From Paraburkholderia ginsengiterrae (lineage in GTDB: Bacteria; Pseudomonadota; Gammaproteobacteria; Burkholderiales; Burkholderiaceae): DNA of 64,000 nt. Of this stretch, positions 1 through 64,000 are shown in pieces. Where the stretch lies: NCBI RefSeq assembly GCF_001645125.1, contig NZ_LXKA01000327.1, forward strand, positions 186,001-250,000, written 5' to 3'. Positions within the stretch are counted from its first letter, which is position 1. Every line of letters begins with the position of its first letter. The notes beneath the pieces are model-generated. The model did no database searches and was not told the DNA's origin. It worked only from the letters and a program-made list of their open reading frames with translations. The translations under genes were made by a program, and so were the position numbers.

Positions 1-1003
1 CCGCCGCGCCGACGAAGCAGCACACGGCGTAGTGCCAGCGCCGCTCGCCGGTGATGTCCGACGAGCGTCCGATCAGGATCATGCCGATGCCTGCCGCCAG
101 ATACGGAATCGCGGTGACGAAGCCGTTGGTGACGAGATTCGTCACGCCGAGATCCTTGACGATCTGCGGCAGCCAGAAGGAGAAGCCCGCGTTGCCGGTG
201 ACGAGGCAGAAGTAGATCAGTGTGAGCAGCCAGAAGCGGCCCGAGCGAAGCGCAACCGCGAGGCTATGCTCGGCGCCGGCCGCGGCCGCCGCGCTGTTTT
301 CCCGCGCGATGCGGCCGATAATCACGCGCTTTTCGTCGGCGGTGAGCCAGGCGGCTTCGGCGGGCGTGTTGCGCAGGACGGCGAGCGCCCAGAACCCGGC
401 GAGGATCGACGGGATGCCTTCGATCAGGAACATCCACTGCCAGCCGCGCAAACCGTGCGCCTCATGCAGCGCCGACATCAGAAAGCCCGATAACGGCGCG
501 CCGATGATGCCCGCTACCGGAATCGCCGCCATGAACACGGCGACCATGCGCGCGCGCCGGTCGGACGGAAACCAGAACGTCAGATACAGCACCACGCCCG
601 GCACCAGACCGGCTTCGGCGACGCCGAGGAAAAAGCGCAGCACGTAGAACATCGTTTCCGAGCGCACGAACATCATCAGACACGACAGCAGGCCCCACAG
701 CATCGTGATGCGGGCAATCGTGGCGCGCGCGCCGAACTTTTTCAGCAGCAGATTGCTCGGCACTTCGAACACGAAATAGCCGAAGAAAAAGATCCCCGCG
801 CCGAGTCCGTACGCCGCATTCGACAGACCGAGGTCGCCGGTGAACTGCAGCTTCGCGTAGCCGATGTTGACGCGGTCCAGATACGACAGCACATAGACGA
901 GAAACAGGAACGGCATGATGCGCCAGGTGATCTTGCGCAGTGCGGCGGCTTCGAGTAATGCGTCGGCGGACGCGCTGGCGGCGGATTGCGAAGTCGAGCT
1001 CAT
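1..1003 (-). CDS. MFS transporter, anion:cation symporter type (3' end outside window)
   Basis: This is an inner-membrane secondary transporter of the major facilitator superfamily, probably importing an organic anion with a cation. The protein starts at the ATG at 1003 and reads about 334 codons to the window edge, so the C-terminus is missing. Residues 40-50 read SYLDRVNIGYA, typical of the tartrate/phthalate permease branch, and are followed by repeated hydrophobic helices. A soluble central loop follows helix 6. It lies 10 nt downstream of the DUF2848 gene on the same strand, so the two probably form one operon. The substrate cannot be deduced; a carboxylic acid handled by the DUF2848 protein is an inference. 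Confidence 0.88.
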   Translation of the reverse strand, partial: MSSTSQSAASASADALLEAAALRKITWRIMPFLFLVYVLSYLDRVNIGYAKLQFTGDLGLSNAAYGLGAGIFFFGYFVFEVPSNLLLKKFGARATIARITMLWGLLSCLMMFVRSETMFYVLRFFLGVAEAGLVPGVVLYLTFWFPSDRRARMVAVFMAAIPVAGIIGAPLSGFLMSALHEAHGLRGWQWMFLIEGIPSILAGFWALAVLRNTPAEAAWLTADEKRVIIGRIARENSAAAAAGAEHSLAVALRSGRFWLLTLIYFCLVTGNAGFSFWLPQIVKDLGVTNLVTNGFVTAIPYLAAGIGMILIGRSSDITGERRWHYAVCCFVGAA

Positions 1004-1013
1004 GAACGAAGCC

Positions 1014-1700
1014 TCATTCGACGATGGGAAGCGCGCGCACGCTATAGGCGTGGCGCAGCGTGCGGTTCAGGATGGGGTCGTGCAATTCGAGTTCGAGCGC
1101 ATCGCCGTCAGCCATGCCGACGATGCCGCCCTGCACGGCCAGCGTGCCGCAGAACATCGCCGCGCCTTGCGCGAGCGGCGCGCGCCCGAGCAGATCGGCG
1201 GCGGGCAGCAGCGACGCGACACTGCCTTGCTGATAGACGCGCCGCTCGCCGTTCACCACGGCATAGGCGCGCAATTCCAGCTGGTCCCAATGAGCGGACA
1301 CGTCTTCGAAACGCCACGCTTCGCGCGCGAGCGGCTTCGGGCAGACCTGTTTCGAGACGGTCACGCCATAGGCCTCGACCTCGCGATCCGTGTGGTCCGA
1401 GCCGACAGTGACGAGCAAGCCATTGTCCGTTTGCACCAGCACGCATTCGGCTTCGCCGCTCGACTTCACGCCGACCACGTCGATCTGGCCGGCTTGCGTC
1501 AGCAATTCCGCGCCGAGGCGGTAGAAGCACGGCGTGGTGGACGGCCGCTTCACCCCGAGTTCGGCCAGCTCGGCAATGTGATGCTCGATGGCGGCCTGAT
1601 CGCGGCCGGCCCAGCCGGCTATGGTCAGACGATTCACTTCCGCAAGCTCGGCGCTCCGGCTGCCGGAACGGTCTACAACGTTGAAGGACACCTGCTGCAT
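1014..1700 (-). CDS. DUF2848 family protein
   Basis: The product is a 228-residue soluble protein that I recognise as the DUF2848 family, whose biochemical role is not established. The ATG at 1700 is preferred over an in-frame GTG at 1715, because the GTG lies inside a GGAGAG ribosome binding site that sits 7 nt before the ATG. The family is distantly related to fumarylacetoacetate-hydrolase-fold enzymes, so a role in carboxylic acid catabolism is plausible but inferred. It is the first gene of a pair with the MFS transporter. A palindrome just upstream may be the operator of the pair. Confidence 0.8.
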   Translation of the reverse strand: MQQVSFNVVDRSGSRSAELAEVNRLTIAGWAGRDQAAIEHHIAELAELGVKRPSTTPCFYRLGAELLTQAGQIDVVGVKSSGEAECVLVQTDNGLLVTVGSDHTDREVEAYGVTVSKQVCPKPLAREAWRFEDVSAHWDQLELRAYAVVNGERRVYQQGSVASLLPAADLLGRAPLAQGAAMFCGTLAVQGGIVGMADGDALELELHDPILNRTLRHAYSVRALPIVE

Positions 1701-1736
1701 CACTCGACTCTCCACAAAATATGCTGCAAATATTAT

Positions 1737-1750
1737 TGTGATATTTCACA
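1737..1750. promoter_or_regulatory. Perfect palindrome upstream of DUF2848-MFS operon, candidate operator
   Basis: TGTGA-TATT-TCACA is a perfect inverted repeat with a 4-nt centre, 37 nt upstream of the DUF2848 start. It sits in a locally AT-rich patch that also holds AAATAT/ATATTT arms at 1728-1746. The spacing differs from a CRP site (6-nt centre). A GntR- or FNR-type dimer is possible. No adjacent regulator is visible in the window. Confidence 0.4.
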
Positions 1751-1909
1751 GATGTCCAGCGTGTCAAAAACTTTCCTGTTCGCGGCGCGGCCGTGGGGTT
1801 CGAGCGGGCAGCAAGCCAGAGCCTGTCGGCCGCTCGCGCGATCCGGCGCGTCGGATTCGTTTGCTACACTGCGCTTCTTGATACATTACTTTTTGTAAGG
1901 AACGCCTTC

Positions 1910-3667
1910 ATGCACCATGGCATTGGCTTTATTCAGGACCTGGCGGTCGTGATGGCGCTGGCCGGCGTCGTCACCGTGCTGTTCCATCGCCTGAAGCAGC
2001 CGGTGGTGCTCGGCTATATCGCCGCCGGCGTGATCATTGGACCGTACACGCCGCCGTTCCAGCTGATTCACGACGAGCAGACCATTCAGACCTTGGGCGA
2101 GCTCGGCGTGGTGTTTCTGATGTTTTCGCTCGGACTCGAATTCAGTTTGCGCAAGCTGTTTCAGGTCGGAGTAACGGCGATCGTCGCCGCGCTGTCCGAG
2201 ATCGTGCTGATGCTGTGGCTCGGTTACGAGATCGGCAGCGCGTTCGGCTGGAACTCGATGGATTCACTGTTCCTCGGCGCGATTCTCGCAATCTCGTCGA
2301 CCACCATCATTGTCAAGGCGCTCTCCGAGCTGGGCTTGAAGCGCGAGAGCTTCGCGCAGCTGGTGTTCGGGATTCTCATTGTCGAGGACATTCTGGCCAT
2401 CGCGATGCTCGTGCTGCTGTCCGGTATCGCCCAGACCGGGGAGTTGAGCGCGGGTGTCGCCGTGGTCACGCTGGGCAAGCTGCTGCTGTTCATGACCGTG
2501 TCGCTGGTGGTCGGCATTCTGCTGGTGCCGCGCGCCCTGAACTACGTGGCGCGCGCCCGCAGCGACGAGATGCTGCTGGTCTCCGTGCTGGGCTTCTGTT
2601 TCGGCTTCTGTCTGCTGGTCGTGAAGCTCGACTACAGCATCGCGCTCGGCGCGTTTCTGATCGGTGCGATCATGGCCGAATCGCGCCATCTGCACCGCAT
2701 CGAGCATTTGATTGCGCCGCTGCGCGACGCGTTTTCCGCGATCTTCTTCGTGACCATTGGCCTGATGCTGAATCCGGCCGTGCTGGTCGACTACGCGTGG
2801 CCGATCGCAGTGATCACGGTGGCGGTGATAGTCGGCAAGATCGTGTCGTGCGGGCTCGGCACCTTTCTGGCCGGCAAGGACGGACGCACGGCGATGCGCG
2901 TCGGCATGACGGTCTCGCAGATCGGCGAGTTTTCGTTCATCATCGCCTCGCTCGGGTTGACGCTGAAGGTGACGAGCGCGTTTCTGTATCCGATTGCGGT
3001 GGCGGTGTCCGCGTTGACCACGCTTTTCACGCCATATCTGATCCGCGCGGCGGACCCGCTGACCCGGCGCCTCGGCCGTGCCATGCCGCCCACGCTGGCG
3101 AACGTGTTCGGATTGTATGGGCAGTGGCTGCGCAGCCTCAGCACGGCGAGCGGCGAACCGACGGTGTTCGGCATGACCCGCCGTATTGTTCTGCAGATTG
3201 CTGTCAACCTGGCGCTGGTCGCCGCGATCTTCGTGGCCGTGTCGTACAGCGCGCCCTATTCGACGAGGCTGCTCGCGCACTGGCTGAGCTCCGAGCCGAT
3301 GCAGCGCGTGGTGTTGTGGAGCCTTGCGCTGGTCCTGTCGATGCCGTTCCTGGTGGCCGTGTATCGCAAGACCAAATCACTCGCCTTGCTGCTCGCCGAG
3401 GTCAGCGTGCAGCCGGCCACGGCCGGGCGCTTTACGAGTGCGATCCGTTACGCGATCTCTGACCTGGTGCCGGTGGTCTCGATGGTGGGCGTGTTTCTGC
3501 TGGTCGCGGCGCTGTCGAGCAGCATCTTGCCGCCGACCGGGCTGCTCACCGCTGTGCTGATCTGCGCCGCGCTGCTGCTGGCGCTCGTCTGGCGATGGTG
3601 CGTGAAGATCCACGCGGCAATGCAGATCGCTCTGCGGGAAACGTTCGACGAGCAGCCGGATCCATAA
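1910..3667 (+). CDS. Kef-type cation:proton antiporter (CPA2), no RCK domain
   Basis: This is an inner-membrane monovalent cation/proton antiporter of the CPA2/Kef family. The start is the ATG at 1910 (585 aa), preceded by TAAGGA; in-frame codons further upstream have no ribosome binding site. Residues near 25-45 (HRLKQPVVLGYIAAGVIIGP) are the family hallmark. The Na_H_exchanger domain covers roughly residues 10-390. Where KefB/KefC carry a C-terminal TrkA-N/RCK domain, this protein instead has four or so further hydrophobic helices (about residues 430-575), so cytosolic nucleotide or glutathione gating is not expected. It stands alone, without a KefF/KefG partner nearby. The transported ion (K+ or Na+) cannot be told from sequence. 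Confidence 0.88.
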   Translation: MHHGIGFIQDLAVVMALAGVVTVLFHRLKQPVVLGYIAAGVIIGPYTPPFQLIHDEQTIQTLGELGVVFLMFSLGLEFSLRKLFQVGVTAIVAALSEIVLMLWLGYEIGSAFGWNSMDSLFLGAILAISSTTIIVKALSELGLKRESFAQLVFGILIVEDILAIAMLVLLSGIAQTGELSAGVAVVTLGKLLLFMTVSLVVGILLVPRALNYVARARSDEMLLVSVLGFCFGFCLLVVKLDYSIALGAFLIGAIMAESRHLHRIEHLIAPLRDAFSAIFFVTIGLMLNPAVLVDYAWPIAVITVAVIVGKIVSCGLGTFLAGKDGRTAMRVGMTVSQIGEFSFIIASLGLTLKVTSAFLYPIAVAVSALTTLFTPYLIRAADPLTRRLGRAMPPTLANVFGLYGQWLRSLSTASGEPTVFGMTRRIVLQIAVNLALVAAIFVAVSYSAPYSTRLLAHWLSSEPMQRVVLWSLALVLSMPFLVAVYRKTKSLALLLAEVSVQPATAGRFTSAIRYAISDLVPVVSMVGVFLLVAALSSSILPPTGLLTAVLICAALLLALVWRWCVKIHAAMQIALRETFDEQPDP

Positions 3668-3812
3668 GTCAGACGCGCGCTTGCCGAAGGCGCTTGCTTT
3701 GGGGCGCCCGCAACAATGTGACCATTTGTGTGCGGGTTTGCGGGGCTTGCCGCGCTAGCGGATAATCAGGGCATATTCATTCGTTCGCGTTGAAGGCGCC
3801 TGTCTGACTGTC

Positions 3813-5306
3813 ATGAGCGAAAACAAACCTGATAATGCCGGTCAGCCCGGCAATCCGCCGTCGTCTTCCGCCTCGCCAGCGCCGGCACCGTCTGGCGCGC
3901 CGGCACGCGTCTCCGAATTGGCGGAACCGGCGGCTTCGCTACCTCTCTCGCACGAAGATGCCATCCAGTCTCCCGTCAAGGACCCGGTCGCGCCACCCGC
4001 CGCGTCGCCGGCCGGCAGACCTGCTGAGCCAACGGTGACGCCTTCTGCGGAAGAGGCTGCCATGCGATCGTCGACCGACGACCTCGGCAGCGCGTCGGCC
4101 GTGACGCCCGCCGACGCGCAAACGGCGCAGCAACGCGACGCGGCCGAGGCACGCAGTTCGGCTGCGGCATCCGTCGCGCGGCAGGAAGCGGCCGTTCACG
4201 AGAACGAGCCACGTGCCCGCATGCATGCGGCTAATCCGGCGTCGAGCCTTGAAAGGAACGACCCCCTTGACGGCGGGTTGATCACCGCGACCGACGACGC
4301 GACGGTGGTCGAAGAAGCGCAAGCCTCCACGGGGCGCCGGCCCGGCTCTCCGCCGCCCGGCTTTGGCGCCGCCCCCGACTTCTCGGCGACCAACCCGCCG
4401 CCGCCCAATGCGTTGCCGCCGTCGCCGCCGCGCTATCTGAAGCACAGCGATTCGGCGTGGACGGTGTTCGGCCGCATCATTGCGGCGCGTGCCCGCCAGA
4501 TATTCGACCGCGCCGGTCAACGGATCACGCAGCGCACGCTGCGCATCGGCGTGTCGGCGCGCATCTTCCACCCGGAGCCGGGCGCGAAGGGGCTGCGGGG
4601 CAAGACCCTGCAGTACCTCGAGGAATCGATCGCGCACTGGGTGATGTCGCGCGACGTGCTGGTGTTCATGATTCCCACGGTCGGTCATCAGGGCATGCTG
4701 CACCCAAGCAATATCCGCTTGCGCGACTACGCGAAGCATCTCGACGGGCTGCTGCTGCAAGGCGGCGCCGACGTCTCGCCGCAGTCTTATGCGGAACAGG
4801 CCAGCAGCCACGAGTGGCCCGGCGACCGCGTGCGCGACATGTACGAACTCGAATTGCTGCACGAGTTCATCGAGTCCGGCAAGCCGGTGCTGGGCGTGTG
4901 CCGCGGCTGTCAGCTGATTAACGTGGCGTTCGGCGGCACCTTGTATCAGGACATCGCCACCGATGTGCCGACCGCGGGCACGCACGTCAACGAGAACTAC
5001 GATCAGCATCGGCACGGGATTCATTTCCCGGACGGCTCGACGCTGGCCAATATGTTTCCGGGCCGGCGCGATGCAATCGTCAACTCGATCCACCATCAGG
5101 CGGTCAAGACGCTCGGCCGCGATCTCAATATCGAGGCGGTGTCGGCGTCGGACGGCATTATCGAAGCCGTGCGCTATCGGCGTGCGCCTTTCGTGATGGG
5201 GGTGCAGTGGCATCCGGAGTTCCATCGCGCGGGCGGCCCGGAGTTGCTCGATTGCACGCCGTTGCTCGATACGTTCTTGCGGGTAGCGCGCGAAACGCGG
5301 TTTTAA
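3813..5306 (+). CDS. Class I glutamine amidotransferase (peptidase C26) with long disordered N-terminus
   Basis: This 497-residue protein has a C26/gamma-glutamyl-GABA hydrolase-like domain in its second half (about residues 245-490). The nucleophile is C363 within GVCRGCQLINVAFGG, and the remaining catalytic residues are H467 and E469 within GVQWHPEFH. Related enzymes (PuuD type) hydrolyse gamma-glutamyl amides in polyamine catabolism. The first ~215 residues are rich in Pro, Ala, Ser and Glu with no recognisable domain, which is unusual for the family and suggests a flexible tail. The ATG at 3813 is the first in-frame start. It has no puu-type neighbours, so the substrate remains open. Confidence 0.85.
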   Translation: MSENKPDNAGQPGNPPSSSASPAPAPSGAPARVSELAEPAASLPLSHEDAIQSPVKDPVAPPAASPAGRPAEPTVTPSAEEAAMRSSTDDLGSASAVTPADAQTAQQRDAAEARSSAAASVARQEAAVHENEPRARMHAANPASSLERNDPLDGGLITATDDATVVEEAQASTGRRPGSPPPGFGAAPDFSATNPPPPNALPPSPPRYLKHSDSAWTVFGRIIAARARQIFDRAGQRITQRTLRIGVSARIFHPEPGAKGLRGKTLQYLEESIAHWVMSRDVLVFMIPTVGHQGMLHPSNIRLRDYAKHLDGLLLQGGADVSPQSYAEQASSHEWPGDRVRDMYELELLHEFIESGKPVLGVCRGCQLINVAFGGTLYQDIATDVPTAGTHVNENYDQHRHGIHFPDGSTLANMFPGRRDAIVNSIHHQAVKTLGRDLNIEAVSASDGIIEAVRYRRAPFVMGVQWHPEFHRAGGPELLDCTPLLDTFLRVARETRF

Positions 5307-5779
5307 CGCGAGTTGTTTCACACCGCGTTTTGCGGCGCGGCTTTTCGCAGGTGTCGTGGAGGCTGGTTTGTTCGGGGCGTTGCCGTGGTATGCGGTGGGG
5401 TTCCGGGCAAACCGGCGCCTGGTTGTTCTTGCTTGGTCCGACAGCGGATTTCGGTTTAGCCTGTTTTGCGCGCCGGGCCGCCTTTTGCCTGGGGCGCGGG
5501 CTGCTTCCTCTTCTAAATCGGCCGACACCGATTTTTCGAGATTGCACTTGATACGTGCGAATCCTACGCAAATTCAGAATTATCTGCAGAGTAAAATCAT
5601 CGCATTCCTAAATTACCTGATTGCGTTTATTCCGCGATTGATGGCTTTGCCTGATTAAATCATTCGCGCGCCTTTTATCTCGATTTAAAGTCCGTCTGCG
5701 CGACACTTGAATGCTTCGCTTAGCGGCTAATCCGCGCGATAATCTGCGGCTGATCTGGAATTGCATGGAGCATGCACGT
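5307..5779. other. 473-nt gene-free region with AT-rich core
   Basis: No credible gene is seen. The first ~200 nt keep the local high GC and hold a candidate terminator at 5515-5536. From about 5540 to 5700 composition shifts sharply to AT-rich, with several TTAAAT/AAATTA tracts. This may be promoter DNA for the exported protein that follows, or an H-NS-type silenced patch. No repeats or mobile-element ends were noticed. Confidence 0.5.
5515..5536 (+). terminator. Candidate intrinsic terminator after the amidotransferase gene
   Basis: Perfect 7-bp arms AAATCGG and CCGATTT flank a 6-nt loop and run into five T residues. It lies about 210 nt after the amidotransferase stop, which is far for a gene-end terminator, so confidence is moderate. 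Confidence 0.45.
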
Positions 5780-6496
5780 ATGAAGTACCCCTTAATTGTA
5801 CGGCGCGCCATGCTGCTCGCGACCTCGTGTGCGCTGTTGCAGCAAGGCGGTCTCGTACTGGCTGCACAGGACGGCGAGGCCGCGCCGCTGGCCGGCACGC
5901 GGCCGGCCATCAACACCCTGACGCCGCAGCGCGTGGCCGACGCGCTGCCCGGTGCGTCAGGCGGCACGGCAGCCGCGGCGGTGGACGCGCAGGGCAATGT
6001 CGCCGAACTCATGCAGATGATTCACGACGCCAAGCTGAGCGAATTGCGCACCACGTATAACGGCAGTTACGGCGCGAGTCTGTTTTTCTATCCGCCGGAG
6101 ATGACGTACTACGTCGCACTATTCCAGGATAAACATTTCTGGCGAGTGATCAAGACTGAGGATGCCGGCCGCGCGGAAGCCATCTACACGGGCTTTGCGC
6201 AACAGACAGTGCAACTCGCGGATATTGAGATTCGTCGCACTCAGTTGCAGGCACAGAAGGCCTACATCGAAGACATCATCGCGGTGTCGGAAGATCGCGC
6301 AAAGCGCCTGCAAGCCGATCTCGACGTGGCGCGTACGCAGCAAGCCAAGGTCAACGACTATCAGCGGCAAACGCAGGGTGAAGCCACCGCGCTGCGCGCG
6401 GAAAAGGAGCGCGCGCAAGCGCAATTGCGCCAGGTCCAAAGCGAAGTGCTGCAGTTGCAGCGCCAGACCGAAATGGGCTTGCCCGTTCAGAAGTAA
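5780..6496 (+). CDS. Exported coiled-coil protein, DUF2968-like
   Basis: The product is 238 residues from the ATG at 5780, chosen because GGAG lies 8 nt upstream and the protein then opens with a standard Sec signal peptide (MKYPLIVRRAMLLATSCALL) cleaved near residue 28. A globular segment around residues 75-135 is followed by a long Gln/Arg/Glu-rich coiled coil (about residues 150-238). I recognise it as similar to DUF2968, a Burkholderiales family of unknown function. It is monocistronic, with a strong terminator 14 nt downstream. A periplasmic structural or scaffold role is only a guess. Confidence 0.78.
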   Translation: MKYPLIVRRAMLLATSCALLQQGGLVLAAQDGEAAPLAGTRPAINTLTPQRVADALPGASGGTAAAAVDAQGNVAELMQMIHDAKLSELRTTYNGSYGASLFFYPPEMTYYVALFQDKHFWRVIKTEDAGRAEAIYTGFAQQTVQLADIEIRRTQLQAQKAYIEDIIAVSEDRAKRLQADLDVARTQQAKVNDYQRQTQGEATALRAEKERAQAQLRQVQSEVLQLQRQTEMGLPVQK

Positions 6497-6509
6497 CTGC
6501 ATGAATGTG

Positions 6510-6549
6510 AAAAAGCCTGGCCGTCAAATTTGATGGCCAGGCTTTTTTT
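6510..6549. terminator. Bidirectional intrinsic terminator
   Basis: AAAAAGCCTGGCC pairs with GGCCAGGCTTTTT around a short inner palindrome (TCAAATTTGA). It has T-runs in both orientations and separates the convergent DUF2968-like gene and the unrecognised membrane protein gene. Confidence 0.9.
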
Positions 6550-6577
6550 GTGTGCGCAAACGCGATCGCGGCGCGTG

Positions 6578-7678
6578 TTACTTCGCAAATTGTTCCGGGA
6601 CCTCAGTGACCCGGCGCTGCGACAGATGATTCATCCATTCCGTACTGCTGGTGGCCGACGGCGCGTTTGCCGAGGCAGAGCGCGGCGCGCGCGGGATGTC
6701 GCGCAGATGCGTCGATGCGGAAACTGCCACGTCCGCATATTCATCGACGCCGAGCCGTGCCGGGGAGAGTGGCGAGAAGGGGCCCGCAGCCGACGGGCGG
6801 GGCGACACGTGCGCAAGGCTCTTCGGAGTAGTGAAACGTGAAGTGTCCGCGGTATTTGTCGTTACATGCGTCGCGTGCTTGGTTGCAACGTAGTGCGCTT
6901 TGTGCCGCTGGTTTTGATTGCGTTCGCTGGCGGCTTTGTCGCCAATGGGTTTGCGGCGAGGCGAAACCGCTTGACTGCCCGTGAAGTGAGGCGCGGCCAT
7001 AGGCAATGCCGCTGGCGATGCTGGAACCGAAGCCGTCGTGGGCGCGAATGCTCCAACAGGACTGGGCGCAGTAGTCCTTGCCGACGCCGCGCCAGAATAC
7101 GCGGGCGCCGATGCGGCCACCAGCCCGGACGCGTTTGAGGCGCGGTCGGCATGGGTGGGCGCGGTGGTCGGCTTGCGCAAAGTTGCCGGTTGCGAGTCAT
7201 GCTGAGTCGATCCCGTGCTGGGGTAATTGGCGTGAGTGATCGTGTGGCGATGCGTCAGATGATCGACGCCGATCCAAGCCAGCACCGCAGCGCCACCCAG
7301 CGCGCAGGCGCCGCCTGCCAATGCCGTCCAATAGTTGGCCGACCCGACAACCCATGGAGTGGTCACAGTTTCATTGGCCACCTGGGCCGCCACGCCGTGC
7401 GGTGCCTCGGAAACCGCCGGCCGCGCCACAGCTGCAGCGCCCATGGGCGCGTGCGACTCCTCTAGCGGCGACCACTGGCAAAACGAGCGAATTGCCTGAT
7501 CGCTCATACAGAACGTGCGCAACAAGGCGGCATAGAGCGCCTTGAGTTCAGCCCGCAAGCTGTAGCCCGGCGGAAGCAGCGCCCAGTCACAGCCGAAAGG
7601 TGCCGGCAGCTGACTGAGCGGGCGCAAACGCGGCAAAGCCAGATAGCCGACGATCGGGGTGAACGGAATGGTGGACAT
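6578..7678 (-). CDS. Hypothetical single-pass membrane protein, Pro/Ala/Thr-rich
   Basis: I do not recognise this 366-residue protein. Residues 1-75 look globular and contain three Cys (30, 57, 67). One clear membrane helix spans about 116-137 (YWTALAGGACALGGAAVLAW). The remaining ~230 residues are low complexity, rich in Ala, Pro, Ser, Thr and His, and probably disordered outside the cytoplasm. The ATG at 7678 follows a modest AAGAGA site. Codon use is GC-rich like its neighbours, with no sign of recent transfer. A role in envelope or regulatory anchoring is possible, but no function can be assigned. Confidence 0.6.
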   Translation of the reverse strand: MSTIPFTPIVGYLALPRLRPLSQLPAPFGCDWALLPPGYSLRAELKALYAALLRTFCMSDQAIRSFCQWSPLEESHAPMGAAAVARPAVSEAPHGVAAQVANETVTTPWVVGSANYWTALAGGACALGGAAVLAWIGVDHLTHRHTITHANYPSTGSTQHDSQPATLRKPTTAPTHADRASNASGLVAASAPAYSGAASARTTAPSPVGAFAPTTASVPASPAALPMAAPHFTGSQAVSPRRKPIGDKAASERNQNQRHKAHYVATKHATHVTTNTADTSRFTTPKSLAHVSPRPSAAGPFSPLSPARLGVDEYADVAVSASTHLRDIPRAPRSASANAPSATSSTEWMNHLSQRRVTEVPEQFAK

Positions 7679-7986
7679 AGGTCTCTTGCAGCGCCTTTAA
7701 GTTGGGCCGCCGATCGGCAGCCCGGGGGTCTGTCGGGACCCAGGCCTCGAGGCGAGGCGCGTGAAATGTCTTGCTTGCACGCCGTATGTCGACGGCGGGC
7801 GCCGTTGCCATGCCCCGTTTGCGTACACGGAGGGTGTGGGCGCCTCACTGTGCGGCCATTTGGGTAGGCAAGATGATGCAAGGAGTCCGTCGCCTTAACG
7901 ATCAGACAGCTCTGAAAATACGTGCTGATTCTTCTTGAACTGGAGCGGACCGCGTCGACATAACAAGCAAACGGGCCGCGTCTGTT
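7679..7986. other. 308-nt intergenic region
   Basis: No gene is supported. Open frames here are continuations of shadow frames of the flanking genes. A small GGGTC/GGACCC hairpin near 7727-7742 has no T-run. The region presumably holds the promoter of the minus-strand membrane protein gene and the end of the acetyltransferase transcript. Confidence 0.4.
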
Positions 7987-8511
7987 CTATCGATTTAGCC
8001 GGTACACATAGCGCAGCGCGGTAATGTCCACGCCGCCCATGTGATCCGGTTCGGCGCCGGCAAACTGCCAGCCTTGCCGTTCGTAGAAGCCGATCGCAGG
8101 CACGTTGCCTTCGAGCACGAACAGATAGAGCTGCGCCTCGCCTTGCGCGCGGGCCCAGTCTTCGGCCGCACGCATCAACAGCTTGCCGACGCCGACGCCC
8201 TGATAGCCCGGCAGCGCATGGAGGTTGTCGAGCAACACGCCCCACGCGGATTCCGGCTGACGTTCGACGCAGACGAAACCGGCCGGCTCCCCCGCGAGTT
8301 CGGCGATCTGCACCATGCGGCGTTCGCCGCCCGGCGCGCTCAGGCGCGCTTCCCAATAGGCGGCGCGCTCACGCGTGACTTCACCATCGAGGAAGGCGTC
8401 GGGCAGCAGGCCGCGATAAGTAGCCTGCCAGCTGGCACTGTGGATCGAAGCAATGAGCGCGGCATCCGCGAGTGTCGCGGGGCGCAGCGAAAGAGCGGGA
8501 TCGGTTCGCAT
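7987..8511 (-). CDS. GNAT family N-acetyltransferase
   Basis: This is a 174-residue GCN5-related acyltransferase that would move an acetyl group from acetyl-CoA to an unknown amine. The family motif A appears as GYQGVGVGKLLMRAAEDWAR, the pyrophosphate-binding loop. The C-terminal FYERQGWQFAGAE segment is the usual motif B. The ATG at 8511 begins right where homology-like sequence starts (LRPATLADAALIASIHSASW). A longer in-frame start at 8622 exists but neither has a strong ribosome binding site, so the start is uncertain. It is isolated between two intergenic regions. Confidence 0.8.
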   Translation of the reverse strand: MRTDPALSLRPATLADAALIASIHSASWQATYRGLLPDAFLDGEVTRERAAYWEARLSAPGGERRMVQIAELAGEPAGFVCVERQPESAWGVLLDNLHALPGYQGVGVGKLLMRAAEDWARAQGEAQLYLFVLEGNVPAIGFYERQGWQFAGAEPDHMGGVDITALRYVYRLNR

Positions 8512-8842
8512 CGGGGTCGTGATCAACGGAAATACCTGCCTGCCAATGCCACCGCGACGATAGGCGATGCTGTCTGTCCCACAAGGGGCACTTCCGGTGG
8601 TGCGTAATAAAAATGTATGCATTTCGCGACAGCGGCATCAACGGTAACATTACGTGCAGTGGCGGCCCTGTGATTCACCACGTTTACCCTGATACCGGCC
8701 CAACGCTTTCAGTAAGAGCGTGCGGCGCCCCCGGCGCGTTTCCTATAGTTCGCCCGTGGCATCCACTTGCCGAACGCAATGGATCGTTTCAACTGCCTGT
8801 CGCCCCCTGCACCTCGCGGCGACGGGCTAATCAGAGAATGTC
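8512..8842. other. 331-nt region between divergent acetyltransferase and MFS genes
   Basis: No gene is supported unless the acetyltransferase starts at 8622. The segment before the MFS start contains a TATAGT hexamer at 8744-8749 as a possible -10, without a good -35. No repeats were noticed. Confidence 0.35.
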
Positions 8843-10144
8843 ATGTCTACTGCGTCACACGCTACTTCCCAATCCGAAGAATCCAAGGTCAAGACAGTAT
8901 TCCGCGTTGTCAGCGGCAACTTTCTTGAAATGTACGACTTCATGGTCTACGGCTATTACGCTTCGGCGATCGCCAAGACCTATTTCCCGAGCGGCAGCGA
9001 CTTCGCGTCGCTGATGCTGTCGCTGTCGGTGTTCGGCGCGGGCTTCCTGATGCGGCCGCTCGGCGCGATCGTGCTCGGTGCCTACATCGACCATCACGGC
9101 CGGCGCAAGGGCCTGATCCTCACCCTCGGCCTGATGGCGCTCGGCACGCTCACGGTCGCCTCGATTCCAGGTTACGCGACGATCGGCGTGCTCGCGCCGG
9201 TGCTCGTGCTCTTCGGCCGGCTATTGCAAGGCTTCTCCGCCGGGGTCGAACTGGGCGGGGTGTCGGTGTATCTGTCGGAGATCGCGACCAAGGGCAACAA
9301 GGGCTTCTACTGCTCATGGCAGTCGGGCAGCCAGCAGGTTGCCGTGGTGTTCGCCGCGCTGATCGGCGTGTTCCTGAACAAGCTGCTGCCGGCTGACCAG
9401 ATGACGGCGTGGGGCTGGCGCGTGCCGTTCCTGATCGGCTGCCTGATCGTGCCATTCCTGTTCCTGATTCGCCGTTCGCTGCAGGAAACAGAGGAGTTCA
9501 AGGCTCGCAAGCATCGCCCGAGCATGGGTGAGATCCTGAAGACAATGGCGGCGAACTGGGGCATCGTGCTCGGCGGCATGGGCATGGTGATCATGACCAC
9601 CGTGTCGTTCTACATGATCACCGCGTACACGCCGACCTTCGGCAAAGAGGTGCTGAAGCTGTCGGCAATCGACACGCTGATCGTCACGGTCTGTATCGGT
9701 CTGTCGAATCTGGTCTGGCTGCCGCTCTCAGGCGCGCTGTCGGACCGTATCGGCCGCCGTCCGGTGCTGCTGATCTTCACGATTCTGACCATTGTCACCG
9801 CGTATCCGGCGCTGCAATGGCTGGTCGCCGATCCGTCGTTCGCGCGCCTGCTGGCGGTCGAACTGTGGTTGTCGTTCCTGTACGGCAGCTACAACGGTGC
9901 GATGGTCGTGGCGCTGACCGAAGTCATGCCCGTCGAAGTGCGTACCGCCGGCTTCTCGCTGGCCTACAGCCTCGCCACGACGATCGGCGGCTTCACACCA
10001 GCTATCTCGACGCTGCTGATTCACACGACCGGTAACAAGGCTGCGCCGGGTTTGTTCCTGGGCTTCGCGGCGATTTGCGGGCTGATCGCGACGCTGGTGC
10101 TGTATCGCACGCCGGAGTCGCGCGATCAGTACCGGACAGCCTGA
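8843..10144 (+). CDS. MFS metabolite:proton symporter, citrate-type
   Basis: This 433-residue, 12-helix inner-membrane transporter belongs to the metabolite:H+ symporter branch. The N-terminal [20 protein letters not shown] is close to the CitA/CitH citrate-proton symporters. The loop motif DHHGRRKG after helix 2 and DRIGRRP after helix 8 are the two MFS signature loops. A 16-bp stem terminator follows 29 nt after the stop, so it is monocistronic. Citrate or tricarballylate is the likely substrate by family; this is inference and not proven by residues visible here. Confidence 0.85.
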
Positions 10145-10172
10145 CGGACAGGCTCACGGTTTCGCTTATACG

Positions 10173-10208
10173 AAAAATCCCCGCGTTCGCAAGAACGCGG
10201 GGATTTTT
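10173..10208 (+). terminator. Strong intrinsic terminator with GCAA tetraloop
   Basis: Perfect 16-bp arms beginning AAAAATCCCCGCG and ending CGCGGGGATTTTT enclose a GCAA tetraloop. The stem has T-runs on both strands, so it can also end the convergent TPR-glycosyltransferase transcript. Confidence 0.95.
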
Positions 10209-10257
10209 ATTTGGCGCGGCGGCGGCTCGGACTCGCCAGGTCAGACGGCGCGCCTGG

Positions 10258-12120
10258 CTAACCGTTGCGAAGCTCCTTTGCGACCGCTTTGACGACGTCA
10301 CCCCATGCGCCGGGTCGCGGCTGCCGCAGCAATGTCGCGCCCGGATACCACGGGCTGCGCGAATCACCAGCGAACCAGCGCCAATCCGCCGCGAACGGCA
10401 GCATCAGCCACAGTGGCTTGCGCAACGCGCCGGCCAGGTGAGCGATGGACGTATCGATCGACACCACCGCATCAAGCCGTTCGATGATCGCCGCCGTATC
10501 CGCAAAATCGCCGACTCGCCCGTCGAAGCGATGAATCGATGCCGCGCGCGGATGCGCGTCGAGCGCCGCGCGTTCGTCGGCGCTCAGCGCGGGTTGCAGC
10601 ACGATCCAGTCGATGCCTTCGAGCGCGAAGAGCGGCTCGAGGGCGGCGAGCGGCATGGAGCGCGTTTCCTGTTGCTGGATGCGTCCTGACCACGCAATGC
10701 CGATCTTGCGTTTTGCGTGGCCGCCCAGCGAACCGCGCCATTTGCGGCCATACGCGGGAGGCACGCTGAGGTACGGCGTGCGGTCCGCAATGCTGTCGTA
10801 GGTCGTGCCGAGCGCGAGCGGCAGGCTCAGCAACGGGCATTGGAGATCGGCAGCGGGGCGAGGCGTTCCCTGGGCGATCAGCGTGACGCGCCAGGCCTGT
10901 GCGGCCGGTGCCAGCAACGGCAGCAGCTGCGGTTGCACTTCGAGCACTACGCGTGCCGCGCGCTGTGCAACCAGCGGGACGAAGCGCGCGAATTGCAGCG
11001 TGTCGCCAAAACCCTGCTCCGCATGGATCAGCAGCGTACGTTGTTCGATCGGCTCGCCGTGCCAGCGTGGCAGCGTCTGGATTACCGGATTCGCCATGGC
11101 TTGTAGCCGCCATTCGTACTCCGGCAGCCCGCGCGCGAAATCGCGCTGCGCGAGCCACGCCAGTGCGCGATTCATGTGTGCGGAGGCGAGGTCGGGCATC
11201 AGGCGCAGCGCCTGATCGAACGCGCGGACCGCGGCCGGGTAGGCCCCCAGCGCCTGGTGTGCGGTGCCCAGACTCAGCCACGCGAGCGCGAACTGCGGAT
11301 CGAGACCGACCGCGCGCTCGAGATACGGCAGCGCCTCTTCATGGCGTCCCGCGGATGCGAGTGCGTTGCCCATGCCGAAGATGGCCGGCGGCAGGTTCGG
11401 CTGCAAAGCAAGCGCCGCCCGGAACGAGGCGACCGCGTCCGCATGGCGGCCGGTGGCGTCGAAGGTATTGGCGAGATTGAAGTGCGCGGCGACGAAGCGC
11501 GGCTCGGCGGCCAAGGCCGCCTGGAAGCACGGTGCCGCCTCGTCGGCGCGGCCCAGTGCATTGAGCGACATGCCCATGTTGTTGAGCGCGCCGGCATGCC
11601 CGGGGCGCAGTTCGAGCGTGCGCCGGAACGATTCGATCGCTTCCGTATGACGCCCGAGCGCGTGCAGTGCGTTGCCCAGGTTGTTATGCGACGAGGCGTC
11701 GTCCGGCTGCAGGCGCAGCGATTTCTCGAACGCGTCGGCGGCGTCTTCATGACGGCCCACCGCCGCGTATGCGTTGCCCAGGTTGTAGTGCGCCATCGGG
11801 AACGACGGCGCGAGCGTCAGCGCATTGCGGAATTGTTCGATAGCGTCGTCGATCTGGCCCAGCGCCTTCAGCGCGTTGCCCAGGTTCAGCTGCAGCGCGG
11901 CGTCTTCCGGGCGCAGGTTCACCGCGCGCCGTACCAGCTCGGCGGCTTCGGCGTGCTGGCCCTGCTGGTGGCGCAGTACGCCCAGCAGGTGCAGCGCGTC
12001 GACGTGCGTGGGATTGCCGTCGAGCGTCGCGCGGTAGCCGCGTTCGGCATCGTCGAGGCGGCCGTCACGATGCGCCGCGAAAGCGCGGTCAAAAACAGGT
12101 TGCATGACGGGGGATGGCAT
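10258..12120 (-). CDS. TPR protein fused to GT9-like glycosyltransferase domain
   Basis: This protein of about 620 residues has two parts. About 11 consecutive 34-residue TPR units, with repeated LGNAL and GRHEEA/GRADEA signatures, fill roughly residues 1-380. The C-terminal ~240 residues end in SIDTSIAHLAGALRKPLWLM and resemble the nucleotide-sugar-binding half of heptosyltransferase-like GT9 enzymes. Such TPR-GT fusions are common in Burkholderiales and are thought to glycosylate proteins or surface polymers. Possible starts are at 12150, 12120 and 12105; none has a good ribosome binding site, so 12120 is a compromise. It is divergent from the ArsR gene. Confidence 0.82.
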   Translation of the reverse strand: MPSPVMQPVFDRAFAAHRDGRLDDAERGYRATLDGNPTHVDALHLLGVLRHQQGQHAEAAELVRRAVNLRPEDAALQLNLGNALKALGQIDDAIEQFRNALTLAPSFPMAHYNLGNAYAAVGRHEDAADAFEKSLRLQPDDASSHNNLGNALHALGRHTEAIESFRRTLELRPGHAGALNNMGMSLNALGRADEAAPCFQAALAAEPRFVAAHFNLANTFDATGRHADAVASFRAALALQPNLPPAIFGMGNALASAGRHEEALPYLERAVGLDPQFALAWLSLGTAHQALGAYPAAVRAFDQALRLMPDLASAHMNRALAWLAQRDFARGLPEYEWRLQAMANPVIQTLPRWHGEPIEQRTLLIHAEQGFGDTLQFARFVPLVAQRAARVVLEVQPQLLPLLAPAAQAWRVTLIAQGTPRPAADLQCPLLSLPLALGTTYDSIADRTPYLSVPPAYGRKWRGSLGGHAKRKIGIAWSGRIQQQETRSMPLAALEPLFALEGIDWIVLQPALSADERAALDAHPRAASIHRFDGRVGDFADTAAIIERLDAVVSIDTSIAHLAGALRKPLWLMLPFAADWRWFAGDSRSPWYPGATLLRQPRPGAWGDVVKAVAKELRNG

Positions 12121-12196
12121 TCGGGTGAGGCAGAGGGCGCATTTTCCCACACTCGCCGGACCGCGCTCCGATTTGACCAGTCATCTCAATATCTAT

Positions 12197-12222
12197 AACA
12201 TGTGAACACTTATTCATATGTT
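12197..12222. promoter_or_regulatory. ArsR/SmtB-type metal-sensor operator
   Basis: AACATGTGAA and TTCATATGTT form a near-perfect inverted repeat (9 of 10) with a 6-nt spacer. The core TGAACACTTATTCATATG closely resembles the known 12-2-12 operators of zinc-sensing ArsR/SmtB repressors. It lies 22 nt before the ArsR start codon, where bound repressor would block transcription. Confidence 0.75.
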
Positions 12223-12243
12223 CTTGGTGTAGCGACATTCATC

Positions 12244-12591
12244 ATGGTTTCTTCCGCCTCGATTGACATCATCGACGACCGTCTGGCCGACACCGTTGCG
12301 CCGCTGGCGGACCTGTTTCGTCTGCTCGGCGACCCCACGCGGTTGCGCATCGTCCTCGCGTGCGTCGACGAACGGCGTGCGGTTGGGGCGATTGCCGAGA
12401 CGCTGGGCTTGTCGTCATCGCTCGTGAGCCATCATTTGCGCTTGCTGCGCGCGGCGCGGATCGTGCGCGCCGAGCGGCAGGGCAAGCAGGTGTTCTATCT
12501 CGCCGCGGACCGTCACATCAGCGCGATGCTGGCGGGCATGCTCGAGCACGTGGCTGAACCGGCCGGCGATTATTCTCTGGACCCGTCATGA
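12244..12591 (+). CDS. ArsR/SmtB family metal-responsive repressor
   Basis: This 115-residue winged-helix repressor has the recognition helix in the segment AETLGLSSSLVSHHLRLLRA, followed by the wing with RQGKQVFYLA. The ATG at 12244 is preferred; an upstream in-frame GTG at 12202 would lie inside the operator palindrome. It overlaps the downstream CDF exporter by four bases (ATGA), so the two are translationally coupled. By context it senses Zn, Co, Cd or a similar divalent ion and releases the operator at 12197-12222. Histidines near the C-terminus (DRHISAMLAGMLEH) could provide alpha-5 type metal ligands. Confidence 0.9.
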   Translation: MVSSASIDIIDDRLADTVAPLADLFRLLGDPTRLRIVLACVDERRAVGAIAETLGLSSSLVSHHLRLLRAARIVRAERQGKQVFYLAADRHISAMLAGMLEHVAEPAGDYSLDPS

Positions 12592-13709
12592 AAAAAACAG
12601 ACACACCCGGCCACGCCGCGAACGTGCACGAGGACGATCATGCGGAACATGCGTGCGATCGATCCGGCCAGCAGCACGATCACGAAGCGCATGGACATGA
12701 TCATTCAGGCCATGAGCATGGCAGCGGCGCCCACGCCGATCACCAGCACAGCAGCCACAGCCATCGCGGCCACAGTCATGGTCACGGCCACGGCAGTCAC
12801 GCGGGTCATCATCACGCCCACGCCCCAGTCGCCGGGCATGGCCGCGCATTTGCACTTGCGGTCATACTGAACATCTCGATCGTGGTCGTGCAGGCGATCT
12901 ACGGCGTGCTCGCGCATTCCACCGCGCTGCTCGCCGACGCCGGCCACAACCTCTCCGACGTGCTCGGCCTGCTGCTCGCCTGGGGCGCCGCCTGGCTCGC
13001 CACGCGCCGGCCGTCGGGGCACTACACGTTCGGCTACGGCAGTTCGTCGATTCTCGCGTCGCTCGCCAACGCCGCGCTGCTGCTGTTCGCGTGCGGCGTG
13101 ATCGTTGCCGAGGCGATCGGGCGGCTCATCAACCCGGCGCCGGTGGCGGGCCTCGCGGTGTTCGTGGTTGCCGCCATCGGCGTGGTCGTCAACGGCATTT
13201 CCGCGTGGCTTTTCATGCGCGGGCAGAAGGACGACCTGAATATTCGCGGCGCCTTCCTGCACATGGCGGCCGATGCTGGCATCTCGGCGGCGGTGGCGGT
13301 GAGCGGGTTGGTGATCGTGTACACCAACTGGACGTGGCTCGACCCCGTGATGAGCCTGCTCGTCGTGGCGGTCGTGGTGGTCGGCACCTGGGGCCTGCTG
13401 CGCAACTCGGTGCGCCTCGCGCTAGACGCCGTGCCGCCGGGTGTCGATCTGCAGGGCATCCGTGACTACCTGGAAAATCAGCCCGGCGTGATCGACGTGC
13501 ACGACCTGCATGTATGGGCGCTGTCCACCACCGGCAACGCACTCAGCGCGCATCTGGTGATGCCGGCGGGCCATCCCGGCGACGAGTCGATCGACGGCAT
13601 CGTCGCGATGCTGCGCGAGCGCTTTTCGATGCAGCACGCGACCTTGCAAGTGGACCTCGGTACGACCGAACATCGTTGTGCGATGGATCATCTGCCGCGC
13701 GCGCACTGA
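12588..13709 (+). CDS. CDF family divalent metal cation exporter, His-rich N-terminus
   Basis: This 373-residue inner-membrane exporter moves Zn2+ or a related ion out in exchange for protons (CzcD/ZitB/DmeF type). The first ~85 residues carry about 26 histidines in HDH/HGH repeats, a probable metal buffer. Helix 2 has DAGHNLSD and helix 5 has HMAADAG, supplying the paired His/Asp transport site. A cytoplasmic C-terminal domain contains VHDLHVWALS, typical of CDF dimer domains. It is coupled to the ArsR repressor by an ATGA overlap. Six helices fit the usual topology. The exact metal cannot be assigned. Confidence 0.93.
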   Translation: MKKTDTPGHAANVHEDDHAEHACDRSGQQHDHEAHGHDHSGHEHGSGAHADHQHSSHSHRGHSHGHGHGSHAGHHHAHAPVAGHGRAFALAVILNISIVVVQAIYGVLAHSTALLADAGHNLSDVLGLLLAWGAAWLATRRPSGHYTFGYGSSSILASLANAALLLFACGVIVAEAIGRLINPAPVAGLAVFVVAAIGVVVNGISAWLFMRGQKDDLNIRGAFLHMAADAGISAAVAVSGLVIVYTNWTWLDPVMSLLVVAVVVVGTWGLLRNSVRLALDAVPPGVDLQGIRDYLENQPGVIDVHDLHVWALSTTGNALSAHLVMPAGHPGDESIDGIVAMLRERFSMQHATLQVDLGTTEHRCAMDHLPRAH

Positions 13710-13860
13710 CGCGCGTCAGCGCGGCCGGCGATGCGGCGTCCGCCCCTGCGCGCCCCTGCGCGGGATTGATGCGGTGCACCGTCGAGCACGTTCCCGGCGC
13801 CTCACAGGTGGTCGCCCTCCGGGCGTACACTAGAACGCATTGTTGCCTCGGGAGGTCCGC

Positions 13861-15585
13861 ATGGATGCTGCCGCAGCCGATGTGCCGCCGGTGCTGATCG
13901 TCGGGGCGGGGCCGACCGGGCTTGCCGCGGCGATGAGTCTGGCGCGCGCCCGCATTCCCGTTCGTCTGGTCGACAAGGCGATGGTGCCGAACCCGTATTC
14001 CCGGGCCATCGGCATTCAGGCGCGCACGCTCGAACTGCTCGAGCAGCATCGGCTGATCGAGCCGTTTCTCGAGCTTGGTCATCGCGCGCGGATTGCCAAT
14101 CTGTTTTCCAACGGCACGCGTCTCGCGCAGCTCGATTTCGATCCGCTGCATACGCGCTATCCGTATCTGCTGTTTCTGGATCAGTCCGTGACGGAGCGCT
14201 TGCTGACGGAGCATCTCGCAACGCTCGGCGTGACGATCGAGCGCGGCGTCGAACTGACCATGTTCACGCAAGGATCCGCCAGCATTCAGGCGACGTTGCG
14301 CCGCGCGGACGGCCATACCGAGACAATGCGCCCCTCGTACCTGATCGCCGCCGACGGCGCGCACAGCGCGATTCGTCATCGGCTGGGTTTGAGCTTTACG
14401 GGCAAGACCTTCGAGCAGACTTTCCTGCTAGCCGACCTGCACGCCGAAACCGATTGGCCCGACGACGAGTTCCATATCTTCGCATCGGGCGAAGGCCTGA
14501 TGGCGCTGTTTCCGATGGGGCACGGCCGGCATCGTCTGATCGCGGATCACGCCATCGAACCTGCGGCCGCCGAGCCGCCCGCGACGCCGGTCGTGCTGGG
14601 CGAACCGCCATTGATCCAGGTGCCGCCGCCATCGCTCGCGCAATGCAAGGCATTGATTGCCCGGCGCGTGCGGCAACGGGTCGACGTGTCGGAGCTGGCG
14701 TGGTCCTCGTATTTCCATCTGAATAGCCGGATGGTGGACCGGTTGCGCGTGGGCCGCATTTTCCTCGTGGGTGACGCCGCCCACGTCCACAGCCCGGCTG
14801 GCGCGCAGGGCATGAACACCGGCATTCAGGAGGCGTTCAATCTCGGCTGGAAGCTTGCGCGCGTGTTGAAAGGCGCGGCCCCCGACCGCCTGCTCGACAC
14901 GTACCATCTCGAACGGCATCCGATCGAACGCGACGTGCTGCGGCAGACCGGCTTCATCATGCAGATGGCCGAGGCCGATCATGGTCCGCTCAAGCTGCTG
15001 CGCGAACGCGTCATGCCGGTACTGGCCGCGCTGGGCCCACTGCGCGATGCCGCGCGCCAGACCATCAGCGAGTTGTCGATCCAGTATCGGCACAGTCCGC
15101 TGACGCAGGAGCGCGTGCTTGACGGTGGACCGCGCGCCGGTGAACGTGCGCCGGACGCGCTGGTGCATGTCGTGGACGGACCGCTTGGCCGCGCGCCGGG
15201 CGTCGGCTGCCTGTTCGATCTGCACGACCCGGCGTTCTTCTCGCTGTTCCTGCTGCTGCCGCCGTTGCCCGTCGACGGCACACCGCTCGATCCCGCGGCG
15301 AAACACGAGCCGCCGCCCGACGCGGAACTGGAACGCGTGGCGGCGGAAGTCGAGAGGATGTTGCCGGGCGCGGTGCGCATCTGGCGCATCACGGACACCA
15401 CCGGCGATGGCGGACCGCCACTCTCCGAATCGTATGGACGCACGCGGCCGTCGTTCTATCTCGTGCGGCCGGACGGCTACATCAGCACGCGCGGCCGTAT
15501 CGGGTCCGATCTGAGCGGCCTGCTGCGCCATTGCGAAGCGTGGTTCACCGTAGGCGGGGAGATTCCCGAGCAAACCGCGCTTTGA
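13861..15585 (+). CDS. FAD-dependent aromatic hydroxylase-type monooxygenase
   Basis: This 574-residue flavoprotein belongs to the PheA/TfdB/MhpA group (FAD_binding_3). The start at 13861 follows a strong GGAGG with 5-nt spacing. Residues near 10-20 (VLIVGAGPTGLAAAM) bind the FAD ADP moiety. IAADGAHSAIRHRLG is the conserved DG motif, and VGDAAHVHSPAGAQGMNTG is the GD motif contacting the ribityl chain. A C-terminal thioredoxin-like extension is probable. No ring-cleavage or other catabolic genes lie next to it, so the aromatic substrate is unknown. Confidence 0.87.
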   Translation: MDAAAADVPPVLIVGAGPTGLAAAMSLARARIPVRLVDKAMVPNPYSRAIGIQARTLELLEQHRLIEPFLELGHRARIANLFSNGTRLAQLDFDPLHTRYPYLLFLDQSVTERLLTEHLATLGVTIERGVELTMFTQGSASIQATLRRADGHTETMRPSYLIAADGAHSAIRHRLGLSFTGKTFEQTFLLADLHAETDWPDDEFHIFASGEGLMALFPMGHGRHRLIADHAIEPAAAEPPATPVVLGEPPLIQVPPPSLAQCKALIARRVRQRVDVSELAWSSYFHLNSRMVDRLRVGRIFLVGDAAHVHSPAGAQGMNTGIQEAFNLGWKLARVLKGAAPDRLLDTYHLERHPIERDVLRQTGFIMQMAEADHGPLKLLRERVMPVLAALGPLRDAARQTISELSIQYRHSPLTQERVLDGGPRAGERAPDALVHVVDGPLGRAPGVGCLFDLHDPAFFSLFLLLPPLPVDGTPLDPAAKHEPPPDAELERVAAEVERMLPGAVRIWRITDTTGDGGPPLSESYGRTRPSFYLVRPDGYISTRGRIGSDLSGLLRHCEAWFTVGGEIPEQTAL

Positions 15586-15641
15586 CGCCGGGCCGGCGCC
15601 AAAGCGCCAGGCAGCGGCGCGTGCTGCTTGCGCGGGCGGGC

Positions 15642-15893
15642 TTACACCACGGGCGCCGCAGCCGGTGTCAATGACTCGCGATGCTTGACAAGCGCCTCCC
15701 TGACGATAGCCGACATCTCGATGCCGCCCGCCTCAGGTTCGTCGAGCGACGTCAGCAACGCGCGCCGCATGCGCGGCTCCCAGAAGCGACGGATATGGTC
15801 GGCGATCCCGGCAAGCGCTTCTTCGCGATCGGGCATCGAATCGAAAAAGTCGCCGATCCGGTTCGCCATGTCGATCAGGTTTTGTGTGTCCAT
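15642..15893 (-). CDS. fdsD: Formate dehydrogenase delta subunit
   Basis: This 83-residue protein matches the small FdsD subunit of the soluble NAD-dependent formate dehydrogenase. It includes the conserved IANRIGDFF-like start (LIDMANRIGDFFDS) and a basic central helix. The ATG at 15893 follows AAGG. It begins 8 nt after the fdsA stop and is the last gene of the operon. Its role in the complex, probably assembly or stability, is less certain than that of the other subunits. Confidence 0.9.
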   Translation of the reverse strand: MDTQNLIDMANRIGDFFDSMPDREEALAGIADHIRRFWEPRMRRALLTSLDEPEAGGIEMSAIVREALVKHRESLTPAAAPVV

Positions 15894-15901
15894 GGCTTAC
15901 C

Positions 15902-18856
15902 TTATTTGCCCGAGTTCGCGTTGGCCAGTTCGCGCTGCCGCAGCAGGTCGAGCTGTTCAGTGTTGAAGCGCGAATAGTCCTGCTGCCATTGCGACGGCTG
16001 TTCGACCGGTGTCACCTGCACGGCAGTCACCTTGTACTCCGGACAATTGGTCGCCCAGTCTGAGCTATCGGTAGTGATCACGTTCGCCCCCGATTCGGGG
16101 AAATGGAACGTCGTATAGACCACGCCCGGCTGCATGCGCTCGGTCACCTTCGCGCGCAACACGGTTTGCCCTGCGCGCGATTCGATGCCGACCCAGTCGC
16201 CCGTCTTGATGCCGCGTTCCTCGGCATCGTGCGGATGCAGCTCCAGACGGTCTTCGTCATGCCAGCGCGAGTTCTCGGTGCGGCGTGTTTGCGCGCCCAC
16301 GTTGTATTGCGACAGGATCCGGCCCGTCGTGAGCAGCAGCGGGAACTTGCGCGTGACTTTCTCGGGTGAGGCGATGAACTTCGTAATCACGAATTTGCCC
16401 TTGCCGCGCACGAAGGCATCGACGTGCATGGTCGGCGTGCCGTCCGGCGCCTGCTCGTTGCAGGGCCACTGGATACTGCCGAGCTCGTCGAGCTTCTTGT
16501 ACGAGACGCCGTGGAAAGTCGGCGTGAGACGCGCGATCTCGTCCATGATCTGCGACGGATGCGTGTAGTCCATCTCGTAGCCGAGCGCGCGAGAGAGCTG
16601 TACCGTGACTTCCCAGTCGGCGTAACCCGGCACCGGCGGCATGACCTTGCGCACGCGCGAGATGCGGCGCTCCGCGTTGGTGAAGGTGCCGTCCTTTTCG
16701 AGGAACGACGAGCCGGGCAGCAGCACGTGCGCGTATTTGGCGGTCTCGTTCAGGAAAATGTCCTGCACGACGATGCATTCCATCGCCGACAGCGCCGCCG
16801 ACACATGGTGCGTATTCGGGTCCGACTGAACGATGTCTTCGCCCTGGCAATACAGGCCCTTGAAGGTGCCATGCACGGCGGCGTCGAACATGTTCGGAAT
16901 GCGCAGGCCGGGTTCCGGTTGCAGCGTGACGTTCCAGGCGTCTTCGAAGAGCGTGCGCGTGACCGTGTCGCTGATGTGCCGGTAGCCCGGCAGTTCGTGC
17001 GGGAACGAGCCCATGTCGCATGAACCCTGCACATTGTTCTGGCCGCGTAGCGGATTCACGCCCACGCCTTCCCGGCCGACGTTGCCCGTGGCCATCGCGA
17101 GGTTTGCGATGCCCATTACCATGGTCGAACCTTGCGCGTGCTCGGTGACGCCGAGACCATAGTAGATCGCGGCATTGCCGCCGGTGGCATAGATGCGGGC
17201 CGCTTCGCGCACGGCTTGCGCCGGCACGCCGGTCACCGCTTCGGTCGCCTCGGGCGCATTCTCCGGCAGCGCGACGAAATCGCGCCATTGTTCGAACGCG
17301 CGCGTCTCGCAGCGCTCGGCGACGAAGGCTTCGTTCACGAGGCCCTCGGTGACGATCACATGCGCCAGCGCGTTCACGATGGCCACGTTGGTGCCCGGAC
17401 GCAATTGCAGATGATGCGACGCCTTCACGTGCGGCGTATCGACGATATCGATGCGCCGCGGATCCACCACGATCAGCTTCGCGCCCTCGCGCACGCGGCG
17501 CTTCAGGCGCGAGCCGAACACCGGATGGCCGTCGGTCGGGTTCGCGCCGATCACCATGATGACGTCGGCTTTATCGACCGAAGCGAAGGTCTGCGTGCCG
17601 GCCGATTCGCCGAGCGTGGCCTTCAGGCCGTAGCCGGTCGGCGAGTGGCACACGCGCGCGCAGGTGTCGACGTTGTTGTTGCCGAACGCGGCGCGCACGA
17701 GCTTTTGCACCAGATACGTTTCCTCGTTCGTGCAACGCGAGGACGTGATGCCTCCGATCGAATCACGGCCATGCTTGGCCTGGATGCGGCGGAATTCCGA
17801 GGCTGCATAGTTGAGCGCCTCTTCCCAGCTGACCTCGCGCCACGGATCGGTGATCTTCGCGCGGATCATCGGCTTGGTGATGCGGTCCTTGTGCGTCGCG
17901 TAGCCCCACGCGAAGCGGCCCTTCACGCAGGCGTGGCCTTCGTTGGCCTGGCCGTTCTTGTGCGGCACCATCCGCACGACTTCGTTGCCCTTCATCTCCG
18001 CCTTGAACGAGCAGCCGACGCCGCAATACGCGCACGTGGTGACGACCGAATGCTCGGGCTGGCCGAGCATGATGACGGTCTTCTCCTGCAAGGTGGCGGT
18101 TGGGCATGCGGCCACGCACGCGCCGCACGACACGCACTCGGAGTCCATGAACGGCTGGTTCTCGCTCGCCGCCACGCGTGATTCGAAACCGCGCCCCGTG
18201 ATGGTCAGCGCGAATGTGCCTTGCGTTTCCTCGCACGCGCGTACGCAGCGATTGCAGACGATGCACTTCGACGGGTCGTACGTGAAGTACGGGTTCGACT
18301 CGTCTTTCTTGTCCTTCAGGTGATTCGCGCCGTCGAAGCCGTAGCGCACTTCGCGCAAGCCGGTGACGCCCGCCATGTCCTGCAGCTCGCAGTCGCCGTT
18401 GGCGGGGCAGGTGAGGCAGTCGAGCGGGTGATCGGAGATGTACAGCTCCATCACGTTGCGGCGCAGCGACTGCAGACGATCGGTCTGCGTGCGCACCTTC
18501 ATGCCGGCCTCGACCGGCGTCGTGCACGAGGCGGGGTAGCCGCGCTTGCCTTCGATTTCCACGAGACACAAGCGGCACGAGCCGAACGGCTCCAGCGAAT
18601 CGGTCGCGCAGAGCTTAGGCACGTTCACACCCGCTTCGGCGGCGGCGCGCATCACGGAGGTCCCGGCGGGAACGGTCACGGACTGGCCGTCGATTTCGAG
18701 CGTGACGTCGACATCGGCGTGGCGAGCGGGCGTGCCGTAGTCCGTCTCGTCGAAAATGGAGTGGGCCGCGCGCTGCTGTGCTTGCAGGGCCTGCGACTTG
18801 CACGCGCAATTGCCAGAGCCGCAGCCGCCGGTGGGAGAGTTGAGCATGTCGGACAT
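15902..18856 (-). CDS. fdsA: NAD-dependent formate dehydrogenase, molybdopterin alpha subunit
   Basis: This 984-residue catalytic subunit oxidises formate to CO2 at a bis-MGD molybdenum (or tungsten) centre in the cytoplasm. Cofactor sites appear in order: a 2Fe-2S site at C83, C94, C97 and C111; the NuoG-like His-Cys3 4Fe-4S site at H143, C147, C150 and C156; two ferredoxin-type clusters (CIVCNRC and CVSCGAC); and the FdhF-type CAYCGVGC. The metal ligand is a Cys in CARVCHSPTG, so selenocysteine is not used. An extra N-terminal Cys cluster (CGSGNCACKS) is present. The start has AGGAG 8 nt upstream, 16 nt after fdsB. Confidence 0.96.
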   Translation of the reverse strand: MSDMLNSPTGGCGSGNCACKSQALQAQQRAAHSIFDETDYGTPARHADVDVTLEIDGQSVTVPAGTSVMRAAAEAGVNVPKLCATDSLEPFGSCRLCLVEIEGKRGYPASCTTPVEAGMKVRTQTDRLQSLRRNVMELYISDHPLDCLTCPANGDCELQDMAGVTGLREVRYGFDGANHLKDKKDESNPYFTYDPSKCIVCNRCVRACEETQGTFALTITGRGFESRVAASENQPFMDSECVSCGACVAACPTATLQEKTVIMLGQPEHSVVTTCAYCGVGCSFKAEMKGNEVVRMVPHKNGQANEGHACVKGRFAWGYATHKDRITKPMIRAKITDPWREVSWEEALNYAASEFRRIQAKHGRDSIGGITSSRCTNEETYLVQKLVRAAFGNNNVDTCARVCHSPTGYGLKATLGESAGTQTFASVDKADVIMVIGANPTDGHPVFGSRLKRRVREGAKLIVVDPRRIDIVDTPHVKASHHLQLRPGTNVAIVNALAHVIVTEGLVNEAFVAERCETRAFEQWRDFVALPENAPEATEAVTGVPAQAVREAARIYATGGNAAIYYGLGVTEHAQGSTMVMGIANLAMATGNVGREGVGVNPLRGQNNVQGSCDMGSFPHELPGYRHISDTVTRTLFEDAWNVTLQPEPGLRIPNMFDAAVHGTFKGLYCQGEDIVQSDPNTHHVSAALSAMECIVVQDIFLNETAKYAHVLLPGSSFLEKDGTFTNAERRISRVRKVMPPVPGYADWEVTVQLSRALGYEMDYTHPSQIMDEIARLTPTFHGVSYKKLDELGSIQWPCNEQAPDGTPTMHVDAFVRGKGKFVITKFIASPEKVTRKFPLLLTTGRILSQYNVGAQTRRTENSRWHDEDRLELHPHDAEERGIKTGDWVGIESRAGQTVLRAKVTERMQPGVVYTTFHFPESGANVITTDSSDWATNCPEYKVTAVQVTPVEQPSQWQQDYSRFNTEQLDLLRQRELANANSGK

Positions 18857-18872
18857 GTTGTGGGCTCCTGGG

Positions 18873-20441
18873 TCAGGCCGCAGCTTTGGGCGCGTGATTG
18901 GACACGTTGGCGAGACCGAAGTCTTCCGGGAAATGGTCGAGTGCGGACAGCACCGGGTACGGCGTCATGCCGCCCATCGCGCAGAGCGAACCGGACACCA
19001 TCGTGTCGCACAGATCGCGCAGCAATTGCACCTGGCGGGTGGACGTATCGCCGTTGCGAATCCGGGCGATGACTTCGACGCCGCGCGTCGAGCCGATCCG
19101 GCATGGCGTGCATTTGCCGCACGATTCGAGCGCGCAGAAGTGCATGGCGTACTGCGCGAGTTCGGCGAGATTCGACGTGTCGTCATGCACGACAAGCCCG
19201 CCGTGGCCGACTACCGCGCCGACCGCCGCATAGGCTTCGTAGTCCATGGGAATATCCCACTGGCTTTCCGGCAGATACGTGCCGAGCGGGCCGCCCACTT
19301 GCACGGCGCGCGCGGGACGGCCGCTCGCCGTGCCGCCGCCGTAGTCGTAGAGCAATTCGCGCAGCGTCACGCCGAATGCGAGTTCGACGAGGCCTCCTTG
19401 CTTGACGTTGCCCGCCAGCTGGAACGGCAGTGTGCCGCGCGAGCGTCCCATGCCGAAGTCTTTGTAGAACTCCGCGCCGCGCGCGAAGATGATCGGCACG
19501 GTGGCGAGTGTGATGACGTTGTTAATCACGGTCGGTTGACCGTAAAGACCGACGAGCGCCGGCACCGGCGGCTTCGCGCGCACGATGCCGCGTTTGCCTT
19601 CGAGCGATTCGAGCAGTGCAGTTTCCTCGCCGCAGACATACGAGCCGGCACCTTTCGCGACGAACAGATCGAAGCGATGCGCCGTCGAGCCGAGCACGCT
19701 GTCGCCGAGCCAGCCGGCGGCGCGCGCTTTGGCGATAGCCGCTTCGAGCGTGGCGATCGAATGCGGGTACTCGCTGCGCACGTAGATGTAGCCGACCGTC
19801 GCGCCCGTCACGACACCCGCGATGATCATTCCCTCGATCAGCACATACGGATCGCTTTCCATCACGAGGCGATCGGAGAAGGTGCCGGAGTCGCCTTCGT
19901 CCGCATTGCAGACGATGTACTTTTGAGCTGCCTTGGCAGCGCGCACCGTGCGCCATTTGATGCCGGCCGGGAACGCCGCGCCGCCACGGCCGCGCAGGCC
20001 GGATTCGATCAAGGCTTCACAGGCGGCATCGCCGTCGGTTTGCAGCGCCTGACGCAGGCCTTCGAGGCCGCCGTGGGCGACGTAGTCGTCGATGGAAAGG
20101 GGGTCTGTGATACCGATGCGGGCGAAGGTCAGGCGTTGCTGATTCTTCAGATATGGAATCTCGTCGACCACCCCGACTCGCCGGGCATGCGCGCCGCCTT
20201 CCGTGAAGCCGGCGTCGAACAGCGCGGCGACTTCGCCGGCTTCGACATTCGCGTAGCCGACGCGGCCTTCAGGCGTCTGAACTTCGACCAGCGGTTCGAG
20301 CCACAGCAGGCCCCGCGAGCCGTTGCGAACCATTTCGATTGCAATGCCGCGGCGGGTCGCTTCCGTTGCGATCGCCTGGGCCAGTTCATCCGCGCCAAGT
20401 GCCAGCGCCGACGAATCACGTGGGACATAGATCCGTGTCAT
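18873..20441 (-). CDS. fdsB: NAD-dependent formate dehydrogenase, flavin/NADH beta subunit
   Basis: This 522-residue subunit resembles NuoF and carries FMN, the NAD+ site and a 4Fe-4S cluster. The glycine-rich GLRGRGGAAFPAGIKW motif binds NAD, ADEGDSGTFSDR lines the FMN pocket, and SCGKCTPCRIGSTR holds the cluster cysteines. The ATG at 20441 overlaps the fdsG stop by four bases, which fixes the start against a longer open frame. An N-terminal thioredoxin-like ferredoxin segment of about 130 residues precedes the NuoF core, as in other FdsB proteins. Electrons from FdsA pass through it to NAD+. Confidence 0.95.
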   Translation of the reverse strand: MTRIYVPRDSSALALGADELAQAIATEATRRGIAIEMVRNGSRGLLWLEPLVEVQTPEGRVGYANVEAGEVAALFDAGFTEGGAHARRVGVVDEIPYLKNQQRLTFARIGITDPLSIDDYVAHGGLEGLRQALQTDGDAACEALIESGLRGRGGAAFPAGIKWRTVRAAKAAQKYIVCNADEGDSGTFSDRLVMESDPYVLIEGMIIAGVVTGATVGYIYVRSEYPHSIATLEAAIAKARAAGWLGDSVLGSTAHRFDLFVAKGAGSYVCGEETALLESLEGKRGIVRAKPPVPALVGLYGQPTVINNVITLATVPIIFARGAEFYKDFGMGRSRGTLPFQLAGNVKQGGLVELAFGVTLRELLYDYGGGTASGRPARAVQVGGPLGTYLPESQWDIPMDYEAYAAVGAVVGHGGLVVHDDTSNLAELAQYAMHFCALESCGKCTPCRIGSTRGVEVIARIRNGDTSTRQVQLLRDLCDTMVSGSLCAMGGMTPYPVLSALDHFPEDFGLANVSNHAPKAAA

Positions 20442-20935
20442 GCCGTCACCTCCACGCGCTTGCTGGCGGCCGCGAAAATCGCGTCGAATTTCTGAGGCGT
20501 GACTTTGGCGTGCAGCGTGCCGTTGAGCATGAGCGCCGGTGAGAGCGCGCATTGTCCGAGGCAGTACACCGATTCCAGTTCCACCGTTGCGCCGTGCTGA
20601 TGTTCAGCGTCGTGATGGACGTCAAACCGGCAGCCGGTGTGCGCCTCGATATGCTGCGCAAGCGCTTCCGTGCCCATGCTGCGGCAGGCTTCCGCGCGGC
20701 AAAGTTGCACCGTGACTGGCGCGGCGGGCTGCGTGCGGAAGTGGTGGTAGTAGGTGATCACGCCGTGCACTTCCGCGCGCGACAGGTTCATGGCACGCGC
20801 GAGCGGTGCGACCGCGGCGGGCGGCACGTAGCCGAGCTCGTCCTGAATCGCGTGCAAGACTGCCAGTAACGACCTGCCTGGCTGTGCGTGACGCTGCACG
20901 AGTTGGTCCGGCGCGACGGCGATGGAATCGTCCAA
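20438..20935 (-). CDS. fdsG: NAD-dependent formate dehydrogenase gamma subunit
   Basis: This 165-residue NuoE-like subunit has a thioredoxin-fold 2Fe-2S domain with cysteines in CRAEAC and CLGQC. It is the first gene of fdsGBAD. The start codon appears to be TTG at 20935: a GGAGGAG ribosome binding site lies 7 nt upstream and no ATG or GTG is suitably placed in frame. The upstream intergenic region is shared with the divergent fdsR-like regulator. The 2Fe-2S cluster is thought to take part in electron transfer near the FMN of FdsB. Confidence 0.94.
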   Translation of the reverse strand: MDDSIAVAPDQLVQRHAQPGRSLLAVLHAIQDELGYVPPAAVAPLARAMNLSRAEVHGVITYYHHFRTQPAAPVTVQLCRAEACRSMGTEALAQHIEAHTGCRFDVHHDAEHQHGATVELESVYCLGQCALSPALMLNGTLHAKVTPQKFDAIFAAASKRVEVTA

Positions 20936-20960
20936 GTGGGGGCTCCTCCAAAGTCATATA

Positions 20961-20989
20961 TGCACTTGTTATTCATAATGTGTGCACTT
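20961..20989. promoter_or_regulatory. Direct repeats in fdsG-fdsR intergenic region, candidate regulator site
   Basis: TGCACTT occurs at 20961-20967 and 20983-20989, exactly 22 nt or about two helical turns apart, inside an unusually AT-rich 100-nt stretch between the divergent fds operon and its regulator. The flanks TTATTCATAA and TATTC/GAATA are also near-palindromic. Binding by the adjacent regulator is inferred from position. Confidence 0.45.
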
Positions 20990-21069
20990 ATGCTTCGTAT
21001 ATTCAATAGGGAATAATTGAACAATAGGCGGGTGCGCCGGCCTGTGCAATAGGAAAGAGGTGAGCATAT

Positions 21070-22149
21070 ATGATCCGGATCGAATGCCAGGCGCAGTTGG
21101 TGGTGAAGGGCCCGGACGGCCGTGAGGCAAGCCTGTCGGACGTGGTGCCGCTGCTCGCGTTGGTGAACGAATCCGGCAGCATCGCGCAGGCGGCGGCGCT
21201 TAAGGGTTTGTCCTACCGTCACGCATGGGGGTTGCTGCGCGGCATCGAAGAGCGCCTGGGCGGTCCGTTGATCGCGAAGGAGCGCGGCCGCGGCTCGGTG
21301 CTGTCCGATCTCGGCCAGGCCGTGTTGCGCGCACAGCGTTTGTGCGGCGAGCGGCTCGACGGCAACATGCAGGCGCTCGCGAGCGAGGTGGCCAGCGATC
21401 TGAACCGCTGGCTCGCGCCTCCCGCCGACGACGTGCGTATTCACGCGTCGCACGGTTATGCGGTAGCCGCGCTGGTGACGACGCTGGTGGCGAACAATCT
21501 GCCGGTCGACATCAAGTATCGCGACAGTGCGGACGCGGTCAGTGCGCTTGCGCGCGGCGAGTGCGATCTGGCCGGCTTCCATCTGCCGCTCGGCGAGTTT
21601 CGCGCTGTGTGCGCCGATACCTATCGGCGCTGGCTCGATCCGCAGCGTCACGTGCTCGTGCATCTGACGCGGCGCAAACAGGGGCTCTTCCTCGGCAAGG
21701 GCAATCCCAGAGGCATCGCGGGCCTAAGCGACCTCGCGCGCGACGACATCCGCTTCGTCAACCGGCAGCCGGGCTCCGGCACGCGCATGCTGCTCGATCT
21801 CGCGCTACGGAAAGTCGGGGTAGATCCGGACCGGGTCAACGGCTATGCGTCGACCGAACTGACACATTCCGCGATTGCGGCGTTCGTCGCAAGCGGCATG
21901 GCTGATGTGGGTTTCGGCGTGGAGCCCGCGGCGCATCATTTCGGGCTCGACTTCATTCCGGTTGTCGACGAAGACTATTATTTCGCCTGCGACCGTGCGC
22001 GCCTCGAGCGCGCGCCGCTCGCCAGCGTGATCGATTTACTGCGCAGCAGCGCGTTCCGGCAACGCGTCGAGCAACTCGAAGGCTACGATCCGCGGGACTG
22101 CGGCAAGCTGGTCGATCCTGATGAAGGTCTCGGCGAAACGCGGGCGTAA
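21070..22149 (+). CDS. fdsR: ModE/LysR-like regulator with periplasmic-binding-type effector domain, fdsR-like
   Basis: This 359-residue protein pairs an N-terminal winged helix of LysR/ModE type (LVNESGSIAQAAALKGLSYR, about residues 32-51) with a C-terminal PBP-like small-molecule domain (about residues 120-340). It is transcribed divergently from fdsGBAD, the arrangement described for the fds regulator in Cupriavidus, so I infer it controls formate dehydrogenase. The ATG at 21070 follows AGAGGTGAG. The effector could be formate, molybdate or another oxyanion and cannot be told from sequence. The gene symbol rests on context. Confidence 0.75.
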   Translation: MIRIECQAQLVVKGPDGREASLSDVVPLLALVNESGSIAQAAALKGLSYRHAWGLLRGIEERLGGPLIAKERGRGSVLSDLGQAVLRAQRLCGERLDGNMQALASEVASDLNRWLAPPADDVRIHASHGYAVAALVTTLVANNLPVDIKYRDSADAVSALARGECDLAGFHLPLGEFRAVCADTYRRWLDPQRHVLVHLTRRKQGLFLGKGNPRGIAGLSDLARDDIRFVNRQPGSGTRMLLDLALRKVGVDPDRVNGYASTELTHSAIAAFVASGMADVGFGVEPAAHHFGLDFIPVVDEDYYFACDRARLERAPLASVIDLLRSSAFRQRVEQLEGYDPRDCGKLVDPDEGLGETRA

Positions 22150-22257
22150 GACGCTGTAACCAGAAAGCGCTGATCCTCGCTGCGCATGGCGTCCGTTTGG
22201 GATACTCTTTACACTCCCGATTCCGCTTAAACCACGCGCTACGCCGTGCCGATCACT

Positions 22258-22524
22258 ATGAAAGTTCTCCTTCACGCTTGTGCTGCCGTTGCCACGGCCG
22301 GTGCGCTTCTCGCCACCGCTTCAGTTGGATTCGCACAGAATTCGCCGGGTGTCCCGGGCGGGATATTGCAAGACCAGTTCCGCCTTGCCGAACATCCGCA
22401 AATGCCGTTTGCCGCATCGGCGCCCTCGGACAAATATCAGCATGGCAAAACATCTTCCATGCGCAAACGCGGCGATTTGGGCGATCCGAACGGTTGCAAT
22501 CTGCAGTGTCCTAAAGACGAGTAA
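22258..22524 (+). CDS. Small exported protein of unknown function
   Basis: This 88-residue protein starts at the ATG at 22258 with a signal peptide (MKVLLHACAAVATAGALLA) cleaved near the AQN at residue 26. The mature part of about 62 residues is Pro-, Lys- and Asp-rich and ends with a Cys pair (CNLQCPKDE) that could form a disulfide. I do not recognise a family. It is monocistronic and converges on the COG4315 gene, with hairpins between them. An upstream in-frame ATG at 22246 is less likely because the signal peptide begins at 22258. Confidence 0.65.
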   Translation: MKVLLHACAAVATAGALLATASVGFAQNSPGVPGGILQDQFRLAEHPQMPFAASAPSDKYQHGKTSSMRKRGDLGDPNGCNLQCPKDE

Positions 22525-22552
22525 GCGGACAGATCAGTCCGTTGCTGTTGAG

Positions 22553-22575
22553 AGCGCCGGCGGTCTGCCGGCGCT
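22553..22575. terminator. Hairpin between convergent small genes
   Basis: AGCGCCGGC and GCCGGCGCT form a perfect 9-bp stem with a GGTCT loop, followed by only TTT then CC. A second stem (GCGCCAG/CTGGCGC, 22586-22606) follows. Together they probably terminate both convergent genes, although the T-run is weak. Confidence 0.4.
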
Positions 22576-22629
22576 TTCCATTTGGGCGCCAGCTTTAGCC
22601 TGGCGCGATTGTGATTTTGTGTTGGCCGC

Positions 22630-22989
22630 TTAGGGCTTCGCGGTGTGCCACAAGTCCTTGAAGCCTTCTCCCTTCATATCTCCCGCCTGTTTGTCGCCCG
22701 AGTAGTGATACAGCGGATGGCCTTTGTACGCCCACTGCTGCTTGCCGTCGGCGCTCGCGATCAGCGTCCAGTCGCCGGATGGTTTGTCCGACGCGCTGGC
22801 CATGGCCGCCGGCCAGAGACTCATGCAGCCGCCGGTGCAGGCGCTCGTGCCGGGCGTGGTGTCTTTGTCGAAGGTGTAGAGCGTCATGCCGTCCGCGGTG
22901 ACAAGGCGGCCGTCGGCGACTTTGGGCGCTTCGGCGAATGCGCTTTGTTGCAGTGCGAGGAGGGCGAGGCAGAAGAGGGTTTTGCGCAT
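22630..22989 (-). CDS. Exported COG4315-type repeat protein
   Basis: This 119-residue protein has a signal peptide ending at AFA (residue 19). The mature protein contains the family's repeated short motifs, seen as MTLYTFDKD, CTGGCMSLWPA and GHPLYHYSGD. I recognise this as the predicted secreted YxxxxD-repeat family (COG4315), whose function is unknown. Cys in ACTGGC may form a disulfide. The ATG at 22989 is chosen because it starts the signal peptide; an upstream in-frame start at 23022 adds an unlikely leader. Confidence 0.82.
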   Translation of the reverse strand: MRKTLFCLALLALQQSAFAEAPKVADGRLVTADGMTLYTFDKDTTPGTSACTGGCMSLWPAAMASASDKPSGDWTLIASADGKQQWAYKGHPLYHYSGDKQAGDMKGEGFKDLWHTAKP

Positions 22990-23180
22990 GATGTCGGCTC
23001 CTGATCTTGGTGTTGGTCTCACGCGAGACGCGGCGTGCGCGCGCGTGAAGACGTAACGATTGAGTGGCTGCGTTTATTCCACTCGATGCCAATGCCTTGC
23101 GAGAGAAACGACAGATTCCCTTTTTATATTGCAGTCGTGAAGAATTGCAAGGCGGCAGGGCGGGCAGGCGATCGAGCAAC

Positions 23181-23213
23181 AAAAAACCCCGAGAGCCTGA
23201 CACTATCGGGGTT
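23181..23213 (-). terminator. Intrinsic terminator of tmRNA transcript
   Basis: Read on the minus strand, AACCCCGA pairs with TCGGGGTT across a 13-nt loop and runs into six T residues. It lies 36 nt beyond the mature tmRNA 3' end, as expected for a precursor trimmed to CCA. Confidence 0.85.
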
Positions 23214-23248
23214 CTTGATAAAACAATTGCTGCTGCCTGCAAGGTGTT

Positions 23249-23618
23249 TGGTGGAGGCGGCGGGAATCGAACCCGCGTCCAGAAGCACTCTACGACCAGT
23301 TCTACATGTTTAGTTCTGTCATTTGATTTAACCGTAGCGACGCGGACGAACACGCTGCACTACGGCGATTCACTAATTTTTCGACCCGGACGTCGTGACT
23401 CCGTCAAGGCTTAACTGACGTATATGACCTCTGTCGGTATTGCTACCGGTCTTGCGACACTAGCCCGTCAGTGAACTAGGCAGAGGACGGCGGCCCTTAG
23501 GCTGCCAGTGCGAACGTATCGTCGTTTGCAGTTACGTTTTTCCCATTGATTAACGAGGTGACGGGTCCTCGACATGCCCTAGCCGCTTCGCAACCCCTGT
23601 CGAAACCAGGTCGCCCCC
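23249..23618 (-). ncRNA. ssrA: tmRNA (transfer-messenger RNA)
   Basis: This 370-nt RNA rescues stalled ribosomes. The 5' end GGGGGCGACC and the 3' end CGCCTCCACCA form the 7-bp acceptor stem with encoded CCA, and GGTTCGATTCC is the T-loop. The resume frame at 23500-23529 encodes the tag ANDDTFALAA followed by TAA at 23497-23499. That tag is typical of Burkholderia and relatives. A promoter and a terminator flank it. End coordinates are from base pairing and are good to within a base or two. Confidence 0.97.
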
Positions 23619-23632
23619 GCGGTTCGTTGCTC

Positions 23633-23661
23633 AAAATACTGAGCCAACGTAGATTTTACAA
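23633..23661 (-). promoter_or_regulatory. Sigma70-type promoter of ssrA
   Basis: On the minus strand TTGTAA (-35) is followed by a 17-nt spacer and TATTTT (-10), each matching 4 of 6 consensus positions. The -10 ends 15 nt before the mature tmRNA 5' end. Confidence 0.55.
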
Positions 23662-23753
23662 TAGATTGACGGCCACGTCCTGACTCATTGGCGTAGCTTA
23701 TTGACGTGACACGCGCGGCGGCCCGCTGCATGGGCTTGCCGCCGCACGGCACG

Positions 23754-24467
23754 TTAGCCGAGGTCGCGCAGCAGCCGCTGCAATTCGGCGGGTGATTGGA
23801 CCACATGCTGGGCGTGCCATTGCGTCGGTGGAATATCGTTGCCGCAATAGCCGTAGGCGGCCGCCACGGTTTTCATGCCGGCCGCAAAACCCGCTTGCAC
23901 GTCGCGCAGGTCGTCGCCGACGTAGACGATGCGCTCCGGCTCTACGTCGAGCTCACGCGCGGCGTGCAGCAACGGCGCCGGGTGCGGTTTCGCATGCGCA
24001 GTCGTGTCGCCGCTCACGACGCAGCCGGCGCGCTCCTCAAGGCCGAGTTGCGCGATCAGCGGCTCGGTCAGCCGTGCAACCTTGTTCGTGACGATGCCCC
24101 AGCGCACGCCGCGTGCGTCGAGTTCGTCCAGCAATTCAGGAATGCCGGGAAACAGCGTGGTTTCGATACACAGGTCCGCTTCGTAGTTGGCGAGAAATTC
24201 CTCGCGCATCGAGCCGAACTCATGATTGTCGGGGCCAATGCCGAACGCTCCACCGATCAGCCCGCGCGCGCCCGCGGACGCAAGCGGCCTGAGGTTTTCA
24301 AGCGGCACCATCTCGAGCCCGCGATCGTGGCGCATTTTGTTGACGGCCGCCGCGAGATCGGGCGCCGTGTCGGCTAGCGTGCCGTCGAGGTCGAACAGGA
24401 CGGCTTGGCAAAGACCGAGGGCGTCTTCGTTGTCTTCGCGTTGGGGCAGGGGCGTGGGATCACTCAT
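23754..24467 (-). CDS. gph: Phosphoglycolate phosphatase (HAD superfamily)
   Basis: This 237-residue HAD hydrolase removes phosphate from 2-phosphoglycolate, a product of DNA 3'-end repair and oxygenase side reactions. The nucleophile motif is AVLFDLDGTLADTAPD near residues 23-38. GIVTNK is motif II, and YVGDDLRDVQAGFAAGM holds the acidic motif III/IV. It lies 31 nt downstream of ubiG on the same strand. This ubiG-gph arrangement is standard in beta- and gammaproteobacteria. Other small phosphoester substrates are possible, as in many Gph-like enzymes. Confidence 0.9.
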   Translation of the reverse strand: MSDPTPLPQREDNEDALGLCQAVLFDLDGTLADTAPDLAAAVNKMRHDRGLEMVPLENLRPLASAGARGLIGGAFGIGPDNHEFGSMREEFLANYEADLCIETTLFPGIPELLDELDARGVRWGIVTNKVARLTEPLIAQLGLEERAGCVVSGDTTAHAKPHPAPLLHAARELDVEPERIVYVGDDLRDVQAGFAAGMKTVAAAYGYCGNDIPPTQWHAQHVVQSPAELQRLLRDLG

Positions 24468-24498
24468 TGATTCGATAGGTCCGGCGGGTCGGGGCAGA

Positions 24499-25197
24499 TC
24501 AGGCGTCGCGGCGGCAGGCGAGCATGTAGTTCACGCTCGTGTCGGCGGACAGTGCGAAATGCTTGCCGAGCGGGTGGTAGACGATGCCTTTGATATCGAC
24601 CGTACGCAGCTCTGCGGCGCGCACGAAGCTCGCCAATTCCGAGGGGCGAATGAAGCGCGCGTAGTCGTGCGTGCCCTTGGGCAGCATCCGGGCAATGTAT
24701 TCGGCGCCGATTACGGCGAACAGGTACGACTTCACATTGCGGTTCAACGTGGAATAGAACACCCAGCCACCCGGCTTCACCAGCGTCTTGCAGGCTTCGA
24801 CAATCGCGGCAGGCTCCGGCACGTGTTCAAGCATTTCCATGCAGGTTACGACGTCGTAGGTGCCGGGCTCGCGGGCGGCAAGCGCTTCAGCGGCGATTTC
24901 TTCGTAATCGACCGTTACACCGCTTTCAAGACTGTGAAGATCTGCGACGCCAAGTGCCTGGGTCGAGAGGTCGATGCCCTTCACGTGCGCGCCCAGGCCG
25001 GCCATCGATTCGGACAGGATGCCGCCGCCACAGCCGATATCCAGCACCTTCTTGCCCGCAAGATGCGCGTGAGCGTCGATCCAGCTCAGGCGAATCGGGT
25101 TGAGCTCGTGCAGCGGCTTAAATTCGGCATTCGGGTCCCACCAACGATGCGCGAGGTCGCTGAATTTCTGCAGTTCGTGGGGATCGGCGTTGGTCAT
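24499..25197 (-). CDS. ubiG: Ubiquinone biosynthesis O-methyltransferase
   Basis: This 232-residue SAM-dependent enzyme carries out both O-methylations of ubiquinone synthesis. The SAM-binding motif I is [20 protein letters not shown]. The N-terminal [20 protein letters not shown] is the typical UbiG opening and fixes the start at the ATG at 25197 rather than at a longer open frame. [11 protein letters not shown] is the post-I motif. It is followed by gph at 31 nt and separated from ompA by the ompA terminator. Confidence 0.95.
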
Positions 25198-25341
25198 GGC
25201 GGAAGCTGCCTCGATGTGAGCGGTGAGCGGGCGCTCGAGGATAAACCCGGAGTATATAGGGCGCGGGACGGGGCGGCAAAATGACGCTCCGTCGATATCC
25301 GGCCGGGTGCCGCTACGCGACAGTGCGCGGAGATCGGGCAT

Positions 25342-25369
25342 AAAAAAAGCCCCGCCGAAGCGGGGCTTT
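25342..25369 (-). terminator. Intrinsic terminator of ompA gene
   Basis: AAAGCCCCGC and GCGGGGCTTT form a perfect 10-bp stem with a 4-nt loop and seven T residues when read on the minus strand, 22 nt after the ompA stop. Confidence 0.93.
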
Positions 25370-25390
25370 GATACTGCGGTAATTTGTAGC

Positions 25391-26041
25391 TTACTGCTTC
25401 GAAGTACCGACAACTTCGACTTCCACGCGACGATCCGGTGCGAGGCAGGCGACGAGTTGCTTGTGGTTCTTCTGGTTGCAACCGGTCGTGACCGGGTTGC
25501 GCTTGCCCTTGCCTTCCGTATAGATACGGTTGGATTCGATGCCCTTGCTGACCAGGTATGCCTTCACAGCTTGAGCACGGCGCAGCGACAGACGGTCGTT
25601 GTACTTGTCCGAACCGATGCGGTCTGTGTAACCCGTTGCAACGATGACTTCCAGGTTCAGCGAGCCGACCTTCGATGCCAGATCGTCCAGCTTTTCCTTG
25701 CCAGCCGGCTTCAGGATTGCCTTGTCGAAGTCGAACAGTGCGTCAGCTTGATACGTGATCTTCTGGCTCGTGATAGCCGGTGCGGGCGGTGCGACCGGAG
25801 CCGGCGGCGTCGGAGCCTGGGCAACCAGCGCGCCATCGCACTTTGCGTTGGCCGTTGCCGGCGTCCAGAATGCATCGCGCCAGCAAAGCTCGTTCGTGCC
25901 GTTCATCCACACGTATTCGCCAGTACCATTCACCCAGTTGTCGTTGGTAGCTTGTCGCGACGCCGGCACCGACTGCGCCATGGCGGATGCAGCCATAACT
26001 GCGGTAGCTGCAATGAACGCGAGCTTTGAAAGTTTATTCAT
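25391..26041 (-). CDS. ompA: OmpA family outer membrane protein
   Basis: This 216-residue protein has a signal peptide cut after AMA (residue 22), a short N-terminal region with [19 protein letters not shown], and a Pro/Ala linker near residues 75-90. The C-terminal OmpA domain (about 95-205) binds peptidoglycan through the [12 protein letters not shown] helix and GYTDRIGS. The classic 8-strand barrel is absent, so it resembles the short Burkholderia OmpA-like proteins that tether outer membrane and wall. A strong GAGGAG ribosome binding site precedes the start. Expression is probably high. Confidence 0.9.
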
Positions 26042-26117
26042 ATTTCTCCTCTCGAAATTGAGATTACCGCAGGTTTACTGCGAGCCTGTTGACGAAGACC
26101 AGTCATACATTGCTCGA

Positions 26118-26126
26118 AGTATAACA
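26118..26126 (-). promoter_or_regulatory. Extended -10 promoter element of ompA
   Basis: On the minus strand TGTTATACT is an extended -10 (TGn plus TATACT), about 77 nt upstream of the ompA start. The -35 is poor, which is usual for extended -10 promoters. Confidence 0.55.
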
Positions 26127-26432
26127 TTGGTGCGGAACAAAAAACGCGGTGTGTAGACTTCGAGCAGTGTCTAACTCTTTGTGCGTTGGCATTTTGCCAT
26201 ATCGTTCCCTTCTGACGATAAAAAAATCTGCCCCCCATCAAAACGCCCACCAATTGTGGTGCATGCGCAACAGAAGTAATCGTCTGGAGGCACCGCCAGT
26301 CTTGGCTGAGCGGCGATTTGCCCCACGCACGAATCGAGCCTGCTGCATCTCAAAAATGAGTGGGTCGAGATGCGCTTTGCGTGCATCCCACTAATAGGTA
26401 TACGTAGGTCAGCCGGGGCCGGATTCGCGGCA

Positions 26433-26441
26433 TGTTAGAAT
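26433..26441 (+). promoter_or_regulatory. Extended -10 promoter element of gyrA
   Basis: TGTTAGAAT provides TGn plus TAGAAT about 89 nt before the gyrA start. The same TAGAATCG block recurs upstream of metN and cysM in this window, supporting it as a local sigma70 style. Confidence 0.5.
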
Positions 26442-26529
26442 CGTGTGATGCATTGCGCCTGCAATGCTTACGCGAAGGCGCGGCGCAATGTGGTTAAGCC
26501 GTCGCCTTGGCACGTAAAAGATACGGATA

Positions 26530-29160
26530 ATGGATCAATTCGCCAAAGAGACTCTGCCAATCTCCCTAGAGGAGGAAATGCGCCGTTCGTATCTCGATTA
26601 CGCGATGAGCGTGATCGTAGGGCGTGCGCTTCCCGATGTTCGCGATGGCCTGAAGCCGGTTCACCGGCGCGTGCTGTACGCGATGCACGAACTGAACAAC
26701 GACTGGAACCGGGCTTACAAGAAGTCGGCGCGTATTGTCGGCGACGTCATCGGTAAATATCACCCGCACGGCGACACGGCTGTCTACGACACCATTGTCC
26801 GGATGGCGCAGGACTTCTCGCTGCGCTACATGCTGGTGGACGGTCAGGGCAACTTCGGCTCGGTCGACGGTGACAATGCCGCGGCAATGCGGTACACCGA
26901 AATCCGCATGGCGAAGATCGGCCACGAACTGCTGGCCGACATCGACAAGGAAACGGTCGACTTCACGCCGAACTACGACGGCAGTGAAAACGAACCGGCC
27001 ATCTTGCCGGCGCGCATTCCCAATCTTCTGATCAATGGCTCGTCCGGTATCGCGGTCGGCATGGCGACCAACATTCCGCCGCACAACCTTAATGAGGTTG
27101 TCGACGCGTGCCAGCATCTGCTCAAGAACCCGGAAGCCACGATCGACGAGCTGATCGAGATCATTCCGGCGCCTGATTTCCCTACCGCCGGCATCATCTA
27201 TGGCGTGGCGGGCGTGCGCGACGGCTATCGCACCGGCCGGGGCCGCGTGGTGATGCGTGCGCTCACGCACTTCGAGGAAATCGACCGCGGCCAGCGCATG
27301 GCGATCATCGTCGACGAATTGCCGTACCAGGTGAACAAGCGCTCACTTCTGGAGCGCATTGCCGAACTGGTCAACGAGAAGAAGCTCGAGGGCATTTCCG
27401 ACATCCGCGACGAGTCCGACAAGAGCGGCATGCGCGTCGTGATCGAGCTCAAGCGCGGCGAAGTGCCGGAAGTCGTCCTCAATAATCTGTACAAGGCGAC
27501 CCAGCTTCAGGACACCTTCGGCATGAACATGGTCGCGCTGGTCGACGGCCAGCCGAAGCTGCTGAATCTGAAGGAAATGCTGTCGTGCTTCCTGTCGCAT
27601 CGCCGGGAAGTGCTGACGCGGCGCACTGTATACGAACTGCGCAAGGCGCGCGAACGCGGCCACGTGCTCGAAGGTCTCGCCGTTGCGCTCGCCAACATCG
27701 ACGAGTTCATCGCGATCATCAAGGCCGCGCCGACCCCGCCGATCGCCAAGCAGGAATTGATGGCGCGTCCGTGGGATTCGTCGCTGGTTCGCGAAATGCT
27801 GTCGCGCGCCGAGACGGAAAACGCGTCGGTGGGTGGCCGCGAGGCCTACCGTCCGGACGGTTTGAATCCGTCGTTCGGTATGCAGTCGGACGGCCTCTAC
27901 CGTCTGTCCGACACCCAGGCTCAGGAAATTCTGCAGATGCGTCTGCAGCGCCTGACCGGCCTGGAGCAGGACAAGATCATCGGCGAATACCGCGAAGTCA
28001 TGGCGCAAATCGCCGACCTGCTGGACATTCTGGCTCGCCCGGAGCGCATTACGGCGATCATCGTCGGCGAACTCACGTCGATCAAAGCCGAATTCGGCGA
28101 CGCGCGCCGCTCGAAGATCGAGATGAACGCGACCGAGCTGAACACGGAAGACCTGATCACGCCGCAAGAAATGGTCGTGACCATGTCGCACGCCGGCTAC
28201 GTGAAATCGCAGCCGTTGTCCGAATATAGCGCGCAGAAGCGCGGCGGTCGCGGCAAGCAGGCCACGGCAATGAAAGAGGACGACTGGATCGATACGCTGT
28301 TCATCGCGAACACGCACGATCATATTCTGTGCTTCTCGAATCGCGGCCGGGTCTATAGCGTGAAGGTCTACGAAGTGCCGCAAGGCTCGCGGAACTCGCG
28401 CGGCCGTCCGATCGTGAATATCTTCCCGCTTCAGGAAGGCGAAAAGATTACGGTTGTCCTGCCGGTCAAGGAATTCTCGGCAGACAAGTTCGTCTTTATG
28501 GGCACCGCGTTAGGAACTGTAAAAAAGACGCCGCTGGAAGCCTTTGGCCGCGTGTTGCGCAAAGGTATTATTGCGGTCGGTCTGGATGACGGCGACTACC
28601 TGATCGGCGCTGCCATTACGGATGGCCAGCATGACGTGATGCTGTTCTCGGATTCAGGCAAGGCGGTTCGCTTCGACGAGAACGACGTGCGTCCGATGGG
28701 CCGCGAGGCGCGCGGCGTGCGCGGCATGCAGCTTGAAGACGGCCAGAACGTGATCGCGTTGCTGGTGGCCGGCGACGAGCAGCAGTCGGTGCTCACCGCC
28801 ACGGAAAACGGTTACGGCAAGCGCACGCCGATTACCGAGTACACCCGTCACGGCCGCGGTACGAAGGGCATGATCGCGATCCAGACGTCGGAGCGTAACG
28901 GCAAGGTCGTCGCCGCCACGCTGGTGGATCCGGAAGCGCAGATCATGCTGATCACCAATACCGGCGTCCTGATCCGTACGCGCGTGTCGGAAATTCGAGA
29001 AATGGGGCGCGCAACCCAAGGTGTTACACTCATCAGCCTTGACGAAGGGACCAAGCTTTCTGGTCTGCAACAGGTTGCTGAGGCGGAGGGCGATACGGAA
29101 GGTGACGCCGAAGGTCCCGCTGAAGGTGGCAACGGCGGTGAAGAGGGCGGTGCGGCCTGA
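26530..29160 (+). CDS. gyrA: DNA gyrase subunit A
   Basis: This 876-residue type II topoisomerase subunit introduces negative supercoils together with GyrB. The catalytic tyrosine is Y122 in [11 protein letters not shown]. The quinolone region reads [13 protein letters not shown], with Thr at 83 and Asp at 87 in E. coli numbering, which I take as the usual unmutated state in this group. The GyrA box QKRGGRG lies near residue 568 and starts the C-terminal DNA-wrapping beta-pinwheel. The tail is very acidic and Gly-rich (last ~30 residues). Its own promoter lies upstream, and it heads the block leading to serC. Confidence 0.98.
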
Positions 29161-29280
29161 TTCGCGTCAGCGTCTTACAGTCTCAGTGATTGGTTGAAAG
29201 CTGCGCCGGGAATAATGGCGTGTCGGGCCGATACGTATCCCGCGCAGCTCGCAGTTCAAGTTCAATTCTATTAGGGAGTA

Positions 29281-29892
29281 ATGATGCAAAAACGATTCAA
29301 ACAACTGATGTTGCTGGCTGCTCTCGTGCCGACGTTCGCCATGGCTCAAGCTCTTCAGAGCTCGGCTCCGGCGGCTGCGGCCCCGGCTCCCGCCGCGGCA
29401 CCGGTTGATCCGGCCAAGCAGGCTGCAATCAAGGACCTGCTGGACGCAATCGACGCGCAGAAGCTCGTCGGCGCGATCGGCAACAGCGCCCAGATGCAAG
29501 CCAAGCAGCTGGTTCCGGCGATCCTGTCGGACGCCCTGAGCGAAAACAAGACGATGACGGACAAGCAGAAGCAGGCTTCCGTTCCGACGCTGCAAAAGAA
29601 CGCAGTGCCGAAGCTGGTTGACGGCGCGGGCCAGGTGTTCGCAACCGACAGTTTCCGTCAGGACGCGATGCAAGCTCAGTACGACGCGTACGCGAAGTAC
29701 TACAGCACGTCGGAAATCAAGGATCTGACGGCGTTCTACAAGAGCCCGACCGGCCGCAAGTTCATCCAGGTGCAAGACCAGGTTGGCCGCGACGTCGTAA
29801 ATGGCTTGATGCAAAAGTACATGCCGCAATCGATCAAGGCAACGCGTGACCAGGCTGACAAGGAAGTCGCTTCGGTCAAGCCGGCTAAGTAA
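29281..29892 (+). CDS. Exported DUF2059 family protein
   Basis: This 203-residue protein has a signal peptide ending at FAMA (residue 22), then an Ala/Pro-rich linker to about residue 45. The helical DUF2059 domain carries the family-typical FYKSPTGRKFIQ near residues 155-166. Function is unknown; the family is common in periplasms of proteobacteria. It lies 120 nt after gyrA, has its own GGGAG-like site, and is followed by a 17-bp tandem repeat and a strong terminator before serC. Confidence 0.87.
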   Translation: MMQKRFKQLMLLAALVPTFAMAQALQSSAPAAAAPAPAAAPVDPAKQAAIKDLLDAIDAQKLVGAIGNSAQMQAKQLVPAILSDALSENKTMTDKQKQASVPTLQKNAVPKLVDGAGQVFATDSFRQDAMQAQYDAYAKYYSTSEIKDLTAFYKSPTGRKFIQVQDQVGRDVVNGLMQKYMPQSIKATRDQADKEVASVKPAK

Positions 29893-29923
29893 TAAGTCAG
29901 CCCAGGTAATAAGTCAGCCCAGG
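29890..29923. repeat. 17-bp perfect tandem duplication
   Basis: TAATAAGTCAGCCCAGG occurs twice head to tail (29890-29906 and 29907-29923). The first copy contains the DUF2059 stop codon. It looks like a recent local slippage event with no effect on the protein. Confidence 0.95.
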
Positions 29924-30022
29924 GTCGAAAGGCCGCACTGACATTGCGCCAGCCGCCGCCTGACCGGCCCGCCTCGTAAGCTGCGTGGCGCGCCGGGTTT
30001 GGCGGCTTGGCGGTGACAATGC

Positions 30023-30068
30023 GATAATGGTCGTTTGCGCACACGCGCAGACGGCCATTATCTTTTTT
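30023..30068 (+). terminator. Long intrinsic terminator before serC
   Basis: GATAATGGTCGTTTGCGC pairs with GCGCAGACGGCCATTATC (18 bp, two G-U type mismatches) around ACAC, followed by six T residues. It ends the DUF2059 transcript, so serC must have its own promoter within 30069-30188. Confidence 0.93.
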
Positions 30069-30188
30069 CGGCGCGGAATCGCCAGCAAAAGCACATTGCC
30101 TGTTTCACGTTCGTGGCTTTTGCGGCTGTCAATTTCGCCGATTTTTGCGCGAACGTCCGTTTTTCGCGCCTGCTTCCAGGATCACACG

Positions 30189-31271
30189 ATGCGCGTCTTT
30201 AATTTCTCCGCCGGCCCTGCGGCCATGCCCGAAGAAGTCCTGCGTCAGGCTGCCGCCGAGATGCTCGACTGGCAAGGTAGCGGCATGAGCGTGATGGAAA
30301 TGAGCCATCGCGGCAAAGAGTTCATGTCGATCCACGAGGAAGCGCTCGTCGACCTGCGCGACCTGCTCAATGTGCCGGCGAGCCATCACATCATGTTCCT
30401 GCAGGGCGGGGGGCTCGGCGAGAACGCAATCGTGCCGATGAACCTGATGGGCGCGAAGCCGCGCGCGGATTTCGTCGTAACGGGTTCCTGGTCGCAGAAG
30501 TCGTTCAAGGAAGCGCAGAAGTAGGGCACCGCGCACCTGGCCGCGAGCGGCCAGACGGCTGATGGTTTCACGCGCGCGCCCGCACGTTCGGAATGGCAGT
30601 TGTCGGACGATCCGGCCTACGTGCATCTGTGCACGAACGAGACCATTCACGGCGTCGAAACGTTCGAGATACCCGACCTCGGCGACATTCCGCTGGTGGC
30701 CGACGCCTCGTCGCACATCCTGTCGCGTCCCATGGACATCGCCAAATACGGCGTGCTGTTCGGCGGCGCGCAGAAGAATATCGGCATGGCCGGCGTGACG
30801 GTGGTGATCGCGCGCGAAGACCTGCTCAATCGCGCGCAGCCAATCTGCCCTTCGGCGTTCGAATGGAAAACCGTCGCCGAGAACAATTCGATGTACAACA
30901 CGCCGCCCACGTACGCGATCTATGCCGCCGGGCTGGTGTTCAAGTGGTTGAAGAAGCAGGGCGGCCTTGCCGCGATGGAAGCGCGAAATGTCGAGAAGTC
31001 GAAGCTGCTGTACGACGCGATCGACTCGAGCAGCTTCTATCTGAACAAGGTCGAGCGTGGCTCGCGCTCGCGGATGAACATACCGTTTTTCCTCGCCGAC
31101 GAGTCGCGCAACGAAGATTTCCTGGCCGGCGCGAAAGCGCGGGGAATGGTGCAGCTAAAGGGCCACAAGTCCGTCGGCGGCATGCGGGCGTCGCTTTATA
31201 ACGCCGTCCCGCTCGAAGGCGTCAAAGCGCTTGTCGAATACATGAAGGAATTCGAACAGCGTAGCGCCTGA
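30189..31271 (+). pseudogene. serC: Phosphoserine aminotransferase interrupted by an in-frame amber codon
   Basis: The full reading frame of 361 codons is intact for SerC, the PLP enzyme that makes 3-phosphoserine for serine and acts in pyridoxal phosphate synthesis. The one exception is a TAG at 30522-30524 (codon 112), between SFKEAQK and GTAHLAASG. Family members have Tyr there, so a single TAC/TAT to TAG change explains it. Everything else is conserved: the N-terminal [15 protein letters not shown], the PLP lysine K196 in [12 protein letters not shown], and the substrate-binding [13 protein letters not shown]. The start is the ATG at 30189. A true nonsense mutation, a sequencing error and amber suppression are all possible. 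It heads the pheA-hisC-tyrA-aroA-cmk-rpsA supraoperon. Confidence 0.93.
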
Positions 31272-31341
31272 GTATTCGGGGCGCGCGCATCCTTTCCAGC
31301 ACGCATTTTTGCAGCAGCTACCGGCAGGGCCGTTTTCACGC

Positions 31342-32424
31342 ATGGACGACGAACTCAATACCCGACTCAAGCCTCTTCGCGAGCGCATCGACGCGCGCGA
31401 CGCGCAGTTGATCGCGCTCCTCAATCAGCGCGCCGCGGTGGCGCTCGAAGTAGGTGAGGTAAAGAAGCATTTCAACGCGCCGGTGTTCCGCCCGGAGCGC
31501 GAACAGCAGGTGATCGCGCGTCTGCAGGACATGAGCGAAGGACCGCTCGCGAGCGAACATATCAGCGCGATCTGGCGCGAGATCATGGCCGCGAGCCGTG
31601 CGCTTGAGAAGACCATCAAGGCCGCGTACCTTGGGCCGGTCGGCACCTATAGCGAACAGGCCATGCACGAATACTTCGGTCAGTCGATCGAAGGACTGCC
31701 GTGTCCGTCGATCGACGAAGTGTTTCGCTCGGTCGAAGCGGGCGCCGCGGAGTTCGGCGTCGTGCCGGTCGAGAATTCGACCGAAGGCGCGGTGTCGCGT
31801 ACGCTCGATCTGCTCCTGCAAACGCAACTGACGATCGGCGGCGAACTGGCCTTGCCGATTCACCACAATCTGTTGACGCTGAACGGCAGCCTCACCGGCG
31901 TGACGCGCGTGTGCGCGCATGCGCAGGCGCTCGCCCAGTGTCAGCGCTGGCTGTCGACTAATGCGCCGCATCTCGAGCGCCAGGCGGTGTCGAGCAACGC
32001 GGAAGCGGCCCGCATGGCTGCGGAAGATCCCACCGTTGCGGCGATCGCCGGCGATCGCGCCGCCACCCACTACGGCCTGCAAGTCGCGTATGCGCTGATC
32101 CAGGACGATCCGCACAACCGCACGCGCTTCGTGATGATCGGCAAGCAGCCGGCCGGCCCGAGCGGTTACGACCAGACGTCGCTGATCGTGTCGGTCGTGA
32201 ACGAACCGGGCGCGATGGTCAAGCTGCTGGAGCCGCTGGCGCGTCACAGCGTGTCCATGACGCGTTTCGAATCGCGTCCAGCACGCGTCGGCACGTGGGA
32301 GTACTACTTCTACATCGACATCGAAGGGCATCGCGACGATCCGGCGGTCGCGGCCGCGCTCGCCGAACTCGGCAAAAAGGCGGCATTCCTGAAGATTCTG
32401 GGCTCGTATCCGCGCGCCCGTTGA
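31342..32424 (+). CDS. pheA: Chorismate mutase/prephenate dehydratase (P-protein)
   Basis: This 360-residue bifunctional enzyme makes phenylpyruvate. It has three domains: an AroQ chorismate mutase (about 1-90, with LKPLRERIDARDAQLIALLN), prephenate dehydratase (about 95-270, with AYLGPVGTYSEQA and VPVENSTEGAVSRTLDLL) and an ACT domain (about 280-360, with SRPARVGTWEYYFYID) for Phe feedback. The start at 31342 is chosen over an upstream ATG at 31309 because the mutase helix begins there. It lies 70 nt after serC. Confidence 0.97.
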   Translation: MDDELNTRLKPLRERIDARDAQLIALLNQRAAVALEVGEVKKHFNAPVFRPEREQQVIARLQDMSEGPLASEHISAIWREIMAASRALEKTIKAAYLGPVGTYSEQAMHEYFGQSIEGLPCPSIDEVFRSVEAGAAEFGVVPVENSTEGAVSRTLDLLLQTQLTIGGELALPIHHNLLTLNGSLTGVTRVCAHAQALAQCQRWLSTNAPHLERQAVSSNAEAARMAAEDPTVAAIAGDRAATHYGLQVAYALIQDDPHNRTRFVMIGKQPAGPSGYDQTSLIVSVVNEPGAMVKLLEPLARHSVSMTRFESRPARVGTWEYYFYIDIEGHRDDPAVAAALAELGKKAAFLKILGSYPRAR

Positions 32425-32514
32425 TGAGATCCAGTCGGACATTCAGGCGGCACGCGGCGGCTTTCGAGCGTGCCGGCCGCACCTTCAATTATTCATAGTC
32501 GTTCGGAGATTTTC

Positions 32515-33627
32515 ATGACAGCGTCTTTCGGTCCTTCCTACGTGCGTGCCATTGCGCCCTACATTGCCGGCAAACCGATTTCGGAAGTGGCGCGCGAGTT
32601 CGGGCTGGACGAAGCGACCATTGTGAAACTCGCGTCGAATGAGAATCCGCTCGGCATGCCGGAGTCGGCGCAGCGCGCCATGGCGCAGGCCGCCAGCGAA
32701 CTGGGCCGGTATCCGGACGCGAACGCGTTCGAGCTGAAGGCTGCGTTGAGCGAACGTTATGGCGTGCCGGCCGAGTGGGTCACGCTCGGCAACGGCAGTA
32801 ACGATATCCTCGAAATCGCCGCGCATGCGTTGGTGGAAAAGGGCCAGTCGATTGTCTACGCGCAGTATTCTTTTGCCGTCTACGCATTGGCCACGCAAGG
32901 CGTGGGCGCGCGCGCGATCGTCGTGCCGGCCGTCCAGTACGGTCATGACCTCGACGCGATGCTCGCCGCGGTCACCGACGACACGCGCCTGATTTTCGTC
33001 GCCAATCCGAACAACCCGACCGGCACCTTCATCGACGGCGCGAAGCTCGAGGCGTTTCTCGACAAGGTGCCGCGCAGCGTGGTCGTCGTGCTGGACGAGG
33101 CTTACACAGAATATCTCCCAGAAGAGAAGCGCTACGACTCGATCGCGTGGGTGCGCCGCTACCCGAATCTGCTGGTGTCGCGCACGTTCTCGAAGGCGTT
33201 CGGCCTCGCAGGTCTGCGCGTTGGTTTTGCGATTGCGCAGCCCGAGTTGACCGATCTGCTGAACCGTCTGCGTCAGCCGTTCAACGTGAACACGCTGGCG
33301 CAAGCGGCGGCCATCGCGGCACTGAACGACAAGGCGTTTCTGGAAAAGAGTGCGGCGTTGAACGCTCAGGGCTATCGTCGGCTGACCGAAGCGTTCGACA
33401 AGCTCGGTCTGGAGTACGTGCCGTCGGACGGCAACTTCGTGCTGGTGCGCGTCGGCAACGACGATGCGGCCGGCCAGCGCGTCAACCTCGAGTTGCTCAA
33501 GCAGGGCGTGATCGTGCGCCCGGTCGGCAATTACGGTTTGCCGCAATGGCTGCGTATTACGATCGGCCTGCCGGAAGAAAATGAAGCGTTCCTCGCGGCG
33601 CTCGAAAAGACGCTCGCCACCGCGTAA
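32515..33627 (+). CDS. hisC: Histidinol-phosphate/aromatic aminotransferase
   Basis: This 370-residue class I/II PLP aminotransferase carries the PLP lysine in SRTFSKAFGLAGLRVG and ANPNNPTGTF in the cofactor pocket. The ATG at 32515 has GGAG 8 nt upstream; the longer frame lacks this. Its position in the pheA-tyrA-aroA cluster suggests it mainly transaminates aromatic keto acids, as reported for the supraoperon HisC paralogue. A second hisC would be expected in the his operon elsewhere. Substrate choice is inferred from context. Confidence 0.92.
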   Translation: MTASFGPSYVRAIAPYIAGKPISEVAREFGLDEATIVKLASNENPLGMPESAQRAMAQAASELGRYPDANAFELKAALSERYGVPAEWVTLGNGSNDILEIAAHALVEKGQSIVYAQYSFAVYALATQGVGARAIVVPAVQYGHDLDAMLAAVTDDTRLIFVANPNNPTGTFIDGAKLEAFLDKVPRSVVVVLDEAYTEYLPEEKRYDSIAWVRRYPNLLVSRTFSKAFGLAGLRVGFAIAQPELTDLLNRLRQPFNVNTLAQAAAIAALNDKAFLEKSAALNAQGYRRLTEAFDKLGLEYVPSDGNFVLVRVGNDDAAGQRVNLELLKQGVIVRPVGNYGLPQWLRITIGLPEENEAFLAALEKTLATA

Positions 33628-33679
33628 GCGTTGCCCCTTGACCCGCGCGCCTAATTAGCATGAAAGGCGCGCTTATTCT

Positions 33680-34621
33680 GTGACCGACGTGGCCGCGTTT
33701 TCATTTAACAAGCTGGTAATTTTCGGTGTCGGCCTGATCGGCGGATCGTTGGCGCGCGCACTGCGCGAGCGCGGCGAAGCCGAGGGCGGGCGCAAGGTGA
33801 TCGGCGTCGGGCGCTCGCCCGCGTCGACCGAACGCGCCGCGGAACTAGGCGTGATCGACGGCGCGGCGGCGTTGAACGACGATGCGGCGCTGCGCGACGC
33901 GCTGTCCGGCGCTGACTTTGTCCTGCTGGCGGCGCCCGTCGCTCAGACGCAGTCCTTGCTCGAGCGCATCGGGCCGTTTCTCGACCTGGGTACGATCGTC
34001 ACCGACGCGGGCAGCACGAAATCGGACGTGGTCGCCGCGGCGCGAGCCGCGCTCGGTGCGCGCGTCGGCCAGTTCGTGCCGGGGCATCCCATTGCCGGGC
34101 GCGAGTCCAGTGGCGTGGACGCCGCCTTGCCCGACCTGTACGTGGGCCGTAACGTCGTGTTGTGCCCACTTCCGGAGAATGCGCCGGAGGCCGTCGAGCG
34201 CGTGGCGGCGATGTGGCGGGCAACCGGCGCCCTCGTGCGCAACATGGCGCCTGAGCAGCATGATCGCGTGTTCGCGTCAGTCAGCCACTTGCCGCACGTC
34301 TTGTCGTTCGCGCTGGTCGAGCAGATTCTCAATTCGCCCGACGCGGCATTGAAATTCTCGTTCGCGGCGGGTGGCTTCCGCGACTTTACGCGCATTGCCG
34401 CGTCGAGCCCGGAAATGTGGCGCGACGTGTGCGTGGCCAATCGCGTTGCACTGCTCGACGAGCTTGACGCCTACACGGCCGTGCTGGCGCGTTTGCGCGC
34501 CGCTATCGAGTCTGCGGACGGCGCCACCCTCGAAGCCGTGTTCGCGCGCTCACGCGTGGCGCGTACAGAATGGCAGGAACAGCGCGCTGCCGGCGTTGCC
34601 AACAGCGACGCGTCGAAATAA
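33680..34621 (+). CDS. tyrA: Prephenate dehydrogenase
   Basis: This 313-residue NAD(P)-dependent enzyme converts prephenate or arogenate for tyrosine synthesis. The Rossmann motif is [16 protein letters not shown] near residues 14-29. [20 protein letters not shown] contains the conserved substrate-site His. The start codon is GTG at 33680. There is no fused chorismate mutase or ACT domain, consistent with PheA supplying the mutase. It is followed by aroA after 19 nt. Confidence 0.94.
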
Positions 34622-34640
34622 CCGGAAACTGGACTCAATC

Positions 34641-35945
34641 ATGGAATTCCTCGATCTCGGACCGTTTTCCCGCGCGTCCGGCACGGTACGTCTGCCCGGC
34701 TCGAAGAGCATCTCGAACCGGGTTCTGCTGCTTGCGGCGCTGGCCGAAGGCGAAACCACGATCACCAATCTGCTCGATTCCGACGACACCCGCGTCATGC
34801 TCGACGCGCTCGAGAAGCTCGGCGTGCGCTTCACGCGCGAGGGCGACACCTGCGTCGTGACCGGCACGCGCGGCGCGTTCACCGCGCGCACGGCCGATCT
34901 GTTCCTCGGCAATGCCGGCACGGCGGTGCGTCCCCTGACCGCGGCACTGGCGGTCAATGGCGGCGACTATCGTATTCACGGCGTGCCGCGCATGCACGAG
35001 CGGCCGATCGGCGACCTGGTCGACGGCCTGCGTCAGCTCGGCGCGCGAATCGACTACGAGGAGAACGAAGGCTATCCGCCGCTGCGGATCCGCCCAGCGC
35101 AGATTTCCGCCGAAGCGCCGATTCGCGTGCGTGGCGACGTGTCGAGCCAGTTCCTGACCTCGCTGCTCATGACGCTGCCGCTCCTGCGCACTGCCAGCGG
35201 CGTGAGCACCGTCCAGGTGGACGGCGAGCTGATCTCCAGGCCCTATATCGAGATCACGATCAAGCTGATGGAGCGCTTCGGCATCAAGGTCGAGCGTCAT
35301 GGCTGGCATCAGTTCGTGGTGCCGGCCGGCCAGCGTTATCAGTCGCCGGGCACGATCATGGTGGAGGGCGATGCCTCGTCCGCCTCGTATTTCCTCGCGG
35401 CCGGCGCGCTCGGCGGTGGCCCGTTGCGAGTGGAAGGCGTGGGCCGCGCCAGCATTCAGGGCGACGTCGGCTTCGCCGATGCGCTCATCAGGATGGGCGC
35501 GAACCTGCAGATGGGCGAGGACTGGATCGAAGTGCGAGGCGTCGGTCACGACAGCGGCAAGCTCGAGCCGATCGACATGGACTGCAATCTGATCCCGGAT
35601 GCCGCGATGACGATTGCCGTCGCAGCACTGTTCGCGGACGGTGCGACCACGCTGCGCAATATCGCCAGCTGGCGCGTGAAGGAAACCGACCGGCTCGCCG
35701 CGATGGCCACCGAACTTCGCAAGGTGGGCGCGAAGGTTCAGGAGGGCGAGGATTTCCTCGTGGTCGAGCCGCCTGAAAAGCTGATTCCGAACGCCGCTAT
35801 CGACACCTACGACGATCACCGCATGGCGATGTGTTTTTCGTTGGTGAGTCTCGGCGGCGTGCCGGTCCGGATCAACGACCCGAAGTGTGTCGGCAAGACG
35901 TTTCCCGATTATTTCGAGCGCTTCACGGCGCTCGCTCAACCCTGA
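34641..35945 (+). CDS. aroA: 3-phosphoshikimate 1-carboxyvinyltransferase (EPSP synthase)
   Basis: This 434-residue enzyme joins PEP and shikimate 3-phosphate in the shikimate pathway. The N-terminal [17 protein letters not shown] and [16 protein letters not shown] are the two signature motifs, and the NAGTAxR form marks the class I enzyme. [17 protein letters not shown] is the second family signature. The start at 34641 ([14 protein letters not shown]) is fixed by homology rather than by the longer upstream frame, which overlaps tyrA. It is followed by cmk after 35 nt. Confidence 0.97.
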
Positions 35946-35980
35946 TTCGACCCCGAATTGACTGACGTGCGACTTTTTCG

Positions 35981-36667
35981 ATGAAACCGACCCGTCCCTT
36001 TCACCAGACGCCCGTCATTACGATCGACGGCCCAAGTGCCTCCGGCAAAGGCACCGTGGCCGCGCTGGTGGCCGCGAGCCTCGGCTTCCATCTGCTGGAC
36101 AGCGGCGCGCTGTACCGTCTCACCGCGCTGGCCAGCCTGCGCTATGGCATCGCGGCGGACAATGCCGACGCCCTTGTGGAACTGGTCGACGACCTCCATA
36201 TCACGTTCCGCGAGGGGCTGGCGCAACTCGACGGCATCGACGTGTCGGCTGAGATTCGTGCCGAGGAAGTGGGCAGCCGCGCTTCGGCAATCGCCGTGCA
36301 CGCCCCCGTGCGCACCGCGCTGGTGGCGCGTCAGCGGGCATTCCGCAAGGAGCCCGGGCTGGTCGCCGACGGCCGCGACATGGGCACCGTGATCTTCCAG
36401 GACGCCGTGCTGAAGGTGTTCATGACCGCCAGCGTCGAGGCCCGTGCGACGCGCCGGTATAAGCAATTGATCCAAAAAGGATTTTCTGCTAATATAGATG
36501 ACTTGCTCCGGGATTTGCGTGAGCGCGACGAGCGTGACAGTCAGCGCGCAGCCGCGCCACTCAAGCCCGCGGCGGATGCAAAGCTGCTTGATACCTCCGC
36601 ATTGTCGATCGACCAGGCGGTCGAGCAGGTGGTGCAATGGTATGAAGCTTTAACCCCGCATGCCTGA
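35981..36667 (+). CDS. cmk: Cytidylate kinase
   Basis: This 228-residue kinase phosphorylates CMP and dCMP. The P-loop is [19 protein letters not shown] near residues 13-31. [11 protein letters not shown] and [11 protein letters not shown] are the family's nucleotide-site motifs, and the LID region lies around residues 150-175 ([14 protein letters not shown]). It is in the classic cmk-rpsA order, with an intervening leader of 181 nt. Confidence 0.95.
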
Positions 36668-36724
36668 TTGAAACATGAGTTGCTGATCAGCGGCGGGCGC
36701 AGTAGAAGTCCGTTGTCAGTAGGT

Positions 36725-36745
36725 GCTTCGCGATTGTCGTGAAGC
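36725..36745 (+). promoter_or_regulatory. Hairpin in rpsA leader
   Basis: GCTTCGCGA and TCGTGAAGC (8 of 9 paired) flank a TTG loop in the 181-nt leader before rpsA. There is no T-run, so it is not a terminator. The rpsA start has no clear Shine-Dalgarno sequence. In E. coli the rpsA initiation region is also structured and autoregulated; a similar role here is inference. Confidence 0.35.
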
Positions 36746-36848
36746 GTTGTATTAACCCTTTAACCCCGCGTGGCATTCGCTTTATTGCCGAATTTGCTGG
36801 CCGTACGGTCAGCCGGGCACCGCGAGAACCATGCAAATTTTGATTTTT

Positions 36849-38564
36849 ATGTCCGACCTGCAAACCTCTACCCCGAATACCGAATCTTTTGCGGCTCTGT
36901 TCGAAGAGTCGCTGACCAAGCAAGACATGCGCGCCGGCGAAGTGATCTCCGCCGAAGTCGTGCGTGTTGACCACAACTTTGTGGTCGTCAACGCTGGTCT
37001 CAAGTCCGAAGCCTACATCCCGCTCGAAGAGTTCCTGAACGACGCGGGCGAGGTAGAAGTGCAGGCGGGCGACTTCGTTTCCGTCGCGATCGACGCGCTG
37101 GAAAACGGCTATGGCGACACCATCCTGTCGCGCGACAAGGCGAAGCGCCTCGCTTCGTGGCTGTCGCTGGAAAAGGCTCTCGACAACAACGAACTCGTGA
37201 CCGGCACGATCACGGGCAAGGTCAAGGGCGGCATGACCGTCATGGTCAACGGCATTCGCGCATTCCTGCCGGGCTCGCTGGTCGACACGCGCCCGGTCAA
37301 GGACACGACGCCGTACGAAGGCAAGACGCTGGAATTCCGCGTCATCAAGCTGGACCGCAAGCGTAACAACGTGGTGCTGTCGCGCCGCGCTGTGATCGAA
37401 GCGACGCAAGGCGAAGAGCGCGCAAAGCTGCTCGAAACGCTGAAGGAAGGCGCGATCGTGGAAGGCGTGGTCAAGAACATCACCGACTACGGCGCATTCG
37501 TGGACCTCGGCGGTATCGACGGCCTGCTGCACATCACCGACATCGCATGGCGTCGTGTGCGTCACCCGAGCGAAGTGCTGTCGGTTGGCCAGGAAGTCAC
37601 CGCGAAGATCCTCAAGTTCGATCAAGAGAAGAACCGCGTTTCGCTGGGCATCAAGCAACTGGGCGACGATCCGTGGGAAGGCATCTCGCGCCGTTACCCG
37701 TCGGGCACGCGCCTGTTCGGTAAGGTCACCAACATCACCGACTACGGCGCATTCGTCGAAGTCGAATCGGGCATCGAAGGCCTGGTTCACGTGTCGGAAA
37801 TGGACTGGACGAACAAGAACGTTGCACCGTCGAAGGTTGTGCAGCTGGGCGACGAAGTCGAAGTCATGGTTCTCGAAATCGACGAAGACCGCCGCCGTAT
37901 CAGCCTCGGCATGAAGCAGTGCAAGCCGAACCCGTGGGACGACTTCAGCCGCAACTTCAAGAAGGGCGACAAGCTGCAAGGCGCAATCAAGTCGATCACC
38001 GACTTCGGCGTCTTCATCGGTCTGCCGGGCGGCATCGACGGTCTGGTTCACCTGTCGGACCTGTCGTGGTCGGAAACGGGCGAAGAAGCTGTCCGCAAGT
38101 ACAAGAAGGGCGACGAAGTGGAAGCGATCGTTCTCGGCATCGACGTCGAGAAGGAACGCATTTCGCTGGGTATCAAGCAGCTCGAAGGCGACCCGTTCAG
38201 CAACTTCGTTGCAATGAACGACAAGGGTTCGATCGTCGACGGCGTGGTCAAGACGGTGGACGCAAAGGGTGCAGTGGTTCAGCTGTCGGCGGAAGTCGAA
38301 GGCTACCTGCGTGCTTCGGAGCTGTCGCAAGACCGCGTGGAAGATGCTCGCAACGTGCTGAAGGACGGCGACAAGGTCAACGCGATGATCATCAACATCG
38401 ATCGCAAGTCGCGTGGCATCAACCTGTCGATCAAGGCCAAGGATTCGGCTGAGCAGCAGGAAGCGATCCGCGGTCTGGCTTCGTCGGACTCGAGCGCAGC
38501 TGCTACCGGCACGACGAACCTCGGCGCGCTGCTGAAGGCCAAGCTCGACGGCCAGAACCAGTAA
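36849..38564 (+). CDS. rpsA: 30S ribosomal protein S1
   Basis: This 571-residue mRNA-binding ribosomal protein has six S1 OB-fold repeats. Repeats 3-6 are visible through recurring [28 protein letters not shown] and [10 protein letters not shown] motifs. The start at 36849 ([20 protein letters not shown]) matches family members; the upstream ATG at 36831 adds six residues. The region before the start lacks a clear ribosome binding site. Codon use is strongly biased to translationally optimal codons, as expected for abundant S1. It ends the aromatic supraoperon and is followed by ihfB. Confidence 0.98.
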
Positions 38565-38674
38565 TTGAGGAACGCCCCCAAAGCTGTTTCTTCGCGCCAG
38601 GCCCCCTGCGGGACTTGGTGCGGAGCAGAAAAATCGGGGGTGGCCCGGCGTTTTCTTGAGAGGTCTGCTGCAGT

Positions 38675-38998
38675 ATGACCAAATCGGAATTGGTCGCCCA
38701 GCTGGCTACGCGATTTCCGCAACTTGTACTTAAAGATGCGGATTTCGCGGTGAAGACGATGCTTGATGCGATGTCGGAGGCGCTTGCCAACGGTCATCGC
38801 ATTGAAATTCGTGGCTTCGGCAGCTTCGGCCTCAATCGTCGTCCATCTCGCGTGGGGCGTAATCCGAAGTCCGGTGAGAAGGTGCTGGTGCCTGAGAAGT
38901 ACGTACCGCACTTCAAGCCTGGCAAGGAATTGCGCGAGCGGGTAGACCGACATTCGGGCGAACCGCTGAAGGCCGAAGAGCCGGATGACGATCTGTAA
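38675..38998 (+). CDS. ihfB: Integration host factor subunit beta
   Basis: This 107-residue DNA-bending protein pairs with IhfA. It has the HU/IHF fold with [26 protein letters not shown] near residues 43-68, which holds the beta arm and its tip residues. The acidic C-terminal tail ([11 protein letters not shown]) is longer than in E. coli. It lies 110 nt after rpsA, the usual rpsA-ihfB order, and is followed by a strong terminator. Confidence 0.96.
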
Positions 38999-39070
38999 AT
39001 GCTCCGCTGTGCCTTTTGCAGCGCGGCATGGTAGCGTCAGCGGCCAAAGCCAGTCGGCAAAAGACCAGAA

Positions 39071-39096
39071 AAAGCGCCTTAGGGCGCTTTTTTTTC
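39071..39096 (+). terminator. Intrinsic terminator after ihfB
   Basis: AAAGCGCC and GGCGCTTT form a perfect 8-bp stem around TTAG and run into further T residues. It lies 72 nt after the ihfB stop and ends the supraoperon. Confidence 0.93.
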
Positions 39097-39262
39097 GTCC
39101 ACAGGTTTCATTCATTTCGCGGCATCAACCGGCAATCCGCCAGTTCCTGCCCAGCCGCGAGGGCTTCAATTACAATACGGGTCACTTCGGCGCGGGCAAC
39201 ACCGTGGCGCGACGCGTCATCAAGCCGGCGTCACCCCGCAACTGCCGTCAAGAGACCTATTC

Positions 39263-39556
39263 ATGAAATTTATCGTCTGGCTGATCCGTGTGCTGGTGTT
39301 CGTGCTGCTGCTGGTGCTGGCGCTCTCCAACACACAACCTGCTACGTTGAATTTCCTCGCTGGCTACGCGTGGTCTGCGCCGCTGATCCTGATCGGCCTC
39401 GCGTTTTTCGTGGTGGGGCTGCTGGCAGGGTTGGTGTCCTCAATGCCGGCCATGGTGCGCTTGCGCATGGAAAATGGCCGGCTCAAGCGCGAGTTGCGTG
39501 TGGCGCGCGAAACCCCGGCGGTGGTCGAACAGCCGCCCATGCCGCCGCTGATCTGA
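39263..39556 (+). CDS. lapA: Lipopolysaccharide assembly protein A domain protein
   Basis: This 97-residue inner-membrane protein (DUF1049/YciS family) has two helices: residues 4-24 and about 37-60, separated by the conserved LSNTQPATLNFLAG. A cytoplasmic helix rich in Arg and Glu follows (MVRLRMENGRLKREL). LapA works with LapB in LPS assembly and LpxC turnover in E. coli. It lies directly upstream of lapB, with 69 nt between them. Confidence 0.92.
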   Translation: MKFIVWLIRVLVFVLLLVLALSNTQPATLNFLAGYAWSAPLILIGLAFFVVGLLAGLVSSMPAMVRLRMENGRLKRELRVARETPAVVEQPPMPPLI

Positions 39557-39625
39557 ATTTTCTTGCGCCGCGCGTATTAAGCGCGGCTTTCCGTTTTCGC
39601 TGTCCCGCACATTTGCATTAATCGC

Positions 39626-40801
39626 ATGGATCTAGACTTCTGGTGGCTGCTGGTCATCCCCGTCGCCTTCGCGTTCGGCTGGATGGCCGCGCGCTACGAC
39701 CTCAAGACGCTGTTGTCCGAAAGCGCCAACCTGCCGCGGTCGTATTTCCGTGGCCTGAACTTCCTGCTCAACGAGCAGCCCGACCAGGCAATCGATGCGT
39801 TCATCGAAGTCGTCAAGCTCGACCCGGAAACGATCGAATTGCACTTCGCGCTAGGTAACCTGTTCCGGCGCCGTGGTGAGACGGACCGCGCGATTCGCGT
39901 GCATCAGAATCTGCTGAGCCGCGCCGATTTGCCGGTCAACGAGCGCGACCACGCGCTCTACGAACTGGGTCAGGACTTCCTGAAAGCCGGCTTGCTCGAT
40001 CGCGCGGAGGAAACGTTCCGCTCGCTCGAAACCGGCGACTACGCGCTCGGGGCGCAGCGCGCGCTGCTCACCATCTACGAAATCGAGAAGGACTGGGTCA
40101 AGTCGATCGACACGGCCCGCCATCTGGAAACGATGGGCGCCGAATCGCTCGACAAGGAAATCGCCCAGTTCCATTGCGAACTGGCGCAGGAGGCGCTGCA
40201 GCAGAAGAACCCGGACGAGGCTCGCCGCCAGCTCGGCTTCGCATTGAAGGCGAACCCGACCAATGTGCGCGCCACGATCCTGTTCGGCGACGTCGATGCG
40301 GCCGGCGGTGCGCCGGAAGCGGCTATCGCGCAGTGGCGGCGGGTGGAGGAACAGAATTCGTCCTATCTGCCGCTCGTCGCGGAAAAGGTGATGAAGGCCT
40401 ACGAAGCGCTCGGCCGCCCGCAGGAAGGCGCCGATCTGCTTACCACGTGGGTGGACCGCTATCCGACCAATGATTTGCTCGACGTCGCCTACCAGCACGT
40501 CGCCACGCTGCGCGGACCCGATGCCGCGCATGCGCTGGCACGCTCGCAGATGCAGAAGTCGCCGAACCTCGCGGGCATGACACGGCTGCTCGAAGCTCAG
40601 GAAGCCGTCGCGGAGGAGCCGCGGCGCAGCGAACTGGGGCTGATGCGCACGCTGATCCGCCAGCGCACCAAAAATCTGCCACGGTATACATGCCAGAATT
40701 GCGGCTTCAGGGCGCGGCTTTTCTACTGGCAATGCCCGGGCTGCAGCGGTTGGGAAACCTATGCGCCGCGCCGCGTCGAACCGATCACCGGATCGAGTTG
40801 A
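39626..40801 (+). CDS. lapB: Lipopolysaccharide assembly protein B
   Basis: This 391-residue membrane-anchored TPR protein (YciM) has one N-terminal helix (about 4-22), then roughly nine TPR units (about 35-345). A C-terminal rubredoxin-type metal site follows, with cysteines in YTCQNCGFRARLFYWQCPGC. In E. coli it recruits FtsH to degrade LpxC and balances LPS with phospholipid. It is cotranscribed with lapA and precedes ugd and the heptose genes, giving an LPS-centred block. Confidence 0.95.
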   Translation: MDLDFWWLLVIPVAFAFGWMAARYDLKTLLSESANLPRSYFRGLNFLLNEQPDQAIDAFIEVVKLDPETIELHFALGNLFRRRGETDRAIRVHQNLLSRADLPVNERDHALYELGQDFLKAGLLDRAEETFRSLETGDYALGAQRALLTIYEIEKDWVKSIDTARHLETMGAESLDKEIAQFHCELAQEALQQKNPDEARRQLGFALKANPTNVRATILFGDVDAAGGAPEAAIAQWRRVEEQNSSYLPLVAEKVMKAYEALGRPQEGADLLTTWVDRYPTNDLLDVAYQHVATLRGPDAAHALARSQMQKSPNLAGMTRLLEAQEAVAEEPRRSELGLMRTLIRQRTKNLPRYTCQNCGFRARLFYWQCPGCSGWETYAPRRVEPITGSS

Positions 40802-40930
40802 CGCCTCGCCGGCGGCGCGGCCGCTCCGCCGCGCGCACGGCAACAGCCCGTGCGCGGGCGGACTGAGCAATGTGTTCAAGATCGGCTTTATCGCCGGGAA
40901 TCGTCACCGGAACCCTCTACCGGAAAGCAT

Positions 40931-42334
40931 ATGAAAATCACCATTATTGGCACGGGCTATGTGGGTCTCGTCACCGGCGCGTGTCTCGCTGAAATCGGCC
41001 ACGACGTCTTCTGTCTCGACGTCGATCCGCGCAAGATCGAAATCCTCAATAACGGCGGCGTGCCCATTCACGAGCCGGGCTTGCAGGAGATGATCGCCCG
41101 CACGCGCGCGGCTCGCCGCATCACGTTTTCGACCGACGTCGAGGCGAGCGTCGCTCACGGGGACGTTCAATTCATCGCGGTCGGTACACCGCCGGACGAA
41201 GACGGCTCGGCCGATCTGCAATATGTGCTCGAAGCGGCACGCAACATTGGCCGCACGATGAACGGCTTCAAGGTGATCGTCGACAAGTCGACCGTGCCGG
41301 TCGGCACTGCGCAGCGCGTGCGTGCGGTGGTCGAAGAAGAACTGGTCAAACGCGGGCTCGGCAATAGCGCGCAGCATCGCTTCTCGGTGGTCTCCAATCC
41401 AGAGTTCCTGAAGGAAGGCGCGGCGGTCGACGACTTCATGCGCCCCGATCGTATCGTGATCGGTATTGATGAGGACGAAGCCGGCGTGCGCGCGCGTGAG
41501 CTGATGAAGCGTCTGTACGCGCCGTTCAACCGCAATCACGAACGCACGCTGTACATGGACGTGCGCTCCGCCGAGTTCACGAAATACGCCGCCAACGCCA
41601 TGCTCGCCACCCGCATCTCGTTCATGAACGAGATGTCGAATCTGGCCGACCGGGTCGGCGCGGACATCGAAGCAGTGCGTCGCGGCATCGGCTCCGACCC
41701 GCGGATTGGCTATCACTTCCTGTACGCCGGTTGTGGCTACGGCGGCTCGTGCTTCCCGAAGGACGTGCAGGCGCTGATTCGCACCGCCAGCGAAAGCGGC
41801 CACAATCTGCGCATCCTCGAAGCGGTCGAGGAAGTGAACCATAAGCAGAAGGAAGTGCTGGTCCGCAAGATCACGGACAAGCTCGGCGAGGACCTGAGCG
41901 GCCAGACGTTCGCCGTGTGGGGGCTCGCGTTCAAGCCGAATACCGACGACATGCGCGAGGCGCCGAGCCGCCGCCTGATTGCGGAACTGCTGACGCGCGG
42001 CGCTCACGTGCGCGCGTACGATCCTGTTGCAGTGACCGAAGCGCGTCGCGTGTTCGCACTGGATCTGCACGATGCACCTGATCAGCTCGCGCGTCTCACC
42101 TTCACGGGCACACAGGATGAAACCCTCACTGGCGCGGATGCGCTCGTGATCGTGACCGAATGGAAGGAATTCAAGAGCCCGGATTTCGTGCATCTGAAAT
42201 CGGTGCTGAAGTCGCCGCTGATTTTCGACGGCCGCAACCTGTACGAACCGGAGACGATGACCGAGCTTGGCATCGACTATCACTCGATTGGACGTCCTTA
42301 TGCCCAACCCACTGAACTTCCGGCCAATGCCTGA
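40931..42334 (+). CDS. ugd: UDP-glucose 6-dehydrogenase
   Basis: This 467-residue NAD-dependent enzyme oxidises UDP-glucose to UDP-glucuronate, the precursor of L-Ara4N and capsule sugars. The N-terminal [20 protein letters not shown] binds NAD, and the catalytic cysteine is in [13 protein letters not shown]. The start at 40931 follows GGAAAG; the longer upstream frame is not needed. L-Ara4N modification of LPS is important in Burkholderia, so this position beside lapAB and hldAD fits. The end overlaps the hldA start by 35 or 8 nt, depending on the hldA start. Confidence 0.93.
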
Positions 42335-43307
42335 GGCCACCCCGGGGGCCGTTGCATCCACGCCCGCGCCGGCACTCACCGTCGTGCCGCGCGAACAGCT
42401 CGGCGCTGCGCGCGTGCTGGTGGTGGGCGACGTGATGCTCGATCGCTACTGGTTCGGCGACGTCAACCGTATCTCGCCGGAAGCGCCGGTGCCGGTGGTG
42501 CACGTGCAGCGCCAGGAAGACCGCCTAGGCGGCGCGGCGAACGTTGCGCGCAATGCCGTCGCGCTCGGCGCGCAGGCGGGTCTGCTGTGTGTGGTCGGCC
42601 ATGACGAGCCCGGTGAGCGCCTCGTGCAGCTGTTGAGCGAGAGTGGCGTGAAGCCGCATCTCGAGCGCGATCCGGCGCTCCTCACCACGATCAAGCTGCG
42701 TGTGCTGTCGCGTCAGCAGCAGTTGCTGCGCGTCGACTTCGAAAATTCGCCCGCGCACGAAGTGCTGCTCGCGGGCCTCGCACGTTTCGACGAACTGCTG
42801 CCCTCGCACGACGTGATTCTGATGTCCGATTACGCGAAAGGCGGCCTGACCCACGTCACGCAAATGATCGCGAAGGCGCACGCGGCGGGCAAGCCAGTCC
42901 TGGTCGATCCGAAGGGCGACGACTGGGAGCGCTATCGCGGCGCCACGTTGATCACGCCGAATCGCGCGGAGTTGCGCGAGGTCGTCGGCCAGTGGAAATC
43001 CGAAGAAGATCTGATCGCGCGGGTGGCGAAGCTGCGCGCCGATCTGCAGTTCAAGGCGCTGTTGCTGACGCGTTCGGAAGAGGGCATGACGCTCTTCTCG
43101 GACGACGGCATCCTGCACGCTTCGGCTGTCGCGCGCGAAGTGTATGATGTTTCGGGTGCGGGCGACACCGTGATCGCCACGCTCGCCGCCATGCTCGGCG
43201 CGGGCCTTTCGCTGGTCGAGGCGGTCGGGCTCGCGAATCGCGCGGCCGGCATCGTGGTCGGCAAACTGGGCACCGCCACCGTCAACTACGACGAACTATT
43301 CAATTGA
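42300..43307 (+). CDS. hldA: D-glycero-beta-D-manno-heptose-7-phosphate kinase
   Basis: This sugar kinase of about 335 residues (PfkB/RfaE domain I) phosphorylates heptose-7-phosphate in ADP-heptose synthesis. [16 protein letters not shown] opens the kinase fold, and [14 protein letters not shown] is the catalytic/anion-hole motif. The nucleotidyltransferase half found in bifunctional HldE is absent, so a separate hldC should exist elsewhere. Starts at 42300 and 42327 are both inside the ugd coding end; neither has a strong ribosome binding site, and translational coupling is likely. hldD follows. Confidence 0.93.
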
Positions 43308-43353
43308 TGCGGCCCGCGAGGGCCCATGCAAAGCTCACTACCGCAGGATCATC

Positions 43354-44346
43354 ATGACCCTCATCGTCACCGGCGCGGCCGGTTTTATCGGCAGCAATCT
43401 CGTGAAGGCGCTCAACGAGCGCGGTGAGCAACGCATCATCGCGGTCGACAATCTGACGCGTGCGGACAAGTTCAAGAATCTGGTCGACTGCGAGATCGAC
43501 GACTATCTCGACAAGACCGACTTCGTCGAGCGCTTCAGGCGCGGCGACTTCGGCAAGGTGCGCGCGATTTTCCACGAAGGCGCCTGTTCGGACACGATGG
43601 AAACCGACGGCCGCTACATGATGGAGAACAACTTCCGCTACAGCCGCGAAGTGCTCGACGTCTGCCTCGCACAGAACATCCAGTTCCTGTATGCGTCTTC
43701 GGCGGCCACTTATGGCGGGTCGAGCCGTTTCGTCGAAGAGCGTGAAGTCGAGCAGCCGCTGAACGTGTACGGCTATTCGAAATTCCTGTTCGACCAGGTG
43801 ATTCGCCGCGTGCTGCCCACGGCGAAGAGCCAGATCGCCGGCTTCCGTTATTTCAACGTCTACGGGCCGCGCGAAACGCATAAGGCGCGCATGGCGTCGG
43901 TGGCGTTTCACAACTTCAACCAGTTCCGCGCCGAGGGCAAGGTCAAGCTGTTCGGCGAATACAACGGCTACGCCGCGGGCGAACAGACGCGCGACTTCGT
44001 CTCCGTGGAAGACGTGGTGAAGGTCAATCTGTTTTTCCTCGACCACCCGGAGAAATCGGGCATTTTCAATCTGGGCAGCGGCCGCGCGCAACCGTTCAAC
44101 GACATCGCAAGCACGGTGGTCAACACGCTGCGCTCGTTGAGCAACGAACCGGCGCTGTCGCTCGCGGAACAGGTGCAGCGCGGACTGATCGAATACATTC
44201 CGTTCCCGGACGCCTTGCGCGGCAAGTACCAGTGCTTCACGCAAGCGGACCAGTCGAAACTGCGCGCGGCCGGTTACGATGCGCCGTTTCTGAGCGTGCA
44301 GGAAGGTGTCGATCGCTACGTACGTTGGCTATTCGGCCAGGTGTAA
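43354..44346 (+). CDS. hldD: ADP-L-glycero-D-manno-heptose 6-epimerase
   Basis: This 330-residue short-chain epimerase completes ADP-L-glycero-D-manno-heptose, the inner-core LPS sugar. The NADP-binding motif is [18 protein letters not shown] at the N-terminus. The catalytic pair is in YGYSKFLFD (Tyr-x3-Lys), and [21 protein letters not shown] is the family signature region. It follows hldA after 46 nt. Loss in related bacteria gives deep-rough LPS. Confidence 0.96.
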
Positions 44347-44370
44347 ATCTTTCGGATACCTCTTTAAACT

Positions 44371-44421
44371 GGAATCTCCCGGTTGGTGATGGTCGCCAAC
44401 CGGTTGTATGAGGGAGATTCC
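44371..44421 (+). promoter_or_regulatory. Nested hairpin covering the comEA-like ribosome binding site
   Basis: Outer arms GGAATCTCCC (44371-44380) and GGGAGATTCC (44412-44421) are a perfect 10-bp repeat. Inner arms CCGGTTGG (44379-44386) and CCAACCGG (44396-44403) are a perfect 8-bp repeat. The right outer arm contains the GGGAG ribosome binding site two bases before the start codon of the downstream gene. There is no T-run, so it is not a terminator. It could regulate translation or bind a dimeric protein. Confidence 0.6.
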
Positions 44422-44423
44422 AT

Positions 44424-44789
44424 ATGTTTCGAAAAATTCTGGTTACCGCGGCCATGCTTGCCGCTTTCGGCCACGCGTACGCGGCGGTCGACGTCAACAC
44501 GGCGAATGAAGACGCGCTGCGCGGCATCAAGGGCATCGGTCCTGCCAAAGCGAAAGCCATTCTCGAAGAGCGTGCGGCGCATGGTCCGTTCAAGGACCCG
44601 GCCGATCTCGGCAAGCGCGTCAAGGGCATGGGCGGGCATACCGTCGAGCGCCTGCAGGCGGAGGGTCTCGCTGTCGGTCCGGCTGGCGCGGCTGCTAACA
44701 CGCAGGCTGCGGCGGCTGCACAAACCAAGGGCGCGGCCGTTCCGGCCCACACGCCAAAGGACAACACCACGGTGGCGGTGAAGAAATAG
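44424..44789 (+). CDS. ComEA-like exported helix-hairpin-helix protein
   Basis: This 121-residue protein has a signal peptide ending AYA (residue 20). One helix-hairpin-helix module follows (VDVNTANEDALRGIKGIGPA and KGMGGHTVERLQAEG), then a disordered Ala/Lys tail. The HhH pair resembles the DNA-binding domain of ComEA, the periplasmic receptor in natural transformation. It lacks a larger N-terminal membrane domain, so it should be soluble in the periplasm. The gene sits alone after hldD, with its ribosome binding site inside a hairpin. Confidence 0.8.
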   Translation: MFRKILVTAAMLAAFGHAYAAVDVNTANEDALRGIKGIGPAKAKAILEERAAHGPFKDPADLGKRVKGMGGHTVERLQAEGLAVGPAGAAANTQAAAAAQTKGAAVPAHTPKDNTTVAVKK

Positions 44790-45155
44790 CCTGGCGCGAA
44801 CTCCGCGCGCGGGCCTAGCCGCTCTCGCGCGGGGTTCGTTTGCGTCGTACCCCTTCATGGTCGGAGTGGGCAGGAACACTCCTTCAGCTGTCATGCAGAT
44901 GACTGGCTCCCGCGGTTCTCAGCCGCGGGCTTTTTGCCGTCGCCGTTGCGTGGAAATTGCGCGGATCTTGCGTGGCTGTCGCGCGGTTTGTGCGCGGACC
45001 TTACCGCTATTGGCGGGGCGGCGAACGCGCGCCACACGAACTCGCGGGCAAGAACATGCATCCATGCGGGCAGAAGGGCCGCACGGCAGCCATTCGGCTG
45101 GTGGTTTAGAATCGATGGATTAGAGACTCCGCGCATCGACGGCACCAGAACCGAT
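44790..45155. other. 366-nt gene-free region holding a candidate small RNA
   Basis: No protein-coding gene is supported. A structured transcript candidate lies at 44863-44935 (listed separately). The segment before cysM contains TAGAAT at 45107-45112, a plausible -10 for cysM, without a good -35. Confidence 0.45.
44863..44935 (+). ncRNA. Candidate structured small RNA with terminator
   Basis: Three stem-loops lie end to end. The first is GGAGTG/CACTCC with an 8-nt loop (44863-44882). The second is AGC-GTCAT/ATGAC-GCT with a GCAG loop (44886-44908). The third is CCCGCGG/CCGCGGG (44909-44929), followed by five T residues, a classic terminator. The next gene, cysM, starts 220 nt further on, so this is more likely a stand-alone RNA or a 3' UTR end of the comEA transcript than a cysM attenuator. 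It carries a CUCCUU stretch that could pair with ribosome binding sites. No Rfam family is claimed. Confidence 0.5.
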
Positions 45156-46058
45156 ATGGCTTACAAAACGATTGAAGATACGATCGGCAATACGCCGCTC
45201 GTGCAACTCGTCCGGCTTCCCGACGACGAGATCCGCAGCCGCAATAACGTGATTCTCGCGAAGCTCGAGGGCAACAATCCCGCAGGGTCGGTGAAGGATC
45301 GCCCGGCGTTGTCGATGATCAAGAAAGCGGAGTTGCGCGGGCGGATCAAACCGGGCGACACGCTGATCGAAGCGACCAGCGGCAACACTGGCATCGCGCT
45401 CGCCATGGCGGCCGCGGTGCGTGGCTACAAAATGGTCCTGATCATGCCGGAAGATCTGTCGGTGGAGCGCCGTCAGAGCATGGCCGCCTACGGCGCGCAG
45501 ATCCTGCTCACGCCGGTCACGGGCGGCATGGAGTACGCGCGCGATCTGGCAGAGCAGATGCAGCGCGAAGGCAAGGGCATCATTCTCGATCAGTTCGCCA
45601 ATCCGGATAATCCGGCGTCGCATGTGGAAGGCACAGGCCCGGAAATCTGGCGCGACACCGAAGGACGCATTACGCACTTCGTGTCGTCCATGGGCACGAC
45701 CGGCACGATCATGGGCGTGTCCACGTATCTGAAGGAACAGAATCAGGCGATCGAGATCATCGGCGCGCAACCGGAAGAGGGTTCGCGTATTCCGGGCATC
45801 CGCAAATGGCCGGAAGCCTATCTGCCGAAAATCTTCGATCGCAGCCGCGTGGATCGCGTCGAGAACGTGAGCCAGGCCGCCGCCGAGGCCATGGCGCGGC
45901 GCATGGCATCGGTCGAAGGCATTTTCGCGGGCATCTCGTCGGGCGGCGCTTGTGAAGTGGCACTGCGCATCGCACGCCAGGTCGAGAACGCAACGATCGT
46001 ATTTATCGTCTGCGATCGCGGCGACCGCTATCTGTCGACGGGTGTGTTTCCCGCATGA
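45156..46058 (+). CDS. cysM: Cysteine synthase B
   Basis: This 300-residue PLP enzyme makes cysteine from O-acetylserine and sulfide, or S-sulfocysteine from thiosulfate. The PLP lysine lies in EGNNPAGSVKDRPALSM, and TSGNTGIALAMAAA binds substrate. The short length and SRIPGIRKWPEAYLP favour CysM over CysK. The start at 45156 (MAYKTIEDTIGNTPLVQL) is fixed by homology; the open frame extends far upstream without being coding. A bidirectional terminator follows. Confidence 0.94.
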   Translation: MAYKTIEDTIGNTPLVQLVRLPDDEIRSRNNVILAKLEGNNPAGSVKDRPALSMIKKAELRGRIKPGDTLIEATSGNTGIALAMAAAVRGYKMVLIMPEDLSVERRQSMAAYGAQILLTPVTGGMEYARDLAEQMQREGKGIILDQFANPDNPASHVEGTGPEIWRDTEGRITHFVSSMGTTGTIMGVSTYLKEQNQAIEIIGAQPEEGSRIPGIRKWPEAYLPKIFDRSRVDRVENVSQAAAEAMARRMASVEGIFAGISSGGACEVALRIARQVENATIVFIVCDRGDRYLSTGVFPA

Positions 46059-46080
46059 ACGCGTAGTCGCGCCCTGCAAG

Positions 46081-46117
46081 AAAAAAACGCCGGTTCATTG
46101 TGAACCGGCGTTTTTTT
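46081..46117. terminator. Bidirectional intrinsic terminator between cysM and mltB
   Basis: The perfect 17-bp arms (AAAAAAACGCCGGTTCA and TGAACCGGCGTTTTTTT) enclose a TTG loop. T-runs in both orientations serve the convergent cysM and mltB genes. Confidence 0.96.
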
Positions 46118-46160
46118 ATGCCACCCACGCGCGCGACACAACGGCCACGCACCCCGCCGT

Positions 46161-47387
46161 TTATTGTGAAGCCGCTGCCGGTGCAGCCGGCGCTGCCGCT
46201 GCTGCCGCGTCGCCTGCCTCCATCTGCGCCTTCACCCGCTGACCCAACTGATACACCGCGAGGGCATAGAAGAAGCTGCGGTTATAGCGCGTCAAAACGT
46301 AGAAGTTTTTCAGGCCCAGCATGTATTCGGTGCCGCGCCCCGGCGAGGGCAGATCCACCACCGTCACTGGCGTGCCGGCTTCCGTTGCTACATCCACGTC
46401 CGGCTCATTGAGCAGCAGTCCGGCGCGCAGCAATTGATCGAGTGGCCAGTGCGGTTCAGGCTTGCCGTCGGCGGCCGCCTGCGCGACGCCAAGACTGCCG
46501 GCGTCCGAGCCGATTTTCCACACCACCGGACGACCGTTCTCCCAGCCGTTCTGGCGCAGATAGTTCGCCACGCTGCCGATCGCGTCCGCCTGGCTGGTGC
46601 GCAGGTCGATCTGCTTGTTGCCGTCGTAGCTCACCGCGTATTGCACGATGCTGCTCGGCAGGAACTGCGGAATGCCGATCGCGCCGGTGTAGGAGCCAAG
46701 CACCGTGGTCGGATCGATCTGCGAATCGCGCGTCCACACCAGATAGTCTTCGAGGTTTTTGCGGAAGGTCGCCTGGCGATCCGCGCGATTGGCGGTGTTC
46801 GGGTAGTCGAAGCTGAGCGTGGTCAGCGCGTCGAGCACGCGGAAGTTGCCCATGAAGCGGCCATAAATCGTCTCCACGCCGATGATGCCGACGATCACCT
46901 CCGGCGGCACGCCGAACTCTTCATACGCGCGTTGCAAGGTGGCCTGATTCGCACGCCAGAAGCGCACGCCGGCGTTGATGCGGACCTGGTCGAGAAAGCG
47001 CGACTGGTAGACGCGCCAGTTCTTGACCGTGGGCGAGGGCGACGGCGTCACGAGCTTGACCGCGGTTGCCGAATAGCTCACGCCCGCAAACAGCGCGTGC
47101 AGCGCCGTCTCGTTGAAATCGTAGCGCGCGACCATGTCGTTGATAAACGCGTCGACATTGGGATTATTCGCATAGCGCTGAGGGATGATTTCTTCCTCAA
47201 ACGTTTGCCCTTGCGGCACCGCCGATTGCGGTTGGCTTTGAGCGAGCTGCACCGGCGGTTGTTTGCCGGCGCTTTGCGCGATCGCCGGACTGGTTGCCAT
47301 GAACATGCACGTTGCGACGGATATTGCGGCGGCCAAGGTTCTGTTGCGTAGCCGGTTTCGTGCGGACAGGGCAAGCTTGACGGTCAT
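46161..47387 (-). CDS. mltB: Membrane-associated lytic murein transglycosylase B
   Basis: This 408-residue peptidoglycan lytic transglycosylase cleaves MurNAc-GlcNAc bonds with 1,6-anhydro product formation. A signal sequence with hydrophobic core (LAAAISVATCMFMATSPAIA) is cleaved near residue 38. The catalytic glutamate is in IGVETIYGRFMGNFRVLDAL. ASVSYSATAVKL-type and GAIGIPQFLPSSI motifs are standard for the MltB family. A clear lipobox is not evident, so it may be soluble in the periplasm rather than lipid anchored. An Ala-rich tail ends the protein. Confidence 0.92.
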   Translation of the reverse strand: MTVKLALSARNRLRNRTLAAAISVATCMFMATSPAIAQSAGKQPPVQLAQSQPQSAVPQGQTFEEEIIPQRYANNPNVDAFINDMVARYDFNETALHALFAGVSYSATAVKLVTPSPSPTVKNWRVYQSRFLDQVRINAGVRFWRANQATLQRAYEEFGVPPEVIVGIIGVETIYGRFMGNFRVLDALTTLSFDYPNTANRADRQATFRKNLEDYLVWTRDSQIDPTTVLGSYTGAIGIPQFLPSSIVQYAVSYDGNKQIDLRTSQADAIGSVANYLRQNGWENGRPVVWKIGSDAGSLGVAQAAADGKPEPHWPLDQLLRAGLLLNEPDVDVATEAGTPVTVVDLPSPGRGTEYMLGLKNFYVLTRYNRSFFYALAVYQLGQRVKAQMEAGDAAAAAAPAAPAAASQ

Positions 47388-47623
47388 AGTGAGCTAGGGG
47401 CGCGTTGCGTAAAAGACGAGGGAAAAACAGCGGGAAACCGATCGGGGCAGTATACCCGACGCCTCCCGGAAAACTGTGCCTGACGCGTCACAACCGGCGT
47501 CGCAGCGGGCGTCACAGCCGGTTCGTGTGGTAACTTGACGACTGTTGGCGCGCAGAGGGTGCGCGCCTCTCGATGGAGACACGCCGCGCGCGTTTCGAAG
47601 ACGCCGCGCCGCGCAAGAAAATC

Positions 47624-48547
47624 ATGGCAACAGGTTTTTATTCTCACGCCGACTGTCTGCGGCATGATATGGGGCAATGGCATCCCGAATGCCCGGCGCG
47701 CCTGCAGGCAATCGAAGATCAATTGATCGCGAGCCGTATCGACTCGCTGATCGAGCGCGAGTCGCCGCCGCTTGCCGACGAAGCCGCGTTGCTGCGCGTG
47801 CATACGCAAGCGCACGTCGATTACATCCGCAGCCTTTCGCCGCTGGAAGGCATCGCGGAAATCGATCCCGATACGACGATGACCCCGCACACGTTGCAAG
47901 CCGCGTTGCGGGCGGCCGGTGCCGCGGTAGCCGCGACCGATGCGGTGATCGAAGGCCGCTACGACAACGCCTTCTGCAGCGTGCGCCCGCCTGGCCACCA
48001 TGCGGAGCCGGCGCGTGCCATGGGCTTCTGCTTTTTCAACAACGTCGCGATCGCCGCGCGTCATGCGCTCGAAGTGCATGGCCTGCAGCGCGTCGCGATC
48101 ATCGACTTCGACGTGCATCATGGCAACGGCACCGAAGCCGCCTTCTCGGGCGACTCCCGCGTGCTGATGTGCAGCTTCTTCCAGCATCCGTTCTATCCGT
48201 TCACCGGCGCCGATAATCAGGCGCCCAATATGTGCAACGTGCCGATGCCGGCGCGCTCGAAAGGCATGGAAGTGCGCGAGGTGGTGGACATGATGTGGCT
48301 GCCGCGCCTGCATGAATTCAAGCCGGAAATGCTCTTCATCTCGGCCGGCTTCGACGCGCATCGCGAAGACGACCTCGGCAATATGGGTCTCGTCGAAGAC
48401 GACTACGCGTGGATTACCGGGCAGATGCGCGAGATTGCGAAACGCTATGCACGCGGGCGGATCGTCAGTTGCCTCGAAGGTGGCTACAACCTGTCCGCGC
48501 TCGGGCGCAGCGTGGTCGCCCACGTGCGCTCGCTCGCCGGGATCTGA
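47624..48547 (+). CDS. Histone deacetylase family protein (zinc amidohydrolase)
   Basis: This 307-residue arginase/deacetylase-fold enzyme has the class II HDAC/acetylpolyamine amidohydrolase set: RPPGHHAEP with the paired catalytic His, IIDFDVHHGNGTEAAF with zinc-ligand Asp and His, SAGFDAHRED with the second zinc Asp, and EGGYN near the C-terminus. The start at 47624 (MATGFYSHADCLRHDMGQWH) is preferred over 47573. Bacterial members deacetylate polyamines or acetylated small molecules, or act on protein lysines; the substrate here is open. The crotonase gene follows 51 nt later and may be cotranscribed. Confidence 0.9.
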   Translation: MATGFYSHADCLRHDMGQWHPECPARLQAIEDQLIASRIDSLIERESPPLADEAALLRVHTQAHVDYIRSLSPLEGIAEIDPDTTMTPHTLQAALRAAGAAVAATDAVIEGRYDNAFCSVRPPGHHAEPARAMGFCFFNNVAIAARHALEVHGLQRVAIIDFDVHHGNGTEAAFSGDSRVLMCSFFQHPFYPFTGADNQAPNMCNVPMPARSKGMEVREVVDMMWLPRLHEFKPEMLFISAGFDAHREDDLGNMGLVEDDYAWITGQMREIAKRYARGRIVSCLEGGYNLSALGRSVVAHVRSLAGI

Positions 48548-48598
48548 GACTGAGCTGCTGCGCCGCGCGCGGCGCAATCATTTCGAAGGAGGCGGGTC

Positions 48599-49405
48599 AT
48601 GAATGCCGACGCGCATAACGCTTCACTGATCGAGATCGAACATGGCGCGTACGGCGTGCCGGGCGTCGTGCGCTTGACGATGAATCGGCCCGCTGCCTTC
48701 AATGCGCTGTCCGAAGCCTTGCTCGATGACTTGCAAAAGGCATTGACCGGGATCGCGCAGTCCGATGCGCGCGTGGTCGTGATTGCCGGCGCGGGCCGCG
48801 CGTTTTGCGCGGGGCACGACCTGAAGGAAATGCGCGCTTCGCCGTCGCTGGCGTACTACCAAGGATTGTTCGCCCGCTGCACGAAGCTGATGATGACGAT
48901 CCAGCGCATGCCGCAGCCGGTGATCGCGCGCGTGCAGGGCATTGCCACGGCGGCGGGCTGTCAGCTCGTCGCGATGTGCGACCTCGCGGTTGCGGCTGAC
49001 ACCGCCCGTTTTGCCGTCTCGGGTGTGAACTTGGGGTTGTTTTGCGCGACGCCTTCCGTGCCGCTGTCGCGTAATCTGTCGCGCAAGGCGGCGCTCGAAA
49101 TGCTGCTCACCGGCGACTTTATCGATGCCGCCGAGGCGAAGCGCCAGGGTCTCGTGAACCGCACGGCTCCCGAGGACGCGCTCGACTCGGAGCTCGCGCG
49201 GCTCGCCACCAGCATCTGCGCGAAACCCGTCGAGGCCGTGAGCGCCGGCAAGGGGCTCTTCTATCGTCAACTGGAGATGGGCATCGAGGCGGCGTATCAG
49301 CTTGCGGGCCAGACCATGGCCTGCAATATGATGGATGAGTCGGCGCTCGAAGGCGTGCAGGCCTTCATCGACAAACGGCCGCCCGACTGGAAGCATCAGG
49401 CCTGA
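48599..49405 (+). CDS. Enoyl-CoA hydratase/isomerase family protein, ECHDC3-like
   Basis: This 268-residue crotonase-fold protein has the oxyanion-hole segments AGAGRAFCAGHDLKEM and GIATAAGCQLVAMC. The two glutamates of classical hydratases are replaced: the first position is Q in AAGCQLVAM and the second lies within SGVNLGLFCATPSVPLS. That pattern matches the ECHDC3 subgroup, so standard hydratase activity is doubtful. A strong GAAGGAGG precedes the ATG at 48599. The stop overlaps the convergent hydrolase gene by 10 nt. It follows the HDAC-like gene by 51 nt. Confidence 0.88.
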   Translation: MNADAHNASLIEIEHGAYGVPGVVRLTMNRPAAFNALSEALLDDLQKALTGIAQSDARVVVIAGAGRAFCAGHDLKEMRASPSLAYYQGLFARCTKLMMTIQRMPQPVIARVQGIATAAGCQLVAMCDLAVAADTARFAVSGVNLGLFCATPSVPLSRNLSRKAALEMLLTGDFIDAAEAKRQGLVNRTAPEDALDSELARLATSICAKPVEAVSAGKGLFYRQLEMGIEAAYQLAGQTMACNMMDESALEGVQAFIDKRPPDWKHQA

Positions 49406-50301
49406 ATCACCAGCCGTTTTTCGATCCACGCAATCAACGCCCCGATTACCTGATCGCGGTCGATGTCGTTCATCGTCTCGTGGTAGCTGCCTTCATGCAG
49501 CGTCAGCGTCTTATCCAGCGAACCTGCGTGCGCGCCGAACTCGCGGCTGCCATCAGGCTCGGTGAGCTTGTCGGCGGTGCCGTGATACACCAGCAGCGGC
49601 ACACGCAGATCCGCGCGGCCGCGTTCGATACGCGCCATCGCCAGCAACAGTTCCGCGCCGGTGCGCGCGGGGATTGCGCCGTGATGCACGAGCGGGTCAT
49701 TGCGATTGGCGTTCACCACGGGCTGCAGGCGCGATAGCAACGACGCGTCGATTTTCATGGCCGGGAAGCTCGGATAGAGACGGCTGATCACCTGGCTCAG
49801 CTTGAGCATCCAGCGCGGCACGTCGTGCCCCGGCGCGAGGGCCGGGCTAGACAGAATCAGGCCGTTCAGCCGCCGGCCGCTCGCCTTGAGGCGCTCGATC
49901 GCGTAGAGCGCGGCCACCGCTCCGCCCATGCTGTGCCCCATCAGGAAGAGCGGCGCGCCACGCTCGGCCGTGGCGTCGAGCAAGGCTTGAGCGTCCTGCA
50001 GATAGTCGTCGAAGCGCTTCACGAACGCCCGCTTGCCCGGCGCGTGACCGTGGCCGCGCAGATCGATCGCAACCAGTTCGATGCCGGCCGCGTTCAGCCG
50101 TGCGGCCAGCGCCGCGTAGCGGCCGGCGTGCTCGGCCAGTCCGTGGATCAGCGCGACCGTGGCGCGCGTCGGCGCGGTGGCCGGCCAGCGGTACAGCGGC
50201 AATTCCACGCCGTCGCCGGTCATGACCGACGTGCGCTGCGGCGCGCCGTCATTCCTGTCGCCCGAGATGGGCCGCACGTTGCTGCTTTGGGATGTCTCCA
50301 T
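49396..50301 (-). CDS. Alpha/beta hydrolase, monoacylglycerol lipase/lysophospholipase-like
   Basis: This 301-residue serine hydrolase has the nucleophile elbow FLMGHSMGGAVAALYAIERL. Its oxyanion segment is VALIHGLAEHAGRYAALA, and the acid and histidine lie in VYHGTADKLTEPDGS and EGSYHETMND. The HGxxEHxxRY pattern is typical of monoglyceride lipases and PldB-like lysophospholipases. No signal peptide is present. The substrate is not determinable here. It converges on the crotonase gene with a 10-nt overlap. Confidence 0.88.
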   Translation of the reverse strand: METSQSSNVRPISGDRNDGAPQRTSVMTGDGVELPLYRWPATAPTRATVALIHGLAEHAGRYAALAARLNAAGIELVAIDLRGHGHAPGKRAFVKRFDDYLQDAQALLDATAERGAPLFLMGHSMGGAVAALYAIERLKASGRRLNGLILSSPALAPGHDVPRWMLKLSQVISRLYPSFPAMKIDASLLSRLQPVVNANRNDPLVHHGAIPARTGAELLLAMARIERGRADLRVPLLVYHGTADKLTEPDGSREFGAHAGSLDKTLTLHEGSYHETMNDIDRDQVIGALIAWIEKRLVIQA

Positions 50302-50447
50302 GGCCGCCGTTTGTCCTGATTTTGTTCCGCCCGATCATAGTCGTAGCGGCAGTGCGTGCGCGAGCATCTCGCACCGAATGAGCCTCTAATGCCCTCAGGT
50401 TATGAAAAGATCGTAATTGATTATTAAAGGGTATGTCAGCGCTGCGG

Positions 50448-50453
50448 TAGAAT
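50448..50453 (+). promoter_or_regulatory. Candidate -10 of metNIQ promoter
   Basis: TAGAAT lies about 95 nt before the metN start in a locally AT-rich region; the matching -35 is poor. The same TAGAATCG block is used upstream of gyrA and cysM. Confidence 0.4.
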
Positions 50454-50478
50454 CGCGGGTTCAAATCCCAATAAAAGC

Positions 50479-50540
50479 AACGGCGGCCGCTTGTCGGGAG
50501 CGCACAGCGCTCGCTGGCAGCCTCCGCCGTTTCGTTTTTT
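50479..50540 (+). promoter_or_regulatory. Terminator-like hairpin immediately before metN start
   Basis: AACGGCGG (50479-50486) and CCGCCGTT (50524-50531) form the base of a long imperfect stem, with an inner perfect stem GAGCGC/GCGCTC. This is followed at once by TTTCGTTTTTT ending one base before the metN ATG. It has the form of an intrinsic terminator placed inside the leader. No Shine-Dalgarno sequence remains between it and the start codon, so attenuation or a structure-dependent translation control is suggested. Confidence 0.55.
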
Positions 50541-50541
50541 C

Positions 50542-51576
50542 ATGATCGAAATACGCAATATCTCCCAGCGGTTCGCCGGGCCCCGGGGCTGGGTCGAGGC
50601 GCTGCACAACGTCAATCTGTCGATTCCGGCGGGCGAGGTGTTCGGCATCATCGGCCGCAGCGGCGCGGGCAAGAGCACGCTCGTGCGCACCCTCAATCTG
50701 CTGACGCGTCCCTCGGAAGGCAATATCGTCGTCAACGGCCGCGATCTGACGACGCTGCCTGCCGCGCAATTGCGCGAGGCGCGCCGCGAGATCGGCATGA
50801 TCTTCCAGCACTTCAACCTGCTCTCGTCGCGCACGGTCTACGAGAACGTGGCGCTGCCGCTCGAGCTCGCCGGCATCAAGCGCGACGAAATCGAAGCGAA
50901 CGTGCTGCCGCTGCTCGATCTGGTTGGTCTCTCGGCACAGAAGGATCGCTATCCGGCGCAGATCAGCGGTGGGCAGAAGCAGCGCGTGGGTATCGCCCGC
51001 GCGCTTGCGAGCAAGCCGAAAGTGCTGCTCTCCGACGAAGCGACCTCCGCGCTCGATCCCGAAACCACGCGCGCGATTCTCGACCTGCTCAAGCGCATCA
51101 ATCGCGAACTGAACCTGACGATCGTGCTGATCACGCACCAGATGGATGTGATCAAGCAGGTCTGCGACCGCGTCGCCGTGCTGGATGCGGGCCGCGTGGT
51201 GGAAGAGGGCAAGGTCATCGACGTGTTCCTGCAACCGCGTCACGAAGTCACGCGCGCGTTGATCGGCGACGTGATCGCGCAAGAGTTGCCGCCTGCCATG
51301 AAGGCACGCGTCGCCGAGCGGCTCAAGACCGGCAGCGGCCATCTGCTGAGGCTCGCGTTCACCGGCTCGGGCGTCGATCAACCGATTCTGTCGGAAACGA
51401 TTCGCCGCTACGAACTCGACTTCAACATCCTGCACGGCCAGATCGACGAGATCCAGGGGCAGGCGTTCGGCTCGCTCGCGGTGCTCGCGGGCGGCGAACC
51501 GGTGAAGGTGGCGCAGGCGCTGACGTATCTGCGCGAGCAAGGCGTGGTGGTGGAGGAGCTCTCGTATGTTGAGTGA
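50542..51576 (+). CDS. metN: Methionine ABC transporter ATP-binding protein
   Basis: This 344-residue ATPase drives D/L-methionine import. Walker A is [16 protein letters not shown], the signature is [16 protein letters not shown], and Walker B is [13 protein letters not shown]. The C-terminal NIL domain (about residues 265-344) gives methionine feedback inhibition in this family. The ATG at 50542 matches relatives and lies one base after a terminator-like hairpin; an in-frame TTG at 50491 is an alternative start. It overlaps metI by 11 nt. Confidence 0.96.
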
Positions 51577-52219
51577 AATGTTCGATATGTTCGTCCAGTC
51601 GTTCTGGGAAACGCTCGTCATGGTGGGCATTTCCGGACTGGTCGGCGCGGCGGTGGGTTTGCCGCTCGGCGTGTTGCTGTATCTGACGGATCGTCAGGGC
51701 GTGTTGCAGAACATCGCGGTCAATCGCGTGATGGGCGTGATCGTGAACGCGGTCCGTTCGACGCCGTTCATCATCCTGCTGGTGGCGGTGATTCCGTTCA
51801 CGCGCCTCGTAGTGGGGTCGTCGATCGGGACGGCAGCCGCCGTCGTGCCGCTGACGATTGCCGCCGCGCCGTTCATCGCGCGTCTCGTCGAAACGGCGCT
51901 GCGCGAAGTGGACCGCGGCCTGATCGAAGCGGCGCAGGCGATGGGCGCGACCACCAGCCAGATCGTCTTCAAGGTGCTGCTGCCGGAATCGCTGCCGGGC
52001 GTGGTTGCCGGCTTGACGATCACCTTCGTCTCGCTGGTCGGCTATTCGGCTATGGCAGGCGCGATCGGCGGCGGCGGTCTTGGCGATCTTGGCATTCGTT
52101 ATGGGTATCAGCGGTTTCTGCCGGAAGTGATGCTGACGGTCGTGGTGATTCTGATCGTCTTCGTGCAACTGGTGCAGTCGTTCGGGGATTGGCTCGTGCG
52201 TCGTTTGAGCCATAAATAA
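51566..52219 (+). CDS. metI: Methionine ABC transporter permease
   Basis: This 217-residue inner-membrane permease has five helices. The coupling-helix EAA-like loop is [20 protein letters not shown], which contacts MetN. It starts inside the metN coding end (11-nt overlap), giving tight coupling, and is followed by metQ after 30 nt. Confidence 0.95.
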
Positions 52220-52249
52220 ACACAATCCAGAGATTCGCAAAGGTCCAAC

Positions 52250-53047
52250 ATGCAACGTCGTTTCATTCTCAAGCTGGCCGCCGCGCTCGGCGCCGCATCG
52301 CTCTTCGCCGCGGGCGCGGCGCACGCTGAAGACACGATCAAGGTCGGCGTGACCGGCGGTCCGCACGCGCAGATCATGGAAGTCGTGAAGACGGTCGCGG
52401 CGAAAAACGGCTTGAACATCAAGATCGTCGAATTCTCCGATTACGTGCAGCCGAACGCCGCGCTCGCCGGCGGCGATCTGGACGCGAACAGCTACCAGCA
52501 CGACCCGTACTTGCAGGCGCAAGTGAAGGACCGCGGCTACAAGCTGATCCGTGTCGCGGACACCGTCACGTACCCCATGGGTATCTATTCGAAGAAAGTG
52601 AAGACGCTGGCCGAGCTGCAACCGGGTGCGAAGATCGCGGTGCCGAATGATCCGACGAATGGCGGCCGCGCGCTTCTGCTGCTGCAGAAGCAGGGTCTCC
52701 TGAAGCTGCGTGCCGACGCCGGCCTGAAGGCGACGCCGCTCGACATCGTCGACAACCCGAAGAAGCTGAAGATCGTCGAACTCGACGCCGCGCAAATCCC
52801 GCGCTCGCTGAACGATGTGGACGCCGCGGCGATCAACACCAACTTCGCGATGGAAGCGGGCCTGAAGCCCAAGCAGGACGCGATCGCGATTGAAGATCCG
52901 AAAGGCCCGTACGTGAACATCATCGCGATCCGCGAGGCCGACCGGAACAAACCGTGGGTCGCCAAGCTGGTCGCGGCGTATCATTCGCCGGAAGTGAAGC
53001 AGTTCGTTGAAAGCAAATTTGGCGGGTCGGTGATCACCGCGTGGTGA
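52250..53047 (+). CDS. metQ: Methionine ABC transporter substrate-binding protein
   Basis: This 265-residue NlpA/MetQ family protein captures methionine in the periplasm. The signal peptide is MQRRFILKLAAALGAASLFA and ends at AHA (residue 25). There is no lipobox cysteine near the cleavage site, so unlike many MetQ proteins it should be a soluble periplasmic protein. Family motifs DYVQPNAALAGGDLDANSYQ and NDPTNGGRALLLLQ are intact. A terminator follows 61 nt after the stop. Confidence 0.95.
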   Translation: MQRRFILKLAAALGAASLFAAGAAHAEDTIKVGVTGGPHAQIMEVVKTVAAKNGLNIKIVEFSDYVQPNAALAGGDLDANSYQHDPYLQAQVKDRGYKLIRVADTVTYPMGIYSKKVKTLAELQPGAKIAVPNDPTNGGRALLLLQKQGLLKLRADAGLKATPLDIVDNPKKLKIVELDAAQIPRSLNDVDAAAINTNFAMEAGLKPKQDAIAIEDPKGPYVNIIAIREADRNKPWVAKLVAAYHSPEVKQFVESKFGGSVITAW

Positions 53048-53108
53048 GCCGGCGGCCTATCGATGTAGCTAGACACGACGGCAATGCAAAATTAGAGTCG
53101 TAAATCGG

Positions 53109-53135
53109 AACCCGGGGTTGTCACCCGGGTTTTTT
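53109..53135 (+). terminator. Intrinsic terminator of metNIQ
   Basis: AACCCGGG and CCCGGGTT form an 8-bp stem with a 7-nt loop, followed by T residues to 53135. Confidence 0.9.
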
Positions 53136-53148
53136 CGAGATTAAAATA

Positions 53149-53160
53149 GAACGACCGTTC
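53149..53160. promoter_or_regulatory. TetR-type palindrome upstream of etfBA
   Basis: GAACG-AC-CGTTC is a perfect 5+5 palindrome, 80 nt before the -10 candidate of the etf operon. Many TetR-family regulators of fatty-acid genes bind short GC-centred palindromes of this kind, so control of etfBA by such a repressor is plausible; the protein is not in the window. Confidence 0.4.
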
Positions 53161-53239
53161 GATATTGCCGTCACGCCGCTGAGGAGCGATATCCTCTTGC
53201 TAGAGCGCCCGCGACAGCGGCTGCCGTGAGGGCAGTCGC

Positions 53240-53245
53240 TATAAT
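53240..53245 (+). promoter_or_regulatory. Candidate -10 of etfBA
   Basis: A perfect TATAAT lies 40 nt before the etfB start. A CTGCC/GGCAG hairpin (53221-53235) overlaps where a -35 would be, so activator or repressor input is possible. Confidence 0.55.
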
Positions 53246-53285
53246 GTCCGTCGGGTTGACGTATTCGTAACTTTGGAGCGTGTGC

Positions 53286-54035
53286 ATGAAAATCCTGGTG
53301 CCAGTGAAGAGAGTGGTCGATTACAACGTGAAAGTCCGGGTGAAATCGGACGGCACGGGCGTCGATATCGCCAACGTGAAGATGTCGATGAATCCGTTCG
53401 ACGAAATCGCGGTGGAAGAAGCGGTGCGTCTGCGCGAAGCGGGCGTGGCGACGGAAGTGATCGCCGTGTCGGCAGGTGTGACGCAGTCGCAGGAAACGCT
53501 GCGCACGGCGCTGGCAATCGGCGCGGACCGCGCGATCCTGATCGAGTCGAACGAAGACCTGCAGCCGCTGGCCGTGGCCAAGCTGCTGAAGGCGCTGGTC
53601 GACAAGGAACAGCCGCAACTGGTGATCCTGGGCAAGCAGGCCATCGACGACGACTCGAACCAGACCGGCCAGATGCTGGCTGCGCTGGCGAACCTGCCGC
53701 AGGCCACGTTTGCCTCGAAGGTTGTCGTTGCAGATGGCAAGGCCACCGTGTCGCGTGAAGTGGACGGCGGTGCCGAAACGCTGTCGCTGAGCTTGCCCGC
53801 TGTGATCACCACTGACCTGCGCCTGAACGAGCCGCGCTACGTGACGTTGCCGAACATCATGAAGGCGAAGAAGAAGCCGCTGGAAGTCATCAAGCCGGTA
53901 GACCTCGGCGTTGACGTCGCACCGCGCCTGAAGACGCTGAAAGTCGCCGAGCCGCCCAAGCGCTCCGCCGGTGTGATGGTGCCGGACGTGAAGACGCTGG
54001 TCGAGAAGCTGAAGACCGAAGCCAAGGTGCTGTAA
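53286..54035 (+). CDS. etfB: Electron transfer flavoprotein beta subunit
   Basis: This 249-residue subunit binds AMP and, with EtfA, accepts electrons from acyl-CoA dehydrogenases. [19 protein letters not shown] opens the protein, and [20 protein letters not shown] contains the conserved nucleotide-site region. [20 protein letters not shown] is the dehydrogenase recognition loop near residue 200. The start at 53286 has GGAG 8 nt upstream. It lies 14 nt before etfA. Confidence 0.96.
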
Positions 54036-54049
54036 GGGAGACAGAGCAA

Positions 54050-54985
54050 ATGACGAATCTGGTAATTGCAGAACACGACAACGCGTCGATCAAGGCCGCG
54101 ACGCTGAACACGATTGCAGCGGCGCAGAAGATTGGTGGCGACGTGCACGTGCTGGTGGCGGGTCACAACGCGCAAGCGGCTGCGGACGCGGCAGCGAAGA
54201 TCGCAGGCGTGTCGAAGGTGCTGCTGGCTGACGCGCCGCAACTCGAAGCGGGCCTCGCGGAGAACGTCGAAGCGACGGTGATCGCGATCGCGAAGAACTA
54301 CACGCACATCCTGGCTCCGGCAACGGCGGCGGGCAAGAACGTCACGCCGCGTATCGCCGCGAAGCTCGACGTCGCACAGATCAGCGACATCACCGCGGTC
54401 GATTCGCCGGACACGTTCGAGCGTCCGATCTACGCAGGCAACGCGATCGCAACGGTGCAGTCGGCTGACCCGATCAAGGTCATCACGGTGCGCACGACCG
54501 GTTTCGACGCCGTGGCGGCCGAAGGCGGCAGCGCGGCGATCGAGAAGATCGAAGCCGCAGCAGACAGCGGCCTGTCGCAGTTCGTGAGCCGTGAAGTGAC
54601 GAAGCTGGACCGTCCGGAACTGACGTCGGCGAAGATTATCGTTTCCGGTGGCCGGGGTCTCGGCAACGGCGAGAACTACACGAAGGTGCTGGAGCCGCTG
54701 GCCGACAAGCTGAATGCGGCGCTGGGCGCATCGCGCGCGGCCGTCGATGCGGGCTTCGTGCCGAACGACTATCAGGTCGGCCAGACCGGCAAGATCGTCG
54801 CGCCGCAACTGTACGTGGCGGTCGGCATCTCGGGTGCGATCCAGCATCTGGCGGGCATGAAGGATTCGAAGGTGATCGTCGCGATCAACAAGGACCCCGA
54901 AGCACCGATCTTCAGCGTTGCGGACTATGGTCTGGTGGGCGATCTGTTTACGCTCGTGCCGGAGCTCGTTAGCGAACTCGGCTAA
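54050..54985 (+). CDS. etfA: Electron transfer flavoprotein alpha subunit
   Basis: This 311-residue FAD-binding partner of EtfB carries the FAD motif [14 protein letters not shown] and [20 protein letters not shown] near residues 240-262. [19 protein letters not shown] ends the FAD domain. It passes electrons from dehydrogenases to ETF-ubiquinone oxidoreductase. It is followed by a terminator and then an acyl-CoA dehydrogenase, its likely electron donor. Confidence 0.96.
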
Positions 54986-55026
54986 GCGCCGTAGCGCCGT
55001 GTAAAAGGCACCTGGCAGAACACGAA

Positions 55027-55061
55027 AGGGCGCAGGACCGTTCAGGTCCAGCGCCCTTTTT
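55027..55061 (+). terminator. Intrinsic terminator after etfA
   Basis: AGGGCGC/GCGCCCT plus inner GGACC/GGTCC form a continuous imperfect stem with a 5-nt loop and five T residues, 42 nt after the etfA stop. Confidence 0.9.
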
Positions 55062-55087
55062 CACATCAAGGCGGGAGGAGAACTGAA

Positions 55088-56878
55088 ATGACCTATACGG
55101 CACCCATCAAGGACATGTTGTTCGTGATGAAGGAACTGGCCGGTCTCGACGACATCGCGACGCTGCCAGGCTCTGAAGACGCGAACCTGGAGACGGCGCA
55201 GGCCGTGCTCGAAGAGTCGGCAAAACTGTGCGGCGAAGTGCTGGCGCCGCTGAACGTCGAGGGGGACCGCAATCCGAGCAGCTGGAAAGACGGCGTGGTG
55301 ACCGCCTCGCCTGGGTTCAAGGAAGCGTTCCGCCAGTTCAGCGAAGGCGGCTGGCAAGGCGTTCAGCATCCGCTCGACTACGAAGGCCAGGGCCTGCCGA
55401 AGCTGATCGCAACACCTTGCGTGGAGATGCTCAACGCGTCGAACCTGTCGTTCGCGCTGTGTCCGCTGCTGACAGACGGCGCGATCGAAGCGTTGCTCAC
55501 CGCCGGCACAGAAGCGCAAAAACAAACCTATGTGCCCAAGCTGATATCCGGTGAATGGACCGGCACGATGAACCTGACCGAGCCGCAGGCCGGCTCCGAT
55601 CTCGCGCTGGTGCGCACGCGCGCCGAGCCGCAGGGCGACGGTTCGTTCAAGCTGTTCGGCACGAAGATTTTCATCACGTGGGGCGAGCACGACATGGCGG
55701 AGAACATCGTCCATCTCGTGCTGGCGCGTACGCCGAACGCACCAGAAGGTGTAAAGGGTATTTCGCTCTTTATCGTGCCGAAGTTCCTCGTCAACGAAGA
55801 CGGTTCGCTCGGTGAGCGTAACGACGTGCATTGCGTGTCGATCGAACACAAGCTTGGTATCAAGGCGAGCCCGACCGCGGTGCTGCAGTTCGGCGACCAT
55901 GGCGGCGCGATCGGCCATCTGATCGGCGAGGAAAATCGCGGCCTCGAGTACATGTTCATCATGATGAACGCGGCGCGCTTCGCGGTGGGCATGCAAGGCG
56001 TCGCCGTATCGGATCGCGCGTATCAGAAAGCGGTGGCGTATGCGAAAGATCGCGTGCAAAGCCGTCCAGTGGATGGCTCGGCGAAACAGTCGGTGGCGAT
56101 CATCCAGCATCCCGACGTGCGCCGCATGCTCGCCACCATGCGCGGCCTCACGGAAGCATCGCGCGCGCTCGCGTATGTGGCCGCGGCTCACTGCGACATC
56201 GCGCATCGTCATGCGGATGAGGCGACACGCGCCGACCATCAGGCGATCTACGAATTCCTCGTGCCGATCGTGAAAGGCTGGAGCACCGAACTGTCGATCG
56301 ACGTGACGAGCCTTGGCGTGCAGGTGCACGGCGGCATGGGTTTCATCGAAGAAACGGGTGCGGCGCAGTATTACCGCGATGCGCGCATCCTGCCGATCTA
56401 CGAAGGCACCACCGCGATTCAGGCCAACGACCTGATTGGCCGCAAGACGTTGCGCGATGGCGGCAAGGTGGCGAAGTCGCTGCTCGCCGGTATCGCCGAA
56501 ACGGTGGCGGCGCTCGATTCGCAGCAAGGCGCGCCGTTCGATTCGATGAAGAAGTATCTCGCGCAGGGGCAGCGGTCGTTGAGCGCCGCGGTCGATTTCG
56601 TGCTTGCCAATGCGAAGGGCGATCCGAACGCGGTGTTTGCCGGCAGCGTGCCGTATCTGAAGCTGGCAGGCGTCGTGCTGGGTGGCTGGCAGATGGCGCG
56701 CGCGCTGCTCGTGGCCGCACAGAAGCACGGCGAGGACCCCTCGTTCTATGGCGCCAAGATGGCGACCGCGCAGTTCTACGCGGAGCATGTGCTGCCGCTC
56801 GCGTCGGCGCTCGAGGCGTCGATTGTCAGTGCGAAGGGTGCGGAGAGCGTGCTGGCTTTGTCAGACGATCAGTTCTGA
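55088..56878 (+). CDS. Acyl-CoA dehydrogenase, long C-terminal type
   Basis: This 596-residue FAD enzyme is of the longer acyl-CoA dehydrogenase subgroup (DmdC/FadE5-like) with an extra C-terminal domain (about residues 470-590). The flavin-site segment MNLTEPQAGSDLALVRTRAE and the catalytic glutamate in ILPIYEGTTAIQANDLIGRK are present. GGMGFIEETGAAQYYRDARI precedes the catalytic site. Electrons would go to the EtfBA encoded just upstream. Substrate could be a fatty acyl-CoA or methylthiopropanoyl-CoA; sequence alone does not settle it. The ATG at 55088 follows GGGAGGAG. Confidence 0.92.
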   Translation: MTYTAPIKDMLFVMKELAGLDDIATLPGSEDANLETAQAVLEESAKLCGEVLAPLNVEGDRNPSSWKDGVVTASPGFKEAFRQFSEGGWQGVQHPLDYEGQGLPKLIATPCVEMLNASNLSFALCPLLTDGAIEALLTAGTEAQKQTYVPKLISGEWTGTMNLTEPQAGSDLALVRTRAEPQGDGSFKLFGTKIFITWGEHDMAENIVHLVLARTPNAPEGVKGISLFIVPKFLVNEDGSLGERNDVHCVSIEHKLGIKASPTAVLQFGDHGGAIGHLIGEENRGLEYMFIMMNAARFAVGMQGVAVSDRAYQKAVAYAKDRVQSRPVDGSAKQSVAIIQHPDVRRMLATMRGLTEASRALAYVAAAHCDIAHRHADEATRADHQAIYEFLVPIVKGWSTELSIDVTSLGVQVHGGMGFIEETGAAQYYRDARILPIYEGTTAIQANDLIGRKTLRDGGKVAKSLLAGIAETVAALDSQQGAPFDSMKKYLAQGQRSLSAAVDFVLANAKGDPNAVFAGSVPYLKLAGVVLGGWQMARALLVAAQKHGEDPSFYGAKMATAQFYAEHVLPLASALEASIVSAKGAESVLALSDDQF

Positions 56879-56894
56879 CACTGCTTCGGCTGGA

Positions 56895-56932
56895 AAACAA
56901 ACGGCGCCTCACGTTGGAGGCGCCGTTTGTTT
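56895..56932. terminator. Bidirectional intrinsic terminator
   Basis: Perfect 16-bp arms (AAACAAACGGCGCCTC and its complement) surround an ACGTTG loop, with T-rich flanks on both strands. It serves the convergent acyl-CoA dehydrogenase and dadA genes. Confidence 0.95.
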
Positions 56933-57004
56933 TTGTCGGGCTGGTAGGCGGGATTACGCAACAACCACCCACCAGCGCAACCGCTCGCGAAGCGTGGTTA
57001 AACC

Positions 57005-58291
57005 TTAGGCATAAGCCGGGCGCGGTTGGCCGCCGGTCTCGCCGAGGTAGCGATGCACCGACAGATCGTCCGCCTTGATGGCCGGCTGCTTGCCCGACAT
57101 CACGTCGGCGAGCAACTGGCCCGAGCCGCACGACATCGTCCAGCCCAGCGTGCCGTGGCCCGTGTTGAGGAACAGGTTCGCCACCGGCGTGCGGCCGACG
57201 ATAGGCGTGCCGTCCGGCGTCATGGGGCGCAGGCCGGTCCAGAACGTGGCCTTCGACGTATCGCCGCCGCCCGGGAACAGGTCGTTCACGCACAGCTCAA
57301 GCGTTTCGCGGCGCGCTTGGCGCAATGATTTGTCGAAGCCGACGATCTCGGCCATGCCGCCAACGCGAATCCGGTCGTCGAAACGCGTAATGGCAATCTT
57401 GTACGTTTCGTCGAGGACGGTGGACACCGGCGCGGACTTTTCGTTGACGATCGGCGCCGTGATCGAATACCCCTTGAGCGGATAGACCGGAATCTTCACG
57501 AGACCGGACAGGAATTGGGTCGAGTACGAACCCAGCGCGACCACGAACGAATCCGCGCGCACCAGCTCACTGCCGCATTGCACGCCGGCAATCCGGTCGC
57601 CCGCCATGGCGAGCGAGTCGATCGGCGTGTTGTAGCGGAACTTGACGCCCAGTTGCTCGGCCAACGCGGCAAGGCGCGTGGTGAACATCTGGCAGTCGCC
57701 GGTTTCGTCGCCCGGCAGGCGCAGGCCACCGGTCAGCTTGCGCGACACCGCGGCAAGCGCCGGTTCGGCTTGCGCCAGTTCGGCCGGCGAAAGCAGTTCA
57801 TACGGCACGTTGGCTTCCTCCAGCACGGCGATGTCTTTCGCGGCACCGTCGAATTGCTGCTGGGTGCGGAACACCTGCAACGTGCCGCCGGTGCGGCCCT
57901 CGTACTGAATGCCGGTTTCCGCGCGCAGCGCCTGCAGGCAGTCACGGCTGTATTCGGCGAGGCGGACCATGCGGCCCTTGTTCACCGCATAGCGTGACGA
58001 CGTGCAGTTCTGCAGCATCTGCCACATCCATTGCAACTGGAATTGCGTGCCGTCGAGGCGGATCGCCAGCGGCGCGTGCTTCTGGAACATCCACTTGACG
58101 GCCTTCAGCGGCACGCCGGGCGCGGCCCACGGCGATGCGTAGCCCGGCGAGATCTGGCCGGCATTGGCAAAGCTGGTTTCGAGCGCCGGGCCGGCTTCGC
58201 GATCGATCACTGTCACCTCGTGACCGGCGCGCGCCAGGTAATACGCACTCGTCACCCCGACGACGCCACTGCCCAAAACGACGATTCGCAT
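57005..58291 (-). CDS. dadA: D-amino acid dehydrogenase (small subunit)
   Basis: This 428-residue FAD enzyme oxidises D-alanine and other D-amino acids at the membrane, feeding electrons to quinone. The N-terminal [20 protein letters not shown] is the FAD motif, and [20 protein letters not shown] is a DadA hallmark. [14 protein letters not shown] and [16 protein letters not shown] line the flavin near the C-terminus. The alanine racemase DadX is not adjacent. An Lrp-type regulator is transcribed divergently, the usual control arrangement for dad genes. Confidence 0.95.
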
Positions 58292-58331
58292 AACTGCTCC
58301 AGGTATTCAAATAAGGTCTGAGGACGGCGCG

Positions 58332-58366
58332 CTCGTGGATTCGTTGGAATTCATTCGATTCACGAG
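58332..58366. promoter_or_regulatory. Imperfect inverted repeat in dadA-lrp intergenic region
   Basis: CTCGTGGATTCG and CGATTCACGAG pair with one bulge around a GAATTC-centred spacer, midway between the divergent dadA and Lrp-type genes. It is a good candidate binding site for the Lrp-type protein. Confidence 0.5.
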
Positions 58367-58458
58367 GTAAAACGCGAGCCGGCCAGTGTTAGCCGCTATA
58401 CTATTAACAGTCAGGCAGGTTTTGTTATCGTATTTTCAGGATTTTCAGAAAAAACATC

Positions 58459-58947
58459 ATGCGTACACAGCGCCAGCCGGTCCGGGCCCTCGACAAACTC
58501 GATCACAAGATCCTGCGTCTGCTTCAGGAGGACGGCCGCATGGCCATGAAAGACCTGGCAGAACAGGTGGGGCTGTCAGTGACGCCGTGCATCGAGCGCG
58601 TCAAGCGCATGGAGCGCGACGGCGTGATCACCGGCTACCACGCGCGCGTGAATCCGGCGGAGTTGGGCGCGGCGCTGCTGGTGTTCGTCGAAATTACGCT
58701 CGATCACAAGAGCGGCAACATGTTCGACCAGTTCCGCCGCGAGGTGCAGAAGATCCCCGAGGTGCTGGAGTGCCACCTCGTGTCGGGCGACTTCGACTAT
58801 CTGATCAAGGCGCGCATCGGCGAAATGGCCGACTACCGGAAGTTGCTGGGCGACATCCTGCTGCAGCTGCCCGGCGCGGTGCAGTCGAAAAGCTACGTGG
58901 TGATGGAGGAAATCAAGGAAACGTTGACGATCGCGGTGGGAGACTAG
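58459..58947 (+). CDS. Lrp/AsnC family transcriptional regulator
   Basis: This 162-residue regulator has an N-terminal helix-turn-helix (DLAEQVGLSVTPCIERVKRM, about residues 34-53) and a C-terminal RAM ligand domain (about 75-150, with HLVSGDFDYLIKARIG). It is close in type to Lrp/DadR-like leucine- or alanine-responsive proteins. Divergent position next to dadA suggests it regulates D-alanine catabolism. Its transcript appears to end in a hairpin at 58978-59026 that overlaps a LexA-type promoter. Confidence 0.92.
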   Translation: MRTQRQPVRALDKLDHKILRLLQEDGRMAMKDLAEQVGLSVTPCIERVKRMERDGVITGYHARVNPAELGAALLVFVEITLDHKSGNMFDQFRREVQKIPEVLECHLVSGDFDYLIKARIGEMADYRKLLGDILLQLPGAVQSKSYVVMEEIKETLTIAVGD

Positions 58948-58972
58948 GTCGCGCGGCAAACGCACGCGGGAC

Positions 58973-59007
58973 TCGACAAACGGCGTAAACACTGTATATT
59001 TATACAG
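58973..59007 (+). promoter_or_regulatory. SOS-type promoter with LexA box before the SplB-like gene
   Basis: TCGACA (-35, 58973-58978, 5 of 6) is spaced 16 nt from TATATT (-10, 58995-59000, 5 of 6). CTGTATATTTATACAG (58992-59007) fits CTGT-N8-ACAG and differs from the E. coli LexA consensus at one internal base, and it overlaps the -10. This predicts LexA repression and induction by DNA damage. Confidence 0.7.
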
Positions 59008-59026
59008 GTGTTTTGCGCCGTTTTTG
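58978..59026 (+). terminator. Terminator-like hairpin overlapping the LexA box
   Basis: AAACGGCG and CGCCGTTT close an extended stem that continues through AACAC/GTGTT and the LexA palindrome, ending in a T-rich tail. It may end the Lrp-type gene transcript, with the same DNA doubling as the next promoter. Confidence 0.6.
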
Positions 59027-59056
59027 TTTGCCGTTCTGTTAAGACGTGCTCCAGCC

Positions 59057-60205
59057 GTGACCGACTCCGATTCCCACTCCGTCAACGAATATCCGATCGC
59101 GCCGCCCGCGCCTCGCAAGGGCCGCGGCGCGGTGACGAACCTGCAAGGCCGCTACGAAGTCGACCAGCGCGAGGCAGTGGACGACGGCTGGCTGCCGGCG
59201 CAGGGCGAAGAGCACGATGAGGCGAAGGTCTTGCGCACGCAGGTCTTCGAGGAACGGGCCAAGACCATTCTCACGCGCAATGCATCGCCGGACATCCCGT
59301 TCGGCGTATCCCTGAACCCGTATCGGGGTTGCGAGCACGGCTGCATTTATTGCTTTGCGCGGCCCACGCACAGTTATCTGGGGCTGTCGCCGGGACTCGA
59401 CTTCGAAAGCCGCATTTACGCAAAGGTCAACGCAGCGGAGTTGCTCGAGCGGGAGTTGTCGAAGAAGTCCTACGTGCCGGAGCCGATTGCGCTGGGCGTC
59501 AATACCGACGCCTGGCAGCCCGTTGAGCGCGACTGGCGGATCACGCGTGGCGTGATCGAAGTGCTCAGCGAACGCAATCATCCATTCGCGGCGATTACCA
59601 AGTCGTCGCTGATCGAGCGTGATCTTGATCTGCTCGCGCCCATGGCGGCGCGCGGGCAATTCATGGCGGCCATTACCATCACGACGTTGGACGCGGAGAT
59701 GGCGCGCACGCTCGAGCCGCGCGCAGCGACGCCGTCGCGCCGGTTGCGCACCATCCGCACGCTGAGCGAGGCGGGCATCCCGGTCGGCGTCAGCATCGCG
59801 CCCGTCATCCCATTCGTCACAGAACCAGATATGGAGCGCGTGCTGGAGGCTTGCGCAGAGGCCGGTGCAAGCAACGCGAGCTACATTGTTCTACGGCTGC
59901 CGTGGGAGGTCGCGCCGCTATTCAAGGATTGGCTCGCAGCGCACTTTCCCGATCGGGCTGATCGGGTGATGAGCCGTGTGCGGGATATGCGGGGCGGCAA
60001 GGACTACGATTCGTCCTTCTCCACCAGAATGAAGGGAGAAGGTTTGTGGGCTGATCTGCTCAAACAGCGTTTCCAGAAGGCGGTGCGGCGGCTGGGTTTG
60101 AATCAGCGCGACCGTGGCATTCTGGATATGTCGCACTTCCGTCGAGTGGAGCTCCGGCGTGCCGAAGGACCGGCGCGCGACAATCCTCAACTGGACCTTT
60201 TCTAG
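59057..60205 (+). CDS. SplB-like radical SAM protein (PA0069 family)
   Basis: This 382-residue protein has the radical SAM cysteine triad C92, C96 and C99 in GCEHGCIYC, within an SplB-like (COG1533) domain of about residues 80-310. FARPTHSYLGL and IALGVNTDAWQPVE are typical of the PA0069 family. SplB itself repairs spore photoproduct in Gram-positives; this family's reaction is not known. A GTG start at 59057 (VTDSDSHSVNEYPI) is preferred to the longer frame at 59024. A LexA-box promoter lies 50 nt upstream, which supports a DNA-damage role. Confidence 0.85.
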   Translation: MTDSDSHSVNEYPIAPPAPRKGRGAVTNLQGRYEVDQREAVDDGWLPAQGEEHDEAKVLRTQVFEERAKTILTRNASPDIPFGVSLNPYRGCEHGCIYCFARPTHSYLGLSPGLDFESRIYAKVNAAELLERELSKKSYVPEPIALGVNTDAWQPVERDWRITRGVIEVLSERNHPFAAITKSSLIERDLDLLAPMAARGQFMAAITITTLDAEMARTLEPRAATPSRRLRTIRTLSEAGIPVGVSIAPVIPFVTEPDMERVLEACAEAGASNASYIVLRLPWEVAPLFKDWLAAHFPDRADRVMSRVRDMRGGKDYDSSFSTRMKGEGLWADLLKQRFQKAVRRLGLNQRDRGILDMSHFRRVELRRAEGPARDNPQLDLF

Positions 60206-60221
60206 CGCGGGGCGCGGCGGG

Positions 60222-60689
60222 TCACTGCGAGAGCTCTTTAGCCGCCTGCACCTGGCTCTCGAAGTAGGTCTGGAATGAAATGGCGAGGCCGGTCATCAAC
60301 AGAAATGCACCGATCAGCAGCGAAAAGATCACGACGAAAATGACCGTCCAGCTGGAGCGGCTTTTGCGCTGGCTGTGTGCATTGAACTGCGCGTCCCACT
60401 TCTCGTCCGGGCGCAGTCCGTAGACGATCGCCGCTAGGAACGCGGCGAGCAGCGACACGGCGCCGGGAAACGCCAGTACCCAGCCAAGCATCGAAGTGCG
60501 TTCGCTGGCCACCACCAGCATGGCGCCCGGAATGCCGATCAGCGTACCGATCACGTGAGCCCAGCCGTAAATGTCGCGCTTGCCATAGAGATAGAAGCGA
60601 TGCAGGCCGAGGCTGCCGAGCAGGAATGCCAGCGCGGCGGTAATCGTCTTGGATCTGAAATACGGGGAGGTCGGGGCAACAGTGGACAT
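60222..60689 (-). CDS. TM2 domain membrane protein
   Basis: This 155-residue protein has a TM2 pair of helices (about 16-60) with GLHRFYLYGKRDIYGW between them, and two further hydrophobic stretches (about 70-90 and 115-140). TM2 proteins are widespread, and function is generally unknown. Basic residues lie in SQRKSRSSWT before the last helix. It is convergent with the SplB-like gene, leaving 16 nt between stops. Confidence 0.82.
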   Translation of the reverse strand: MSTVAPTSPYFRSKTITAALAFLLGSLGLHRFYLYGKRDIYGWAHVIGTLIGIPGAMLVVASERTSMLGWVLAFPGAVSLLAAFLAAIVYGLRPDEKWDAQFNAHSQRKSRSSWTVIFVVIFSLLIGAFLLMTGLAISFQTYFESQVQAAKELSQ

Positions 60690-60777
60690 GTAGGCGAGAG
60701 CAGAGTGGCTGGCGGTCGAAAGGAGCGGCGCGCGGGTCGCGCGGACCGACGCGCATTCTACGCCCGCGGTGGGCTCC

Positions 60778-62034
60778 TTAGGGCGAGGGCGCCGAGTACG
60801 TGACGCGATAGACCGCGCCGGCGTAGTCGTCGCTGATCAGGAGCGAACCGTCGGGCAGCGGCAACACATCGGCGGGGCGGCCCCAGACTACTTCGCCGGG
60901 CTGCAGCCATCCTTCGGCAAAGACTTCCTGGCGTGCGTGGGCGCCGTCCGGGTCGGCGATCACCCGCACGACGCGGTAGCCGACCTTCTTGCTGCGATTC
61001 CACGAGCCGTGCTCGGCGATGAAAATGGAGTTGCGATAAGCGGGTGGAAACATCGAGCCGCTGTAAAAACGCATGCCGAGCGAGGCAACGTGTGCGCCCA
61101 GTTTGAGGGTTGGCGGCGTGAACGCGCTGCACGGGTGGTCCTTGCCGAATTCGGGGTCGGGCGTGTCGCCGCCGTGGCAGTACGGAAAGCCGAAGTCCAT
61201 CCCTTCGCGCGACGCGCGGTTGAGCTTGTCGTCCGGTACGTCGTCGCCCATCAGGTCGCGGCCGTTGTCGGTGAACCACAGTTCGTGCGTGACCGGATGC
61301 CACGCGAACCCCACCGAGTTGCGGATGCCCCGCGCCACGACTTCGTAGTGGTTGCCGTCCGGATCCATGCGGCCGATCAGTCCGAACCGGTTGCGATCTT
61401 TCAGGCAAACGTTGCAGGGTGCGCCTTGCGGCACGTACAACTTGCCGTCCGGGCCGAAAGCGATGAATTTCCAGCCGTGGTGCGCCTCCGTAGGTAACGT
61501 ATCGATCACGACGGAAGGCTTAGGCGGGTCGTTCAGATGAGTGTCGATCGCGTCGAAGCGTAGAATTGTCGACACCGCGGATACGTAGAGCGCACCATCG
61601 CGCCATGCCACGCCCGCCGGCGTTTCCAGGCCGGAAGCGATCACATGGCGAGCTGTCACGTGCCCATTTTGCATTTCGAGCGCGTAGACGTGGCCGTCGA
61701 GGCTGCCTATATAGAGAATGCCCTTGGGCGAAAGCGTCATGGCGCGCGCGCTCGGCACGGCGTCCGACAGGATATCGACGTGAAAACCCGGCGGCAGTTT
61801 GATCAGTTCCACCGGCAGCGCGGCGAGCGCCGGCAGGGTGCTCGTGGCGAGCATAAAAGCCATGACCATACGCAGGTGCCGGCTTCGCCAAACGCGCATC
61901 CGGGCGCAAAACCGTGTGACGGCGACAAAAAGAGCGAGCAAAAACGCTGTTGGCGGCAAGAGTTTCACGGGCGTTTCGTCAAGTAATTCGGGCGTTTCGA
62001 CGCGGTTCGAGAGTGTGTTCCGTATGGCCGACAC
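60778..62034 (-). CDS. PQQ-dependent sugar dehydrogenase (sorbosone dehydrogenase-like)
   Basis: This protein of about 418 residues has a six-bladed beta-propeller domain of the soluble PQQ glucose/sorbosone dehydrogenase group (about residues 75-415). SPKGILYIGSLDGHVYAL, EHGSWNRSKKVGYRVVRV and GRPADVLPLPDGSLLISDD are family motifs. The GTG start at 62034 has GAGG 9 nt upstream; it yields two N-terminal hydrophobic stretches, the second (about 56-72) acting as a signal. Internal ATGs at 61899 and 61869 are alternatives. It should act in the periplasm on a sugar or sugar lactone. No pqq synthesis genes are nearby. Confidence 0.82.
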   Translation of the reverse strand: MSAIRNTLSNRVETPELLDETPVKLLPPTAFLLALFVAVTRFCARMRVWRSRHLRMVMAFMLATSTLPALAALPVELIKLPPGFHVDILSDAVPSARAMTLSPKGILYIGSLDGHVYALEMQNGHVTARHVIASGLETPAGVAWRDGALYVSAVSTILRFDAIDTHLNDPPKPSVVIDTLPTEAHHGWKFIAFGPDGKLYVPQGAPCNVCLKDRNRFGLIGRMDPDGNHYEVVARGIRNSVGFAWHPVTHELWFTDNGRDLMGDDVPDDKLNRASREGMDFGFPYCHGGDTPDPEFGKDHPCSAFTPPTLKLGAHVASLGMRFYSGSMFPPAYRNSIFIAEHGSWNRSKKVGYRVVRVIADPDGAHARQEVFAEGWLQPGEVVWGRPADVLPLPDGSLLISDDYAGAVYRVTYSAPSP

Positions 62035-62066
62035 AACTTCGTTCCTCAGTTTATCCCGGTAAGTGT

Positions 62067-62095
62067 TTGTTATGGCGTCAGTTTCCCGCTATAAT
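62067..62095 (+). promoter_or_regulatory. Sigma70 promoter of rpsP operon
   Basis: TTGTTA (-35) is separated by exactly 17 nt from a perfect TATAAT (-10), 46 nt before the rpsP start. Strength fits a ribosomal protein operon. Confidence 0.8.
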
Positions 62096-62140
62096 CGCGT
62101 GTTTCAGTCGTTCCGAACCCCGGTTTTCAAGGATTCTAGT

Positions 62141-62395
62141 ATGGTCATCATCCGCTTGGCTCGTGGCGGCTCCAAGAAGCGCCCGTTCTACAACATCGTC
62201 GCAACCGATTCGCGTAACCGTCGTGACGGCCGCTTCATCGAGCGCGTTGGCTTCTACAACCCGGTCGCTACGAAGGGTGAAGCACTGCGTATCGCTCAAG
62301 ACCGCCTGACGTACTGGCAAGGCGTTGGCGCACAACTGTCGCCGACCGTCGAGCGTCTCGTGAAGGAAGCTGCAAAGGCGCAGCCGGCTGCTTAA
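62141..62395 (+). CDS. rpsP: 30S ribosomal protein S16
   Basis: This 84-residue ribosomal protein has the full S16 sequence pattern ([20 protein letters not shown] and [13 protein letters not shown]). The start at 62141 follows CAAGGA and is fixed by homology; the open frame extends upstream. It leads the conserved rpsP-rimM-trmD operon, normally followed by rplS beyond the window. Confidence 0.97.
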
Positions 62396-62515
62396 TGGTA
62401 GCTCGCATGCGTATCGTCGTCGGTTCGGCCGGCGGCTCGCGCAGCTTGCGTGAGCAGTCCGATGCGCGAAGTGTTTTGCTGAAACAGGCGTCGAAGCTGG
62501 TAGCGAGGTTCTCTT

Positions 62516-63262
62516 ATGTCTGAGCGTGATTCCGGCAGTTCAGGGGGCGTAAAGACAGAAGCTGCGGCAAAAGCTGCAGGCCCGCGCGCAAAGACGTCTG
62601 ATCAGACGCCGTTCGGTGCATTCGTCCGCAAGCCGGTCGAAAAAGCCGGGGGCAAGGCGAAAGCCAATGTTGCAAACGCCGGTTCTGATGCAGCAGAAAT
62701 GCGCATGGAAACGGTGGAAAGCTGGCCGGCCGACGCGGTCGAGGTCGGCGCAATCGTCGACGCCTACGGCCTCAAAGGCTGGGTCAAGGTGGCCGCTCAT
62801 GCGGATGCCGGGCACGGCGGCGATGCGTTGCTGAGCGCCAAGCGCTGGTGGCTGCTAAAAGGCCGCGAGCGCAAGTCGGCACCGTCATTGCAGGCGAAAA
62901 CGCATAGCGACAGTGTGGTGGCCCATCTGGGCGGCGTCACTGACCGTGATGTCGCGCTGGCACTGCGCGGCTCGCGCGTGTATATCAGCCGCAGCGAATT
63001 TCCGGCACTCGAGGCCGATGAGTTCTACTGGGTCGACCTGCTCGGCCTGGATGTGGTGAACCTCGCCGGCGTCAATCTCGGCAAGGTTGCAGACATGATC
63101 GACAACGGTGCGCACTCGGTGTTGCGCATCGAATACCCGGCCGCCGACAAAAACGGCAAGCCGGTGACCGGCGAGCGTTTGATCCCGTTCGTCGGCGTCT
63201 TTGTCAAAACGGTGGACCAGACGGCGAAGCAGGTCACTGTCGACTGGGAAGCCGATTACTAA
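62516..63262 (+). CDS. rimM: Ribosome maturation factor RimM
   Basis: This 248-residue 30S-assembly factor binds S19. The first ~75 residues are a Lys/Ala-rich disordered extension, common in Burkholderia. The RimM N-terminal barrel then begins at [19 protein letters not shown]. The C-terminal PRC-barrel is marked by [15 protein letters not shown] and [15 protein letters not shown]. It lies between rpsP and trmD as usual; the trmD start is 24 nt downstream. Confidence 0.95.
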
Positions 63263-63286
63263 ATAATTCGCTGAATGGAGAGAGCG

Positions 63287-64000
63287 ATGCAGTTCGATGT
63301 CGTGACGCTCTTTCCTGACATGTTTCGCGCGCTGACCGACTGGGGTATCACCAGCCGGGCGGCAAAGCAGGAGCGCTATGGGTTGCGTACGTGGAATCCG
63401 CGCGATTTCACGACCGACAACTACCGCACGATCGACGATCGCCCGTACGGCGGTGGCCCCGGCATGGTGATGCTGGCCAAGCCGCTGGAAGACGCGATCG
63501 GTGCGGCGAAAGCCGCGCAGGCGGAGCAGGGCATCGGCGCGCCGCGCGTGGTGATGATGTCGCCGCAAGGCGCCACGCTGAATCATGACCGTGTCATGCA
63601 GTTCGCTGCCGAGCCCGGTCTGATCCTGTTGTGCGGGCGCTATGAAGCGATCGATCAGCGCTTGCTCGACCGTGTCGTAGACGAGGAAGTCAGCCTTGGC
63701 GACTTCGTGCTGTCGGGTGGCGAATTGCCGGCCATGGCGTTGATGGATGCCGTGGTGCGTCAGTTGCCCGGTGTGCTCAATGACTCGCAGTCGGCCGTGC
63801 AGGACAGTTTTGTCGACGTGCTGCTAGATTGTCCGCATTACACGCGTCCCGAGGAATACAACGGTGTGCGTGTGCCCGATGTGCTGCTTGGCGGCCATCA
63901 TGCGGAAATCGAGGCGTGGCGTCGGCGTGAAGCGTTGCGCAACACGTTGAACAAACGGCCCGATCTGATCGTGAAGGCCAGAAAGAACAAGATGTTGAGC
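63287..64000 (+). CDS. trmD: tRNA (guanine37-N1)-methyltransferase (3' end outside window)
   Basis: This SPOUT methyltransferase makes m1G37 in tRNA. About 238 codons are visible, with the C-terminus cut by the window end. The knotted SAM site is seen in [20 protein letters not shown] and [20 protein letters not shown]. The N-terminal [16 protein letters not shown] is typical. A GGAGAGAG site precedes the ATG at 63287. Confidence 0.97.

Follow-up and report, generated by a model that had tools for sequence, protein, structure and literature searches.

The serC gene in this stretch of DNA was found to carry an in-frame TAG within an otherwise complete reading frame, and this stop is solitary and shows no sign of recoding. 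Nothing compensating was found elsewhere in the assembly, so the likeliest reading of the TAG is that one base of the sequence is wrong or that function was lost very recently, and not that it is a new biological trick.

The window analyzed here is 64,000 nucleotides long and corresponds to positions 186001-250000 of contig C222, in the draft assembly of a Paraburkholderia soil bacterium, which comprises 8.53 Mb in 393 contigs and has a listed completeness of 100% and contamination of 0.13%. The features of the serC region are summarized in Table 1. An amber codon interrupting an otherwise complete serC had been predicted from the sequence, and this was confirmed both by direct reading and by model matches. 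The two pieces flanking the stop were found to match consecutive positions of TIGR01364 as well as NF003764, indicating that the gene is in frame on either side of the TAG, and both also match the class-V aminotransferase family and solved SerC structures. When the whole frame was scored by a profile search that reads past the stop (one TAG inside the match), it reached 504.4 bits against a curated TIGR01364 cut-off of 443.6 bits; the reading frame itself is not uninterrupted, owing to codon 112. In-frame start codons downstream of the stop (TTG at 30600, GTG at 30621, and ATG at 30732) were considered as sites of internal restart and rejected, as the product would be a fragment without the N-terminal third, from which no activity would be expected. 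The expectation of Tyr at this codon was borne out, with Tyr aligned to it in 78 of 80 named relatives and Phe in the other 2 (relatives gathered by a search with the C-terminal piece, the first 54 being titled Paraburkholderia, or Burkholderia sp. without a species name; the genus of the present genome is assigned from these titles). The TAG lies one base from a Tyr codon, and a single base change accounts for it, as originally predicted.

Table 1. Features of the serC region, with positions counted from the first base of the window
Feature	Position	Strand	Description and basis
serC (phosphoserine/phosphohydroxythreonine transaminase)	30189..31271	+	ATG at 30189 to TGA at 31269-31271; 360 codons plus TGA, one interruption; translation
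N-terminal SerC piece, 111 aa	30189..30521	+	NF003764 positions 2-110 (2.1e-46); class-V aminotransferase; PDB SerC chains
In-frame TAG, serC codon 112	30522..30524	+	Sole internal stop of the frame; read directly
C-terminal SerC piece, 248 aa	30525..31271	+	NF003764 positions 117-356 of 357 (9.8e-110); best solved relative 4xk1_A (3.7e-90)
pheA (chorismate mutase/prephenate dehydratase)	31342..32424	+	Open frame; NCBIfam
hisC, prephenate dehydrogenase, aroA, cmk, rpsA	32470..38564	+	Open frames; NCBIfam

The distribution of the stop among relatives was examined along with the constraint on the surrounding sequence. A serC match was detected in all 145 genomes of the genus that were searched, and in 143 of these, the present one included, it was above the curated cut-off; the two exceptions are genomes of 86% and 84% completeness. 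Within an above-cut-off serC a stop was found in this genome only, the other 142 being free of any. Similarly, among the matches listed, down to weak ones, for a second set of 99 relatives (this genome included, 94 with a match), a stop occurred only here. The remainder of the gene was free of further stops. In a pool of 76 ungapped sequences (our own and 75 of the 80 relatives), the private changes of serC comprised 8 silent and 6 replacing ones, divided into 2 silent and 3 replacing in the N-terminal part and 6 silent and 3 replacing in the C-terminal part, with 4 of the 6 replacements swapping similar hydrophobic residues. Two private replacements fell at otherwise invariant sites, compared with a highest value of 3 in any genome (81 sequences); for pheA, next downstream, this number was zero over 361 columns and 81 sequences. 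Thus, serC appears to show no significant decay on either side of the TAG and would not be an old pseudogene, with a slight relaxation being possible. These data bear on an alternative to which we give somewhat less than an even chance, namely that the stop is a real and very recent null, SerC having been lost in the isolate or in the sequenced culture and a 111-aa fragment being made in its place. In favor of such a null, private replacing changes are somewhat commoner in serC (6 of 14) than in the 12 nearest relatives summed (22 of 94, with 72 silent), a direction that fits a constraint only just lifted, the numbers being too small to carry weight. Against it are the 142 genus genomes with an above-cut-off serC and no stop, the open frame of serB, the open frames of the genes downstream of serC (noted earlier as looking intact, and identified here by NCBIfam matches), and the absence, among the literature matches listed, of a report of such a strain or of a serC amber in Paraburkholderia.

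The general quality of the assembly was assessed by searching for interior stops in other genes. A homology scan of 419 genes of relative G170 (145,918 codons) was performed against 1.46 Mb of the present genome, with some stretches overlapping and the best-scoring frame kept at each place (an earlier version was swamped by antisense frames). Stops were flagged in 22 rows of this comparison and frame changes in 5. Two of the stop rows were judged real, serC (TAG) and rluE (TAA); of the other 20, the translations of 2 were inspected, and the rest were dropped by pattern as antisense frames, over-long starts, or low identity. The reverse comparison of 427 genes flagged 19 stop rows (2 inspected) and 4 frame-change rows. 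With two judged real in 419 genes, interior stops are rare in the sampled part of the assembly. An unfiltered three-way comparison of 254 genes yielded 8 interior one-base stops in this genome, none in G170, and 6 in G101. After requiring pooled silent changes to be at least 3.5 times the replacing changes, which dropped 34 genes and left 220, the private interior one-base stops were reduced to 1 here (serC) and 0 in each of the two relatives. Furthermore, in 56 genes (18,428 codons) polarized with three relatives, private replacing changes numbered 173 here versus 152, 159, and 89, which suggests that errors are rare and that a chance hit on serC is unlikely a priori; this set contained two one-base stops, that of serC in this genome and another in relative G185 within a 146-aa frame. 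The draft, thus, looks generally sound where sampled, which favors a recent null and weakens the explanation of a single erroneous base but leaves it standing. Genome-wide stop scans based on codon statistics were too weak to recover serC at the thresholds applied, and their hit lists were not used.

The second gene judged to contain a real stop, rluE, encodes a 23S rRNA pseudouridine synthase and is located on the minus strand of the same contig (L163:10723-11286, equivalent to C222:50723-51286). Each of its two pieces hits RluE models with a score under the cut-off set for the whole protein. The position of its in-frame TAA is occupied by Glu in three relatives and lies amid several neighboring base differences, such that the stop looks like a real mutation and rluE is probably a real pseudogene. 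This suggests that real pseudogenes exist in this genome, and the presence of at least one other gene with a nonsense codon that looks real is likewise consistent with a recent null of serC. In a separate observation, the Walker A motif of a PstB protein (L250:4525-5370, plus strand, on contig C178) was found to have Trp in place of the Cys of relatives G170 and G101, which may represent an error or an inactive copy. The serC and pstB changes share a substitution type and context, and an error signature was at first suspected. This type was counted 22 times here versus 1 and 4 in the three-way comparison (15, 1, and 2 after filtering), while the reverse complement of this type was not in excess (8, 7, and 4; three-way). 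Once polarized with a fourth genome, the excess shrank to 5 here versus 0, 1, and 1 in the 56 genes; such a signature is therefore not established and is not claimed.

We also investigated whether the TAG might be real and read through, be it by amber suppression, near-cognate misreading, or programmed readthrough, with enough full-length SerC made. TAG is the codon with the best-known suppressors, and the identity of the stop, together with the constraint that persists on both sides of it, is in keeping with such decoding. However, no machinery for recoding was detected. No CTA anticodon was present in any of the 54 tRNA matches to RF00005 (best 150 of 160 candidates scored) when these were typed by ARAGORN, in which 46 loci covered all 54, and the single tRNA-Tyr is normal with a GTA anticodon; neither an altered tRNA-Tyr nor another suppressor tRNA, for which a search had been suggested, was detected among these matches. 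RF1 is intact (540 bits versus a cut-off of 423). The TAG terminator is not depleted, as it closes 21 of the 208 orthologous genes compared in this genome versus 17 of 212 in G170; it also terminates 100 of 552 long frames of this genome. The other clear interior stop, in rluE, is a TAA that an amber suppressor would be unable to read. Marks of programmed readthrough were also missing, in that no other above-cut-off serC of the genus genomes searched has a stop and no stimulatory structure was found within 100 bases, the RNA fold in the 100 bases past the stop being no better than that of shuffles (z of -0.05). Overall, these results speak against amber suppression, and we consider readthrough of any kind to be very unlikely. 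The narrower version, in which a genuine TAG is usefully read by near-cognate decoding without a suppressor tRNA and a central enzyme runs on readthrough, would be more improbable still. A tmRNA gene with the tag ANDDTFALAA was also detected at window positions 23249-23618 on the minus strand; a longer tmRNA prediction that overlaps it is probably spurious.

The assembly was further searched for genes that could back up SerC. No second serC was found above cut-off in the whole assembly with the TIGR01364 and TIGR01366 profiles, and the proposal of a null covered by a serC paralogue is, thus, unsupported. Apart from serC, which was above cut-off, TIGR01364 returned a 36-bit match on contig C333; TIGR01366 returned nothing above cut-off and, besides serC, a 34-bit match on contig C2. 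Both were rejected as serC paralogues, the former being a 2-aminoethylphosphonate transaminase and the latter a BhcA-like class-V transaminase (458 bits, against a cut-off of 650 that it does not reach). Likewise, a DNA search with 301 bases spanning the stop returned its own locus only (best 40 of 84 candidates), with no alternative short contig. A strong second SerC match of about 343-496 bits was detected, among the matches listed, in 23 of 58 other genomes of the same genus. With respect to the routes to serine and vitamin B6, serB is present, PdxS of the alternative B6 route had no match in the genome (10 of 14 control genomes were positive), and no serA above the PGDH cut-off was detected in the assembly, where 13 weaker dehydrogenase matches were found. 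A TGA inside one of these dehydrogenase matches was dismissed, as the match ends with this codon, which is the natural end of the frame. With neither a second serC nor a PdxS found that would mask a phenotype, this search is also consistent with an unbacked recent null. A real null that is covered by another transaminase, leaving the strain prototrophic, was also considered. Class-V enzymes are available for such a role in the C333 and C2 transaminases, and non-orthologous replacement has a precedent in SerC2 (sll1559), described as such a replacement of SerC in PMC9997740. However, these two enzymes match other families far better than SerC, no second member was above cut-off in the two SerC families searched, and the strong second match seen in other genomes of the genus is absent here. 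We regard cover by another transaminase as highly improbable.

Taken together, the TAG would be a functionless one-base nonsense change that stands alone in a serC of otherwise ordinary character, with an incorrect base in the draft consensus as its likeliest source. We rank this explanation first because serC is otherwise normal, no other copy of it was found, and only two genomes of the genus set, both less complete, lack an above-cut-off match. Also in its favor are the distance of one base from the residue of most relatives, the lack of significant decay in either piece, the failure to find a suppressor tRNA or PdxS, and the finding that serC has the sole private interior one-base stop of this genome in the 220 filtered genes. 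That the draft carries a wrong consensus base and the living strain a normal serC is given an even chance, and our preference for a wrong base over a real, very recent mutation is held with no greater confidence. The recent null is ranked second on the basis of the good-looking assembly and because cultured isolates can lose such biosynthetic genes on rich medium. Of the three options in the original prediction, sequencing error, thus, stands, and a null stands only where it has no backup, while the paralogue-covered null and amber suppression do not. Should the base be an error, pathway predictors would call a prototroph a serine and B6 auxotroph from this genome; should the null be real, the growth medium or a host would have to supply the isolate with vitamin B6 and serine (or glycine). 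Either outcome leaves the general view of biology unchanged, which only a demonstrated readthrough would alter.

Three known systems are close to the present case. Spontaneous serC (pdxF) null mutants occur in laboratory bacteria, and the present case resembles them in its early nonsense change and its predicted requirement for serine and pyridoxine, with the difference that it is known from sequence alone. Amber suppression by altered tRNAs is similar in that a TAG lies in frame in a conserved gene; the present genome differs in that no UAG-reading tRNA was found, TAG is not depleted among its terminators, and no further gene among the clear cases is interrupted by TAG. For the preferred explanation of a consensus error, GapMind (PMC7311316) provides a precedent, as it is described there that apparent gaps in amino acid pathways can be sequence or annotation errors. 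The faults described are the insertion of a base and genes that had escaped calling, whereas that of serC is a nonsense base taken from the assembled genome only; nonetheless, the two are alike in that a small fault in sequence or annotation makes a biosynthetic gene seem broken or absent.
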